The notes beneath the pieces are model-generated. The model saw nothing but the letters and a program-made list of their open reading frames with translations, had not been told where the DNA came from and did no database searches. This document shows, in pieces, positions 1 to 48,237 of a stretch of 48,237 nt of DNA (positions are counted from its first letter, which is position 1; each line of letters starts with the position of its first letter). Source of the stretch: an uncultured Verrucomicrobiales bacterium (GTDB taxonomy: Bacteria; Verrucomicrobiota; Verrucomicrobiia; Verrucomicrobiales; DEV007); contig CALAHF010000211.1 of assembly GCA_937891465.1 (NCBI GenBank), positions 1-48,237 on the forward strand, given 5' to 3'. The translations under genes were made by a program, and so were the position numbers.

Positions 1-25
1 AGCCAAATTTTTCGAAACAAATAGC

Positions 26-1276
26 ATGCAACAACGCCACACCCTCAATCGCCGAACCCTGCTCAAAGCCTCAGGAATTTCCCTGGCCTTGCCAATGCTC
101 GAAGCCTTCGGGAAGATCGCTGAGACCCCGCCGAAACGGGCGTTGTTCATTTGCAACACGCTCGGATTTTATCCACCGGCGTTTTATCCAAAGGCGGCCG
201 GAATCGACTACGCTCCTTCGGAATATCTATCCCTGCTCGATCAACACAAAAACGACTTCACCGTTTTCTCGGGACTCTCGCATCCCGATCAAGGGGGCGA
301 ACATGCCTGCGAAAGGACTTGGTTGAGTGCAGCCCGAAACCCGGGGCGGGACGGTTTCAAAAACTCGATCTCGGTCGATCAGTTCGCCGCTGAAAAACTC
401 GGCAATGTGACGCGCTTCCCCACCCTCTCGCTCAGCAGTGACGGCGCACGAAGCCAGTCCTATACGAGCAACGGTGTGATGATTCCCGCCATGGCCCGGC
501 CATCTCAAGTATTCGCCAAACTCTTTCTCCAGGGCAACGCGAAAGAAATCGCGAAGGAGAAACAGAAGCTAAGTGATGGCCACAGCATTCTCGATGCGCT
601 AACCGATCAGCGTCGTCGCCTTATTGGGAGTGCCTCCCCTCGCGACAAAGAACAACTCGACGCCTACTTCGAAGCCGTTCGGCAGACCGAACGGAATCTC
701 GCAGAGGCTGAAGTTTGGTTCGATCGCCCGAAGCCAACCGTCGACGCCTCCACACCGAAGGACATTCCTGACAAAGCCGATCTCGTTGGGCGAGTCGAAC
801 TTTTGTTCCAGCTTGTCCCGCTCATTCTTCAAACTGACTCTACTCGCGTCATCAGCATCGTTATCCAAAACAACCACGGAGTCCCTTTGATCGATGGAGT
901 CGAAACCGAACATCACAACCTTTCACATCACGGCCGAGATCCGGAAAAAATTACTCAGCTGAAGAAAATCGAACGTGCCATTCTCACTTCGTTCGGAAGT
1001 CTTCTCACCGATCTCAAATCAACAAACGAAGCCGGAGGCTCGCTGCTCGATCATTCACTGACGCTTCTAGGAAGCAACCTTGGAAACGCCGCGGCCCACG
1101 ATCCCCGAAACAATCCCATCCTACTGGCCGGTGGCGGGCTCACTCACCAAGGACTCCTCGCACATGACCCGACAGACAACACCCCTCTCTCTAATCTGTT
1201 TGTCCGGTTGCTTCAGGAAGTCGGGATCGAGGCGGATCAATTTGCGAGTAGCTCCGGTGTACTCGATCTGAATTAG
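26..1276 (+). CDS. DUF1552 domain secreted protein
   Basis: A 416-residue protein that begins with a twin-arginine export signal (NRRTLLKASG near residues 8-17, followed by a hydrophobic stretch ending around residue 30), so it is probably folded in the cytoplasm and exported by Tat. The body matches the DUF1552 family by memory (CNTLGFYPPAFYP near the N-terminus, SGLSHPDQGGEHACERTWLS, a C-terminal LLGSNLGNAAAHDPRNNPILLAGG), which is abundant in Planctomycetes and Verrucomicrobia and resembles alkaline-phosphatase/sulfatase-like folds of unknown activity. DUF1552 genes normally follow a DUF1592/DUF1588-type cytochrome gene; that partner would lie left of the window edge. The start is the first ATG of the frame and leads directly into the Tat signal. 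The biochemical role is unknown. Confidence 0.85.
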   Translation: MQQRHTLNRRTLLKASGISLALPMLEAFGKIAETPPKRALFICNTLGFYPPAFYPKAAGIDYAPSEYLSLLDQHKNDFTVFSGLSHPDQGGEHACERTWLSAARNPGRDGFKNSISVDQFAAEKLGNVTRFPTLSLSSDGARSQSYTSNGVMIPAMARPSQVFAKLFLQGNAKEIAKEKQKLSDGHSILDALTDQRRRLIGSASPRDKEQLDAYFEAVRQTERNLAEAEVWFDRPKPTVDASTPKDIPDKADLVGRVELLFQLVPLILQTDSTRVISIVIQNNHGVPLIDGVETEHHNLSHHGRDPEKITQLKKIERAILTSFGSLLTDLKSTNEAGGSLLDHSLTLLGSNLGNAAAHDPRNNPILLAGGGLTHQGLLAHDPTDNTPLSNLFVRLLQEVGIEADQFASSSGVLDLN

Positions 1277-1280
1277 ATTT

Positions 1281-1312
1281 CAGCGAACGTTGAGTCAACC
1301 GGGTTGGATAAG
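1281..1312 (-). repeat. Degenerate copy of dispersed AACCCTATTGATTC repeat
   Basis: The minus strand reads ATCCAACCCGGTTGACTCAACG, aligned to the copies at 30595-30617 and 45356-45378 (ATCCAACCC followed by a TTGATTC-like block). It lies just after the DUF1552 stop codon. It is the weakest of the nine copies I accept. Confidence 0.45.
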
Positions 1313-1328
1313 AAATTTGGGCGGAATA

Positions 1329-1362
1329 GGTGAGGATTCTGTCTGTACATTCTCTCCTCACC
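1329..1362. repeat. 8-bp inverted repeat GGTGAGGA / TCCTCACC
   Basis: GGTGAGGA (1329-1336) and TCCTCACC (1355-1362) are perfect inverted repeats 18 nt apart, in the intergenic gap between the DUF1552 gene and imuA. There is no T-tract after it, so it is a poor intrinsic terminator in the usual sense. It could be a processing or termination hairpin for the DUF1552 transcript. Confidence 0.4.
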
Positions 1363-1370
1363 CTCGCATG

Positions 1371-1388
1371 CAGACGAATATTCGTCTG
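1371..1388. promoter_or_regulatory. Perfect 18-bp palindrome upstream of imuA
   Basis: CAGACGAATATTCGTCTG is a perfect palindrome with no spacer. It ends 5 bp before the candidate -35 hexamer TTGACG (1394-1399) of the imuA promoter. Such a dyad is typical of a dimeric regulator site, but no regulator can be assigned from sequence. Alternatively it is the terminator stem of the upstream gene. Confidence 0.45.
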
Positions 1389-1393
1389 ATTTC

Positions 1394-1422
1394 TTGACGT
1401 TACCGCACTTTTAAAATACTGT
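1394..1422 (+). promoter_or_regulatory. Candidate promoter of the imuA-imuB-dnaE2 operon
   Basis: TTGACG (1394-1399) is followed after 17 nt by TACTGT (1417-1422). The -35 is good, the -10 is weak (3 of 6 matches). The -10 overlaps the LexA-type operator at 1420-1433, as expected for an SOS gene repressed by occlusion of RNA polymerase. Transcription would start about 10 nt before the annotated ATG, giving a very short leader. Confidence 0.4.
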
Positions 1423-1433
1423 TCACCCGAACA
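1420..1433. promoter_or_regulatory. LexA (SOS) box TGTTCACCCGAACA
   Basis: The sequence is a perfect TGTTC-N4-GAACA dyad, which is the LexA-binding motif reported for Verrucomicrobia. It sits 5 bp upstream of the imuA ATG and overlaps the candidate -10 region. A second, wider dyad (ACTGTTCA at 1418-1425 and TGAACAGT at 1440-1447) shares its left arm and runs into the first codons of imuA. The operator predicts DNA-damage induction of the mutasome operon that follows. Confidence 0.8.
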
Positions 1434-1438
1434 CACTA

Positions 1439-2128
1439 ATGAACAGTAACCGGGAAAAGATTCTGGATCTTCGAAAGATGCTCCGGGATAAACATGGCAG
1501 CGCGCAGCTTTTTGCTCCAACGGCGGCTTCGATCGCGGCGGCGGATATGGAGAAGCCGCCGGAAACGAGGTTGGACACGAATTGTCGAAAAGCATTGGGG
1601 ATCGGTAAAGCAGGCATTCATGAAATGATTGCGGAACCCACGCGGGCAACCGCGGGCCTGGCCTGTGTCATGGAGCGGCTGATTTTTGAAAACTCGGAGC
1701 ATTTGGCACTAATCGATGGACAGGATTGCTTTGATCCGGGATCGACGGATGCGCAGTTTTTGAATCGCTTTTTATGGGTGCGCTGTCGCGATGCGCAGGA
1801 TGCAATCAAGTCAGCGGACTGGCTGCTGCGGGATGGAAATCTGCCGCTGGTGGTAATGGATTTGCAGATGAATCCGGCGGCGGAATTGCGGCGGATTCCG
1901 GCAAGTTCGTGGTATCGGCTGCGGGCGGTTGCGGAGGAAACAGAGACGGCGTGTCTGGTTTTTTCGCCGGAAAAACTGGTGCCTGCTGCGCATTCCCGAT
2001 GGTCGCTTTCGCAGCGCTTTTCGTTGTCGGCTTTTGATGAACGTCGCGAAGACATCGCGATTACTCCAGTGCTGGAGCGGGCGCGTCCGGCTCAGGAAAC
2101 GGCCGATTTTCTAGCAACAGCGAGTTGA
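1439..2128 (+). CDS. imuA: ImuA, RecA-like mutasome accessory protein
   Basis: A 229-residue protein with the weakly RecA-like ImuA signature: LALIDGQDCFDP, then FLWVRC, LLRDGNLPLVVMDL and SSWYRLRAVAEE. ImuA acts with ImuB and DnaE2 in error-prone translesion synthesis after DNA damage, in the cytoplasm. It is the first gene of a tight three-gene operon: 18 nt to imuB, then 6 nt from imuB to dnaE2. The ATG at 1439 lies only 5 bp after the SOS box, so translation would be nearly leaderless; an alternative in-frame ATG at 1478 (residue 14) would give a leader of about 50 nt. The operon order and the operator make the assignment secure although the protein family itself is divergent. Confidence 0.85.
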   Translation: MNSNREKILDLRKMLRDKHGSAQLFAPTAASIAAADMEKPPETRLDTNCRKALGIGKAGIHEMIAEPTRATAGLACVMERLIFENSEHLALIDGQDCFDPGSTDAQFLNRFLWVRCRDAQDAIKSADWLLRDGNLPLVVMDLQMNPAAELRRIPASSWYRLRAVAEETETACLVFSPEKLVPAAHSRWSLSQRFSLSAFDERREDIAITPVLERARPAQETADFLATAS

Positions 2129-2146
2129 TTTTTTGGAATACAAACG

Positions 2147-3640
2147 ATGTTCGCGGTCATTTACATTCCTGATTTTTTCCTGCAAGCGCAGCTGCGCGAT
2201 CCGCATGATACAAAGCCGACGGCGCTGGTGAAAACGGCGAAAAAAAGCAACGATAGCAAAGCTCGAATCATGGCGCTAAATCAGGCAGCGCGTGATCTTC
2301 AGGTCGAAACCGGGATGACGGCGGCGCAGGGGCAAGCGCGGTGCGGGGAGCTGCGAATTTTGCACCCGTCGGAAGAAGCAGAGGCCGAGGCGCAACGAAT
2401 TTTACTGGAGCTATCAGTCAGCTGCTCGCGAGATTTTGAAGAAACCGGGCTGGGCATTTGCACGCTGGATTTAATGGGAACTCGCTGCGGCGATGAGTGG
2501 GAGTTGGGCTGGAAATTGGTCGAGGAATTGGCGAAAACATCATCGCTGCGAGCACAGATTGGCTTTGCGGAAACGCCGGATTTAGCCCTGATGGTCGCGC
2601 AACAGGCCGATCCGGTTCGATCGATCGCGGGCGAAAGCGACGATGAATTTCTGCAGCAATTGCCGATTGAAGCGCTGAATCCGCCGCCGGACATCACGAT
2701 GGTCCTGACGCTGTGGGGCATTCACACGATCGGCGATTTTCTCGCGCTGCCGCAGGGCGATGTCGCTGAACGGCTCGGACCTGATGCGCTGGATTTGTGG
2801 GAGCGGGTTTCGGGAAAAAAATCGCGTCTGCTCCGGCTGGTGCGCCCCCCAGAGGATTTTTCTCAGACGGTGGATTTCGATCACGAAGTCGACACGCTGG
2901 AACCGCTCTTGTTCATGATGCGGCGGGTGCTGGAAACGATTTGCGCGCGGCTTGCTGCGGCCTGGCTCACGGCGGGAGAAATTCGGCTTGCGCTTCATTT
3001 TGCCCGGGGCGGCGGTTACGAGCGAGCCTTTCGTGTGCCGGATCCGACAACGGAAGTGGAGTTACTTTTTCGAATGCTGCATGCCCATCTTGAAGATTTT
3101 GAAGCGAAGGCTCCGATCATCACAGTCCGGCTCGAAGCCCTGCCAGCGCGAGGCGCGAAGCGTCAGTTTCATCTTTTTGAACCCGGTTTACGCGATCCCA
3201 ACCGCTTTGCCGAAACCCTCGCGCGACTCGAAGGCCTGCTCGGTTCGGAGCGCGTTGGCATTCCCGAAATGCTCGACTGCCATCGCCCCGATGCATTTCG
3301 AATGCGACCGTTTCAGGAAGCGATCACGGATCAAAAATCAAACGCTCCGAAGCCGGAAAAATCGTTTCGCCTCGGGCTGCCGCTGCGGCGTTTTCGGCCT
3401 CCAATTTTTGCAAATGTCGCCGTCTCTTCGACCGATCAACGACCGATTCAAATCAGCAGCGTCCGGGTGAAAGGCGCCATTGCTGATTGTCGTGGCCCGT
3501 GGGCAATCAGTGGCGATTGGTGGGCAAAAGAAAGTCGCTGGTCGCGCAAAGAATGGGATGTGGAAATGGCGGGCGGAGGGCTTTACCGACTGGCTTGCGA
3601 GGGAAAGGACGAATGGAAGGTGGAGGGCATTTACGGCTGA
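2147..3640 (+). CDS. imuB: ImuB, Y-family polymerase-like mutasome protein
   Basis: A 497-residue protein related to Y-family (DinB/UmuC) polymerases. The N-terminus FAVIYIPDFFLQAQL replaces the catalytic DxDxFFA motif, and GICTLDLMGT stands where active polymerases have the second acidic motif, so the metal-binding carboxylates are not preserved. That is the hallmark of ImuB, which is thought to be catalytically inactive and to act as the beta-clamp-binding hub linking ImuA and DnaE2. The helix-hairpin-helix-like part (TLWGIHTIGDFLALP) is near residue 190. The C-terminal 120 residues carry the usual ImuB extension. It is co-transcribed with imuA and dnaE2. Confidence 0.88.
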   Translation: MFAVIYIPDFFLQAQLRDPHDTKPTALVKTAKKSNDSKARIMALNQAARDLQVETGMTAAQGQARCGELRILHPSEEAEAEAQRILLELSVSCSRDFEETGLGICTLDLMGTRCGDEWELGWKLVEELAKTSSLRAQIGFAETPDLALMVAQQADPVRSIAGESDDEFLQQLPIEALNPPPDITMVLTLWGIHTIGDFLALPQGDVAERLGPDALDLWERVSGKKSRLLRLVRPPEDFSQTVDFDHEVDTLEPLLFMMRRVLETICARLAAAWLTAGEIRLALHFARGGGYERAFRVPDPTTEVELLFRMLHAHLEDFEAKAPIITVRLEALPARGAKRQFHLFEPGLRDPNRFAETLARLEGLLGSERVGIPEMLDCHRPDAFRMRPFQEAITDQKSNAPKPEKSFRLGLPLRRFRPPIFANVAVSSTDQRPIQISSVRVKGAIADCRGPWAISGDWWAKESRWSRKEWDVEMAGGGLYRLACEGKDEWKVEGIYG

Positions 3641-3646
3641 TCGTTC

Positions 3647-6600
3647 ATGGCTGATTTCATCGAACTTCATGCCCGCAGTGCGTTCAGTTTCTTGCGCGGG
3701 GCCGATCATCCCGAAGCCATCGTGCGCGAAGCGGCTCGGCACAAAATGCAGGCGATGGCGCTAACCGATCGCGATGGCGTTTATGGATCGGCGCGGGCTC
3801 ATTTTGCGGCGAAGGAATTGAAGAAGGAGCATGGCAAGGATTTTCGGGCGCTGATCGGGGCGGAAGTCACCCTCGCGGGCGAAGCGGTTGTGCCTATTTT
3901 AGTAAAATCGCGGACTGGCTATCAGAATCTTTGCCAACTGCTGACGCGGGGAAAATTGCGCGGGCTTTCCGAAACCGAGGCTCAGGAAAACCCCTTACTA
4001 AATCCGCGAAAGGATGGCCGTGTCACGCTCGCGGAAGTCGAGGAATTTGCCGATGGTCTCATTTCGCTGACCGGTGACGAAGACGGGGCGATTCTAAAAG
4101 CGCTTCAACGCGGCGACACTGATTCGGCGGAGAAATCGTTGCTCCAACAAATTCACGTTTTCGGAAAAGAGAATGTCGTCGTCGAAATTCACCGCCATCA
4201 CCTGCGCGGCGAGGAATGGATCAATCGCCATCTCATCGATCTCGGCGACACGCATGGTTTGATGGTGATCTGTTCCAACAGGGTTGAATCGGCGAACCGA
4301 CAGGGTCGGTTCATCGCGGATGCGTTTACCAGTTTGAGAAATCGCGTCAATCTCGACACGGCAGGAAAGTTGCTCGCCCGAAATGCGGAGACCTATTTAA
4401 AAAGCCCCGCGCAGATGACGGCGCTTTTTGCGGATCGGCCTGAGGTCGTTGAAAACACATTGCGCGTCGCTGACCGATTAGAATTTACACTCGAAAATCT
4501 TGGCTACGAATTCCCAAAATTCGCCGCGCCCGCCGGTCATGACGAAGCCAGTTTTTTGCGGGAGGAAGCCTATCGCGGAGCCATCAAGCGCTACGGAGAA
4601 ATCACACCGAAGATTCGCAAACAGCTCGATCACGAACTCGGCCTGATTTCGAAACTCGAATTTTGCGGCTATTTTTTAATCGTTCAGGACATCGTTAAAA
4701 TGGCGTGGGACCGCGACATTCTGGTTCAGGGGCGCGGTTCGGCAGCAAATTCGGCAGTGTGTTATTGCCTCGGAATTACGGCAGTCGATGCCATTGGCCA
4801 GAAACTGTTGTTCGAGCGTTTTTTATCGGAAGGCCGCAAAACGTGGCCGGACATCGATCTCGACCTGCCGAGCGGCAATCGTCGCGAAGCGGTCATTCAA
4901 TCCGTTTTCCAAAAATACGCCCCACGCGGCGCCGCCATGACAGCCAACGTAATCACCTATCGCGGACGGTCGGCCATGCGCGAGATGGGAAAGGTGCTCG
5001 ATATCCCAGAGGAAATCCTCGGGCGTTTTTCCGATACCTGGGGCAGCAGCGCGATCAACGATACCGACGAATTGCATCAGAGAATGTTGGAAGCCGGCAT
5101 CGCCGAACAGCACCCCCGCCTCCCTGCCCTCGTTCATTTGTATCAGTCGGTTTACAGTTTGCCGCGTCATCTCGGCCAGCATTCCGGCGGGATGATCATC
5201 ACCGACAAACAGCTCGATACCGTCGTTCCGTTGGAAAATGCCACGATGGAAAATCGCCGTGTCGTCCAGTGGGACAAAGACGATTGCCAGGATCTCGGGA
5301 TCATTAAAGTCGACCTACTCGGCCTCGGGATGATGGCTGCGCTGCAAGATTGCGTAGAGCTTTGTCGCGAACGCGGGCGCCCCATCGACCTCGCCCAGAT
5401 TGGAAAAGATGACGACCCGGCGACTTACGACATGCTCTGTGCAGCTGACACCATCGGCGTTTTTCAGGTCGAAAGCCGCGCGCAGATGGCGACGCTCCCC
5501 CGACTGAGACCACGCAAATTTTACGACCTCGCCATCGAAGTCGCGATCATTCGCCCCGGCCCAATCGTCGGCGGAATGGTTCATCCGTATTTGAACCGAC
5601 GGAGCGGCAAAGAGAAAATCGATTACATCGACGATGCCTTCAAGCCAGCGCTGGAACGCACCCTCGGGGTTCCGCTTTTTCAGGAACAAGTTTTGCAAAT
5701 GGCCATGATCGCTGCCGACTTCAGCGGAAGCGAAGCGGAAGAATTACGCCGCGCGATCAGCTTTCATCGCTCGGAAGAACGCATGGCGAAAGTCATGAGC
5801 AAGTTGCGGGCGGCGATGGATCAGAAAGGCGTGCCGGCGGGAACACAGGATCAAATCACGGGATCGATCGAAAGCTTCGCGCTCTATGGATTTCCCGAGA
5901 GCCATGCAATTTCTTTCGCCCTGCTGGCCTATGCCAGTGCGTGGATGAAAGTGCATCGCGCTGCTGAATTTTACGTCGCCCTGCTCAACAATCAGCCGAT
6001 GGGATTTTACTCGCGGGCAACCCTCGTCAAAGACGCCAAAGCCCACGACATCCGCGTGCGGCCAGTCGACATTTCCGTGAGTGAAGTTCACTGCACGATT
6101 GAAGCAGATCAAATCATTCGGCTCGGTTTGAATCAGGTGAAAGGTCTCAATTCACAAACCGCTTCTCGCATTGTTGCTGAGCGAAAAACCAACGACTTTA
6201 TTTCGCTGGAGGATTTTTTGCAACGCACCCGCCCGAGTCGTGACGCCCGTCGCGTGCTCGCAAAAATCGGCGCACTGAATGTTCTCGACGACATCAAGCA
6301 TCGCCGCAACGCGCTTTGGAAAATCGAGAAACCGCTTCTCGAGCCCGATGATTTATTCACCTGGAAAAGCCGATCCGAGTTGGCAAAAAAAGATGCGGCA
6401 GAAGAAAATTCACCGCTCCCCGAAATGATTCCCTTCGAACGGCTTCAGGCTGATTATGATGGAATGGGCCTCACCACCGGTCCGCATCCGATGGCATACG
6501 CTCGGGAATATTTGCAGCACGAAACCAAGATGTGGAGAGCTTCCGACCTCGCACTGGGCGAGCCGGATCAACTTGTCGAAATCGGCGGGCTCGTCATTTG

Positions 6601-6850
6601 TCGCCAACGACCCGGCTCAGCCAAAGGCCACGTTTTTGTATCACTCGAAGACGAAACCGGCGTCGCCAACGCGTTTGTTCCTGCTGAGACCTTTGCCAAA
6701 TACCGGCTCGTCATCACCCGCGAACAATTTCTCATCATTCGCGGTCGCCTCCAAATCAAAGACAACGTGACCAGCATCTACGCGCTGCACGCCGAGCAAC
6801 TCCCATGGAAAAACGCTCAGTTTCAAACGCAGTCTCACGACTTTCACTAA
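3647..6850 (+). CDS. dnaE2: Error-prone DNA polymerase III alpha subunit DnaE2 (ImuC)
   Basis: A 1,067-residue C-family DNA polymerase, the length expected for DnaE2/ImuC and shorter than replicative DnaE. The N-terminal PHP domain starts FIELHARSAFSFLRGADHPE. The polymerase catalytic acidic motif WPDIDLDLPSG lies near residue 400, and VDLLGLGMM follows about 150 residues later. A helix-hairpin-helix segment (LGLNQVKGLNSQTASRIV) and a C-terminal OB fold (EIGGLVICRQRPGSAKGHVFVSLEDE) complete the architecture. It extends primers past lesions at the cost of mutations and works with ImuA and ImuB. The start ATG is 6 nt after the imuB stop, so translation is likely coupled, and the whole operon should be LexA-controlled. 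Confidence 0.93.
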   Translation: MADFIELHARSAFSFLRGADHPEAIVREAARHKMQAMALTDRDGVYGSARAHFAAKELKKEHGKDFRALIGAEVTLAGEAVVPILVKSRTGYQNLCQLLTRGKLRGLSETEAQENPLLNPRKDGRVTLAEVEEFADGLISLTGDEDGAILKALQRGDTDSAEKSLLQQIHVFGKENVVVEIHRHHLRGEEWINRHLIDLGDTHGLMVICSNRVESANRQGRFIADAFTSLRNRVNLDTAGKLLARNAETYLKSPAQMTALFADRPEVVENTLRVADRLEFTLENLGYEFPKFAAPAGHDEASFLREEAYRGAIKRYGEITPKIRKQLDHELGLISKLEFCGYFLIVQDIVKMAWDRDILVQGRGSAANSAVCYCLGITAVDAIGQKLLFERFLSEGRKTWPDIDLDLPSGNRREAVIQSVFQKYAPRGAAMTANVITYRGRSAMREMGKVLDIPEEILGRFSDTWGSSAINDTDELHQRMLEAGIAEQHPRLPALVHLYQSVYSLPRHLGQHSGGMIITDKQLDTVVPLENATMENRRVVQWDKDDCQDLGIIKVDLLGLGMMAALQDCVELCRERGRPIDLAQIGKDDDPATYDMLCAADTIGVFQVESRAQMATLPRLRPRKFYDLAIEVAIIRPGPIVGGMVHPYLNRRSGKEKIDYIDDAFKPALERTLGVPLFQEQVLQMAMIAADFSGSEAEELRRAISFHRSEERMAKVMSKLRAAMDQKGVPAGTQDQITGSIESFALYGFPESHAISFALLAYASAWMKVHRAAEFYVALLNNQPMGFYSRATLVKDAKAHDIRVRPVDISVSEVHCTIEADQIIRLGLNQVKGLNSQTASRIVAERKTNDFISLEDFLQRTRPSRDARRVLAKIGALNVLDDIKHRRNALWKIEKPLLEPDDLFTWKSRSELAKKDAAEENSPLPEMIPFERLQADYDGMGLTTGPHPMAYAREYLQHETKMWRASDLALGEPDQLVEIGGLVICRQRPGSAKGHVFVSLEDETGVANAFVPAETFAKYRLVITREQFLIIRGRLQIKDNVTSIYALHAEQLPWKNAQFQTQSHDFH

Positions 6851-7047
6851 GAACCCGAACTCAGTCCCAGATCGGGAAAAGCACCGTCGTCACGAGCTTG
6901 TTTTCAATCTGCATAATAATCGAAACCCTCATCGCAGGCTTACCTAAAATCGTCTCTGATCACGTCATTCAGTCAAGACCGGGTTTAGCACATTTCGTAG
7001 GATTCAAACTTGCCATCCCAAGCCCAGTCTTCCACCATCCCCCCCCA

Positions 7048-8442
7048 ATGGCTGCAAAGACCGCTATCACCGCCCCGCGTTCACTCGGAAACCGCATTGG
7101 TTTCTGGCTTGGGATCGTCGTGTTTTACCTGATCTACTTTATCGGGAACCTCAGCCCGGACAACGTACTCGTAAGTCGCATGGCTGCGGTCGCCGCCCTC
7201 ATGGCAATCTGGTGGATCTCTGACGCGATTCCTCTCGCCGCAACTTCGCTGCTGCCGCTGGTTTTATTTCCGCTTTCCGGAATCATGAAGGGCAAAGACG
7301 TCGCGCCGGTTTACATGAACTACATCATTTTTCTGTTCATCGGCGGTTTCCTCATCGCCCTGGCAATGGAACGATGGAACCTACACAAACGCATCGCGCT
7401 GAGCATCATTCGTCTCGCCGGTTCGCAGCCCTCGCGACTCGTTCTCGGGTTCATGTTGGCGACCGCGTTTCTCTCGATGTGGATCTCAAACACCGCGACC
7501 ACGATCATGATGCTAGCCATCGGACTCGCCGTCATCAAACAGGCCGAAGATTCATACGGCGCTGACAAGACCAAAAACCTCGGCGTCGCCCTGCTTTTAG
7601 GAATTGCCTACAGCGCCAGTATCGGAGGCGTTTCCACTCTCGTCGGCACTCCGCCCAATCTCGCTCTCCTCCGAATTTTTGAACTCAGTTTTCCAAAATC
7701 CGCCGATGCTGGCTACGTCATTTCATTTGGTCAATTCATGCTGCTTGGTCTTCCCATCACCCTCTCGATGCTTGCCATCATCTGGTTCGTACTCACTCGA
7801 GTCTGTTTTCGCTCGACCAGCGATCTCAAGCTCGCGCCCGAAGTGATCGAAAGCGAATACCGGAAGCTCGGGAAAATCAGCTACGAAGAAAATGCGCTCG
7901 ACGGAGTCGATATCGATTGGGAATTTCCAAAAGGCGATCAAGAGCACGCAGATCTCAATTCGTTTCTACAACGGCTTTCCGAAAAGCTTCACACGACTAA
8001 TCGAATTCTCACGATCGCACTTGGATATACCCGCTCGCTGAGTGCGGAGGCCAATGCTTGCATCGATCACGTGAATTTGATGAGCTACCAGCCGTGGAAT
8101 CCACAGCCCTACGAAGTCTGGCTTGAAAAAGCAGTGACCGACTTTTTAGAATCCGGATTACCGCCGGAAAAACTCATTCTGGGCCTCCCGTTTTTCACCA
8201 AAGAACTCGGCGGCAAACGACGGGCTATTCAGTGGACAAAACTGGCGGGCAAAGGCGAATCCACAATTCCCGAAAGCGATCACGAATTCTCGCCCGTCGG
8301 AAAAGCTGCCTGCGATCTGCGACTCGATTTGATGAAGAAATACAAACTCGGCGGCGTGATGGTCTGGGAATTTGGCCAAGATTCGCCGAACGAGAAACAC
8401 TCGCTGATGAAGCACTTGTCGGAGAAACTTGCGACTCCGTAA
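7048..8442 (+). CDS. Chimera: N-terminal half of DASS/SLC13 transporter fused to C-terminal half of GH18 glycosidase
   Basis: Residues 1 to about 280 (from the ATG at 7048) are the first half of a sodium-coupled DASS/SLC13 carrier: several membrane segments, the SNTATTIMM motif, and GGVSTLVGTPPNLAL, ending in the cytoplasmic LGKISYEE element. The frame then continues straight into LDGVDIDWEFP, the GH18 DxxDxDxE catalytic motif, followed by VNLMSYQP, LILGLPF and GGVMVWEFGQD, all typical of the second half of a GH18 barrel. The second half of the carrier (second SNT motif) and the first strands of the barrel are absent. The junction is near 7885-7900. The longer frame opens at 6805 inside dnaE2, so 7048 is the better start, although no ribosome site is visible. 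Neither half should work alone: a deletion or an assembly mis-join is likely. Confidence 0.8.
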   Translation: MAAKTAITAPRSLGNRIGFWLGIVVFYLIYFIGNLSPDNVLVSRMAAVAALMAIWWISDAIPLAATSLLPLVLFPLSGIMKGKDVAPVYMNYIIFLFIGGFLIALAMERWNLHKRIALSIIRLAGSQPSRLVLGFMLATAFLSMWISNTATTIMMLAIGLAVIKQAEDSYGADKTKNLGVALLLGIAYSASIGGVSTLVGTPPNLALLRIFELSFPKSADAGYVISFGQFMLLGLPITLSMLAIIWFVLTRVCFRSTSDLKLAPEVIESEYRKLGKISYEENALDGVDIDWEFPKGDQEHADLNSFLQRLSEKLHTTNRILTIALGYTRSLSAEANACIDHVNLMSYQPWNPQPYEVWLEKAVTDFLESGLPPEKLILGLPFFTKELGGKRRAIQWTKLAGKGESTIPESDHEFSPVGKAACDLRLDLMKKYKLGGVMVWEFGQDSPNEKHSLMKHLSEKLATP

Positions 8443-8444
8443 AT

Positions 8445-9461
8445 CTACGAAGCCCCCTGCCCCGGCATCACAACACCGGCCGACTTTCGCAAATCATCCA
8501 TCACGCGCATATTGCCGAGCGTGTCTTCGCGATCGCCAAACAGCCCGCCTTCGCCACGAACGACTGCCGCAAAAGCATCCGCTTCGACCGCGTAAATGGG
8601 TCGCGTTTCTTCGACTGAAATATGTTCTGGTTCGGCGTCTGGCCGAATGATCGTAAATCCTTCCAGACCTTGCCAAAAACGCGTGACTTCGATGCGGGCC
8701 TTAGTCCCAGCGATGTGCGCGCTTTGATCTGAAACCACGGTCATACCGCAGGTGAACGTCGCGAGGAGGTCTCCGTTTTCGAATTTCAAGGTTCCCGCCG
8801 CGTAATCGTCGACTCCGTTGATGAGGTGCGCGACGGCAGTGGATTCAATCGGTTCAGCGCCAGCCAACGCGCGAGTGAAATTCGTGCAATAACAGCCCAC
8901 ATCCATGATTGCTCCACCGCCTTGATCAGGACGATAACGAGCATCGCCATCGGTCACGGGGCGATCAAACGTGAAATCTGTGCGGATTAATTTTAAGTCG
9001 CCAAGCACACCCGATTGAACCAATTCGATGAGTTTTTCCGTCTGCCGATGCGCCCGATACATGAAGGCTTCGCACAATGTTTTTCCAGTTTCGTCAGCCG
9101 CAGCAAACATCGCTTCTGCATCAGCCAAATCGAGCGCGATCGGCTTTTCGCACAAGACGTGTTTGCCAGCGCGCATCGCTGCGATGGCAATTTCACGATG
9201 CAACCCATTCGGCAACGCAAGATAAACCGCATCGATTTCAGGATCTGCCAACAGCGCGTCGTATCCGGCAATGCCACGCCCGCCGAATTCCGCCGCAAAA
9301 TGATCTGCCGATTCCTGCGTCCGCGATGAAACCGCACCGAGTCGTCCCGTTTCAGATTGAGGCAAGTCAGTCGCGAATTTCTTCGCAATCATCCCCGTTC
9401 CCATAATGCCCCACTTGAGGAGGGAATCAGGGTTCAGGATTCGGGATTCAGGGCTGGACAT
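8445..9461 (-). CDS. Gfo/Idh/MocA family NAD(P)-dependent oxidoreductase
   Basis: A 338-residue oxidoreductase with an N-terminal Rossmann fold (KWGIMGTGMIAKKFA near residues 16-30), the conserved LCEKPIAL motif near residue 110, and a C-terminal alpha/beta substrate domain that opens with AFMYRAH and continues to GGGAIMDVGCY. Closest in pattern to dimeric dihydrodiol dehydrogenase/glucose-fructose oxidoreductase-like members, which oxidise or epimerise sugars and cyclitols. No TM segment or signal is present, so it is cytoplasmic. The first 15 codons are low-complexity (SSPESRILNPDSLL) and encoded by one arm of the palindromic element at 9422-9583, so the present ATG was probably supplied by that element. 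It ends 2 nt from the convergent GH18 fragment. Confidence 0.87.
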   Translation of the reverse strand: MSSPESRILNPDSLLKWGIMGTGMIAKKFATDLPQSETGRLGAVSSRTQESADHFAAEFGGRGIAGYDALLADPEIDAVYLALPNGLHREIAIAAMRAGKHVLCEKPIALDLADAEAMFAAADETGKTLCEAFMYRAHRQTEKLIELVQSGVLGDLKLIRTDFTFDRPVTDGDARYRPDQGGGAIMDVGCYCTNFTRALAGAEPIESTAVAHLINGVDDYAAGTLKFENGDLLATFTCGMTVVSDQSAHIAGTKARIEVTRFWQGLEGFTIIRPDAEPEHISVEETRPIYAVEADAFAAVVRGEGGLFGDREDTLGNMRVMDDLRKSAGVVMPGQGAS

Positions 9462-9583
9462 TGAAAGAAAGAATCAGGTTTTAGGCGTCAGAATTCGGAA
9501 ACCCAAACACCTAAAAACTGAATCAGAGGCAAAACAACCGGCAAAGCCAGCGCCCCGAATCCTGATTCCCAGCCCCTAAATCC
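9422..9583. repeat. Nested inverted-repeat element built of heptanucleotide units
   Basis: The left arm (9422-9457) on the minus strand is a degenerate tandem of CCTGAAT-like heptamers (CCTGAAT, CCCGAAT, CCTGAAC, CCTGATT). The right arm (9553-9583) on the plus strand has the same type of heptamers, so the two arms pair (for example GGGAATCAGG with CCTGATTCCC). An inner pair, GAATCAGGTTTTAGG (9471-9485) and CCTAAAAACTGAATC (9510-9524), pairs at 13 of 15 positions around a 24-nt loop. The whole 162-bp segment could fold as one long hairpin. It covers the start codon of the oxidoreductase gene and the gap to the DUF4399 gene. It resembles a small non-autonomous palindromic repeat. Confidence 0.6.
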
Positions 9584-9593
9584 TTCAGAAAGA

Positions 9594-10067
9594 TTACTTA
9601 TCTTCAACAACAATCTTAACCACCTTCGACATCACAGGTGGGTTGTGAACCATGTGAATGTGATCGCCGAGAACGAGCTGGAGCGTGTGCTCTCCTGGCT
9701 CAAGCGTGAGCGTTACCTCAGTCTGTCCGCCACCGAAGTGCTTATAATTGTCGCTCATTGGGAATGGCAATTTTGGATCAGGAACTTTCTCGTCAATAAT
9801 CAGATGATGGTGTCCGGTCGGCTTTTCGTCGCCAAGGTAGATGCCGGCAGGAGCAACGCCCATGCCTTTTAATCCAAAACGAACGGTGAAAGTTTTTGGC
9901 ACTGTTTTTCCATCTTTCAAACCAATGATGTAAACCTTCGCGTCTTCAGCGCTCGGAGTTTTGCCGGGCTCAGGATAAACGAGCTCCGCCTTGTCCTGTG
10001 AAATGAGTGATGTTGCGATCCCGCCAACAAGAAGGGCGGCCAATGTAAGAACTTTGAGATGTTTCAT
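9594..10067 (-). CDS. Exported DUF4399 domain protein
   Basis: Starts best at the ATG at 10067, which opens MKHLKVLTLAALLVGG, a signal peptide; the frame extends 6 codons upstream to 10085. The mature part of about 130 residues shows the DUF4399 pattern: VPKTFTVRFGLKGMGVAPAG, GHHHLIID near the middle, and GEHTLQLVLGDHIHM-x-HNPPVMS toward the end. The histidine-rich motifs suggest metal binding, which is inference. The family is periplasmic or extracellular and its function is unknown. It stands alone on the minus strand, divergent from galE. Confidence 0.82.
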   Translation of the reverse strand: MKHLKVLTLAALLVGGIATSLISQDKAELVYPEPGKTPSAEDAKVYIIGLKDGKTVPKTFTVRFGLKGMGVAPAGIYLGDEKPTGHHHLIIDEKVPDPKLPFPMSDNYKHFGGGQTEVTLTLEPGEHTLQLVLGDHIHMVHNPPVMSKVVKIVVEDK

Positions 10068-10158
10068 GATGAAGTTGTATTGCAATTAACTGGTTGATTT
10101 TGCGATAAAATTCCCTCGATGAACAGAAATTTATCGTGGGAGGTATTTCGCCGTTTTT

Positions 10159-10203
10159 CGATCCAACAGTATCCGTCTATCGAACGCACCCTATTGCTTC
10201 GTG
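10159..10203 (+). repeat. Dispersed repeat, two units 22 nt apart, upstream of galE
   Basis: Unit 1 (CGATCCAACAGTATCCGTC, 10159-10177) is degenerate. Unit 2 (CGAACGCACCCTATTGCTTC followed by GTG, 10181-10203) matches the family well. The equivalent core positions are 22 nt apart. The second unit ends in CGTGAAAA, the same ending that forms the start codon at 15049 and 45336, but here the GTG frame closes after 7 codons. Confidence 0.65.
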
Positions 10204-10288
10204 AAAAATCAAAAGTCGGGTTGAAACCCAATTCGCCTGCGTGTTTATTTTAGAAAATCTAATTTTTAATAGAAATTCGAATTCATTT

Positions 10289-11269
10289 ATGAAAGTTCTT
10301 GTCACCGGCGGCGCCGGATACATTGGAAGCGTCTCGGTGGACGCCTTGATCGCAGCGGGCCACGAAGTGGTGGTTTTTGACAATCTTTACATGGGTCATC
10401 GCGCTGCGGTGAATCCCAAGGCGGCTTTCGTGGAAGGTGATCTGGCGGATAAAGCAAAGGTCTCGGCGACTTTTGCGGAGCACAAACCGCAGGCAATTAT
10501 GCACTTCGCGTCGTATTCGCTGGTCGGTGAATCAATGGAGAATCCGCTGAAATACCTCGGTGATAACGTTACTAACGCGCTCAACTTGCTCAATGCGGCT
10601 GTCGAATTCGGCGTTGAGCGTTTCATTTTATCTTCCACCGCAAATTTATTCGACGAGCCCGAAACGCTTCCGATTTCTGAGACAGAGAGAATTGTGCCTG
10701 GCAGTCCCTACGGCGAATCAAAAGCAATCATCGAGCGTTATCTTTTCTGGCTGCAAAAGACGAAAGGCCTTCGCTACGCGGCGCTTCGTTATTTCAACGC
10801 GGCGGGCTGCACCGATATCAAAGGCGAAGACCACCAGCCTGAATCTCATTTGATTCCGTTGGTGATTCAAGTCGCGCTGGGGCAGCGGGAGAAAATCATG
10901 ATTTTCGGGGACGATTACGACACTCCCGACGGCACGTGCGTTCGCGATTACATCCACGTATCCGATTTGGCATCGGCTCATATTTTAGCGATGGAAGCCC
11001 TGAGCGATAACGAATCGCTTCACTACAATTTGGGCAACGGCAGCGGCTTTTCGGTGAAAGAAGCTATCGAGACCGTTCGCGAGGTTTCAGGTCATCCGAT
11101 CCCTGCCGAAATCACTCCGCGTCGAGCGGGCGACCCCGCTTCGTTGGTTGGTGATAGTTCAAAAATTCGAAGCGAACTCGGCTGGGCCCCTCAATTCGCA
11201 GACCTTAAATCGATCGTCGAATCGGCTTGGAAGTGGCACGTCAAACACCCGAAAGGGTATGAGGACTAA
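10289..11269 (+). CDS. galE: UDP-glucose 4-epimerase
   Basis: A 326-residue extended short-chain dehydrogenase. The N-terminal [14 protein letters not shown] is the NAD-binding glycine motif and fixes the start at the ATG at 10289 rather than the GTG 48 nt upstream. The catalytic SSTA and YGESK (YxxxK) motifs are present, as are the GalE family landmarks [29 protein letters not shown] and [13 protein letters not shown]. One oddity is [10 protein letters not shown] where most GalE proteins have SSTA-x-VYG. It interconverts UDP-glucose and UDP-galactose in the cytoplasm for cell-envelope sugars or galactose use. The 5' region is AT-rich and carries a copy of the dispersed repeat 86-130 nt upstream. 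Confidence 0.93.
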
Positions 11270-11313
11270 CGGCTTCAAAAGTTTCGCTCAAAAAACGTTG
11301 ACTTGCACAGGCA

Positions 11314-11335
11314 CTTTCTGTGAGTATCCTATTTC
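11314..11335 (+). promoter_or_regulatory. Candidate promoter of the STN-like secreted protein gene
   Basis: TTGCAC followed after 16 nt by TATCCT lies about 130 nt upstream of the ATG at 11464. It precedes two hairpins in the leader. This is a pattern match only. Confidence 0.25.
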
Positions 11336-11336
11336 A

Positions 11337-11395
11337 TGGCGCGATTGCGCCAAACGTATAAGTCAGCGGATGGGTGTTCCCGGATCAACCATCCG
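11337..11395 (+). promoter_or_regulatory. Structured 5' leader with two hairpins
   Basis: TGGCGC-GATT-GCGCCA (11337-11352) is a perfect 6-bp stem with a tetraloop. CGGATGG (11367-11373) pairs perfectly with CCATCCG (11389-11395) across a 15-nt loop. Both lie in the 194-nt gap between galE and the next start codon. No T-run follows either stem, so they look like a leader structure rather than a galE terminator. Confidence 0.4.
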
Positions 11396-11463
11396 GTGTC
11401 AGTGTGAAAATCCAACCCAGCCCGGGATGCAATTATCACCTCGCCGACGTAAAAATGACCATC

Positions 11464-12117
11464 ATGAAACTGTTTAGAATCCCAGCATTCGCCCTCATTC
11501 TCGCCTTTTGCTTTGCGTTTACCGCAGCAGAAGCTCAACAGAAAAAGCCTCGCACGCTAACCGACGTTTACCGTGATGGCGTGAAGCTTTACGATGCACA
11601 GCGTTACCCCGAGGCGATGAAGTATTTTCAATACGTGAAGACCAAGAATCCGCGTGATCCTCGCAACATGCGCTACCTCAAGCTCACCGAGTTGGCGATC
11701 AAAGAAGGCCGCACCGCGAAGGTTGATCTCGAAGCGACGTTGAAATCGATCACCATCCCGGAAGTCGATTTCCAGGGAGCCAGTCTCGGCGACGTATTGG
11801 CCTATATTGCTCAGCGGGTTGAAGAACTCTCCGACGGAAAACAATCAGCAAACTTTATTTACAAAGGCACTTCTGAACAACGGGCGAATACGGAGATCAC
11901 TCTAAAATTGCGCAACGCACCTGTCACCGAGGTGATCCGTTACGTCGGCAGCCTTTCCCAGACGACCTTTAAGTTCGAAGAGCATGCGATCGTGGGAACT
12001 CCGCTCATCGCACAATCGCCGACAACAACGGCTCCCATTCAAAATGCTTCCGGTTTTGAAAAAAGCTCCGTGAATCCATTGCCGAACAACGCACCGGCTC
12101 CGGACCCTTTCAAGTAG
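11464..12117 (+). CDS. Secreted protein with TPR-like and STN-like (secretin/TonB N-terminal) domains
   Basis: The start at 11464 opens a clear signal peptide (MKLFRIPAFALILAFCFAFTAAEAQ); the frame runs 30 codons further upstream without one. The mature protein begins with a TPR-like helix pair (DVYRDGVKLYDAQRYPEAMKYF). It continues with VDFQGASLGDVLAYIAQRV and ITLKLRNAPVTEVIRYVG, the pattern of the STN short domain of secretins and TonB receptors. The C-terminus is proline- and threonine-rich. Verrucomicrobia have many such STN proteins that associate with type IV pilus or secretin complexes; an envelope-assembly role here is inference. No secretin barrel is attached. Confidence 0.7.
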   Translation: MKLFRIPAFALILAFCFAFTAAEAQQKKPRTLTDVYRDGVKLYDAQRYPEAMKYFQYVKTKNPRDPRNMRYLKLTELAIKEGRTAKVDLEATLKSITIPEVDFQGASLGDVLAYIAQRVEELSDGKQSANFIYKGTSEQRANTEITLKLRNAPVTEVIRYVGSLSQTTFKFEEHAIVGTPLIAQSPTTTAPIQNASGFEKSSVNPLPNNAPAPDPFK

Positions 12118-12135
12118 TCTGATTTTTAGATCGTT

Positions 12136-12801
12136 TTGAACGACCCACAACCCGTCGCGCTCATTACCGGTGGCCAAGGTGACCTCGGTCAAGCTTTAGC
12201 CACTGAATTGAGAGCAAGCAGGTTTTCTGTTTTTGATCCAGGGCACGAAGAACTCGATGTCTGCTCGGCAGATTCAGTCACTGCCTATTTTAAGAAAATC
12301 GAACGGATCGATCTGCTGGTAAACAATGCTGGGATCACCCTCGATGGCTCGATTTTAAAAATGCCCGAAGCCGAATGGGATGGCGTACTCGACACCAATC
12401 TCAAAGGCGCGTTTCGTTGCGCCAAAGCCGCGTTTCGCATCATGCTGAAACAGCGCGTTGGACACATTGTGAACATCGGCTCTTTCTCTGGAGTTTGTCC
12501 TCCTGCAGGCCAGGTCAATTACGCAGCTGCCAAAGCCGGTCTCATTGGCCTCACGCATGTCCTAGCAGACGAAGGCGGGATGCGCAGTATTCGCGTGAAT
12601 TGCGTGTTGCCCGGTTTTTTAGAAACCAAAATGACCCGTGATCTCGCGCCGGCAGTGATTGAATCCGCGAAGCAAAAGCACGTGCTCGGTAAATTTAACA
12701 CTGTCGATGACGTCGCCCGTTTCGTGACGTTTCTGCAATCGATGGAAGCCGTGTCCGGGCAGGTTTTTCAGCTCGATAGCCGGATTCGTCGATGGACGTG
12801 A
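12136..12801 (+). CDS. Short-chain dehydrogenase/reductase, FabG-like
   Basis: A 221-residue classical SDR with TGGQGDLG (cofactor-binding glycine motif), NNAG, the catalytic serine in NIGSFSG, and YAAAK (YxxxK). These give the complete Ser-Tyr-Lys set. It is slightly shorter than typical FabG (about 245 residues) and its end (FQLDSRIRRWT) lacks the usual V-DGG-x-x pattern. Translation must begin at TTG 12136, 18 nt after the upstream stop, so it may be co-transcribed with the STN-like gene. NAD(P)H-dependent ketoreductase activity is known for the family; the substrate cannot be named. Confidence 0.8.
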   Translation: MNDPQPVALITGGQGDLGQALATELRASRFSVFDPGHEELDVCSADSVTAYFKKIERIDLLVNNAGITLDGSILKMPEAEWDGVLDTNLKGAFRCAKAAFRIMLKQRVGHIVNIGSFSGVCPPAGQVNYAAAKAGLIGLTHVLADEGGMRSIRVNCVLPGFLETKMTRDLAPAVIESAKQKHVLGKFNTVDDVARFVTFLQSMEAVSGQVFQLDSRIRRWT

Positions 12802-12879
12802 GTTTCGTGAGATTGACGGTATAGCCCTCGCAGTAGGGCGTCCCGGCTAACAAAATCATTCCCCGTCCGCTTGTAAAGA

Positions 12880-13383
12880 ATGAGCAACAAATGGCGAATC
12901 GGAATTTGCATCGTCGCATGGAGTTTCATTATTGTCTGGCTCGCCTTCTTGACGGCAGGCCAGCAAAAAATTCAAAACACTCTGGAGGGTGATCGTTCGT
13001 TGAAACGGGAAGCGACTAACTTTGATCTCGAATTACTTGCGACCAGAATTCGGCACAAAACACCCTTGCCAGAAATTGAAATCGGAAACGATCCTGCAGA
13101 GGACATTATTCAATCCCTCAATTCTCCCAGTATTGATTCCGTTATGATTGCGCTGCGGGTGCTCATGCAAAATGAGATCATCACCGACGCCGAAGCCGCA
13201 GAAATAAATTATCAGAAACCTTACGAAAATTCTCTGCCGACTATTCAAAAAATTACGCGCAGGGTCAGATTACTAGATGGATTTACCCGTGAAAAACTCG
13301 GCAAGGATTTCGACCAAGGAATTTGGTATCATTCTCCCCATGGAGGAAAATGGCAGGGAGCCGAAGAATTTCGCCAAAACTGA
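12880..13383 (+). CDS. Membrane-anchored hypothetical protein
   Basis: A 167-residue protein with one N-terminal membrane segment (IGICIVAWSFIIVWLAFLTAG, residues 7-27) and a hydrophilic, mostly helical remainder presumably outside the membrane. I do not recognise a family. The sequence IGNDPAEDIIQSLNSPSIDSVMIALRVLMQNEIIT has the look of a repeat-helical fold. It follows the SDR gene by 78 nt on the same strand. The ATG at 12880 is the first in frame; there is no obvious ribosome-binding site. Confidence 0.6.
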   Translation: MSNKWRIGICIVAWSFIIVWLAFLTAGQQKIQNTLEGDRSLKREATNFDLELLATRIRHKTPLPEIEIGNDPAEDIIQSLNSPSIDSVMIALRVLMQNEIITDAEAAEINYQKPYENSLPTIQKITRRVRLLDGFTREKLGKDFDQGIWYHSPHGGKWQGAEEFRQN

Positions 13384-13532
13384 AAAATCGTATTCCGTGT
13401 CATTCCCTCCTCTTTCGGCTTCCATTTATCGAGGAAAAACACTAAACTTCCGCTCTGAAAATCTAATATCCAGTTCTGACCGAGCCACATAGAATTCTTT
13501 TCATTTAAATCACACAGAACACTTTAAACCCC
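13384..13532. other. Intergenic gap without recognisable gene
   Basis: About 150 nt between the membrane-anchored hypothetical gene and the adaptor gene. It is moderately AT-rich, with no hairpin, repeat copy or strong promoter match that I can support. Confidence 0.4.
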
Positions 13533-15017
13533 ATGCAAAACTCCCCGCTGCGACGCCCTGCCATTGCCCTTCTCTCTGTTTTCACCTTTGGAAGTCTGGC
13601 GCTTTCACCTATTTGTTTTTCCCAGGAAAAAAAGAAGCCTGCTGACGCCGCCAAGCCTAAAGCCGAAGAAAAGAAAACTCCCGAAGCACCGCCAATTCAT
13701 AAAGTGAAAGCGGGCCTCTTCGAAATCAAAGTCGATCTTGAAGGTGCGTTTGAAGCGACACAGTCATCTCCGATTGCAATCGATTCGAAAGCGTGGACTG
13801 ACCTCACAGTGGTCTCAGTCTCGGCGCATGGAGAAAAGGTCAAAAAAGGCGATGTCATTGCAAAATTCGATGACGATAAGTTGCGGAAAGCAATTGATGA
13901 GATCATTCACAATACACCTCTCGCTGAACTTACTTTAGAAACTGCAGTCGCTGAACTGGATACGCTGGAGAAAACGACTCCTCTCGACCTCGAAGCTTCA
14001 CGACGCAGCAAAATGCAGGCCGAGGAAAATCTCGCCTACTTCGAAGACATCACGCTTCCGATGAAAAAACGTGACGTCGAGGAAGGACAAAAACGAGGAA
14101 TTCAAAGCCTATCCTACGCAGAAGAGGAGCTCAATCAGCTCAAGAAGATGTACAAGCAAGATGACCTGACTGAAGAAACCGAAGAGATCATTCTGACCCG
14201 TTCTCAAAATCAGGTGAACACGATCAAGTGGCAACTTGAGCAGTCCAAAGCTCGCTCCGAGCGAACACTCAACACCTCCATTCCACGCGAGCACGAGGCG
14301 TTGACACTGGCGCTCGATAGAACACAGGTGACGTGGCGGGCGACTGAGAAATCAACGCGCGCGGCACTGGAGAAAAAGCGACTCGAAGTCGAGAAAGCAC
14401 ATCGCGATCACGATAAAGCTGCCGAAAAATTGGCTGATATGGAAGCAGACTTAAAACTGCTCACCGTCACGGCTCCTCACGACGGAATCGTTTACTATGG
14501 CGCGAGCGCTCGCGGGAAATGGATTACCGGCCAGACCATCGAGAAAAAACTCGTCCCCGGCGGAAAAGTTTTACCGAAGGAAATTTTCATCACTCTAGTT
14601 GATCCCAGCCAGCAACAGATTCGGGTGAGCACTCCCGAGGCAAAGTTGAAACACTTGAAGCCCGGGATTGAAGGGACCGCCTGCCCAGCTTGGGACGGCG
14701 ACACCAAGCTGGAAACAAAGATCAATACAATCAATTACGTTCCCTTCGCTGACAAAACTTTTGATACCGTCTTCACCACTCCTAAAAATGCCGCTGAACA
14801 AATCTTCCCGGGCATGGGCGCGAAGATTTCCCTCGAACTTTATAAAAAAGAAAAGGCTCTCACCGTCCCGAAAAAAGCGGTCAAAAAAGAAGGTGCGGAT
14901 CATTTTGTGACGATGAAAGACGGCAAAAAACAGAAGGTCAAAATTGGCAAATCAAACGCGACGATGACCGAAATTCTCGAAGGCCTCAAAGCAGGCGACG
15001 AAGTGAAAACGAAGTAA
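13533..15017 (+). CDS. HlyD/RND-type periplasmic adaptor subunit
   Basis: A 494-residue exported protein with an N-terminal signal (about residues 1-32, ending ICFSQ), a Lys/Ala/Pro-rich linker, and a membrane-fusion-protein layout. The first half-lipoyl segment is around GEKVKKGDVIAKFDDDKL (residues 100-120). A long charged coiled coil of about 170 residues follows, then the second lipoyl half (LLTVTAPHDGIVYYG), a beta-barrel region and a C-terminal membrane-proximal segment (KALTVPKKAVKKEG). Such proteins bridge inner-membrane ABC or RND pumps to the outer membrane. No pump gene lies next to it, which is unusual; the next gene (31 nt downstream) encodes a prenyltransferase-repeat protein. 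Confidence 0.8.
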   Translation: MQNSPLRRPAIALLSVFTFGSLALSPICFSQEKKKPADAAKPKAEEKKTPEAPPIHKVKAGLFEIKVDLEGAFEATQSSPIAIDSKAWTDLTVVSVSAHGEKVKKGDVIAKFDDDKLRKAIDEIIHNTPLAELTLETAVAELDTLEKTTPLDLEASRRSKMQAEENLAYFEDITLPMKKRDVEEGQKRGIQSLSYAEEELNQLKKMYKQDDLTEETEEIILTRSQNQVNTIKWQLEQSKARSERTLNTSIPREHEALTLALDRTQVTWRATEKSTRAALEKKRLEVEKAHRDHDKAAEKLADMEADLKLLTVTAPHDGIVYYGASARGKWITGQTIEKKLVPGGKVLPKEIFITLVDPSQQQIRVSTPEAKLKHLKPGIEGTACPAWDGDTKLETKINTINYVPFADKTFDTVFTTPKNAAEQIFPGMGAKISLELYKKEKALTVPKKAVKKEGADHFVTMKDGKKQKVKIGKSNATMTEILEGLKAGDEVKTK

Positions 15018-15028
15018 GCAAGGTTTTA

Positions 15029-15051
15029 CGAACCAACCCTATCTGATCGTG
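15029..15051 (+). repeat. Dispersed repeat unit ending in a GTG start codon
   Basis: A near-consensus unit (CGAACC followed by AACCCTATCTGATCGTG) occupies the gap between the adaptor gene and the next gene. Its last three bases are the GTG start codon at 15049. The copy at 45334-45350 is arranged identically. Confidence 0.75.
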
Positions 15052-16221
15052 AAAAACTTTTTCCCAATCGCTGCCGCATTTTCATTCATCGCTCCATTCG
15101 CGGTCGCTGAAGATCCATACACATTTTCCGCATCAAACCGACCGGTGTCAGCGGAGGAGTTGGCGAAAGGCATTGATCGGGGAATTGAATTTTTACTGGA
15201 AGATCAAAACAAAGACGGCAGTTGGGGATCGCCCCGCCAAACCAAAGGCCTGAATATTTATGCACCCGCTCCGGGCGCACACGGAGCATTCAGAACTGCC
15301 GTAACGGCACTCTGCATTTCGGCACTTTACGAATCCGGCGATGCGGAAACGGATGAAGAAATCCTCGAATCAATGGTTCGTGGCGAGAATTATCTACTCG
15401 CTGAATTGCCAAAAGTTCGGCGTGCTACAGGCGATGCGATCTACAATGTCTGGGGTCACGGCTACGGAATTCAAGCCCTCGTATATATGCATCAGCGGGC
15501 TGAGAAGCTGAAAGACGCGCCGCGCTGTGAGAAAATACGAGCCGTCATCAACGGGCAGATTGATCGGCTTTCGCGCTACGAATCTGTCGATGGCGGCTGG
15601 GGCTACTACGATTTTCGATATCAAACGGCAAAGCCCTCTTCCAGCTCAATCAGTTTCACAACAGCGACAATGCTAGTGGTGTTTAAAGAAGCAGAATCAA
15701 TCGAAGGTATTGAGGTTCCTGACAAACTGATCAAGCGGGCAATCGCGAGCATCAAACGTCAGCAGAAAAACGACAACACCTACGCCTACGGCGAATATCT
15801 CAAGCTCTCACCGATGAAGGGCATCAATCGCGCCAGTGGAAGTTTGGGCCGAAGTCAGGCTTGCAACATCGCGTTGCGAATGTGGGGCGATGAAGGCATC
15901 ACTGATGAGGTTTTGGAAGAATGGCTGACTCGACTTGGAGAGCGCAATGGCTGGCTCAGCATCGGACGAAAACGCCCGGTTCCCCACGAAGCATGGGCTC
16001 AAGTTGCCGGTTATTTTTACTACTACGGCCACTACTACGCAGCGCTGTGTATTGAAGATTTGCCGCCGGAAAAAGCGGCCATTCACCAAAACATGCTAGC
16101 TGGTGTGATCCTCGATTTGCAGGAAAAAGATGGTAGCTGGTGGGACTTCCCGTTTTACAGCTATCATCAGCCATATGGAACGGCATTCGCGGTGATGACT
16201 CTTTTGCGTTGTGAGAAATAG
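15049..16221 (+). CDS. Secreted prenyltransferase/squalene-oxidase-repeat protein
   Basis: A 390-residue protein starting at GTG 15049 with a signal peptide (MKNFFPIAAAFSFIAPFAVA). The mature part has several alpha/alpha-barrel QW-type repeats: GIEFLLEDQNKDGSWG, VDGGWGYYDF, NGWLSIG and LDLQEKDGSWWDFPFY. These are typical of the prenyltransferase/squalene oxidase repeat superfamily. Members exported by Verrucomicrobia and Planctomycetes are not cyclases with known substrates, and the DxDD motif of cyclases is not evident, so an enzymatic role is not claimed. The protein ends 13 nt from the convergent pectate-lyase gene. The start codon lies inside a dispersed-repeat unit. Confidence 0.75.
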   Translation: MKNFFPIAAAFSFIAPFAVAEDPYTFSASNRPVSAEELAKGIDRGIEFLLEDQNKDGSWGSPRQTKGLNIYAPAPGAHGAFRTAVTALCISALYESGDAETDEEILESMVRGENYLLAELPKVRRATGDAIYNVWGHGYGIQALVYMHQRAEKLKDAPRCEKIRAVINGQIDRLSRYESVDGGWGYYDFRYQTAKPSSSSISFTTATMLVVFKEAESIEGIEVPDKLIKRAIASIKRQQKNDNTYAYGEYLKLSPMKGINRASGSLGRSQACNIALRMWGDEGITDEVLEEWLTRLGERNGWLSIGRKRPVPHEAWAQVAGYFYYYGHYYAALCIEDLPPEKAAIHQNMLAGVILDLQEKDGSWWDFPFYSYHQPYGTAFAVMTLLRCEK

Positions 16222-16234
16222 TAACTCGTTTCGC

Positions 16235-17776
16235 TCACTTTTGTTCCGCAGCTGCTGCGGCTTTCTTTTCTGCCGCGGCTTTTTTGATAACGGCTTCTTT
16301 CGCTGCTTCCTTTTTACGAACGGCGGCAAACGTTTCACCTCCATGAGTTGCCGCTTCGAAATATTCAGTCAGGCGGGCCATAGATTTCACAAATTCGCCT
16401 GCATCGATTTGGTTATCTTTGTTGATCCAATACCCTTCTTTTTTCTGCGACTTCAGGACACCGCGCGCCTTCGACGCGAGATCGCATGCCTCTTCGGACC
16501 AGCCTTTTTCGGAATCAGGATCGCGGGAGTCACGTTCACGTTTTGCAAGATTTTCGTCGCGACTTTGGGAAATGATCTCACCAATTTTTTCCAAAGTCCG
16601 TGCCATGCTACCTGAAACTTTAAAGCCATAATGCGTTGGCAAGTTGGCATCGTCGTAGATAATTTCATAAGTTTCCGCCTGGCAATACAGCGGCTTATTC
16701 GTCTGCAATTCGTAAAATCGAGACCACGTGTCTTCTTCACTTTCCAGCTCGCTTCGCTCGAACCATTTGAGCGCAGCAGGAAGGGGCGCGATATATTTTT
16801 CTTCGCCGGTGACCAACCAAATCTCGATCAACGTCCGCATTGCCCCGACGCTTTCGATTGAACAAACGGATGGTGGTTCAAATTTACGCGCCCATGCAGG
16901 GTGCATTTCCTGATTGTATTGCTGGGCCCAGGCAGGCTGTGGTTCAGGCATTTGCGCAAGGAGCAAAAAATCACCGAGCTGCTTTGCTGCGTCAAGAAAC
17001 CGGCTGGATTTCATGTTTTCCTGTCGATGAGCTGCAAGCAGGATGTCCATGAGATGCTCCAAATTATTGTCATTGAGCGCGTAGTGAATGGTGTAATCAA
17101 CGCTCGGAAACGTTCGCGGCCACTCCTGCGGATAACTCGCTTTCTCCACCGGCAGCGTTGGATCAGCCGGCCCTGAGAAGCGTTGCGGCCATCCACCGTT
17201 TGATGCCTGGGCGGCGAGTAGTCCGCTCCACGCAAACGCCAGCGCCTCCGGGGGCTCGGAAAATTCCATAAGAAATCGAATGGCAGATTGGGTTTTGTTG
17301 TCATCCAACGTTGAAGGGGCGTAGCGCTTTCCGAGAAGGATGTCTCCCGCAAGGAGATCACGTCGAAAATGCATTTTTCGGGCAGCCCCGAGTTTGAAAT
17401 CAAATTCGGAACCCCATCCTCCGGATGACAGTTGGCACCACGCCAGAGCATCAGCCGCTTCTTTCGCCGCTTGTAAAAAAAGTGGATCATCGGTGATAGC
17501 ATGAGCACGAAGCATCGCCAGGCCAACTGTTGTCGTGCCGTGCGGTTGAATGGAAATTAATGCAGTGCCGGTAGAGGATTCCGTTTTCGATTGTTTCAAA
17601 TCCCGCGACCACGTGCTCGCATAACCACCGGCGATGGACAGATTTGACCGGTAAAACGCCGTCGCTTTTTTCATCGATTTTAGAACCACCTCCGGCTCAG
17701 GGAATTTTGGAAGGGACTTTTCCTGCCCCAAACAAATCGGAGCAAGCGCTATGGCAAGGACGATCAGAAGTTTCAT
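16235..17776 (-). CDS. Secreted PL10-like pectate lyase
   Basis: A 513-residue protein with a signal peptide (MKLLIVLAIALAPICLG) and an alpha-helical toroid with PL10 (PelA) landmarks. These include GGWPQRFS, YTIHYALNDNNLEHLMD (the equivalent of the family's NDDA motif), QPAWAQQYNQEMHPAWARKFEPPS and WSRFYELQTNKPLY. The arginine in SRFYEL aligns with the region of the catalytic arginine of PL10 enzymes. The enzyme would cleave pectate by beta-elimination in the periplasm or outside. The acidic NDDA motif is altered to NDNN, so activity is not certain. The last 80 residues are an unusual Lys/Ala-rich extension (KKAAAEKKAAAAAE). It is divergent from the sulfatase gene and shares its upstream repeat. 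Confidence 0.72.
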   Translation of the reverse strand: MKLLIVLAIALAPICLGQEKSLPKFPEPEVVLKSMKKATAFYRSNLSIAGGYASTWSRDLKQSKTESSTGTALISIQPHGTTTVGLAMLRAHAITDDPLFLQAAKEAADALAWCQLSSGGWGSEFDFKLGAARKMHFRRDLLAGDILLGKRYAPSTLDDNKTQSAIRFLMEFSEPPEALAFAWSGLLAAQASNGGWPQRFSGPADPTLPVEKASYPQEWPRTFPSVDYTIHYALNDNNLEHLMDILLAAHRQENMKSSRFLDAAKQLGDFLLLAQMPEPQPAWAQQYNQEMHPAWARKFEPPSVCSIESVGAMRTLIEIWLVTGEEKYIAPLPAALKWFERSELESEEDTWSRFYELQTNKPLYCQAETYEIIYDDANLPTHYGFKVSGSMARTLEKIGEIISQSRDENLAKRERDSRDPDSEKGWSEEACDLASKARGVLKSQKKEGYWINKDNQIDAGEFVKSMARLTEYFEAATHGGETFAAVRKKEAAKEAVIKKAAAEKKAAAAAEQK

Positions 17777-17823
17777 GATTGGAATTCAGTTTAGCGAAAA
17801 TACCGAGCTTGGAGTATTTTTTT

Positions 17824-17868
17824 CGAACCGACAGGGTTGATTCAGCGATCACACCCTGTCTGATCGTG
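17824..17868. repeat. Dispersed repeat, two units in opposite orientation, between divergent lyase and sulfatase genes
   Basis: The first unit is on the minus strand (ATCAACCCTGTCGG-like, 17824-17845). The second is on the plus strand (CGATCACACCCTGTCTGATCGTG, in two parts at 17846-17868). The cores face each other 20 nt apart. The pair sits 48 nt before the lyase start and 75 nt before the sulfatase start. Confidence 0.65.
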
Positions 17869-17940
17869 CGAGTGTCGTTTTGCTGCAAAAACTTGACCTA
17901 TCTGGACAAGATTCGTTTGATAGCTGACACCATATTTTAA
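17866..17940 (+). other. Possible 24-codon upstream ORF before the sulfatase
   Basis: A GTG at the end of the repeat unit opens a 24-codon frame that closes with TAA only 2 nt before the sulfatase ATG (17943). It contains LTYLDKIRLIADTIF. It could be a leader peptide or chance; the candidate promoter at 17893-17921 would start transcription inside it and argues for chance. Confidence 0.15.
17893..17921 (+). promoter_or_regulatory. Candidate sulfatase promoter
   Basis: TTGACC (17893-17898), a 17-nt spacer, and TTTGAT (17916-17921). The start of transcription would fall about 15 nt before the ATG at 17943. Confidence 0.4.
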
Positions 17941-17942
17941 TA

Positions 17943-20129
17943 ATGAGAAACCTTCCCCAATTTTTCCTCGCAGCCCTTTTGGCGATTGCGCCGCTTTTTT
18001 CAAAGGCCGACGATCGACCGAACATCATCCTCATCATGTCCGACGATATGGGGTGGTCTGATATCGGTTGTTACGGAGGAGAAACGGCGACGCCGAATCT
18101 TGATTCGCTCGCGAAGGGCGGGGTTCGATTTACTCAGTTTTACAATACGGGGCGCTGCTGCCCAACCCGTGCTTCGTTGCTCACTGGTTTGTATCCTCAT
18201 CAAGCCGGAGTTGGTCACATGACAGGCAACTACGGACTTCCACAGTATCAGGGCGAACTGAACCAGGAATGCGTCACTATCGCTGAAGCGTTGAAGCCTG
18301 CTGGTTATCGAACTTACATGGCTGGAAAATGGCATGTGACGCCTTACGTCGGCAATCGGGAGGATCCGGATACCTCCAACTGGCCGCGCCAGCGTGGGTT
18401 TGATCGCTTTTTTGGAACGATTCACGGAGCGGGTTCGTTTTTCGATCCAAATTCATTGACCCGTGACAACAAACACATCACACCAGACAACGACCCGGAA
18501 TATAAGCCGGACGGCACGTGGTATTACACCGATGCAATTTCTGATAACACGGTTCGTTACATCACGGATCACGCGAAGGATCACGCGGACGAGCCGTTTT
18601 TTCACTATGTGGCCTATACAGCGGCTCACTGGCCGATGCATGCGCTGCCGGAGGACATTGCAAAGTATGAAGGAAAATTCGACGACGGTTACACACCGGT
18701 TCGCGAGGCTCGGATCAAACGTCTGGAAGAAATGAAGCTACTTCCAGACCACTGGAAAGTGACTGATCAGGTCGGCGACTGGGATAATGTAAAATTGAAA
18801 GAATGGGAATCGGCGAACATGGAAGTTTACGCGGCAATGATCGACAATATGGATCAGGGGATCGGGCGAATTATTCAGTCGCTGAAGGACACCGATCAAT
18901 ACGACAACACGCTGATCATGTTCTTTCAGGACAACGGTGGATGTGCCGAAGGATTTGGTCGCGGCAAACTGGTGGGGCCGCTGGAACGCCCGAGTGCCCC
19001 GACGCTAAAGCCAATGGGTAAGGATGAATTGCAGACAAATATGATTCCGCCTCAGTCGCGTGATGGGTATCCACTTCGTCGTGGTGACGGCGTGATGCCA
19101 GGACCTCCTGAGACTGAGGTCGGCTATGGTCAGAATTGGGCAAATGTTTCCAACACGCCGTTCCGCGAATACAAGCATTGGGTTCATGAAGGAGGCATTG
19201 CGACGCCGCTGATTGCGCATTGGCCAAAAGGAATTTCGCAGACAGGCAAAGCTCTCCGCGAAACCAATGAAGGCCCGCTGTATGATTCACCATCGCATTT
19301 GATCGACCTTATGGCGACTGCCGTTGATCTTGGAAAAGCAACTTATCCGGCTGACAAAATTCCTGTTGAAGGGATTTCGCTGGCTCCTGCCTTTTCAGGA
19401 AACGGACTTGAGCGCGGTAAGCCAATTTACTTTGAGCACGAAGGAAACCGAGCCGTTCGTGATGGAAAATGGAAGCTCGTCGCAAAAGGCGTGAACAGTC
19501 CGTGGGAGCTTTACGACATGGAAGCGGATCGGACGGAGACGAATAATTTGATTTCAGAAAAAGTTGAGTTGGCATCGAAGATGGCAGCCCAATACGAAAC
19601 GTGGGCCAAGGAGCGCGGCGTTGTTCCGTTTGGTTCCTGGAAAAAAGATAAGAAGGGCAAAGGCAAAAAGTCCGCTAAAAAAGAATTCAAAGCGAAGATC
19701 GGGGATGCGTTTGATGAATCCACTTCACCTGCCGTAGCCAACCGTAATTTTGAAGTGCGGGCTTCGGTTTCAGGCCTACCGGCAGACGGCGTGATCGTTT
19801 CTCAAGGTGGATCAAACATGGGCTGGACACTGTTTGTGAAAGAAAATAAATTGAACTTCACGTCGCGAAGCAAAGGAAAAACGGTCAGCGCAGTGACCAA
19901 TTTACCAGCAACTGCGGAACAAAAAATCGAAGCCATCATTTCAAAAGGAAAGATCGTTTTGAAAAGCAATGGCGAACGTCTGACGGTCGAGCAATGCAAT
20001 CCGTGGATCGAAGGTCATCCGATTGACGCCCTGATGGTCGGCAAAGACGAAGGCGGTTTGGTTGGTGACTACAGCGAGCCCAATGCGTTTGGAGGCAAAA
20101 TCGAGTTGGTTGAGATCTCCCTTAAGTAA
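17943..20129 (+). CDS. Secreted arylsulfatase-type sulfatase with C-terminal lectin-like domain
   Basis: A 728-residue type I sulfatase with a signal peptide (residues 1-22). The metal-binding start is NIILIMSDDMGWSDIGCYGG. The formylglycine motif is CCPTRASLLTG, with Cys72 the residue to be oxidised and Pro74 and Arg76 conserved. Further landmarks are MAGKWHV, HYVAYTAAHWPMHA and MIDNMDQGIGRI. Activity needs an anaerobic or FGE-type maturase encoded elsewhere. After a Lys-rich linker near residue 565, residues 580-728 form a LamG/concanavalin-like beta domain (VSGLPADGVIVSQGGSNMGWTLFV), a probable carbohydrate-binding part. It hydrolyses sulfate esters, plausibly on algal polysaccharide; the exact substrate is unknown. 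It is divergent from the lyase gene. Confidence 0.92.
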   Translation: MRNLPQFFLAALLAIAPLFSKADDRPNIILIMSDDMGWSDIGCYGGETATPNLDSLAKGGVRFTQFYNTGRCCPTRASLLTGLYPHQAGVGHMTGNYGLPQYQGELNQECVTIAEALKPAGYRTYMAGKWHVTPYVGNREDPDTSNWPRQRGFDRFFGTIHGAGSFFDPNSLTRDNKHITPDNDPEYKPDGTWYYTDAISDNTVRYITDHAKDHADEPFFHYVAYTAAHWPMHALPEDIAKYEGKFDDGYTPVREARIKRLEEMKLLPDHWKVTDQVGDWDNVKLKEWESANMEVYAAMIDNMDQGIGRIIQSLKDTDQYDNTLIMFFQDNGGCAEGFGRGKLVGPLERPSAPTLKPMGKDELQTNMIPPQSRDGYPLRRGDGVMPGPPETEVGYGQNWANVSNTPFREYKHWVHEGGIATPLIAHWPKGISQTGKALRETNEGPLYDSPSHLIDLMATAVDLGKATYPADKIPVEGISLAPAFSGNGLERGKPIYFEHEGNRAVRDGKWKLVAKGVNSPWELYDMEADRTETNNLISEKVELASKMAAQYETWAKERGVVPFGSWKKDKKGKGKKSAKKEFKAKIGDAFDESTSPAVANRNFEVRASVSGLPADGVIVSQGGSNMGWTLFVKENKLNFTSRSKGKTVSAVTNLPATAEQKIEAIISKGKIVLKSNGERLTVEQCNPWIEGHPIDALMVGKDEGGLVGDYSEPNAFGGKIELVEISLK

Positions 20130-20139
20130 CTTGATTTCC

Positions 20140-21414
20140 TTAGAAAAACATTCCCGCAATGGACGCCGTCAGCAAACTGGCGAGCGTTCCGCCGATCATC
20201 GCTTTGAAACCAAGCTTCGCCAATGTGCTTCGTCTTTCTGGAGCAAGTGCCCCAATGCCACCGAGCTGAATTCCGATCGATCCAAAATTCGCAAATCCGC
20301 ACAACGCGAAGGTCGCGAGGAAAACTGATTTCGGACTGAGCGACGAAGTCATCTCGCCCAGTTCCTGGTATGCCACAAATTCGGTGGCGACCATTTTGGT
20401 GCCGAGCAATTGGCCCAATTGTAAAATATCACCGCTCTCCCCGCCAATCACCCAACCCAGCGGAGCGAAGACAAAGCCAATCACGGCTTGAAGCGAAAAC
20501 GTTTCGAAAACGCCACCGCTTAGTGTGGCAATCATGCTATTCAGCCAACCGCCTCCCAGGCCACCAACCCAACCGAATCCCCAGTTCACCATGGCAATCA
20601 CTGCGAAAAAGACCAGCAGCATGGCTCCCACGTTGAGCATCAATTTCAATCCCTCAGTCGTTCCGTTTGCCAATGCATCGAGAACATTCACTCCCTGTTT
20701 GTCGCGAGGCACTTCGATTTTTTCATCAATTTCTTCGGTTTCCGGAACCAGCAATTTTGCGATGAGAAGTGCCGCTGGCGCATTCATCATCGACGCAGTG
20801 AGGAGCTGGCGCCCCACTTCGAGTTTCAAAGCCTCATCCCCTCCACTAACCATTTCGACATAAATCAAGAACACACTCCCCGCGATCGTCGCCATTCCCC
20901 CTGTCATCAGCGCCATCAATTCCGACCGCGTCATCCGGCCTATATAAGGTTTCACAACAAGCGGAGCCTCCGTCTGACCAATGAATACGTTGGCCGCTGC
21001 AGCAAGACTCTCGGCACCGGAAAGCCTCATGAGTCGTTTCATGATCCACGCAAATCCAAAAACGATGCGCTGCAGAATTCCGAAATAATACAAAACAGAA
21101 GTCAGTGCTGACACAAAAATGATGGTCGGCAGCACTTTGAAGCCGAGTCCGAACTTGCCCGCGTCGAGAAGTCCCCCGAAAAGCATTCCCGAGCCAGCTT
21201 CTGTGAAACCGACCAATTTGATAAACGCTCCCGACAGCCACGTGATAACGACAGCGAAGGGCGTTTTTAAAATCAATACCGCGATCATCAACTGCAAAAT
21301 GATCCCGCCGATGATCAAGCGCCAATTGATGGCTTTGCGGTTGGTGGACAGCAGCAGGCATATGCCTAACAGAACAACGATTCCGATGAGGCCGCGGGAA
21401 ATGTTTTCGAACAT
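20140..21414 (-). CDS. Concentrative nucleoside transporter (CNT/NupC family)
   Basis: From the ATG at 21414 the protein has 424 residues and opens directly with membrane helices; the frame extends 35 codons upstream but into the previous gene. Family landmarks are GSGMLFGGLL, SVLYYFGILQ, and the core signature GAESLAAAANVFIGQTEAP followed by PYIGRMTRSELMALMTGGMATIAG and CGFANFGSIGIQLGGIGALAPERR. It imports nucleosides with sodium or protons across the inner membrane. It lies 49 nt downstream of an AmgK-like kinase gene on the same strand, so the two are probably one operon. It converges with the sulfatase gene across 10 nt. Confidence 0.9.
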   Translation of the reverse strand: MFENISRGLIGIVVLLGICLLLSTNRKAINWRLIIGGIILQLMIAVLILKTPFAVVITWLSGAFIKLVGFTEAGSGMLFGGLLDAGKFGLGFKVLPTIIFVSALTSVLYYFGILQRIVFGFAWIMKRLMRLSGAESLAAAANVFIGQTEAPLVVKPYIGRMTRSELMALMTGGMATIAGSVFLIYVEMVSGGDEALKLEVGRQLLTASMMNAPAALLIAKLLVPETEEIDEKIEVPRDKQGVNVLDALANGTTEGLKLMLNVGAMLLVFFAVIAMVNWGFGWVGGLGGGWLNSMIATLSGGVFETFSLQAVIGFVFAPLGWVIGGESGDILQLGQLLGTKMVATEFVAYQELGEMTSSLSPKSVFLATFALCGFANFGSIGIQLGGIGALAPERRSTLAKLGFKAMIGGTLASLLTASIAGMFF

Positions 21415-21463
21415 AGGGCTGAGAGTCTGCTCGAAAATCGACAGCCGTGGCAAGCAGCAAACG

Positions 21464-22495
21464 TCACAATGCGAACTCAACCGTCTCCAGGATTTCCCCC
21501 AGCTCCGGTGCAATTTCACGTTCGACCGCCGCTTCGCGAAGCCGGTCGAGGCCTACTGGAATGTGTTGAAGAAACTCAGTTTTTCCAATGTTCAGTCCAA
21601 GATTCCCATACGCGCCGAGCGCCTGCATGAGACGCTGAGCGGCGGCACGGTTCAGCCGCTTTTCAAAAGTCTCGTAAGATTCTTTCGGCGTATTTTCCTG
21701 ATTCTGACGAACTTCAAAATAGAAATGTGCCAATTCATCCCGCTGCGTGCTGGAAAGGTCTACGTAAGGATCATAAATAAGAGACGCAATGTCATACTCC
21801 GGAACGCCCCAACGCATTCCCTGATAATCGATCATCCAAGTGCGACCGCGAACCACCATGACGTTGGTGCTTTGAAAATCCCGGTGAACCAAAGAACGCG
21901 GCTCAGCAGCCAGAGACTCACGTAGTTCACGAAGTTGACTCCCGTGACGAATACTCTCGATCATTTCGCCGTCTGCTTTTTTGCAAAAATTCGCGACAAA
22001 CATTTCGAAAAAGTAATCCTGCTCCCACTTGTAAAGCGGCTCGTCGAACGGTTTCTCCAATTCAGGCAACGTCGCAGGAGCCTCCTTTTCGCCGATGTCG
22101 TGTAGCGCAGCGATGGCCAGCAACGTGTGCTGATACAACAATTGGCGGCTGTTCCAGTCACGATCACAGCAGTCGATCAAATGCTGATTCCCGAGATCGT
22201 CCACCCACAAAATATTCGGGTCCGATATTTCCCCCCGAATCCCCGGCACTTTGATATTTACCGATTGAAGAAATTTGGTGATGTCCACAAACCGTCCGTT
22301 CTCTTCACGATCCAACGTGAACTGCATCGCCATGATACTAACAGGTGCCTCCCGTCTATTCTTCATCCGGTAAAAACAACGCCCTGAACCCGAACGCTCG
22401 ATCACGTCCATGTCGACGGGCTCATCACCGAATTCGGGGAACCGATCGCGGGTCAGTGATTCAATTTCGGCGTTTGGCAAGAAAGTTGGGGACAT
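21464..22495 (-). CDS. AmgK-like aminoglycoside-phosphotransferase-family sugar kinase
   Basis: A 343-residue protein with the APH/choline-kinase fold. The catalytic loop is VHRDFQSTNVMVV (HxD-x4-N), the metal-binding motif MIDYQGMRWGVPEYDIASLIYDP. The latter pattern, with the DLASL-like element, is that of AmgK (anomeric MurNAc/GlcNAc kinase of cell-wall recycling) and its relatives. AmgK usually pairs with the nucleotidyltransferase MurU; no such gene is adjacent, and the neighbour is a nucleoside transporter, so another sugar or nucleoside substrate is possible. The ATG at 22495 is the first in frame. Confidence 0.75.
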   Translation of the reverse strand: MSPTFLPNAEIESLTRDRFPEFGDEPVDMDVIERSGSGRCFYRMKNRREAPVSIMAMQFTLDREENGRFVDITKFLQSVNIKVPGIRGEISDPNILWVDDLGNQHLIDCCDRDWNSRQLLYQHTLLAIAALHDIGEKEAPATLPELEKPFDEPLYKWEQDYFFEMFVANFCKKADGEMIESIRHGSQLRELRESLAAEPRSLVHRDFQSTNVMVVRGRTWMIDYQGMRWGVPEYDIASLIYDPYVDLSSTQRDELAHFYFEVRQNQENTPKESYETFEKRLNRAAAQRLMQALGAYGNLGLNIGKTEFLQHIPVGLDRLREAAVEREIAPELGEILETVEFAL

Positions 22496-22616
22496 GGGCA
22501 GGGTTTAAAAAGGAAACGTCCAATTTCGGCGGGGTTTGTCACTTTTGCTAACGAAAAATGGTCTCAAGACCGAGCGATTTGAATGGATCGCCCGCTGGAG
22601 TCAACGTGATCTCTAA

Positions 22617-23348
22617 CTAGGAATTCAATTCAGCAAATTTTTCGAGCTCATCTTTTCGCAAAACACCCTCAGTAATAATGATCTCACGGAGCGACCGATG
22701 TTTTTCAGCGATGAGTCGTAATCCTTCAACTGTGAACGAAGTCCGCCGGATCTCTAAATGACTCAGACGTTTCATTTTCAGAAGCACCTCACAAGAATGA
22801 TCGCTCAGAACGCTGTTGGAAAACGTAAACCCCCGCAGCCCCGTCAGATTTCCGAGGTGGGCAAAACCATCGTCGGAAAAGCTCACGCCGGTGAGATCGA
22901 GGTATTCCAGATTTCGGCAACGCCCTAAAATTTCCGCCTGGGGATCTCCCAATGTTGAAACGGGTAATTCCAAACCGTTAATCGTCCCAAAGCTCGCAAT
23001 CGTTTTCAAATCCTCATCGTCAATCGCAGGGCTTTCACTGATTTCGACGGCAAATGGATCGGTGAGGAATGCCCGGATATCGACTTCTTTTCCAAAAATC
23101 ACAATTCCTCCAAAGAGAGTATGGGCGCGCTTTCCCAGTTTCAGTTTCATCAACCAGCACTCAATTTCAACACCTCCCTGATCAAAATACGTTTTTCCAC
23201 CATACTTTTCCACCGACTCCCTCAGTTCCTCATGCCGTGTCACGACACCATTTCGGTGCCAAATCCAACCGGCAACCAAAAACGACAGCACCAGAAACGA
23301 GAGCATTCCTACCACCTTCCAGTTCAGCCATTTTTTCAGAAAATTCAT
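22617..23348 (-). CDS. Membrane-anchored leucine-rich-repeat protein
   Basis: A 243-residue protein with an N-terminal membrane anchor (VVGMLSFLVLSFLVAGWIW, residues 12-30) and a C-terminal half made of short LRR-like units: CRNLEYLDLTGVSFSDDGFAHLGNL, LRGFTFSNSVLSD, LSHLEIRRTSFTVEGLRLI and LREIIITEG. This ribonuclease-inhibitor-type spacing is common in Verrucomicrobia and Planctomycetes proteins of unknown role. The architecture matches the broken LRR gene at 35527-36754. It stands divergent from the AsmA-like gene with 59 nt between the start codons. Confidence 0.7.
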   Translation of the reverse strand: MNFLKKWLNWKVVGMLSFLVLSFLVAGWIWHRNGVVTRHEELRESVEKYGGKTYFDQGGVEIECWLMKLKLGKRAHTLFGGIVIFGKEVDIRAFLTDPFAVEISESPAIDDEDLKTIASFGTINGLELPVSTLGDPQAEILGRCRNLEYLDLTGVSFSDDGFAHLGNLTGLRGFTFSNSVLSDHSCEVLLKMKRLSHLEIRRTSFTVEGLRLIAEKHRSLREIIITEGVLRKDELEKFAELNS

Positions 23349-23407
23349 CCCACTTAAACCACGTCTGAGGTGGCAAAATCTTCCGTCACGGTATACGCTG
23401 TAGCCCT

Positions 23408-24880
23408 ATGAGCAATCGCCGACGTCGCCCTCAAAAATCTAAAAAAGCTAACCCGCTAAAATGGGTCCTTATCACGGGGACGACACTATTGCTGGTGCTG
23501 TTTTGCGGGATTTTTGCGATCAAGGCCGGAATCAACTCATGGCTTCGTGGCGATGGATTTCGCGATTGGGTGAAAAAGAAATCCGCGACCGTTCTGAAAT
23601 CCGAAGTCGCACTTGAAAAGATCGAATGGAAGGATTCCGAAGTCTACCTTAATGGATTCAAAGCCCGAGGCTACAACGATGCGGGATTCTCAAAACTCGA
23701 TCTCGACGGTGTGCGTGTCGCTTTTGATGGTAAAGCCGACGACGCCTGGCAAATTCCGGAGGCAACCGTAAACCGTCTCAATATGGAGTTTTCGAAAGAT
23801 CGGATCGGAGGCGAATTTGTTCGACACAGCATGGTCTCGACGGATAGCGACGGCAAAAGCGCTGCGCCTGAGTGGGTTCGAAATTACCTTCCCGAAAAAG
23901 TTGAACTCGGTGACATCATAGTGGATTCCGGAAATCTGATCGCAATGAATGAAGCCGGCGAGGAAACCTTTGGTCTTAGAAATGTTGCGGCGACCATAGA
24001 TCCCGATCTTGAAACCGGAATGTGGGAATTCAGCGGCCGCAGCGGAAAACTGATGATTCCCAATTCTCCCGTTTTTGAACTCCAAAACTTTGGTGTCCGC
24101 TGGAAGCAGAAAGACCTTTACCTCACTTCACTCTCCGCAAATTTCATGGACGGTGCGCGCATCTCCGGCACGGGCGACGTCGTCTTCGGAGAAAAAACCC
24201 AACTGAATCTTGATCTCGAATTGGAGAACTTGAATCTGCATGAGGTTCTCAAAGACGAAACAATGCAGGAACGTTTTAGCGGATTGATCAGCGGTCCCGT
24301 TAAAATTACCGGGGTTCCGGGAAGCCCTGAAGGCCTCAAGCAAACCGGGACGATTCATATCAAAGAAGGCGTTGTCACCTCAATCGATTTCCTAAACACC
24401 GTCGCTAAATATACCAAGACGGAGCAATTCCGTCGCCTCGGCTTGAACGAGGCCACAGCGGACTTCGAGCGTGTTGGAAATCGAATTCTGCTGACCAATA
24501 TTAAAATTCAGTCAGATGGGCTCACCCGAATTGAAGGCGATCTTTTGATTGAAGGAGATACCCTCGCCGGTAACTTTAACCTCGGGGTCATGCCGGGAAC
24601 CATGCGCTGGATTCCTGGAGCAGAACAAACGGTTTTTGTAGAGCCGCGCGACGGGTTTCTTTGGACTCCACTGACGATTACCGGAACCTTCGATGACATC
24701 AGCGAAGACCTGACCGCTAGAATCATCGCTGCTGCAGGCGAAGCCTTTATCAAGGATTTACCGGCAAACGTTATCAAAAAAGCTGCAGGCGCTGTGAAAG
24801 ACCCAATCGACGCGCCGTCCAGCCTGATCAAAGACGCCACTTCAATCATCGAGACCTTGGCTCCCCTTCTCGGGCGCTAG
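23408..24880 (+). CDS. AsmA-like inner-membrane-anchored protein
   Basis: A 490-residue protein with an N-terminal basic stretch, one membrane helix (WVLITGTTLLLVLFCGIFAI) and a long beta-rich periplasmic part. It shows AsmA/DUF3971-type patterns: GDVVFGEKTQLNLDLELENLNLHEVL, FSGLISGPVKITG, GTIHIKEGVVTSIDFLNTVAKYTK, and ILLTNIKIQSDGLTRIEGDLLIEGDTLAGNFNLGVMPG. AsmA-like proteins form grooves that carry phospholipids toward the outer membrane, which fits a didermic PVC bacterium. The start ATG follows a short leader. It is not in an obvious operon. Confidence 0.72.
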   Translation: MSNRRRRPQKSKKANPLKWVLITGTTLLLVLFCGIFAIKAGINSWLRGDGFRDWVKKKSATVLKSEVALEKIEWKDSEVYLNGFKARGYNDAGFSKLDLDGVRVAFDGKADDAWQIPEATVNRLNMEFSKDRIGGEFVRHSMVSTDSDGKSAAPEWVRNYLPEKVELGDIIVDSGNLIAMNEAGEETFGLRNVAATIDPDLETGMWEFSGRSGKLMIPNSPVFELQNFGVRWKQKDLYLTSLSANFMDGARISGTGDVVFGEKTQLNLDLELENLNLHEVLKDETMQERFSGLISGPVKITGVPGSPEGLKQTGTIHIKEGVVTSIDFLNTVAKYTKTEQFRRLGLNEATADFERVGNRILLTNIKIQSDGLTRIEGDLLIEGDTLAGNFNLGVMPGTMRWIPGAEQTVFVEPRDGFLWTPLTITGTFDDISEDLTARIIAAAGEAFIKDLPANVIKKAAGAVKDPIDAPSSLIKDATSIIETLAPLLGR

Positions 24881-24901
24881 GCTAAAAGTTCAGTCGCGTA
24901 C

Positions 24902-24937
24902 AAAAAAGCCCCGACGCAGAACTAACTACATCGGGGC
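24902..24937 (-). terminator. Intrinsic terminator for the minus-strand two-component locus
   Basis: On the minus strand GCCCCGATGTAG pairs with CTGCGTCGGGGC (12 bp, two G-U wobbles) around a 6-nt loop and is followed directly by a run of six T. On the plus strand the stem has C-A mismatches and only a weak T-run, so it serves the minus strand. It lies 126 nt beyond the sensor-kinase stop codon. Confidence 0.82.
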
Positions 24938-25062
24938 CTCCTCCTTTTACTCTCTGGAGAAATTGTAGCAATTCGAAGGCAACCAAAAAGTCACAACTCC
25001 CTCCAGAACTATAATTTATACCGAATTGGCAACTTGATTGACAAGGAAATAATTGCCGTAAT

Positions 25063-26735
25063 TCAGGTAGGAAACTTGACTTCGAATTTTGTAATTTCAA
25101 AGGTCGCCCTCGCGAGTGACAAATCACCACCCAGCATCCGGATAATCTCCTGTGCGAGATTCAAGCCGAGACCAAAGCCATCAATGTTTCGGCTTCGCGC
25201 TTTATCACCCCGATGAAAGCGGTTGAAGATTTTATCGCGCTCATCTTCGGGAATCCCAGCCCCTGTATTGGCGACTGAAATCACAATTTCCTCTTCAGCA
25301 CGCTCGAGAAGTACACTCACCTTTCCACCCTCTTCATTATATTTGATCGCATTGCTGATCAAATTTTGAAGCGCCTGCCTAAGCAAATCAGGGTCGGTCT
25401 CGAATTTGATATTCCGCTGAATCTCTGAACTCAAAGTAAGCTCCTTTTGCTCACACAAAATCTCGGCATCTTCACACAACGCTTCGATTTCTTCAGAAAG
25501 GGAAATTGTTCGGCGACGCGTTACCAAGTTCCCGGAATCCACCTGTGCAAGCATCATCAAACTGCCCGTGATCGTTTTTAATCGTTGAGCCTCCCGTTGC
25601 ACGCTCAACAAATTATTCTCTACCTCTGATCCTGGATCGCAACTGCTCAACGCAGTTTCAACCTCGCCCTGCATAATCGTCAGAGGTGTTTTCAACTCAT
25701 GAGAAACGTCGGCCGAAAACCGATTTGCATGCTGAAAGCTATGCTCCAACCGATCCATCATTTGATTCAACACTCCCGTGAGTTCCGACAATTCTTGATC
25801 CATGTGCCGCCTAACGGGAATCCGCTCGTATAGTCCCGTGGCCGTAATCTTGCTCGCAGTTTCTGTGATTCCACGAACTGGGCGAAGGGCACGGTTCGCA
25901 ATGAACCATCCCGTGCCGCCAATAAAAATTAGAGCGAGAGGAATTCCAATCCAAACCCCTTTAGAATACTTGCGAGTTCTTGTTCAGTTTCATTTAGATT
26001 AGCTCCCAACACGACGGAATATCCGCGGTCACGAATACTCGCGAAACGCCACGCCTCCCCTTCCACCTCCGCCGTGAGATATTTTATTTCCGGCGATCGT
26101 TCTCGACCGCCTTCCCGCCCCTTCGAATAGAAGCCTTTTTGCCCCTTCGGACGCCCCTTTCCCCCGGGAATTTCATCTCCTAAGAATTCGCGCAGAAAAT
26201 CAAGGTCAGATTCCGGAAGTTCATCAGTTCCAGATTTAGGAAGAAGTTCAACGGGGCTATTTTCGCTAACTAGATTTTCAGAAAAATCATCTTCGGTCGA
26301 ATCTGCACCTTCGTAAAACGGATCCCTGAATTTCGGATCCCCTTTCATAAAATCGGGGCGATCCGGGCTGGTTTGCAGATGAACCATTTCCGCAGGCGTC
26401 CCATTTAAAAAATCGGGATCGATCGTAGAAAACCACGAATTTTCATGTGTTTGAAAAATGGTTCGCTCCCACTGGTCATCTTTCAAAAAGGCCGCTCGAT
26501 TTCCCATCGCAATATCCTCGCCCATTCCAGATTCGATTCTGGAAATAACGACACTCGCATCCATTCGCGGATGCATGTCCCGCACGATTCGATCAACCGG
26601 GAGCGACAGTCGAAGATCAACGGCTTCGTAAAGCGAATTTCGAATCACGCCCCAAATGAAGAATCCCAAAAGCACAATGACCAGCCCCGAAACGAGGCTG
26701 GACAATAGAGCGAGACGTAATCGCAGAGAATGCAT
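25063..26735 (-). pseudogene. Sensor histidine kinase interrupted by a -1 frameshift
   Basis: Two frames make one kinase. Upstream (26735 to about 25960): membrane helix LALLSSLVSGLVIVLLGFFIW, then a sensor region with an acidic stretch. Downstream (to 25063): a second helix (PLALIFIGGTGWF), a HAMP-like segment, the phospho-acceptor SADVSHELKTPLT, an N-box (NLISNAIKYN), and the ATP lid (NTGAGIPEDERDKIF, FGLGLNLAQEII). The frames are joined by going back one base at CTAAAGGGGTTT (plus-strand C-run 25956-25959). Loss of one G would explain it, or slippage on A-AAG-GGG. If unrepaired, the upstream product stops 16 residues into the second helix region and has no catalytic core. It follows the response regulator by about 40 nt. 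The downstream part alone has an ATG at 25803. Confidence 0.82.
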
Positions 26736-26777
26736 CAATCAGTTTTCGGCCCCAATAAAATGGGTTCGTAAAATCAT

Positions 26778-27458
26778 CTACCCATTGGGTTCACCTTTAA
26801 TTCGATATCCAACACCGCGAACAGTCTCAATCAACTTGCATTCAAACTCGTGATCGATTTTTTTGCGAAGTCGCTGGATGTAGACATCGACCAAATTGGT
26901 ATCTGGATCGAAACTGTAATTCCAAACATGCTCACAAATTTGCATGCGACTGAGAACACGCCCCGGTGAACGCATGAAGTATTCAAGCAACGAAAATTCG
27001 CGCATCGAAAGTTGAATTTCTTCCTTCGCACGATGAACAGAATGTTGAACCAAGTCCATGTGCAAATCCGATACCTTCAGTAAATGAGTTGATTCACCAC
27101 TGGCGCGACGAACCACAGTCCGGAGACGGGCAACCAATTCCTCAATATAGAACGGCTTCGTCATGTAGTCGTCCGCTCCGAGATTCAGGCCTTCCAGGCG
27201 TTCATCAAGCTCACTGCGAGCGGTTAACAAAATCACCGGCACAGCATTTTTTTGTTTTCTGAGATTCTTCAGAATCGACAAGCCGTCACGTCCCGGAAGC
27301 ATGATATCGAGGACGATTGCGTCGTATGGCTCGGTGGTAGCCAGCGCATACCCTTCATCGCCATCGTCCACCTAGTCGACGACCATCCCCTGCTCCTCCA
27401 ATCCTTTCCGGATGAAGGAGGCGATTTGACTTTGATCTTCGACAACCAGGATTCTCAT
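26778..27458 (-). pseudogene. OmpR-family response regulator with in-frame amber stop
   Basis: The gene begins MRILVVEDQSQIASFIRKGLEE at 27458 and would make a 226-residue winged-helix regulator. After GMVVD a TAG (27372-27374) interrupts the receiver domain; the same frame then continues DDGDEGYALATTEPYDAIVLDIMLPGRDG. The phospho-acceptor Asp is in LDIMLPG. The rest is intact: LLTARSE, DYMTKPF, and the DNA-binding domain LSMREFSLLEYFMRSPGRVLSR with the C-terminal VDVYIQRLRKKID and TVRGVGYRIKG. The TAG sits where most relatives have a hydrophobic residue. A restart at GTG 27371 would lack the first receiver strand and its acidic pocket. Its partner kinase gene downstream is frameshifted. Confidence 0.85.
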
Positions 27459-27571
27459 GTTTTCAGTCGAACAATTTACCGCGTCAATCGCTGAAGGGGA
27501 AGGCATTTCGGCAAGAGTAATCATCCTATCTAAATTTGAAGGTGAGTTTGGAAAATCTATCAACTCAGAGT

Positions 27572-29443
27572 TCAGCGGCCTTTGCCACGAGGCTTGCGGT
27601 CATCGCTACCGCCACTTGGTGGTCCAGGACGCCGGCGCGGTTCTCTTGGCTTGCGAACCGTACCCGGCTCATCTGGAACTACGAATCCTTTTGAGATGAA
27701 GACGTTGTCTTGCAGCTCGTTACCCACATCGGTATTCCGTTTGATGATTTTTGATAGCGTCTGGCGCTCGACCAATTTTTGCAGTTCCTGATTCAGCTGA
27801 CGCTGATACCAGAAGCGGTCCCCGTCACGGAGCCGGAGAAACTGATCGCGCAACACCGCAAAGTTCGTTTCTCCGACCATGGCTCCGCGAAGGGGGGGAT
27901 CCGCAAGCCCACCTACCCAAACATCAACTTCATCTACTGTATCGTAAGCTTCTGCCAACCGGTCTTGAGTCGCCGAATCCGGCGAAATACCCCTGAAATT
28001 CCGCGCCGGACGTAATCCGTAGGCGGCTCTCACTTCATTGTAGCTGGCGATCCCATGATCACGACCTCGTTGAATATTCAGAGTCGCCAAATCGAAACCA
28101 CCTGCTCCGGGATGGCCGAAAAAAAAGTTGCGAACGTCATCAACTAACAACGTGTCAATTTCCTGAGCCGTCTGGGTCGCCAGACCACGCATGAACGGAT
28201 CAATCCCGCCTTCATCCGTGATCGTAGACGGATTGAAAAACGCAGCAGCTAAGTCGAGGTGACCTTCTTCAATCTGACGTCCGCGACGATCGATCCGCAT
28301 CAGGTTTGATGACAACATGGTATGACCAAAGCGATAGGAAGCCGTCGCGAAGACATTTGTGATTCCAGGATTCACGTTGGGCTTATAACCCGAGTAGAGA
28401 GGAAACGCTCGCGGCCCCATCAACATTGGAAGGAACTCGTTGTAGGTGATGACTTGCATCTCCGCCCCGACGATGGCGCGAGCCACTTCATAAATTTGGT
28501 CGCCGGAAAACTCGTCATTGGATTTAGCAATGACGCCTGCCCAGTAATTGTGCTCACGGAGGAACAGCGTATGCAGCGCAGACAACGCCGACTGCTCGTT
28601 AACCCGGAAGTCACCGGCAAGGAATAATTTGGGAGAATCCCCTCCCGCATTCGGGAAACCATTCACATTGAAGGGCAACAGATCGCCTTCACTGGTCTTC
28701 AGCATTCCTGTGCCATCATTAGTGCGCAATTCCGAGGCGAGCTCGGAGTTCGAACCATAAACATTCGACGCATCGATGTAAGCCGTGATTTCATTCAGCT
28801 GTTCACGAACACTATCAACGTCTTCGTGGAATGAGCGATCCAACGGAATTTCTACCACCCCGGTTCCCTGAGGGTCAAAGTGAGGATCACCTGCTGGAAC
28901 CTCGACATTGAATGGCTCGACCGGATCTGCAGTCGGCGTCAGCGTGATGTCGTGATCAAGAAACTGGCCCCACTGCCAGAGGAAATCAGAGGCGCGTCGT
29001 CGATTCGGAATCAGTTCTTCCTGAGTCGACACCGCATTCGAAATCGCTCGCGCATTCGGACGATCTTCCCCCGATGGAGAACCGGTTCCATCAGCGTAAC
29101 CCGCCGCGACCATTCTTAAGAATGGGATCTCAGCTTTCCCCCATTCTGTTTCAGTGAGGTTATTGTCTGATCCATCGATCGTCCGGAATTCCTTCGGCGA
29201 AACAATCGTGCGAATTCCCATTTTCACATCGCCGGGGTTTTCAGCATTGGTTCGAGGATTGGCATCCGGGCCACGCTTTCCGTTTTTCCGGAAATCATTG
29301 GGCGACCCGTTGTCATTTCGATTAGGTTGTTGAGCATTTGCAGACTGAGCAATTAGCAGGTATACGACGGCGGTGAAGGCAAGCGTCCCGCGGACGATGC
29401 AAACCAAGTGGCGGTTAAGCGAAGCAGAGTAGTTCTTTTTCAT
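27572..29443 (-). CDS. Secreted animal-type haem peroxidase
   Basis: A 623-residue peroxidase of the peroxidasin/cyclooxygenase superfamily, starting best at the ATG at 29443 (the frame runs 5 codons further). A signal peptide ends at about residue 38 (SANAQQ). The distal histidine is in WQWGQFLDHDITLTP and the proximal histidine in SYRFGHTMLSSNLMR. ARAIVGAEMQVITYNEFLPMLMG and NIQRGRDHGIASYNEVRAAYGL are further landmarks. The end is Arg/Pro-rich. Family members oxidise halides or organic substrates with hydrogen peroxide outside the cell. Its start lies 92 nt from the divergent kinase-like gene, and its stop is 114 nt upstream of the response-regulator pseudogene start, suggesting a regulatory link. 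Confidence 0.87.
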   Translation of the reverse strand: MKKNYSASLNRHLVCIVRGTLAFTAVVYLLIAQSANAQQPNRNDNGSPNDFRKNGKRGPDANPRTNAENPGDVKMGIRTIVSPKEFRTIDGSDNNLTETEWGKAEIPFLRMVAAGYADGTGSPSGEDRPNARAISNAVSTQEELIPNRRRASDFLWQWGQFLDHDITLTPTADPVEPFNVEVPAGDPHFDPQGTGVVEIPLDRSFHEDVDSVREQLNEITAYIDASNVYGSNSELASELRTNDGTGMLKTSEGDLLPFNVNGFPNAGGDSPKLFLAGDFRVNEQSALSALHTLFLREHNYWAGVIAKSNDEFSGDQIYEVARAIVGAEMQVITYNEFLPMLMGPRAFPLYSGYKPNVNPGITNVFATASYRFGHTMLSSNLMRIDRRGRQIEEGHLDLAAAFFNPSTITDEGGIDPFMRGLATQTAQEIDTLLVDDVRNFFFGHPGAGGFDLATLNIQRGRDHGIASYNEVRAAYGLRPARNFRGISPDSATQDRLAEAYDTVDEVDVWVGGLADPPLRGAMVGETNFAVLRDQFLRLRDGDRFWYQRQLNQELQKLVERQTLSKIIKRNTDVGNELQDNVFISKGFVVPDEPGTVRKPREPRRRPGPPSGGSDDRKPRGKGR

Positions 29444-29534
29444 GCTCCCATCTTTCACGAGGAGAATGACAAAGAGATGACTGGTTCGATTACAGAATTG
29501 TCATGGTTGAAAAAAAGCCTACGGTTCCCGCATT

Positions 29535-30596
29535 GTGGAATTCAAACTCAAGAAAAAGGAATTTTATCCCGTCAGCGAGGGGCTCTCAGAGTATCTCAAA
29601 ACTTTCGGGCGCACCTTCGAGATCCCTTCGGTCTATGAGGAGCTGCATCGTTTCTCACAACTTTTTCCGCTTTATGACAGCGAGGGAAACGACACGCTTT
29701 GGAAAACGGCCCACTACGACCTCTCCATTCGCGAAGAACTGAACAAGCAGCTCACCAATATTTATTCACTTTTAAAAACGGGAGACACCCGCGTCATCGA
29801 TCACCTCCAAGTGGCGCGAGTCGATTTTTGCGACTTCGGAAATTCCCGCCCGTTTCGTATTCGAATCGTCAATCAATTCAACGACAACTACGATCACTTT
29901 TATGTGAAGGTCGCCGATGCGTCCCGAATCTATGGCCTCGAGCTCGAGCACATTCTGTCGCCGAACCGAATCAATTATCTCGTCAGCCAGAACACGCTTG
30001 TCGAAGAGCACATCGCCGGAGTTCCCGGTGACATCTTCATTCGCGACTACTTTGAGCGCGAAGAAACCAACCGCGTCCGTATCGCGAAAGAATTCGTGAA
30101 ATTCAATGAGCGCTGTTTTGTTCGTCTGCTGGGTGACATGCGAAGTTACAATTACGTTGTCGATATCACACCGGATTTTGAGGAAACCCAATATCGCGTT
30201 CGGGCGATCGACTTCGATCAACAAAGCTACGAAGGCTCCAAAGAAATGTATCTCCCTCAGTTTTTTCTGGAGAACCAACTCGTCGTTGAGCTCTGCACCC
30301 AACGCCTCAATTACCAAACGATGCTGCAGTATCAAGACGAGGAGCGAACCCTGATGGCTCGTCGTGTCCATTTGGCAAGAGCGCGTCTCGAAGCATTTTT
30401 CAAATGTATGTGTCCGGACACGATTTCGACTCCGGAAAAAATCGAACAGTTGAAAGGTGAACTGAACGACTATCACGAGACCGACGAATTTTCACAATGC
30501 AAAACGATGGGCGACCTCGTTAAAATGAATCTCAAAGTCACTCTCGGAAAATCAGCCAGTGCCTCGCAACTCTACGATCCAACAGGGTTGGGTTGA
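29535..30596 (+). CDS. Unknown protein with protein-kinase-like motif order
   Basis: A 353-residue cytoplasmic protein I do not recognise, starting at GTG 29535. The middle shows a kinase-like motif series. Candidate motifs are YVKVAD (Lys125, like the ATP-binding Lys), GLELEHI (helix C Glu), LVEEHIAGVPGD near 155-166 (hinge-like), LLGDMRSYNYVV (Asp201-x4-Asn206, catalytic loop) and AIDFDQ (Asp226, DFG-like). All are in the right order, but spacing between the loop and DFD is short (20 residues). The N-terminal 100 residues and the C-terminal coiled segment are unlike known kinases. A kinase fold is inference only. The last codons (DPTGLG) are encoded by a dispersed-repeat unit, so the C-terminus may have been altered by it. 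Confidence 0.7.
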   Translation: MEFKLKKKEFYPVSEGLSEYLKTFGRTFEIPSVYEELHRFSQLFPLYDSEGNDTLWKTAHYDLSIREELNKQLTNIYSLLKTGDTRVIDHLQVARVDFCDFGNSRPFRIRIVNQFNDNYDHFYVKVADASRIYGLELEHILSPNRINYLVSQNTLVEEHIAGVPGDIFIRDYFEREETNRVRIAKEFVKFNERCFVRLLGDMRSYNYVVDITPDFEETQYRVRAIDFDQQSYEGSKEMYLPQFFLENQLVVELCTQRLNYQTMLQYQDEERTLMARRVHLARARLEAFFKCMCPDTISTPEKIEQLKGELNDYHETDEFSQCKTMGDLVKMNLKVTLGKSASASQLYDPTGLG

Positions 30597-30617
30597 TGAA
30601 TCAATAGGGTTGGTTCG
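30575..30617 (-). repeat. Dispersed repeat, two tandem units 22 nt apart, in a convergent gap
   Basis: The minus strand carries CGAACC-AACCCTATTGATTCATC (30595-30617) and, 22 nt on, AACCCAACCCTGTTGGATCG (30575-30594). The second overlaps the end of the kinase-like gene. This is a convergent intergenic region (33 nt between stop codons), so this copy is not upstream of any gene. Confidence 0.75.
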
Positions 30618-30629
30618 AGAAATCGAATC

Positions 30630-32099
30630 TCACGCCAAAATATCTTTCACCACGTGCGCTTCTTCAACGCCGGTGAGCCGCTGATCGAGGCCTTGATATT
30701 TGAACGTGAGCTTTTTGTGATCGACCCCGAGCGTGTGTAAAATGGTCGCGTTCAGGTCGCGAATATGAACCGGATTTTCCGTGATGTTGTAGCAAAAATC
30801 ATCGGTCTTACCGTATTCGAATCCAGCTTTCACGCCGCCACCCGCCATCCACGTTGTGAAACAGCGGCCGTGGTGATCGCGGCCGTGATTGTCGTCGCTC
30901 AGTTTGCCCTGACTATAAATCGTACGGCCAAATTCCCCTCCCCAGATCACCAAGGTGTCTGCCAGCATTCCCCGCTGTTTCAGATCTGTTACTAAACCGG
31001 CAGCCGCCTGATCAATGTCGAGACATTGATTCCGAATCTTCGACGGCAACGAACCATGTTGGTCCCAGCCACGATGGAACAATTGGATGAAGCGCACGCC
31101 TTTTTCGGCCATGCGACGCGCTAACAGGCAATTCCGCGCGAACGAACCCGGAGTATTGGCCGACTTGCCATAGAGATCCATGACGTGTTTCGGCTCGTTT
31201 TTGATATCCATCAAATCCGGAACCTCAGCCTGCATTCGGAACGCCATTTCATACTGGGAAATGCGGGCCTGCGTTTCGGGATCACGAAACCTTTCGAAAT
31301 TTTCCTGATTCATCTTCGCAAGGCCATCGAGCATTCCCCGGCGCTGATCACGCGAAATTCCTTTCGGATTTTCCAAAAACAAAACCGGCTCGCCCGAACT
31401 CCGCAGTTTCACGCCTTGATGCTTCGTTGGAAGAAACCCGCTACTCCACAATCGCTCGTAAAGCGCCTGCTGCTGACCTTTGCCGCGTGAAATCATCACG
31501 ACATACGCCGGCATATCCTGATTATCGCTGCCAAGCCCGTAGCTCAGCCACGATCCCATGCTGGGCTTGCCTTGCTGCTGCGCACCAGTGTTGATGAACG
31601 TGATGGCTGGATCGTGATTTATCGCCTCCGTGTTCATCGATTTTATGATCGTCATGTCGTCGACGATCTTTGCGGTGTGCGGCAAAATATCTTTATTCAC
31701 GTAGGTGCCGTGTTTGCCAAACTTCTCGAATTCAAACATGGGCGCGACGCAGGGGAAATTCTTCTGGCCGCTTGTCATCCCGGTGATTCGCTGACCGTTC
31801 CGAATCGAATCGGGGAGCTCCTGGCCATGAATTTTCCGCAGCTCAGGCTTGTAATCGAACGTGTCGATGTGTGACGGCCCGCCAGCCATGAACAAATAAA
31901 TCACCCGCTTGGCGGTTCCATCGAAATTAGGAAACGATCCAGCCGGCGCCGAATGAGGATCGGCCGCGTGTGATGTTCCCCGTGCAAAAAGCGAACTCAA
32001 TGCCGCTGCTCCCAGTCCGTGTCCAGTTTTCAGCAAAAAATCACGACGATCGGGACGATCGTTGAGGGCGTCGATAAAATAGCGCGAGGAGTTTGGCAT
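30630..32099 (-). CDS. DUF1501 domain secreted protein
   Basis: A 489-residue protein with a Tat-type leader ([22 protein letters not shown], start ATG 32099; a GTG lies one codon upstream) and the DUF1501 hallmarks: [20 protein letters not shown], the WDQHGSL motif, [14 protein letters not shown], and [25 protein letters not shown]. The family is alkaline-phosphatase/sulfatase-like in fold and typical of Planctomycetes and Verrucomicrobia. It normally pairs with a DUF1553/DUF1549 cytochrome gene directly upstream; here the next minus-strand gene is only an 86-residue protein, so the usual partner is missing from the locus. Confidence 0.88.
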
Positions 32100-32164
32100 C
32101 ACCCGCCAACCTATCTAAAATTTTCCAGCGCATCAAGTGGCATGTATCACTCCGCTATCTCGAA

Positions 32165-32425
32165 CTATTTCGCTTCGCCTTCCGGGTAATTTGCCAGAAA
32201 TTCCTCAAGACCCGCTGCTTTTTCGCGTCTCAAAGCTTCCTCTTCCTGAACCGTTGCGGAGGCAGACACATTATCAGCTATCTGGGCATTCTTGATTTCG
32301 CGAGAAACCAGTCGCTCAGATACAAACCCCTGCTTGGGATTCTTGAATTTTACTTCCAACACCCCACTAAAGCCTCCGATGACGATCGCCACGAGACATA
32401 TCAGCACTATTTTTTGAAAAGACAT
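32165..32425 (-). CDS. Small membrane-anchored hypothetical protein
   Basis: An 86-residue protein with one N-terminal hydrophobic helix (IVLICLVAIVIGGFSGVLEV) and a charged, helical C-terminal half rich in Glu, Ala and Lys. I do not recognise a family. It is on the same strand as the DUF1501 gene and 65 nt upstream of it, possibly co-transcribed. Coding potential is supported by the TM-plus-hydrophilic layout only. Confidence 0.5.
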   Translation of the reverse strand: MSFQKIVLICLVAIVIGGFSGVLEVKFKNPKQGFVSERLVSREIKNAQIADNVSASATVQEEEALRREKAAGLEEFLANYPEGEAK

Positions 32426-32599
32426 AATATTAATGAAGGTTATATTCTTACATCTTAAGTTATTTTTAAAAAATAGTATTTTTACTGCTCCTTATAGATT
32501 ATTCGTTCCTGAACTATCATCGCAACATCCTTAGGGTTGGTAAATAATAAATAAAACTTAACTTTTATTTTTCACTGAATCTGCCACCATAATTTATTC
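32426..32599. other. AT-rich gap with possible repeat remnant
   Basis: About 170 nt, strongly AT-rich, upstream of both the 86-residue gene (minus) and the pyrophosphorylase gene (plus). CATCCTTAGGGTTGGTAA near 32525-32542 resembles half a dispersed-repeat unit on the minus strand. No clear promoter hexamers can be chosen. Confidence 0.35.
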
Positions 32600-34024
32600 A
32601 TGAGCCATCCAAACGAAGTTTTTATAGCCAACGGTCAGAGCCACGTCTTTCAATTTCACGATGAATTGAATGCCGAAGGACAGGCTCAACTGAAGGATCA
32701 GGCTTCTGCAATCGATCTAGCAGAAATTGATCGCCTCGTCGAAACCCTCGTTCGGTCCAACAACGGCGGGAACGATGCCATTGCAGAAGATTTAGAGCCC
32801 GCGCCATTCATCCCGCTTCCAAAGAACGGAGGCGATTCAGGTCAATGGCAACGAGCCCGTAAAGCGGGTGAACAAGCGCTACGTGATGGTCGGGTTGCAG
32901 CCTTTGTTGTCGCTGGCGGACAAGGGACCCGCTTGGGGTTTGATGCTCCGAAAGGCACGTTTCCCGTGACGCCGGTTGAGAAAAAATCGCTCTTTCAGGT
33001 TTTTGCGGAAAAAATCCTCGCAGCCGGAATCGAATTCGGAAAGCCGGTTCCATGGTTCATCATGACCTCGATCATCAATCATGACAACACGATCGCCTAT
33101 TTTGAAAAGCACAACTTTTTCGGCCTCGCAGCCGACCAAGTTCAATTCTTCTCCCAAGGATTGATGTCCGCGGTTGATGCGAATGGCAAAATTCTTCTCG
33201 CAGATAAAGACAGCATTGCACTGAGCCCCGACGGTCACGGCGGCAGTCTTCGCGCGCTGGTTCGCTCCGGTGCTATTGATAAAATGAAAGCCGCCGGAAT
33301 CGACACCATCAGCTATTTCCAAGTCGATAACCCGCTCGTTCGCTGCATTGATCCCGAATTCATCGGCTTTCATCTGTTGGCCAATTCAGAGCTTTCAAGC
33401 AAGGCGTTGCCGAAACGTGATGCCGGAGAAAAAGTTGGCGTCTTCTGCGAGAAAAACGGCGAGTCCGTTGTGATCGAATATTCCGATATGCCCGAGCGTC
33501 TCGCTTCTGAGCGCGATGCCAATGGCGAACTTCGTTTCCGCGGAGGTTCGATTGCGATCCACATTTTTAATCGCGACCTCGTTGAGCGACTGGGTTCCGG
33601 CAATGCTGAAATCGCCCTGCCCTTTCATTTGGCTCACAAAAAGGTCGCGCATATTGATCCGGCAACCGGCGAAAAAACCGAACCCGCCGAGCCGAACGCC
33701 TACAAATTCGAGATGTTTGTTTTCGACGCGCTGCCTTTCGCCGAAAATCCAGTGATCATCGAAACCGCACGCGAAGACGATTTTTCACCGGTGAAAAATG
33801 CCGAAGGAAGCGACTCGCCCCAGACTAGCGCCGACGATCAACTCCGCCAGTTCGCGCGCTGGGCAAAAGCAGCCGGCATCGAAATCGAAGCTGATGATTC
33901 TGGTCTTCCGGCCGTGAAGTTCGAAGTGTCGCCACTTTTCGCCGACACTCAGGATCGGTTCGTTAAAAAGTGGAACGCGCTTTCTGAAAAGCCGGCAATT
34001 GCAGACGGAACCGTGATTTCGTAA
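32600..34024 (+). CDS. UDP-sugar pyrophosphorylase, UAP1/UDPGP type
   Basis: A 474-residue nucleotidyltransferase of the eukaryote-like UDPGP family. The nucleotide-binding loop is VVAGGQGTRLGFDAPKGTFPV, with PK of the signature near residue 120. It continues with PWFIMTS, the substrate motif SPDGHGGSLRAL and QVDNPLVRCIDPEFIGFHL. The C-terminal half carries NAYKFEMFVFDALPFA and EDDFSPVKNAEGSDSPQT, which are typical of UDP-N-acetylhexosamine pyrophosphorylase (UAP1). It makes a UDP-sugar from UTP and a sugar 1-phosphate in the cytoplasm. GlcNAc-1-P is the likely substrate by motif, but UDP-glucose type cannot be excluded. Bacterial cells usually use GlmU, so this is an extra or replacement route. 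Confidence 0.85.
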   Translation: MSHPNEVFIANGQSHVFQFHDELNAEGQAQLKDQASAIDLAEIDRLVETLVRSNNGGNDAIAEDLEPAPFIPLPKNGGDSGQWQRARKAGEQALRDGRVAAFVVAGGQGTRLGFDAPKGTFPVTPVEKKSLFQVFAEKILAAGIEFGKPVPWFIMTSIINHDNTIAYFEKHNFFGLAADQVQFFSQGLMSAVDANGKILLADKDSIALSPDGHGGSLRALVRSGAIDKMKAAGIDTISYFQVDNPLVRCIDPEFIGFHLLANSELSSKALPKRDAGEKVGVFCEKNGESVVIEYSDMPERLASERDANGELRFRGGSIAIHIFNRDLVERLGSGNAEIALPFHLAHKKVAHIDPATGEKTEPAEPNAYKFEMFVFDALPFAENPVIIETAREDDFSPVKNAEGSDSPQTSADDQLRQFARWAKAAGIEIEADDSGLPAVKFEVSPLFADTQDRFVKKWNALSEKPAIADGTVIS

Positions 34025-34082
34025 ATCTCTTCCGTCATCAAAATCGGGTAAGTTCTCTTGCCCGCTCAATGACCGGCTCGAA

Positions 34083-34391
34083 TTATTTATCTGCAAACAG
34101 CGAAGAGAAGTACCCATCGCAAAAACGTTCGCCTCGGGAGTAACCGGTTAGGATAATCCGCACGTCATCCATCGCCGCTTCAGATATCCGCTGGAAAATC
34201 GATGTGATCTTGGACGGTTTATAATCGGAATCACACCACGGCGAATGCTGTATGTATGTCGACAGCGCCCAAACTTCGTCGGGGTATTTTGGGTATCCAC
34301 TTTCCCACGACGTTTCTCCGATCGCTGCTTTGGCAATTTCGAAGTGCTTTTCGAGCTCCAAAAAATCTTCCCGGTCTGGAGAAATGGCCAT
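34083..34391 (-). CDS. Small hypothetical protein, DUF6508-like
   Basis: A 102-residue cytoplasmic protein. The C-terminal ILTGYSRGERFCDGYFSSLFADK resembles the end of DUF6508 proteins (GERFCDG-x-x-x-x-L), and ISEAAMDDVRIILTG fits the same family by memory. Function unknown. The ATG at 34391 is 18 nt after the ThuA-like gene stop on the same strand, so it may be the last gene of that transcript. Confidence 0.5.
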   Translation of the reverse strand: MAISPDREDFLELEKHFEIAKAAIGETSWESGYPKYPDEVWALSTYIQHSPWCDSDYKPSKITSIFQRISEAAMDDVRIILTGYSRGERFCDGYFSSLFADK

Positions 34392-34409
34392 GTGATTCGA
34401 TCACGGAGT

Positions 34410-35387
34410 TCACTTCTTCATTCCCGGCCAACCAAACGGCTTTGGCTCAGCTGCAGGCATCGTCAGGTCGGCGTCTGACGGAAGTGAAACGTGTTCCATT
34501 TTCTTTTTCTCGTCCAAATTTTCGTTGAGCTGAGCTTCGGTGATCGGCTTAGATTTCACGCCGCCTTCGGGCACGTCCATCTTCGCTGCCCAGATGATTC
34601 CGTTCAGCACAACTTTGCGAAAATCATTGATCGCCCAGTTACGATGCCAGTGCCCACCGGTGAATCCAACTCCACGGCCGCCGTCTTTACGCTCGACTGC
34701 CCACATCATTGTCTGCTTTTTACCGAGCCCTTTTTCGCCGTCAGGAGTCCAGTGAATGTAACGATTGATCCGCTTGCGAGTTGGCGTTGCCGTGATGATA
34801 TCCGCCGCTGTTTTCGGATCCGAAAAACGCATATTGTAATACCACTCGTCATTGGCAGTGAATTCCGGAACTCCGTTTCCGATGGCATGATCCGAATTGA
34901 TTTCCACCGCCGCCGTCCAATGCGGGTTTGTCGAAAAGCCGCTTTCATAATGCCCGCCGATCCATTTTTTGAAATACTCGCCCTGATCTCCCGCCGGAAC
35001 TTCCACCCCGTAGTGCATGAACATCGCACCAACGCCCTTGCTCATCAGCGCATCCATTTTCGCTTCGTGGCCATTCACCGGATGCTTCGCATTTCCATCC
35101 GAATAAATCACGACCGCCGCAGCGCCTTCGAAAACAGATTCATCCTTCGGCCAATCATTGTGAACCACCTCGAGGTGAACCGACAAGCCACTCTGCTCGT
35201 TCAGCGCACGCGACAGCAGAATTGCCCCCGCATTGAACTCATGCTGCCCCGAAGGGTGGCTGACCGACCCAGCGATGAAAACGATTTTTGTTTTCGCAGG
35301 ATCTTGAGCCATCGACGGCCCAAACAATGTGGCGGCAAACAAACCCAGCGTGATTGCAGCAAGAATAATGGGGATAACTTTTTTCAT
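34410..35387 (-). CDS. Secreted ThuA-like domain protein
   Basis: A 325-residue protein with a signal peptide (residues 1-27, ending SMAQ). The ThuA/trehalose-utilisation fold has an amidotransferase-like flavodoxin core: KIVFIAGSVSHPSGQHEFNAG, AAVVIYSDGNAKHPVN and GAMFMHYGVEVPAG near the positions expected for class I glutaminase-like proteins. VGFTGGHWHRNWAINDFRKVVLNGIIWAA closes the domain. No nucleophile cysteine is seen. Verrucomicrobia carry many such proteins near sugar-oxidation genes. A dispersed-repeat copy lies just upstream of the start. Confidence 0.85.
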   Translation of the reverse strand: MKKVIPIILAAITLGLFAATLFGPSMAQDPAKTKIVFIAGSVSHPSGQHEFNAGAILLSRALNEQSGLSVHLEVVHNDWPKDESVFEGAAAVVIYSDGNAKHPVNGHEAKMDALMSKGVGAMFMHYGVEVPAGDQGEYFKKWIGGHYESGFSTNPHWTAAVEINSDHAIGNGVPEFTANDEWYYNMRFSDPKTAADIITATPTRKRINRYIHWTPDGEKGLGKKQTMMWAVERKDGGRGVGFTGGHWHRNWAINDFRKVVLNGIIWAAKMDVPEGGVKSKPITEAQLNENLDEKKKMEHVSLPSDADLTMPAAEPKPFGWPGMKK

Positions 35388-35392
35388 AAAAT

Positions 35393-35412
35393 CGAGGTCT
35401 AACAGGGTTTCG
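35393..35412 (-). repeat. Dispersed-repeat unit upstream of the ThuA-like gene
   Basis: The minus strand reads CGAAACCCTGTTAGACCTCG, ending 5 nt before the ThuA-like start codon. It is degenerate in the right half but keeps the AACCCTGTT core. Confidence 0.5.
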
Positions 35413-35526
35413 AATTTTCAGGAAAATGGAAGTCGAAAATCATGTCTCAAACTTTCTTCTGGATTCAGAATGCTTCTCAAGCCTACCGTTAGTTGCAAGG
35501 AAGCAGCAAAACAAACGCGACTAAAA

Positions 35527-36754
35527 ATGGGAACAAAGCCAATTCGAAAATTTTCAAAGCGTCAGGCTTTCTACGTTTCCTTTGCAATTCTCTTTTCGAC
35601 CGTCGCCTTCATTGTTTCTATGGCCTGTTGGAAAGTCCACACAATTAGGCTGGCTGAAAGTTCAGGCCTCTATCTCGAAGGCACGCGAGATGGCTCGATT
35701 TCCGCTAAAACTCAAAAAGTAATTTCAGCCCTCGATTCCATGGGAATCCCGGAATCGACTAAGGAACCAATCGCTGAATGGTTTAGAACGTAAAGCTGGA
35801 AGACAAACTACATATTCGTCGAAAAAACGATGTCACCTGAACTCGCAGCCATAATTTCGAGACAGGAATTTAGGCACATCGAATCCCTGTCTCTTGCAAA
35901 TTCGAAAGTCAGCGTGAATGACCTCGCCGCTATCAGGACAATGCCCAACTGTCGCTTCCTCGATTTGGAACATGCTAAGTTAGATGATTCTTCAATTCTC
36001 GTCATTGCTGAAAAATTCCCCTACATCGAATTCATTAACTTCAGAGGAGCTACCGTTGGTGGCACAAAATTCGACGCGCTTTCAAAACTCAAGGGCAAAA
36101 CCCCCGGGTTAAACTTGAATAACAATGTCCTCTATTCTCGCAAAGAATTGGAAACTTTCACTAAAGTGTGCCCACAACTCGGATACCTTCCGATAAACCG
36201 AATCGACGATGAAACTTGTGTGCCCATTTTGAAATGCCAGAACCTTTTGGGGGCTCGATCTAAATGGATCAGGAATTCGAGGTGACATCGTTCAACAACT
36301 TCATAAACTTCCAAAACTGAAATGGCTATGGATCGGGAGCGACTATTCAAGCGGCCGGAACGTCGACACCATGCTTTCCTCGCCTCCTATCCCAACGGTC
36401 GAGCGGTTGAATCTTCGAGGGCTAACAATTGAGGAACATCACATTCCCGAAATCGCGAGAATGTTCCCAAGCCTCATCGAACTTTGGCTCCCTTATTGCT
36501 TCCTTTCGCCAAAATCTATTGCTGATCTTTCTCAGTTAAAGTCTCTAAAAATCTTGAAACTAGAAATGATTAAATTGAAGGAAGGAGCGCCTTTGGTTCC
36601 AATTCGTTTGCCGATTACAACTCTATTGATCGATCGAAAAACTGCAGAACTATTGTTGAAAGCATCCCCGTCACTCAAGCCGCTGATTAACTCGAAGAAC
36701 TTCGAGTGGATCGCAGCCGGAGACCATCCGTTCTTCGGACAAATTGATTATTAG
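35527..36754 (+). pseudogene. Membrane-anchored LRR protein, broken by a stop codon and a frameshift
   Basis: Three open segments form one protein. The first (35527-35793) has a membrane anchor (FYVSFAILFSTVAFIVSMACW). It ends at TAA (35791-35793), but the same frame continues through a non-stop 12-codon stretch into 35830-36285, which has LRR units (HIESLSLANSKVSVNDLAAIR, CRFLDLEHAKLDDSSI). At GGGGG (36249-36253) the frame must move by one base (one extra G) so that LLG continues as LDLNGSGIRGDIVQQLHKLPKLKWLWIG and on to 36754. Architecture matches the intact LRR gene at 22617-23348. Two independent lesions make it a likely pseudogene. Nothing suggests a programmed site. Confidence 0.75.
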
Positions 36755-36769
36755 ACGGCTCCAAAAAGA

Positions 36770-37399
36770 TCACTCTCCCAAATCCAAAACCCGTAGCCCG
36801 CGAAATTTCACCCATCCCGCGTGCCCTTCAGCGCCGTAGGTCTGCAGCGCAATCACACCCGCAGAAACATGCTCGGGCTTCGGATTGGGATCGGTATAAT
36901 CAACAATTTGCTTACCGTTTAGCCACACTTCGATGTGCGGACCGACCGCGCGGATTCGCAATTTATTCCACGCATTTGGCTTTCGAATCGAATCGTCTTC
37001 GTCGCCTTTATCGAGCCACTCCTTCATGTGAAGGCCGACGTATTCCTTCGCAGCGCCGCGACCGATGTTCACTTGATAACCACGCTGCTTTCGCTCACCG
37101 GGGCCATTCCTCAGCAATACGCCGCTGTTATACTTCCCGTGTTCATCGATCATGAACTCCAGCTCCAAATCAAAATTCTGGTACGACTTTTTCGTCGCTA
37201 AAACACCGGAGCGTTTTGGATCGCCATCTTGCCCGCCCACGATCACACCGTCCTCGACACGCCATTCAGCCATGCCCATTTGTTCCCAACCGGCCAAGTC
37301 CTTGCCGTTAAAAATCGAGACCACTTTCGCGAGTGGATCATCCTGAGCAACGAGAGAACTCACTGTCAGCACAGCGATTATTGAAATGAAGAATCTCAT
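36770..37399 (-). CDS. Secreted DUF1080 protein (3-keto-disaccharide hydrolase family)
   Basis: A 209-residue protein with a signal peptide (MRFFISIIAVLTVSSLVAQ) and the DUF1080 concanavalin-like fold: VSIFNGKDLAGWEQ, WRVEDGVIVGG, NFDLELEFMIDEHGKYNSGVLLR, WNKLRIRAVGPHIEVWLNGKQIVDYTD and GVIALQTYG. The family has been shown to include hydrolases that cleave 3-keto-disaccharides/glycosides; catalysis here is inferred from family only. Its ATG overlaps the stop of the upstream cytochrome gene by one base (TAATG), so translation is coupled. It is the third gene of the TIM barrel/cytochrome/DUF1080 operon and ends 15 nt from the convergent LRR pseudogene. Confidence 0.88.
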   Translation of the reverse strand: MRFFISIIAVLTVSSLVAQDDPLAKVVSIFNGKDLAGWEQMGMAEWRVEDGVIVGGQDGDPKRSGVLATKKSYQNFDLELEFMIDEHGKYNSGVLLRNGPGERKQRGYQVNIGRGAAKEYVGLHMKEWLDKGDEDDSIRKPNAWNKLRIRAVGPHIEVWLNGKQIVDYTDPNPKPEHVSAGVIALQTYGAEGHAGWVKFRGLRVLDLGE

Positions 37400-38025
37400 T
37401 ACTTTGGCAGTTTCGCTTGGCTTTCCTCCGACAAATTCTCGATCGCATATTTGAAAACCTGACCATTTTTCATTTTAAAAACCGCCTTGCCTCCATCCAC
37501 CCGAAGCAAGGTCGCGCGCATCGTTTTTCCGTCGGTGTTCACCCAATCTTGCTCGACGGCTGGTAACGGTTTCGCCATCGCGTCGCCCACTGATTTCGGG
37601 TCGCCGCCGGGAATGTAACCGCCCTCGCCTTCCTTCGGCATCGGTCCGGTCTCACCTTTTTCTCCCTCGATTGGCGCGCCGTCGGCGATCCATTGCTGAA
37701 CCATCCGCGTTTCCTCCGGGGTCAGCCGCTCCCCTTTTCCGCTCGGCGGCATCGCGTCGTCATGATCCGCCGGGCGAAACAACGTCACGAACAAATAACT
37801 CGCGTCCCAATCCCCTGGAACCACCACACCGTTTTTCTCAAACCTGCTGAAAAAATGCTTCGGGTCATCCAGCTTGAGACCGCCTTTCGCTTTGCCCTCT
37901 TTGCTGTGGCACTCGCCGCATTTTTCCGAGAGAAAAGGCATGATGTCCTTTTCATAATCGAGAGCCATCAGCGGGCTACTCGAAACTAAAAGGGCCATTA
38001 AGGCGAGATGTTTCATCTTCATCAT
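37399..38025 (-). CDS. Exported planctomycete-type cytochrome c (PSCyt1) protein with SHD1-like domain
   Basis: Three candidate ATGs (38025, 38022, 38016) open a signal peptide ending SSPLMAL; a GAGGG stretch just upstream supports this cluster rather than the longer frame that overlaps the preceding gene. One haem motif, CGECH, sits in EKCGECHSKEGKAKGGLKLDD, followed by GDWDASYLFVTLFRPADHDDAMPPSGKG with the axial Met region, and an EETRMVQQWIADGAP end, the PSCyt1 domain. The last 50 residues (WVNTDGKTMRATLLRVDGGKAVFKMKNGQ) are SHD1-like. It probably carries electrons from periplasmic sugar oxidation. It overlaps the next gene by one base. Confidence 0.87.
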   Translation of the reverse strand: MMKMKHLALMALLVSSSPLMALDYEKDIMPFLSEKCGECHSKEGKAKGGLKLDDPKHFFSRFEKNGVVVPGDWDASYLFVTLFRPADHDDAMPPSGKGERLTPEETRMVQQWIADGAPIEGEKGETGPMPKEGEGGYIPGGDPKSVGDAMAKPLPAVEQDWVNTDGKTMRATLLRVDGGKAVFKMKNGQVFKYAIENLSEESQAKLPK

Positions 38026-38035
38026 TTCCCTCAGT

Positions 38036-38905
38036 CTACGCCGATTTCTCCAAATCCAACACATCGCGCATCCACGCCGCCATTCGGGTGAGTCGGGCTT
38101 CATCGCCACCGGCAACTTCGGCGGTTGCCCAGCCGGAAAAATTCACCTCAGCGAGCTCTTTTCGCACATCAGCCCAATTCACTTCGCCGCCGTTTGTCCC
38201 GGTGGTGATCCCTGCGCGTTTCGTTTTTGGATCTCCAAATTCCGCGTGTCCACGGTCTTTGATGTCCAATTTGTAGATTCGTTTCGCCAGCACGTCGGCC
38301 CAGTGTTCGCCGGATTGCTCGGTCCAGGTGATTGTGTTTCCCAAATCAAAATAGGATTTCACAACGTCGCTTTCGAATGAATCGATAAACTTCGACATGC
38401 CCTCGGCAGTTTTCAAAAAAGTCGCTCGCACGTTTTCGATGCACAGCTTCACGCCCGATTCTTTTGCGAGGGGAATTGCTTCAGAAACGCGTTTTTGCCA
38501 GACGGGAAAATTCTCGTCCCACGAAAGTTTTTTATCCTCAGCCGCTAAAATGAGCACGGAATCCGCCCCAAGCTTTTTCGCCACCTTCACCCCGGCGATG
38601 ACGTCGGGACTCGACGCATTGACTATTCCATGAACGGAAAGCCCCGTTTTTGAAATCGCTGCGAGCACTTCGTCGTGATCTACTTTCTCAGTCGTTTTTA
38701 ATTCAACGCCATCAAATCCGGCCCGCTTCAACATCAAAAATTTTTCGACGACCGACAGCTCAGGCTCCTGAATCATGTGATATTTCACCGCGATCTTGAT
38801 TCGTCCAGCGAGCGGCCCTTTTGCCAATCCAGCACTTGCTAGAGCAAGCCCGCCAGTCGCTTTGAAGAAATGGCGTCGAGAGTGAAATTTAGTTTTTTCG
38901 ATCAT
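38036..38905 (-). CDS. Tat-exported xylose-isomerase-like TIM barrel protein
   Basis: A 289-residue sugar phosphate isomerase/epimerase (AP endonuclease 2-like) with a Tat leader (SRRHFFKATGGLALASAGLA). The barrel shows KRAGFDGVELK, GADSVLILAAEDK, VKLCIENV (metal Glu), VKSYFDLGNTI (Asp) and IYKLDIKDRG (metal site), and ends with FSGWATAEVAGGD. The family isomerises, epimerises or dehydrates sugars and 3-keto sugars; it is exported here. It is the first gene of an operon with a cytochrome and a DUF1080 protein, which suggests stepwise handling of oxidised sugars in the periplasm. Its ATG abuts a dispersed-repeat unit. Confidence 0.85.
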   Translation of the reverse strand: MIEKTKFHSRRHFFKATGGLALASAGLAKGPLAGRIKIAVKYHMIQEPELSVVEKFLMLKRAGFDGVELKTTEKVDHDEVLAAISKTGLSVHGIVNASSPDVIAGVKVAKKLGADSVLILAAEDKKLSWDENFPVWQKRVSEAIPLAKESGVKLCIENVRATFLKTAEGMSKFIDSFESDVVKSYFDLGNTITWTEQSGEHWADVLAKRIYKLDIKDRGHAEFGDPKTKRAGITTGTNGGEVNWADVRKELAEVNFSGWATAEVAGGDEARLTRMAAWMRDVLDLEKSA

Positions 38906-38941
38906 ACCCTATTGATTCAGCGAACGTACCCTGTTTGTTTG
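38903..38941 (+). repeat. Dispersed repeat, two tandem units 22 nt apart, at the TIM-barrel operon start
   Basis: CATACCCTATTGATTCAGCG (38903-38922) and CGAACGTACCCTGTTTGTTTG (38921-38941, given in two overlapping parts) have ACCCT cores exactly 22 nt apart. The first begins inside the start codon of the minus-strand TIM-barrel gene. Confidence 0.7.
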
Positions 38942-38958
38942 TAATAGTGACATCTTGC

Positions 38959-38979
38959 GCAGGCCGGTTCCCAGCCTGC
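38959..38979. repeat. Hairpin GCAGGC/GCCTGC
   Basis: A perfect 6-bp stem with a 9-nt loop in the gap between the TIM-barrel start and the end of the lipocalin-like gene. It resembles common GC-rich intergenic palindromes of PVC genomes. There is no T-tract. Confidence 0.35.
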
Positions 38980-39022
38980 TTCAGACCGCGGGCTAGCCAG
39001 CTTTTGGCACTATTGGTTCGTT

Positions 39023-39529
39023 TTACGCTTCCTTTTTCGTGTGCGTAACTTTTCCCGAGGTCGTTTCCTGACCGCTTTCGTCTTCGAGTTTCACCGTTCC
39101 TTCGATGGTTTTTCCATCTTTCGAAACGGTGTTTTTTACGGTCATTGTCGTGCCGCCGCCGAGCGGGATTTTGATTTCGATCGAACGCGCATCTTCGTTG
39201 ATCACAACCTCGAAGCGCTGTTCAACCTCCGGTTTGGACATTTTCATCTGACCTTCAATGAGGTCACCATTTGCATAAAAATCCCACGCAAAATCGTGTT
39301 CAGCCATGTCGAATTTACGCTTGCCGGAAATCACAAAACTTCCTTCGTCCGTAAGTTTTCCCGTCCACGTTTCTACAACTTTGGTTTTGTGGCCGTCAGA
39401 ATCAACGAGCTTGCCTTCGCCGGTCCATTCGCCGATGAAGAGTTTGAAAATCGGGTTTTCCTCGATCGGGTTTGCAGTCGCGATACCACAAATCAGGAAT
39501 CCCAAAGCGAATATCAGATAATGTTTCAT
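39023..39529 (-). CDS. Secreted lipocalin-like hypothetical protein (DUF1579-like)
   Basis: A 168-residue protein with a signal peptide (MKHYLIFALGFLICGIATA). The mature part reads as an eight-strand beta barrel: FKLFIGEWTGEGKLVD, VVETWTGKL, SFVISGKRKFDMAEHDFAWDFY, QRFEVVINEDARSIEIKI and GGTTMTVKNTVSKDGKTIEGTVKLE. IGEWTGEG plus this layout resembles DUF1579-type proteins. Function is unknown. No operon partner is apparent; the next minus-strand feature is the RtcB-like remnant 31 nt upstream. Confidence 0.65.
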   Translation of the reverse strand: MKHYLIFALGFLICGIATANPIEENPIFKLFIGEWTGEGKLVDSDGHKTKVVETWTGKLTDEGSFVISGKRKFDMAEHDFAWDFYANGDLIEGQMKMSKPEVEQRFEVVINEDARSIEIKIPLGGGTTMTVKNTVSKDGKTIEGTVKLEDESGQETTSGKVTHTKKEA

Positions 39530-39559
39530 GGCCGTTTTTATCAGAGAAAACGGATTTGA

Positions 39560-40212
39560 TCAATCTTCGTCGAGATCGAATTCAGTCAGCTTCTGGCGGG
39601 TTTTACGACGGTCGGAGCGATGCCCAATTTGGCGGATCTGTTTCGGTGACAAATAATCTTCGCGCTTTCGCTCCCAAATTTTCGGGCCAGCATCTCCGGC
39701 CATGATGCAACCGAGCGGCGTGACTTCGGCGACGATGTCGGCGAGTTCGAATTGCTCGATTTGTTCCCGAACTTGCGCGGCGTTTTTATATCCGATGGGA
39801 CTTTCGGAAAGGTCGGCTTTTCCATGAAACCAACGAATGTCGAGCCCGCAGGTTGAATCAGCGATTTCTTTCGCGATGGCTTCTTTGTCGTATTCACCAC
39901 CTTTTTTTCGGAAATGACGCATCGTCGCAGTTCGGCTGCGATTTCGGCCGGCTCCATGCGGCGCGAAGCTGAGATATTTTTCTCATCCTCTTCGCAGGTC
40001 GCGGCAATGGCTTCATTCAGCGGCAACGACTCTTCGCGCGGCTTCAATTTTGAGTCCGGCTTTTCGAAATCTCGCGCCAGCAATTTTAAGATGTAAGCTT
40101 TGTCCGTAACTCCGCGTCTCTCAATCTCGCGAGCGGATTAGATTAGGTCTTTGTAAAGCGGGGATTTTGGCCACCCCGCATCGGCCAGATCTTCTGTGTC
40201 GATAAGTGACAT
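39560..40212 (-). pseudogene. RtcB-like RNA ligase remnant with stop codon and frameshift
   Basis: Reading from ATG 40212 gives MSLIDTEDLADAGWPKSPLY, then TAA (40138-40140), then the same frame continues AREIERRGVTDKAYILKLLARDFE to SEKK. A -1 change at a run of seven A (plus-strand T7, 39902-39908; heptamer A-AAA-AAG) leads into the next frame: GGEYDKEAIAKEIADSTCGLD, FHGKADLSESPIGYKNAAQ, ADIVAEVTPLGCIMAGD, which is the C-terminal end of RtcB. Full RtcB has about 400-480 residues; here the catalytic middle is missing. The N-terminal LADAGWP piece resembles the leader region of PVC RtcB proteins. Internal deletion plus two lesions suggests a pseudogene; family assignment rests on the C-terminal motif. 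Confidence 0.6.
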
Positions 40213-40460
40213 TCGTTATTGTAATTGATGCGATAACGAAAGATGTGACTTCTAAATGTTAGAAATAGTCAGAAACCTAGAAAATCATGAAATTCTCCGA
40301 TTGAGCTGTCATTTGTGCCTAAAAACCTGAAAAATACGATTTTCTTCTTAAAATACTTGTAATAAGTATTGATTTTTCATAAAAATGAAACAATAAAGAA
40401 CATACGCAGGAAATTTTTTCTTGCATTTTTTTTGAACAATTATATCACGCGAGCGTCAAT
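40213..40460. other. AT-rich gap upstream of the structured leader
   Basis: About 250 nt with very high A+T and several A/T runs, between the RtcB-like remnant and the structured leader of the sigma-factor gene. TTGCAT and TATATC near 40421-40446 have a spacing of only 14 nt. I see no gene in it. Confidence 0.4.
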
Positions 40461-40617
40461 AGTTGACAATGAGTAATGTGATTTGAAGGCGGACACCAAA
40501 AACCGGCCCGATTACTAAGAGAAAAATCGCTTTTGCGATTCAGAGGCTGGCCTCATCACACTCATAACTTAGCAAGCGTTTAGAAACCGAAAGTGATCCT
40601 CACTTTTGGCAGCTTGC
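40461..40617 (+). ncRNA. Highly structured 5' leader or small RNA upstream of the sigma factor
   Basis: Two complex stem-loops. The first has an outer stem AGTT / ATGAGT / GTGAT (40461-40482, with bulges) pairing to ATCAC-ACTCAT-AACT (40555-40569). A middle stem CCGGCC / GGCTGG (40503-40508 / 40545-40550) and an inner hairpin AATCGC-TTTT-GCGATT (40525-40540) lie inside it. The second has an outer stem GCAAGC / GCTTGC (40572-40577 / 40612-40617) enclosing a perfect 10-bp hairpin (40587-40609, one G-U). No T-tract follows, and the sigma-factor ATG is 38 nt downstream. A regulatory leader or processed small RNA is likely; no known riboswitch class is recognised. Confidence 0.55.
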
Positions 40618-40654
40618 GGCGTACACCACTTAACTCACTACCCCTACCCAACAG

Positions 40655-41569
40655 ATGGCTAATTTAGAAATGGACGGCGGAATCAAGATCTACCTTCGGG
40701 AGATCGGAAAGACCGACCTACTCACTCGCGAACAGGAAGTTGAACTCGCAGACCGCATCAAGGTCGGCGACAAGAAGGCTCGTGCTCACATGATCAAAGC
40801 GAACCTTCGTTTGGTTGTCAAAATTGCTCAGGACTACGCAAACTACGGTTTGCCTCTGCTCGACTTGATCTCTGAAGGAAATATTGGACTCATGAAAGCC
40901 GTTGAGCGTTTCGACCCGAACAAGGGTGGTAAGCTTTCAACCTACGCCGCATGGTGGATTAAGCAGTCAATCAAGCGCGCTCTGGCCAACCAGTCGAAGA
41001 CGATTCGTCTGCCTGTCCACATGGTGGATAAAATTTCGAAGATGCGCCGTGTTGCCATGGTGCTGAGCGAAGAGCTTGGTCGCGAGCCGACTGATGAAGA
41101 ACTTGCTGAAGAAATCGGGATCGACCGCGCCAAGCTGTCGCACCTGAAATCTGCGGCGCTTCGTCCTGCATCGCTCGATGCTCCGATTTCTGATGATGAT
41201 AACACTGAGTTTGGTGAAATCATCGGTGATGAGAAGGCTCAGACGCCCCTGGAGCTTCTCGCTCACAAAAACATGCACATGCAGCTCGATGATCTCCTTG
41301 AAGTTCTCGATGAGCGTGAGCGTAAGATTATCGATGCTCGTTTTGGCCTTGCCGGTAAGAAGCCGAAGACTCTCGAGGAAGTTGGCCAGGAATTTGGCGT
41401 AACTCGTGAGCGGATTCGTCAGCTGCAGAACATCGCGCTGAAGAAACTTCGTCGTGCGTTGCAGAAGAAAGAAGATCCCGGCCCACGCCCGCTCCGCGGT
41501 GCCAAGCCGAAGGAGCCAGCCTCTGATGAAGACTTCTTCCGCGAAGACTCGCCGATGCTAGCGCAGTAA
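40655..41569 (+). CDS. RNA polymerase sigma-70 family factor
   Basis: A 304-residue sigma factor of the RpoD/RpoS type without region 1.1. Region 1.2 is GIKIYLREIGKTDLLTREQEVELA. Region 2 runs from NLRLVVKIAQDYANYGLPLLDLISEGNIGLMKAVERFDP to STYAAWWIKQSIKRALANQ. Region 3 includes IRLPVHMVDKISKM. Region 4 is LDERERKIIDARFGL with the helix-turn-helix TLEEVGQEFGVTRERIRQLQNIALKKLR. A basic/acidic tail of about 35 residues follows. It could be the primary or a group 2 sigma; the short N-terminus fits either in this phylum. It directs core polymerase to -10/-35 promoters. The ATG has no visible Shine-Dalgarno. The gene has its own terminator and structured leader. Confidence 0.92.
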   Translation: MANLEMDGGIKIYLREIGKTDLLTREQEVELADRIKVGDKKARAHMIKANLRLVVKIAQDYANYGLPLLDLISEGNIGLMKAVERFDPNKGGKLSTYAAWWIKQSIKRALANQSKTIRLPVHMVDKISKMRRVAMVLSEELGREPTDEELAEEIGIDRAKLSHLKSAALRPASLDAPISDDDNTEFGEIIGDEKAQTPLELLAHKNMHMQLDDLLEVLDERERKIIDARFGLAGKKPKTLEEVGQEFGVTRERIRQLQNIALKKLRRALQKKEDPGPRPLRGAKPKEPASDEDFFREDSPMLAQ

Positions 41570-41600
41570 TTTCGCTGCATTTATGCAAACATCTTTTAAG

Positions 41601-41633
41601 AGCGTCTCTCTAGTAACGGAGAGGCGCTTTTTT
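41601..41633 (+). terminator. Intrinsic terminator of the sigma-factor gene
   Basis: AGCGTCTCTC (41601-41610) pairs with GAGAGGCGCT (41619-41628) over 10 bp (one G-U) around an 8-nt loop, followed by a run of six T. It lies 32 nt after the sigma-factor stop codon. Confidence 0.9.
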
Positions 41634-41662
41634 GTGCCCGGCTTCGATGATTTACGGAATAA

Positions 41663-41683
41663 CGGAAGATTTTGTATCTTCCG
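41663..41683. repeat. Intergenic palindrome CGGAAGAT/ATCTTCCG
   Basis: A perfect 8-bp inverted repeat around TTTGT, 18 nt before the stop codon of the minus-strand FG-GAP gene. It may act as its terminator hairpin or be a dispersed palindrome. No T-run follows on either strand. Confidence 0.4.
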
Positions 41684-41700
41684 CTACGAGAAAGGATCCG

Positions 41701-44700
41701 TTACTGCCCGAAATAGATCGTCCGCTCATCGACTTCGCCATCCGCCCAATGGATTTCAAGCACCGCAGCTTCTGCCGGACCACCATTTGGCGCGGAGAAA
41801 AACAGAACCGGCGCACTTTGCGACAAATAACCGCCTCCGGCATGATATTCGGCGGTTTGATTCGGCTGACCGTCGACTTTAAAAACAACCCGCGCACTTG
41901 CCGCATGACGCCCGTTTCGAAGTAACTCGGCCCGGATTGGCTGACGATCTTTCTCCGGCTTTGACTGATTCAAAAACGTTCCCGGCTCATCTCCGTTTAA
42001 GGTTGCCACGACATCCGGCAGATTATCATGATTCAGATCAGAGATCACCAGACTGCGCCCGCTCCCGATGGCAGCAAATCCGCTGTCTGGAGCAGAAACC
42101 GCTTCGAACAATGCTTTTGCGCGACCTGTTCCGCGCAGAAACTGACCAATTCCTTTATCGCCAGGTTCGGGATTTAATAAATCAGCAGCACCTTCATTTT
42201 GGGAAATCAGGCAATCGCACAACCCATCCAAATCGAAATCCGAAAGCACTACGCCGAGGCCTTGTGACACCTGAGCGATTCTAGGAAGCGGCTGAATTGT
42301 AAATTTACCCGTTCCATCGTTTACCAAAACAGAACTTTCCAGCGCCGTTAGCGACAACCGTTTCGCAGCAGCCAAACGCTCGCCCGTAAATATTTTCTGG
42401 AAACCGCCATTTGCGAAGTCGCGCGTATTCGGCACTGTTTTTGCAATCTCGGGAACCGCTTCCACCCAATCAAGAAATGGCCGTGAAGGAATCACCGCAT
42501 CGCTTGCATCGACCGTAGTTTCCAAAACCGCATTCACTCCGGTTCCTGTGACATCGCCGTAAAGTAGAACTTTGGGGCAATCCAATGTTGCCGTGATCCC
42601 CGAGTTCAAACCCGCGTTCGTGGCGACGTAATCAATGTCACCATCATTGTCGATGTCCCGTCCGGCCAATCCGCGCCACTGTCCGAGGTGCTTGGCGAGA
42701 CCGGCGGCTTCTGTGGTTTCGCTCAACTTTCCAGCACCATCATTTTTGAACAAACGAATCGCTCCCCAATCTGTGGCCACCAACAAATCAATCGCACCAT
42801 TTCCTGTCGTATCAGTCCACAATGCTGAAGTCACCATGCCAGCGGTTTGAAGCGCAGGCGCAACCGATGCTGTGCCGTCTGAAAATTTCCCCGAGCCGTC
42901 ATTCAATAAAATTCGCGAAGATGTCGATTCCGGAAACGACCCTACCTTCAGCCGACTTCCGACGAACAAATCCACATCTCCATCGCGATCAAAATCCGCA
43001 GCCGCCACGACTGATGTCGAATCCCGCAAGTCAGGGAGCGCCCCTGCCGGAGCTTTGGCAAATTGGCCTCGGCCATCATTGAGATACAGGCGGTCCTTAT
43101 AAGCGGCATCACCCGCTGGAAATTCGTGACCACCGCTTCCGACATAAACATCGAGATCATCGTCGTTATCTGCGTCAAAAAACACAACTCCCATGTCCTC
43201 GGAGTTCGCATCATTTTTGAATGGCTGCTCAAATTCAGCCAATTTTGGATTGCGAGCCAGCAACAGCCCGGTTCGCCCGCGCGAGCCACCCACAAACAGC
43301 TCGTCCTCGCCGTTTTTGTCCAAATCCACCATTGCCAACGACGGCCCCAAATGACTCAACCGTTGTGGAAGCAACAGTTGCCGTTCTCGATCATCAAAAA
43401 GCTCTTCCACAGTTCCCATTCCCTCAAGCCCTCGCGTTGAGCGAAACGTCGGTGTTGCGAGTACTTTCCGGACAATCGGTTCAAGAGCAGTTACCCCCTC
43501 AGGAATCTCATATCGGAATCCCGATTTTAAATTCTGAAACGTGGTCACGACTCCCGACGGCCATTGAACGGTCAGGCGATCGATCTGCGTTGCCTGCCCC
43601 AATCCGATTGAAAACAGGGCTTCATCTGAATTCCGATACCCGTTTGTCGGCGCCATTTGCATCACCTGCTGCCGCCCTCCGACTTCAACCAACGCTTCAG
43701 CGCCCGTTCCAAATTTATCCGACAACGAGCCCCTCAGAACAATTGCGACTCGATTTCCCTGAGCTCCGTTTTTATAAATCGCGACAGGTCCACTCGCGCG
43801 ACACATCACCAGATCCAAGTCCCCGTCACCATCCAAATCCCCCTGGCCTGCCGCGTAGGTCATCCCAGGATCACCCAGGCCCCATCTCCCCGCCACATCT
43901 GCAAACTGCCAATTTCCTCGATTGTGAAACAGCGCGTCGGGCTCACGTCGTTCGGGAACCTTTGCAAACAAATCCCAGCGAGTTTTTCCAAATAAATTGG
44001 CACCTTCCAGGGAATACGATTCCACTTTCATCCGATCTTTTAAATCTCCCGTTCCGACAAATAAATCCGTCCAGCCGTCGCAATCAAAATCCCCTGCCTT
44101 CGACGTCCAACTTGCTCCCGTGTGCGCCACACCCGCCATTTCTCCGAGTTCGTGAAAACGACGGGTCCCTGAATTTGCCAACATCACATTTCTCGCGACT
44201 TGCATCACGCCACCCGTCTGGAAATGACGTGCCAGATCCCGCCGGGTCGGCTCCCCCCACGCGAGTCGTTCCAATTGACTTCGCGGCGACGCGCTTGCCA
44301 TAAACAAATCCATTTTCAGGTCATTGTTGAAATCTGCGGCAATCGTTCCACGCGTCAGCCATGGAACCACCGGAAACGCCACTTTGCTCATCTCCTGAAA
44401 TCCCGAGCCTGGAGCCTGTCGAAACATCAAATCCGGACCGTGACTGTCCGAACCGAGAATCAAGTCCTGCAGACCGTCAAAATCCAAATCCGTCCATACT
44501 GCTGATGTCGTGTAATTTCTCGCGGCCCCCACCGTACCCGCAACTTGCGTCGCGTTCATAAAAACACCTTTCCCCGAGTTGATCAAAATCCCATCGTAAC
44601 TTCCTGCCTCAGTCCATTGCATTCGGGCTTGAGCATCGGGAAAAGCTACGTAAAAAGGATCCCAATCCGCTCCCAATTTCGGATTCGATTTCGTCAGTTT

Positions 44701-45336
44701 TAAATCATTTGGACGCCCGTTTTCGGGTTCCTGATGATATCCCCCAACGTACAAATCCAGATTGCCATCGTTGTTGATATCTACAAAATTTGCAAATCCG
44801 TAACCGCCCAGAAAATCAATTTTAAAGGCCTCCGCCTTCTCTTCAAAACGAAGTTGACCATTCCGCGTCTCGTTGATGAACAGCATGTTTGGCCCTTGAT
44901 ACGTCGTCACATAGACGTCCAAATCGCCATCATTATCGATATCGCCCATCGTCGCGCAGGTGCTCCAGCGATCGCCCCCGATCAGTCCTGAACTCGCCGT
45001 AGCCTCTTCAAACTTCATCGATTCCTTTTGCAGAAAAACTCGATCTACGTCTGCCCCGCCCGCGAAAAAAAGATCCGGTCGACCATCACCATCCAAATCG
45101 CCGATTGCCACATTTCCCACAGCCCACCCCTGAGCATACAGCCGTTTCATCTTGTGATCCGGTTGGACGCGGTGAACCACATTCACTCCCGATTGCGCTG
45201 CCGAAACAGATTCAAAAACAGCTCCGCCATTAGTCGCCGATTTCGGTTTCAAAGGGGTCCTTTTCAACCCCTGCGCCAAAGCGTCGGCGGCAAAAAACAG
45301 TCCAAAAATGCACACGAGGGAGAAAGGAAATTTCAC
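41701..45336 (-). CDS. Large secreted FG-GAP/VCBS-repeat protein with ASPIC/UnbV segment
   Basis: A 1,211-residue exported protein. The best start is GTG 45336, which opens the signal peptide VKFPFSLVCIFGLFFAADALA; the ATG of the longer frame at 45411 lies 25 codons upstream without one. The protein is built of calcium-binding FG-GAP repeats, for example DLDGDGRPDLFFAG, DIDNDGDLDVYVTT, DINNDGNLDLYVGG and DLDGDGDLDLVMC in the first propeller. An ASPIC/UnbV-type segment (RLTVQWPSGVVTTFQNLKSG, near residue 630) follows. A second set then starts with DLDKNGEDELFVGG and DADNDDDLDVYVGS. It ends VLEIHWADGEVDERTIYFG, a second UnbV-like tail. A surface or extracellular role (adhesion, polymer binding) is inferred. 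Its start codon is the last triplet of a dispersed-repeat array. Confidence 0.9.
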   Translation of the reverse strand: MKFPFSLVCIFGLFFAADALAQGLKRTPLKPKSATNGGAVFESVSAAQSGVNVVHRVQPDHKMKRLYAQGWAVGNVAIGDLDGDGRPDLFFAGGADVDRVFLQKESMKFEEATASSGLIGGDRWSTCATMGDIDNDGDLDVYVTTYQGPNMLFINETRNGQLRFEEKAEAFKIDFLGGYGFANFVDINNDGNLDLYVGGYHQEPENGRPNDLKLTKSNPKLGADWDPFYVAFPDAQARMQWTEAGSYDGILINSGKGVFMNATQVAGTVGAARNYTTSAVWTDLDFDGLQDLILGSDSHGPDLMFRQAPGSGFQEMSKVAFPVVPWLTRGTIAADFNNDLKMDLFMASASPRSQLERLAWGEPTRRDLARHFQTGGVMQVARNVMLANSGTRRFHELGEMAGVAHTGASWTSKAGDFDCDGWTDLFVGTGDLKDRMKVESYSLEGANLFGKTRWDLFAKVPERREPDALFHNRGNWQFADVAGRWGLGDPGMTYAAGQGDLDGDGDLDLVMCRASGPVAIYKNGAQGNRVAIVLRGSLSDKFGTGAEALVEVGGRQQVMQMAPTNGYRNSDEALFSIGLGQATQIDRLTVQWPSGVVTTFQNLKSGFRYEIPEGVTALEPIVRKVLATPTFRSTRGLEGMGTVEELFDDRERQLLLPQRLSHLGPSLAMVDLDKNGEDELFVGGSRGRTGLLLARNPKLAEFEQPFKNDANSEDMGVVFFDADNDDDLDVYVGSGGHEFPAGDAAYKDRLYLNDGRGQFAKAPAGALPDLRDSTSVVAAADFDRDGDVDLFVGSRLKVGSFPESTSSRILLNDGSGKFSDGTASVAPALQTAGMVTSALWTDTTGNGAIDLLVATDWGAIRLFKNDGAGKLSETTEAAGLAKHLGQWRGLAGRDIDNDGDIDYVATNAGLNSGITATLDCPKVLLYGDVTGTGVNAVLETTVDASDAVIPSRPFLDWVEAVPEIAKTVPNTRDFANGGFQKIFTGERLAAAKRLSLTALESSVLVNDGTGKFTIQPLPRIAQVSQGLGVVLSDFDLDGLCDCLISQNEGAADLLNPEPGDKGIGQFLRGTGRAKALFEAVSAPDSGFAAIGSGRSLVISDLNHDNLPDVVATLNGDEPGTFLNQSKPEKDRQPIRAELLRNGRHAASARVVFKVDGQPNQTAEYHAGGGYLSQSAPVLFFSAPNGGPAEAAVLEIHWADGEVDERTIYFGQ

Positions 45337-45432
45337 GATCAGATAGGGTATGTTTGACGAATCAATAGGGTTGGATCGAAACATCAAAACGATCCGACAG
45401 GGTACGAACAACTATCAGACAGGGTCTGATCG
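45334..45432 (-). repeat. Array of four dispersed-repeat units (22, 32, 22 nt spacing) at the FG-GAP start
   Basis: On the minus strand the cores run in order ACCCTGTCTGATAG (45412-45425), ACCCTGTCGGATCG (45390-45403), AACCCTATTGATTCGTC (45356-45372) and ACCCTATCTGATCGTG (45334-45349). Core-to-core distances are 22, 32 and 22 nt. The last unit ends in the GTG start of the FG-GAP gene. TATCAGACAGGGTCTGAT near 45413-45430 is also palindromic. This is the richest copy in the window. Confidence 0.8.
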
Positions 45433-45488
45433 TACTCCACACCAAATTTTGCTGCAGCATGACAATTCGTGACTATTTCTTGAAGTTT

Positions 45489-46281
45489 CTACGGCTTTTT
45501 CGGAGGTTCACCAGGCATCGGCGGTTTTTTTGGACCCGGACCTGAAGGAGTTATCATCGGCGGCTTTTTCGGGCCTGCCCCTGGAACCGGCGGCGCGATC
45601 GGCGGACGCGACGCAGGTAATTGCGGAGCCCGAACTGCTGTCTTTGCGGTTTTCTCTAATGTTGCGAGCTCTTTTTCAGCCTCGACCATATCGGACTTCA
45701 GAACCGTGACTCGCTGGTTTTTAACAAGAAGATCTTCTTTCATTGCTCCAATTTCAGCTTCATTTGCTCCTTATGCTGCCATCGAAGCGATGTCCACCTC
45801 CTGCTTTTCGATCGAACGCGTCAATTTTTTAAACTCAGACTGCTTGGCTTCGATCTGAATTCGAATGGCATCCAACTTTCCTTCCAGTTCATTGATTTTT
45901 TCGCCCAAACTTGCGTAACTCGCCGCGGACTGCTGAAGGGCGCTGTCTCCTTTTACCACGGCTTCATCGGGAGACTCCCCCGCTGCCAACGACACGAAAA
46001 ACGCGGGAACTGTTTCCGCAATCAAAAGCCGGTCTCCGTCCGACAACACCGCCATTCTTTCTACCTTCTGGCCATTGAGCCTAATTCCATTTTTTGATTT
46101 CAGATCCCTGATTTCATATCCACCTTCTCGCCGATGAAGCTCGCAGTGCGCAGAGGAGATCATCTCGATGATCAATTTGAATCTGGTTATCAATTGCTCG
46201 TCCGACACCAATGCGGTCTGCATTCAGCTCATAAAGCACCGGCTCTTCATCTGGACGATGGATTATTAGGTTGTGTGTCAT
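45489..46281 (-). pseudogene. FHA-domain coiled-coil protein with frameshift and in-frame stop
   Basis: One protein split in three. From ATG 46281: MTHNLIIHRPDEEPVLYELNADRIGVGRAIDNQIQID, the first FHA strands with the GR motif. About 46160-46172 the frame shifts by one base (around an inverted GATCATC/GATGATC), then continues in another frame as MISSAHCELHRREGGYEIRDLKSKNG-I-RLNGQKV, which has the FHA S-x-x-H and NG motifs. A coiled coil follows to SMAA, then TAA (45771-45773). The same frame continues GANEAEIGAMKEDLLVKNQ with a second coiled coil and a proline-rich tail (PPVPGAGPKKPPM). FHA domains bind phosphothreonine. Two lesions suggest decay or sequencing error. Confidence 0.75.
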
Positions 46282-46359
46282 GGGAGGGAATTTCATAAAA
46301 TTTAGACGAAACCTCAAGCATTTGGTTGCCGGAAAGCTGATTTTCCGAAAGGGTGAAGA

Positions 46360-47133
46360 ATGAATTTTAGCGGCAAAACAATCGTCATCATCGGAGGGAC
46401 TACTGGACTCGGGCTTTCAGCCGCGCGTGCCTTGGTGACTGCAGGAGCGAAAATCGGAATCTGCGGCCGATCTGAATCTTCACTTGAATCAGCTATCGAT
46501 GAACTCGGCAACGAAAACGTTACCGGGATGGTTGGCGATGCTACGGCACCGGAAACGACCCCGAGCCTAATTTCGAGGACAGTGACGCAATTCGGCAACC
46601 TTTCGGGGCTGTATCACGTTGCGGGCGGCAGCGGTCGTTCACAGGGAGACGGCCCCCTTCACGAAATGACGAACGAAGGCTGGAAATTCACCTGCGAATT
46701 GAATCTTTCGTCCGTCATTTTCTCAAACCGGGCAGCGGTTCAGCAATTTCGAAAGCAGAACTCCGGAGGGTCGATCTTAAACATGGGAAGCGTGCTGGGA
46801 TTTTCACCTGAGCCAACCCATTTTGCGTCTCACGGTTATGCGGCGACGAAATCCGCAGTCATCGGCTTTACGAAGTCGATCGCCAGCTATTATGCACCCG
46901 AAAATATCCGTGCAAATGTGATTGCCCCCGCCTTGGTGGCTACTCCGATGTCGGAACGAGCTCAAACCAACGTTGAGATTGTCGAATTTGTAAAAAAGAA
47001 GCAACCGCTAGATGGAGGTCGCCTTGGTGTGCCTAAAGACCTGGACGAGGCCGCGCTGTTTTTACTCGGCGATGGAGGAAAATTCGTGACGGGGCAAGTT
47101 CTAGCTGTCGATGGGGGTTGGAGCGTAACTTGA
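46360..47133 (+). CDS. Short-chain dehydrogenase/reductase
   Basis: A 257-residue classical SDR with the cofactor loop IIGGTTGLGLSAA, GRSE at the second strand (which suggests NADP preference), YHVAGGSG in place of NNAG, the catalytic serine in MGSVLG, and YAATKSAVIGFT (YxxxK). The C-terminus FVTGQVLAVDGGWSV is canonical. It is close to oxidoreductases of the glucose/3-oxoacyl type, but the substrate is not identifiable. The start ATG at 46360 is the first in frame and follows a purine-rich stretch (GAAAGGGTGAAGA) usable for initiation. It converges with the lipoate ligase gene across 17 nt. Confidence 0.85.
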   Translation: MNFSGKTIVIIGGTTGLGLSAARALVTAGAKIGICGRSESSLESAIDELGNENVTGMVGDATAPETTPSLISRTVTQFGNLSGLYHVAGGSGRSQGDGPLHEMTNEGWKFTCELNLSSVIFSNRAAVQQFRKQNSGGSILNMGSVLGFSPEPTHFASHGYAATKSAVIGFTKSIASYYAPENIRANVIAPALVATPMSERAQTNVEIVEFVKKKQPLDGGRLGVPKDLDEAALFLLGDGGKFVTGQVLAVDGGWSVT

Positions 47134-47150
47134 TGAGATCTCCGAATTGA

Positions 47151-47882
47151 TCAAAGGCGCTCATTCCATTCCAGACTGGAATAGCGCGACTTTTCCAAGT
47201 TGCTTGCTTCGATTTCGATAGCTGGAGACCCGTCCCAATTTCGAGCGGTTCCAAGCTTTTTAGAAAATAGGTCAGTCCATTCAGCAAATAGAGAACGTTC
47301 TCCAGGAATTTGAACCGTTCCTTGATGCAACCATGCTCCCCCAGATCGCCGCTGGGCCCCTCCTGCTATTTTTTCACCATTATTTCGGTTCAAAACATCC
47401 CATCCAACCGGCTTCGAAAAGCACGCCAATTCCCCTGGTTGAGAATCATTGGAAGAAATAAGGACTAATTCAGCATCCGGATAAATGTTGCATTCCACCA
47501 ATGAATCTCTCAGAGCCTCGTGAATAACCTGATAGCGATCCGCAGTGACCGAGGAAGACAGCGGATTCTCCTTACCCACAGCCAACGAGAACGTCACGTC
47601 GCTTCCATGAAAAACGATTCCACCACCAGTAAGACGCCTTACGATCGAAAAGGGGGGATTCAGTGATTCCACCCTATCTGATCGCGAAATTTCAATTTCC
47701 GAAATTGGCATAAAGAAGCCCAATGTTACCGCGTCTTTCGGCAGTAAATAAAACCGAAGATTAGCCGAATTGCCAAGAACTGGAGTGGTTTTCCGCAAGA
47801 TTGCCTCATCCACAGCCATTTGAGCTGCTACTGAGCGATCCGTTTCATCACGCCAGACATTCAGATTCGAGAAAACACTCAT
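47151..47882 (-). CDS. Lipoate--protein ligase A family protein
   Basis: A 243-residue ligase of the LplA/LipB/biotin-ligase fold, start ATG 47882 (a TTG lies one codon upstream). MAVDEAILRK at the N-terminus, LRFYLLPKDAVTLGFF, and the lipoyl-AMP signature VRRLTGGGIVFHGSDVTFSLAVG are typical; the lysine expected near VLNRNNGEKIAGGAQRR is present in GEKIAGGA. It attaches lipoate or octanoate to E2/GcvH proteins in the cytoplasm. A dispersed-repeat unit lies inside the coding region and encodes SRSDRVESLN between strands, apparently tolerated in frame. Confidence 0.85.
   Translation of the reverse strand: MSVFSNLNVWRDETDRSVAAQMAVDEAILRKTTPVLGNSANLRFYLLPKDAVTLGFFMPISEIEISRSDRVESLNPPFSIVRRLTGGGIVFHGSDVTFSLAVGKENPLSSSVTADRYQVIHEALRDSLVECNIYPDAELVLISSNDSQPGELACFSKPVGWDVLNRNNGEKIAGGAQRRSGGAWLHQGTVQIPGERSLFAEWTDLFSKKLGTARNWDGSPAIEIEASNLEKSRYSSLEWNERL
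47665..47686 (+). repeat. Dispersed-repeat unit inside the lipoate ligase gene
   Basis: GATTCCACCCTATCTGATCG then CG runs antisense to the gene. It shares ACCCTATCTGATCG and the following AAATTTC with the unit at the start of the FG-GAP gene. It is translated in frame on the minus strand. Confidence 0.65.
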
Positions 47883-47944
47883 CAATGCTTAAAAGTTGTC
47901 GTTGCCCAGCGAAAATCAATATTTTAATTACGGTTATTATATTA

Positions 47945-48034
47945 ATTGTTGTTTTTACAAAGATTCAGTGATACAGTTGTCTCAACAACACGCGTTTGAA
48001 GAGGCGCTTGTTTTTGTGTTGAGGGGTTATAAAA
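47945..48034 (+). ncRNA. Possible small RNA with stem CTCAACA/TGTTGAG
   Basis: CTCAACA (47981-47987) pairs with TGTTGAG (48017-48023) and the stem extends imperfectly with ACACGCG and GCGCTTGT. It is preceded by an AT-rich region (TTATTATATTAATTG) and followed directly by the terminator at 48035. No convincing protein frame runs on the plus strand here. The boundaries are guesses. Confidence 0.3.
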
Positions 48035-48072
48035 AGAGGCGTCATCCGAAAATCGGGTAACGCCTCTTTTTT
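48035..48072. terminator. Strong intrinsic terminator, probably bidirectional
   Basis: AGAGGCGT (48035-48042) pairs with ACGCCTCT (48060-48067), with an inner stem CCGA/TCGG, and a T-run (48067-48072) on the plus strand. The minus strand also has a T-run (48030-48034 read in reverse). It would end a plus-strand transcript starting near 47945, or a minus-strand gene entering from the right edge. Confidence 0.75.
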
Positions 48073-48237
48073 GTATATTATCCTCATTCATAAAATTCTC
48101 GGAAGAGTCGCACTGGTGACGCGCAAAGTCTATCACGGTCCGCAACAGAGCTTGATTATCACACTCTTTCTCGCAAGGGCGCACTCCTTTTCCGCTCACT
48201 GACCGACTGTTTATCCATTCCAATTTTGGCCTTTCTA
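48073..48237. other. Right edge without a supportable gene
   Basis: About 165 nt at the window edge. A minus-strand frame exists but runs through the terminator at 48035-48072 and has no family features. A gene fragment ending near 48075 on the minus strand is possible but cannot be supported. Confidence 0.35.

Follow-up and report, generated by a model that had tools for sequence, protein, structure and literature searches.

An in-frame joint between half a DASS carrier gene and half a GH18 glycosidase gene in an uncultured Verrucomicrobiales bacterium, probably left by a recent deletion

There is a single stop-free frame of 464 codons at 7048-8442(+) in the window, that is, the whole 48,237-nucleotide stretch of DNA analysed here, which is contig C211 of a draft assembly. 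It encodes a protein of 464 aa that begins as a DASS/SLC13 carrier, of which residues 1-281 supply the N-terminal half, and continues as a GH18 glycosidase, whose C-terminal part occupies residues ~283-464; the mechanical ORF that contains the frame starts farther upstream, at 6805. A preliminary description of this DNA had reported an in-frame joint of half a DASS gene to half a GH18 gene, and the open frame, the Pfam matches and the intact relatives agree in bearing this out. The likeliest reading of the frame is a young in-frame deletion joint by which two genes were destroyed; a contig artefact ranks second and a working fusion last. The parts are as follows.

7048..7890, + strand: N-terminal half of a DASS/SLC13-type sodium-coupled anion symporter (Pfam; up to 73% identity to intact relatives)
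7885..7896, + strand: the joint, TAC GAAGAAAA TGCG (codon-level comparison with the relatives' intact DASS and GH18 genes)
7891..8442, + strand: C-terminal ~182 residues of a GH18 glycosidase (PF00704; intact relatives at 50-60% identity; PDB 6xyz)

The family match is far above chance on both sides of the joint. In the carrier half, CitMHS (PF03600) is matched at 2.4e-43 with the 464-aa protein and at 3.3e-38 with the N-part alone, and Na_sulph_symp (PF00939) is matched at 1.1e-34, residues 23-287 of the protein corresponding to positions 11-275 of the 472 in the profile (Pfam). The NCBIfam model TIGR00785 (DASS) is matched over positions 12-252 of 444 with 150.9 bits, against a whole-protein cut-off of 198.6; a score under the cut-off is expected because only half a protein is present. 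Of 75 genomes compared within the genome's own GTDB family, 49 match this half (a count that includes the window's own genome), and the closest relatives, at 61-73% identity, lie mostly in frames of ~510-590 codons. The sequence homology of the N-half is that of a DASS carrier, but a complete carrier has a pair of inverted repeats, both bearing an SNT-type motif, and only the first is present here: the carrier part terminates at the linker between the repeats, and the second repeat and its SNT motif (ELTSNTATTE in the relatives) are missing.

On the other side, residues 280-390 match Glyco_hydro_18 (PF00704) over positions 102-236 of 317 (Pfam), and the profile before position 102 is absent. 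The catalytic motif LDGVDIDWE (DxxDxDxE) lies just past the joint and marks the part as GH18, but the complete barrel with its N-terminal strands and SxGG-type motif is not there. The first ~120 barrel residues, including the stretch that reads VGGWGRG in the relatives, are missing, as is a secretion signal; the relatives' GH18 proteins open with a signal-peptide-like stretch. The match to PDB 6xyz spans only chain residues 118-303 of 325. This half is matched in 13 of the 75 family genomes, again counting the window's own, and the relatives, at 50-60% identity, are mostly found in frames of ~300-366 codons. The partial cover of both Pfam profiles confirms the earlier statement that each family is without its other half.

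The switch from carrier to GH18 is sharp, because the carrier matches stop at residue 281 and the GH18 matches begin at residue ~284: intact relatives align with the carrier side up to the former, and on the GH18 side their alignment starts at residue 2 of the 7894 query, equivalent to the latter. The family matches change over at 7885-7896, where the preliminary description had placed the junction, and the break falls where the first repeat of the carrier gives way to the second. The fused protein reads LGKISYEE followed by NALDGVDIDWE, where the DASS relatives have LGKISYEEK/I and the GH18 relatives have (F/Y)CEEHSLDGIDIDWE. At most ~6-9 bases (GAAGAA plus 0-3) are compatible with both parents, as judged from the relatives and not from the parents themselves, so that the two sides share little or no sequence. 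An overlap of this size is typical of illegitimate recombination. A misjoin driven by a repeat or by k-mers would need a longer one; a chimeric read or contig could produce the joint. Helicobacter pylori offers a published example of genes reshaped by illegitimate recombination (PMC3046158).

From these features we favour, as the probable origin, a recent deletion by illegitimate (microhomology) recombination, with an in-frame double pseudogene as its remnant. In the simplest case, the two genes would have shared one orientation, the DASS gene upstream of the GH18 gene, and illegitimate recombination would have deleted the DNA from one into the other. Carrier codon ~281 would have been joined to glycosidase codon ~120 at the microhomology, with loss of the second half of the former gene and the first part of the latter; the frame would have been kept by chance, for which the odds are one in three. 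The product would be a double pseudogene, an unselected fusion from which neither transport nor hydrolase activity is expected. Given what is established about the two folds, neither half would be expected to function by itself, and the fused product is presumably inactive. The motif SMWISNTATT (the first, SNT-type motif of the carrier) and the GH18 motif DxxDxDxE are both intact, the 464 codons are free of decay, and neither half has so far gained a stop or frameshift. As the halves are without visible decay the event, if real, is likely to be recent. The earlier alternative of a recent event or an assembly artefact stands; lack of decay fits an artefact too.

An artefact would be an assembly or library chimera, in which a chimeric read, insert or contig merge brought together two unlinked loci, from one organism or two, and the frame survived by luck. 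We consider this unlikely, although it is a serious competitor. The assembly is a draft of 5.97 Mb in 229 contigs (95.6% complete, 0.9% contamination), and chimeric contigs do arise in metagenome assembly: in one benchmark, joints between genomes numbered ~2.6 per genome with SPAdes and 22 with MEGAHIT (PMC11261854). Against a misjoin in the assembly graph stands the shortness of the overlap. The end of the contig, considered as a possible sign of the assembler, has no match elsewhere in the genome above the chance level and is uninformative.

Had two intact loci been merged into a chimera, the complementary halves would be expected elsewhere in the assembly, and the search of the same genome for intact copies of either gene found none. 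Each half is single copy. There is no other GH18 gene in the assembly, where the PF00704 profile recovers this partial gene only, and a model of the N-halves of five relatives recovers the joint alone and no other GH18 N-half. For the carrier's C-half, a query with one relative's DASS C-half gave nothing above 33% identity in the assembly. A scan of the genome with the PF00939 model picks out a single intact DASS gene, a different one, on contig C17, and one C-half remnant on contig C185 (G000:C185:46458-47123(-)). The remnant was considered as the missing carrier half and rejected: it belongs to another subfamily, with 33% identity to this carrier's orthologue, as compared with 48% to a gene of G014:C542 and 45% to a gene of G003. 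The missing halves are therefore absent from an assembly that is 95.6% complete, as a deletion would have it. This leans towards real loss but is no proof of it, because assembly gaps can fall right where joins fail.

Base composition was also considered. The left 7 kb are richer in GC than the remainder (0.549, the 96th percentile of 28 genome chunks), as might be seen in a chimera, but the GC-rich stretch runs on past the joint (Gfo 0.552, galE 0.530) and the tetranucleotide correlation of the left 7 kb, at the 25th percentile, is inside the genome's range. In 2-kb steps GC is 0.530 at 6001-8000 and 0.526 at 8001-10000, with no sharp step at the joint. Measured against the remainder of the contig, the left 7.9 kb deviates to some extent, at 0.893 compared with 0.922-0.966 for the chunks to the right. 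With no step in GC and a tetranucleotide profile in range, a chimera of two organisms is not supported by composition.

In relatives of the same GTDB family both genes are intact and at unlinked loci; in G007, for example, they are on separate contigs of 300 kb and 810 kb, and in no relative are the DASS and GH18 genes near one another. A simple deletion therefore needs to have been long or to have followed an earlier rearrangement; we take a deletion to be the more plausible course than a multi-step rearrangement. The only congener compared, G058, has neither a DASS gene nor a GH18 gene. The joint is in no relative among the 75 genomes of the family, in none of the matches from 387 genomes of the order (70-residue junction query) and at none of the 29 loci from a contig scan of 85,000 species (GTDB r220), so that conservation of the joint is rejected; its confinement to one genome is also what a chimera would give. 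Additionally, we found no paper describing a DASS-GH18 fusion, in agreement with the first remark that none was known. The flanking genes are as follows.

1439-3640: imuA/imuB-like genes, beside the dnaE2-like gene
3647..6850, + strand: dnaE2-like error-prone DNA polymerase III alpha, left neighbour, intact (Pfam)
8445..9461, - strand: Gfo/Idh/MocA oxidoreductase, right neighbour, convergent, intact (Pfam)

There are dnaE2 orthologues in 42 of the 75 family genomes and Gfo/Idh/MocA orthologues in 32; among those fetched, the former are never followed by a DASS gene and the latter never adjoin a GH18 gene. In one relative the oxidoreductase adjoins a galE orthologue as it does in the window. 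A conserved operon uniting both genes is rejected, because the fetched relatives share no neighbours with the joint region. The imuA/imuB/dnaE2-type mutasome cassette (1439-6850) has a GC content of 0.55, as compared with 0.51 for the genome. Its dnaE2 has 74% identity to that of G063 (residues 4-820) and 69% to that of G069 (whole), but 66% to that of the congener G058 (partial match). By these identities it is nearer to other genera of the family than to its congener, which suggests that the cassette's dnaE2 may have been transferred.

Other genes in this genome are broken, and two of them (the DASS remnant on C185 and a response regulator in the window) count toward real gene loss. At 46.4-48.3 kb of C185 (L082, 1480-3330) there is a GC-rich wreck (0.624) in which a DASS C-half of the other subfamily, with in-frame stops, stands head-on against an N-truncated Ser/Thr kinase-TPR gene; beyond a frameshift, this gene continues as the C-part of an ECF-type sigma factor (kinase and sigma factor were named by eye). 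Two different DASS genes are broken at the inter-repeat linker, at 7890 in the window and at ~2110 in L082 (PF00939 positions 275 and 272), a coincidence of ~2% under uniform breaks that was spotted after the fact. A two-component pair at 25063-27480 (-) of the window also seems to be broken, with a TGA inside the reading frame of the response regulator (GMVVD*VDDGDEG) and a frameshift near 25930-25960 that divides the histidine kinase; the cause is either sequencing error or decay to pseudogenes. When 30 other window proteins were scanned most families were matched over nearly their full length, and half-genes are therefore not general in contig C211.

A working fusion kept by selection, in which half a DASS carrier would anchor a GH18-derived domain of newly acquired function in the membrane, is very improbable: the undecayed frame with its two intact motifs and a joint at the boundary of the carrier's repeats would suit it, but the fusion is a singleton, the carrier has no second repeat or second SNT motif, the GH18 part has no first strands or VGGWGRG motif, and the linker between the repeats would be cytoplasmic going by the topology of DASS carriers, yet the relatives' GH18 proteins start with a signal-peptide-like stretch.

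As a singleton with both halves structurally incomplete, the frame is not a new protein architecture. Taken together, the data suggest that the joint is present in the cell. If so, it is a clean and very young in-frame deletion joint of two unrelated genes, it illustrates on a small scale how open frames of chimeric type come about, and it carries the warning that automatic annotation could label it a 'DASS-GH18 fusion protein'. An artefact would instead be a reminder that joints in draft genomes need checking. In either case what is known of carriers and of glycosidases is unchanged.

In comparison with the DASS/SLC13 carriers (VcINDY, NaDC/NaCT), the frame has the N-half, residues 1-281 matching the solved SLC13/VcINDY chains, but differs in the absence of the second inverted repeat and in a TIGR00785 score that does not reach the whole-protein cut-off. 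Similarly, it is like the GH18 chitinase-like glycosidases (PF00704; PDB 6xyz) in its C-terminal ~182 residues with DxxDxDxE, at 50-60% identity to intact relatives, but is without the first ~120 barrel residues, VGGWGRG and the secretion signal. From the chimeric pseudogenes and deletion joints that illegitimate recombination leaves in bacteria it differs in that the frame is kept, decay has not yet set in and the parental arrangement is unseen; it resembles them in that half-genes are joined at a tiny shared sequence, in a single genome and without conservation.
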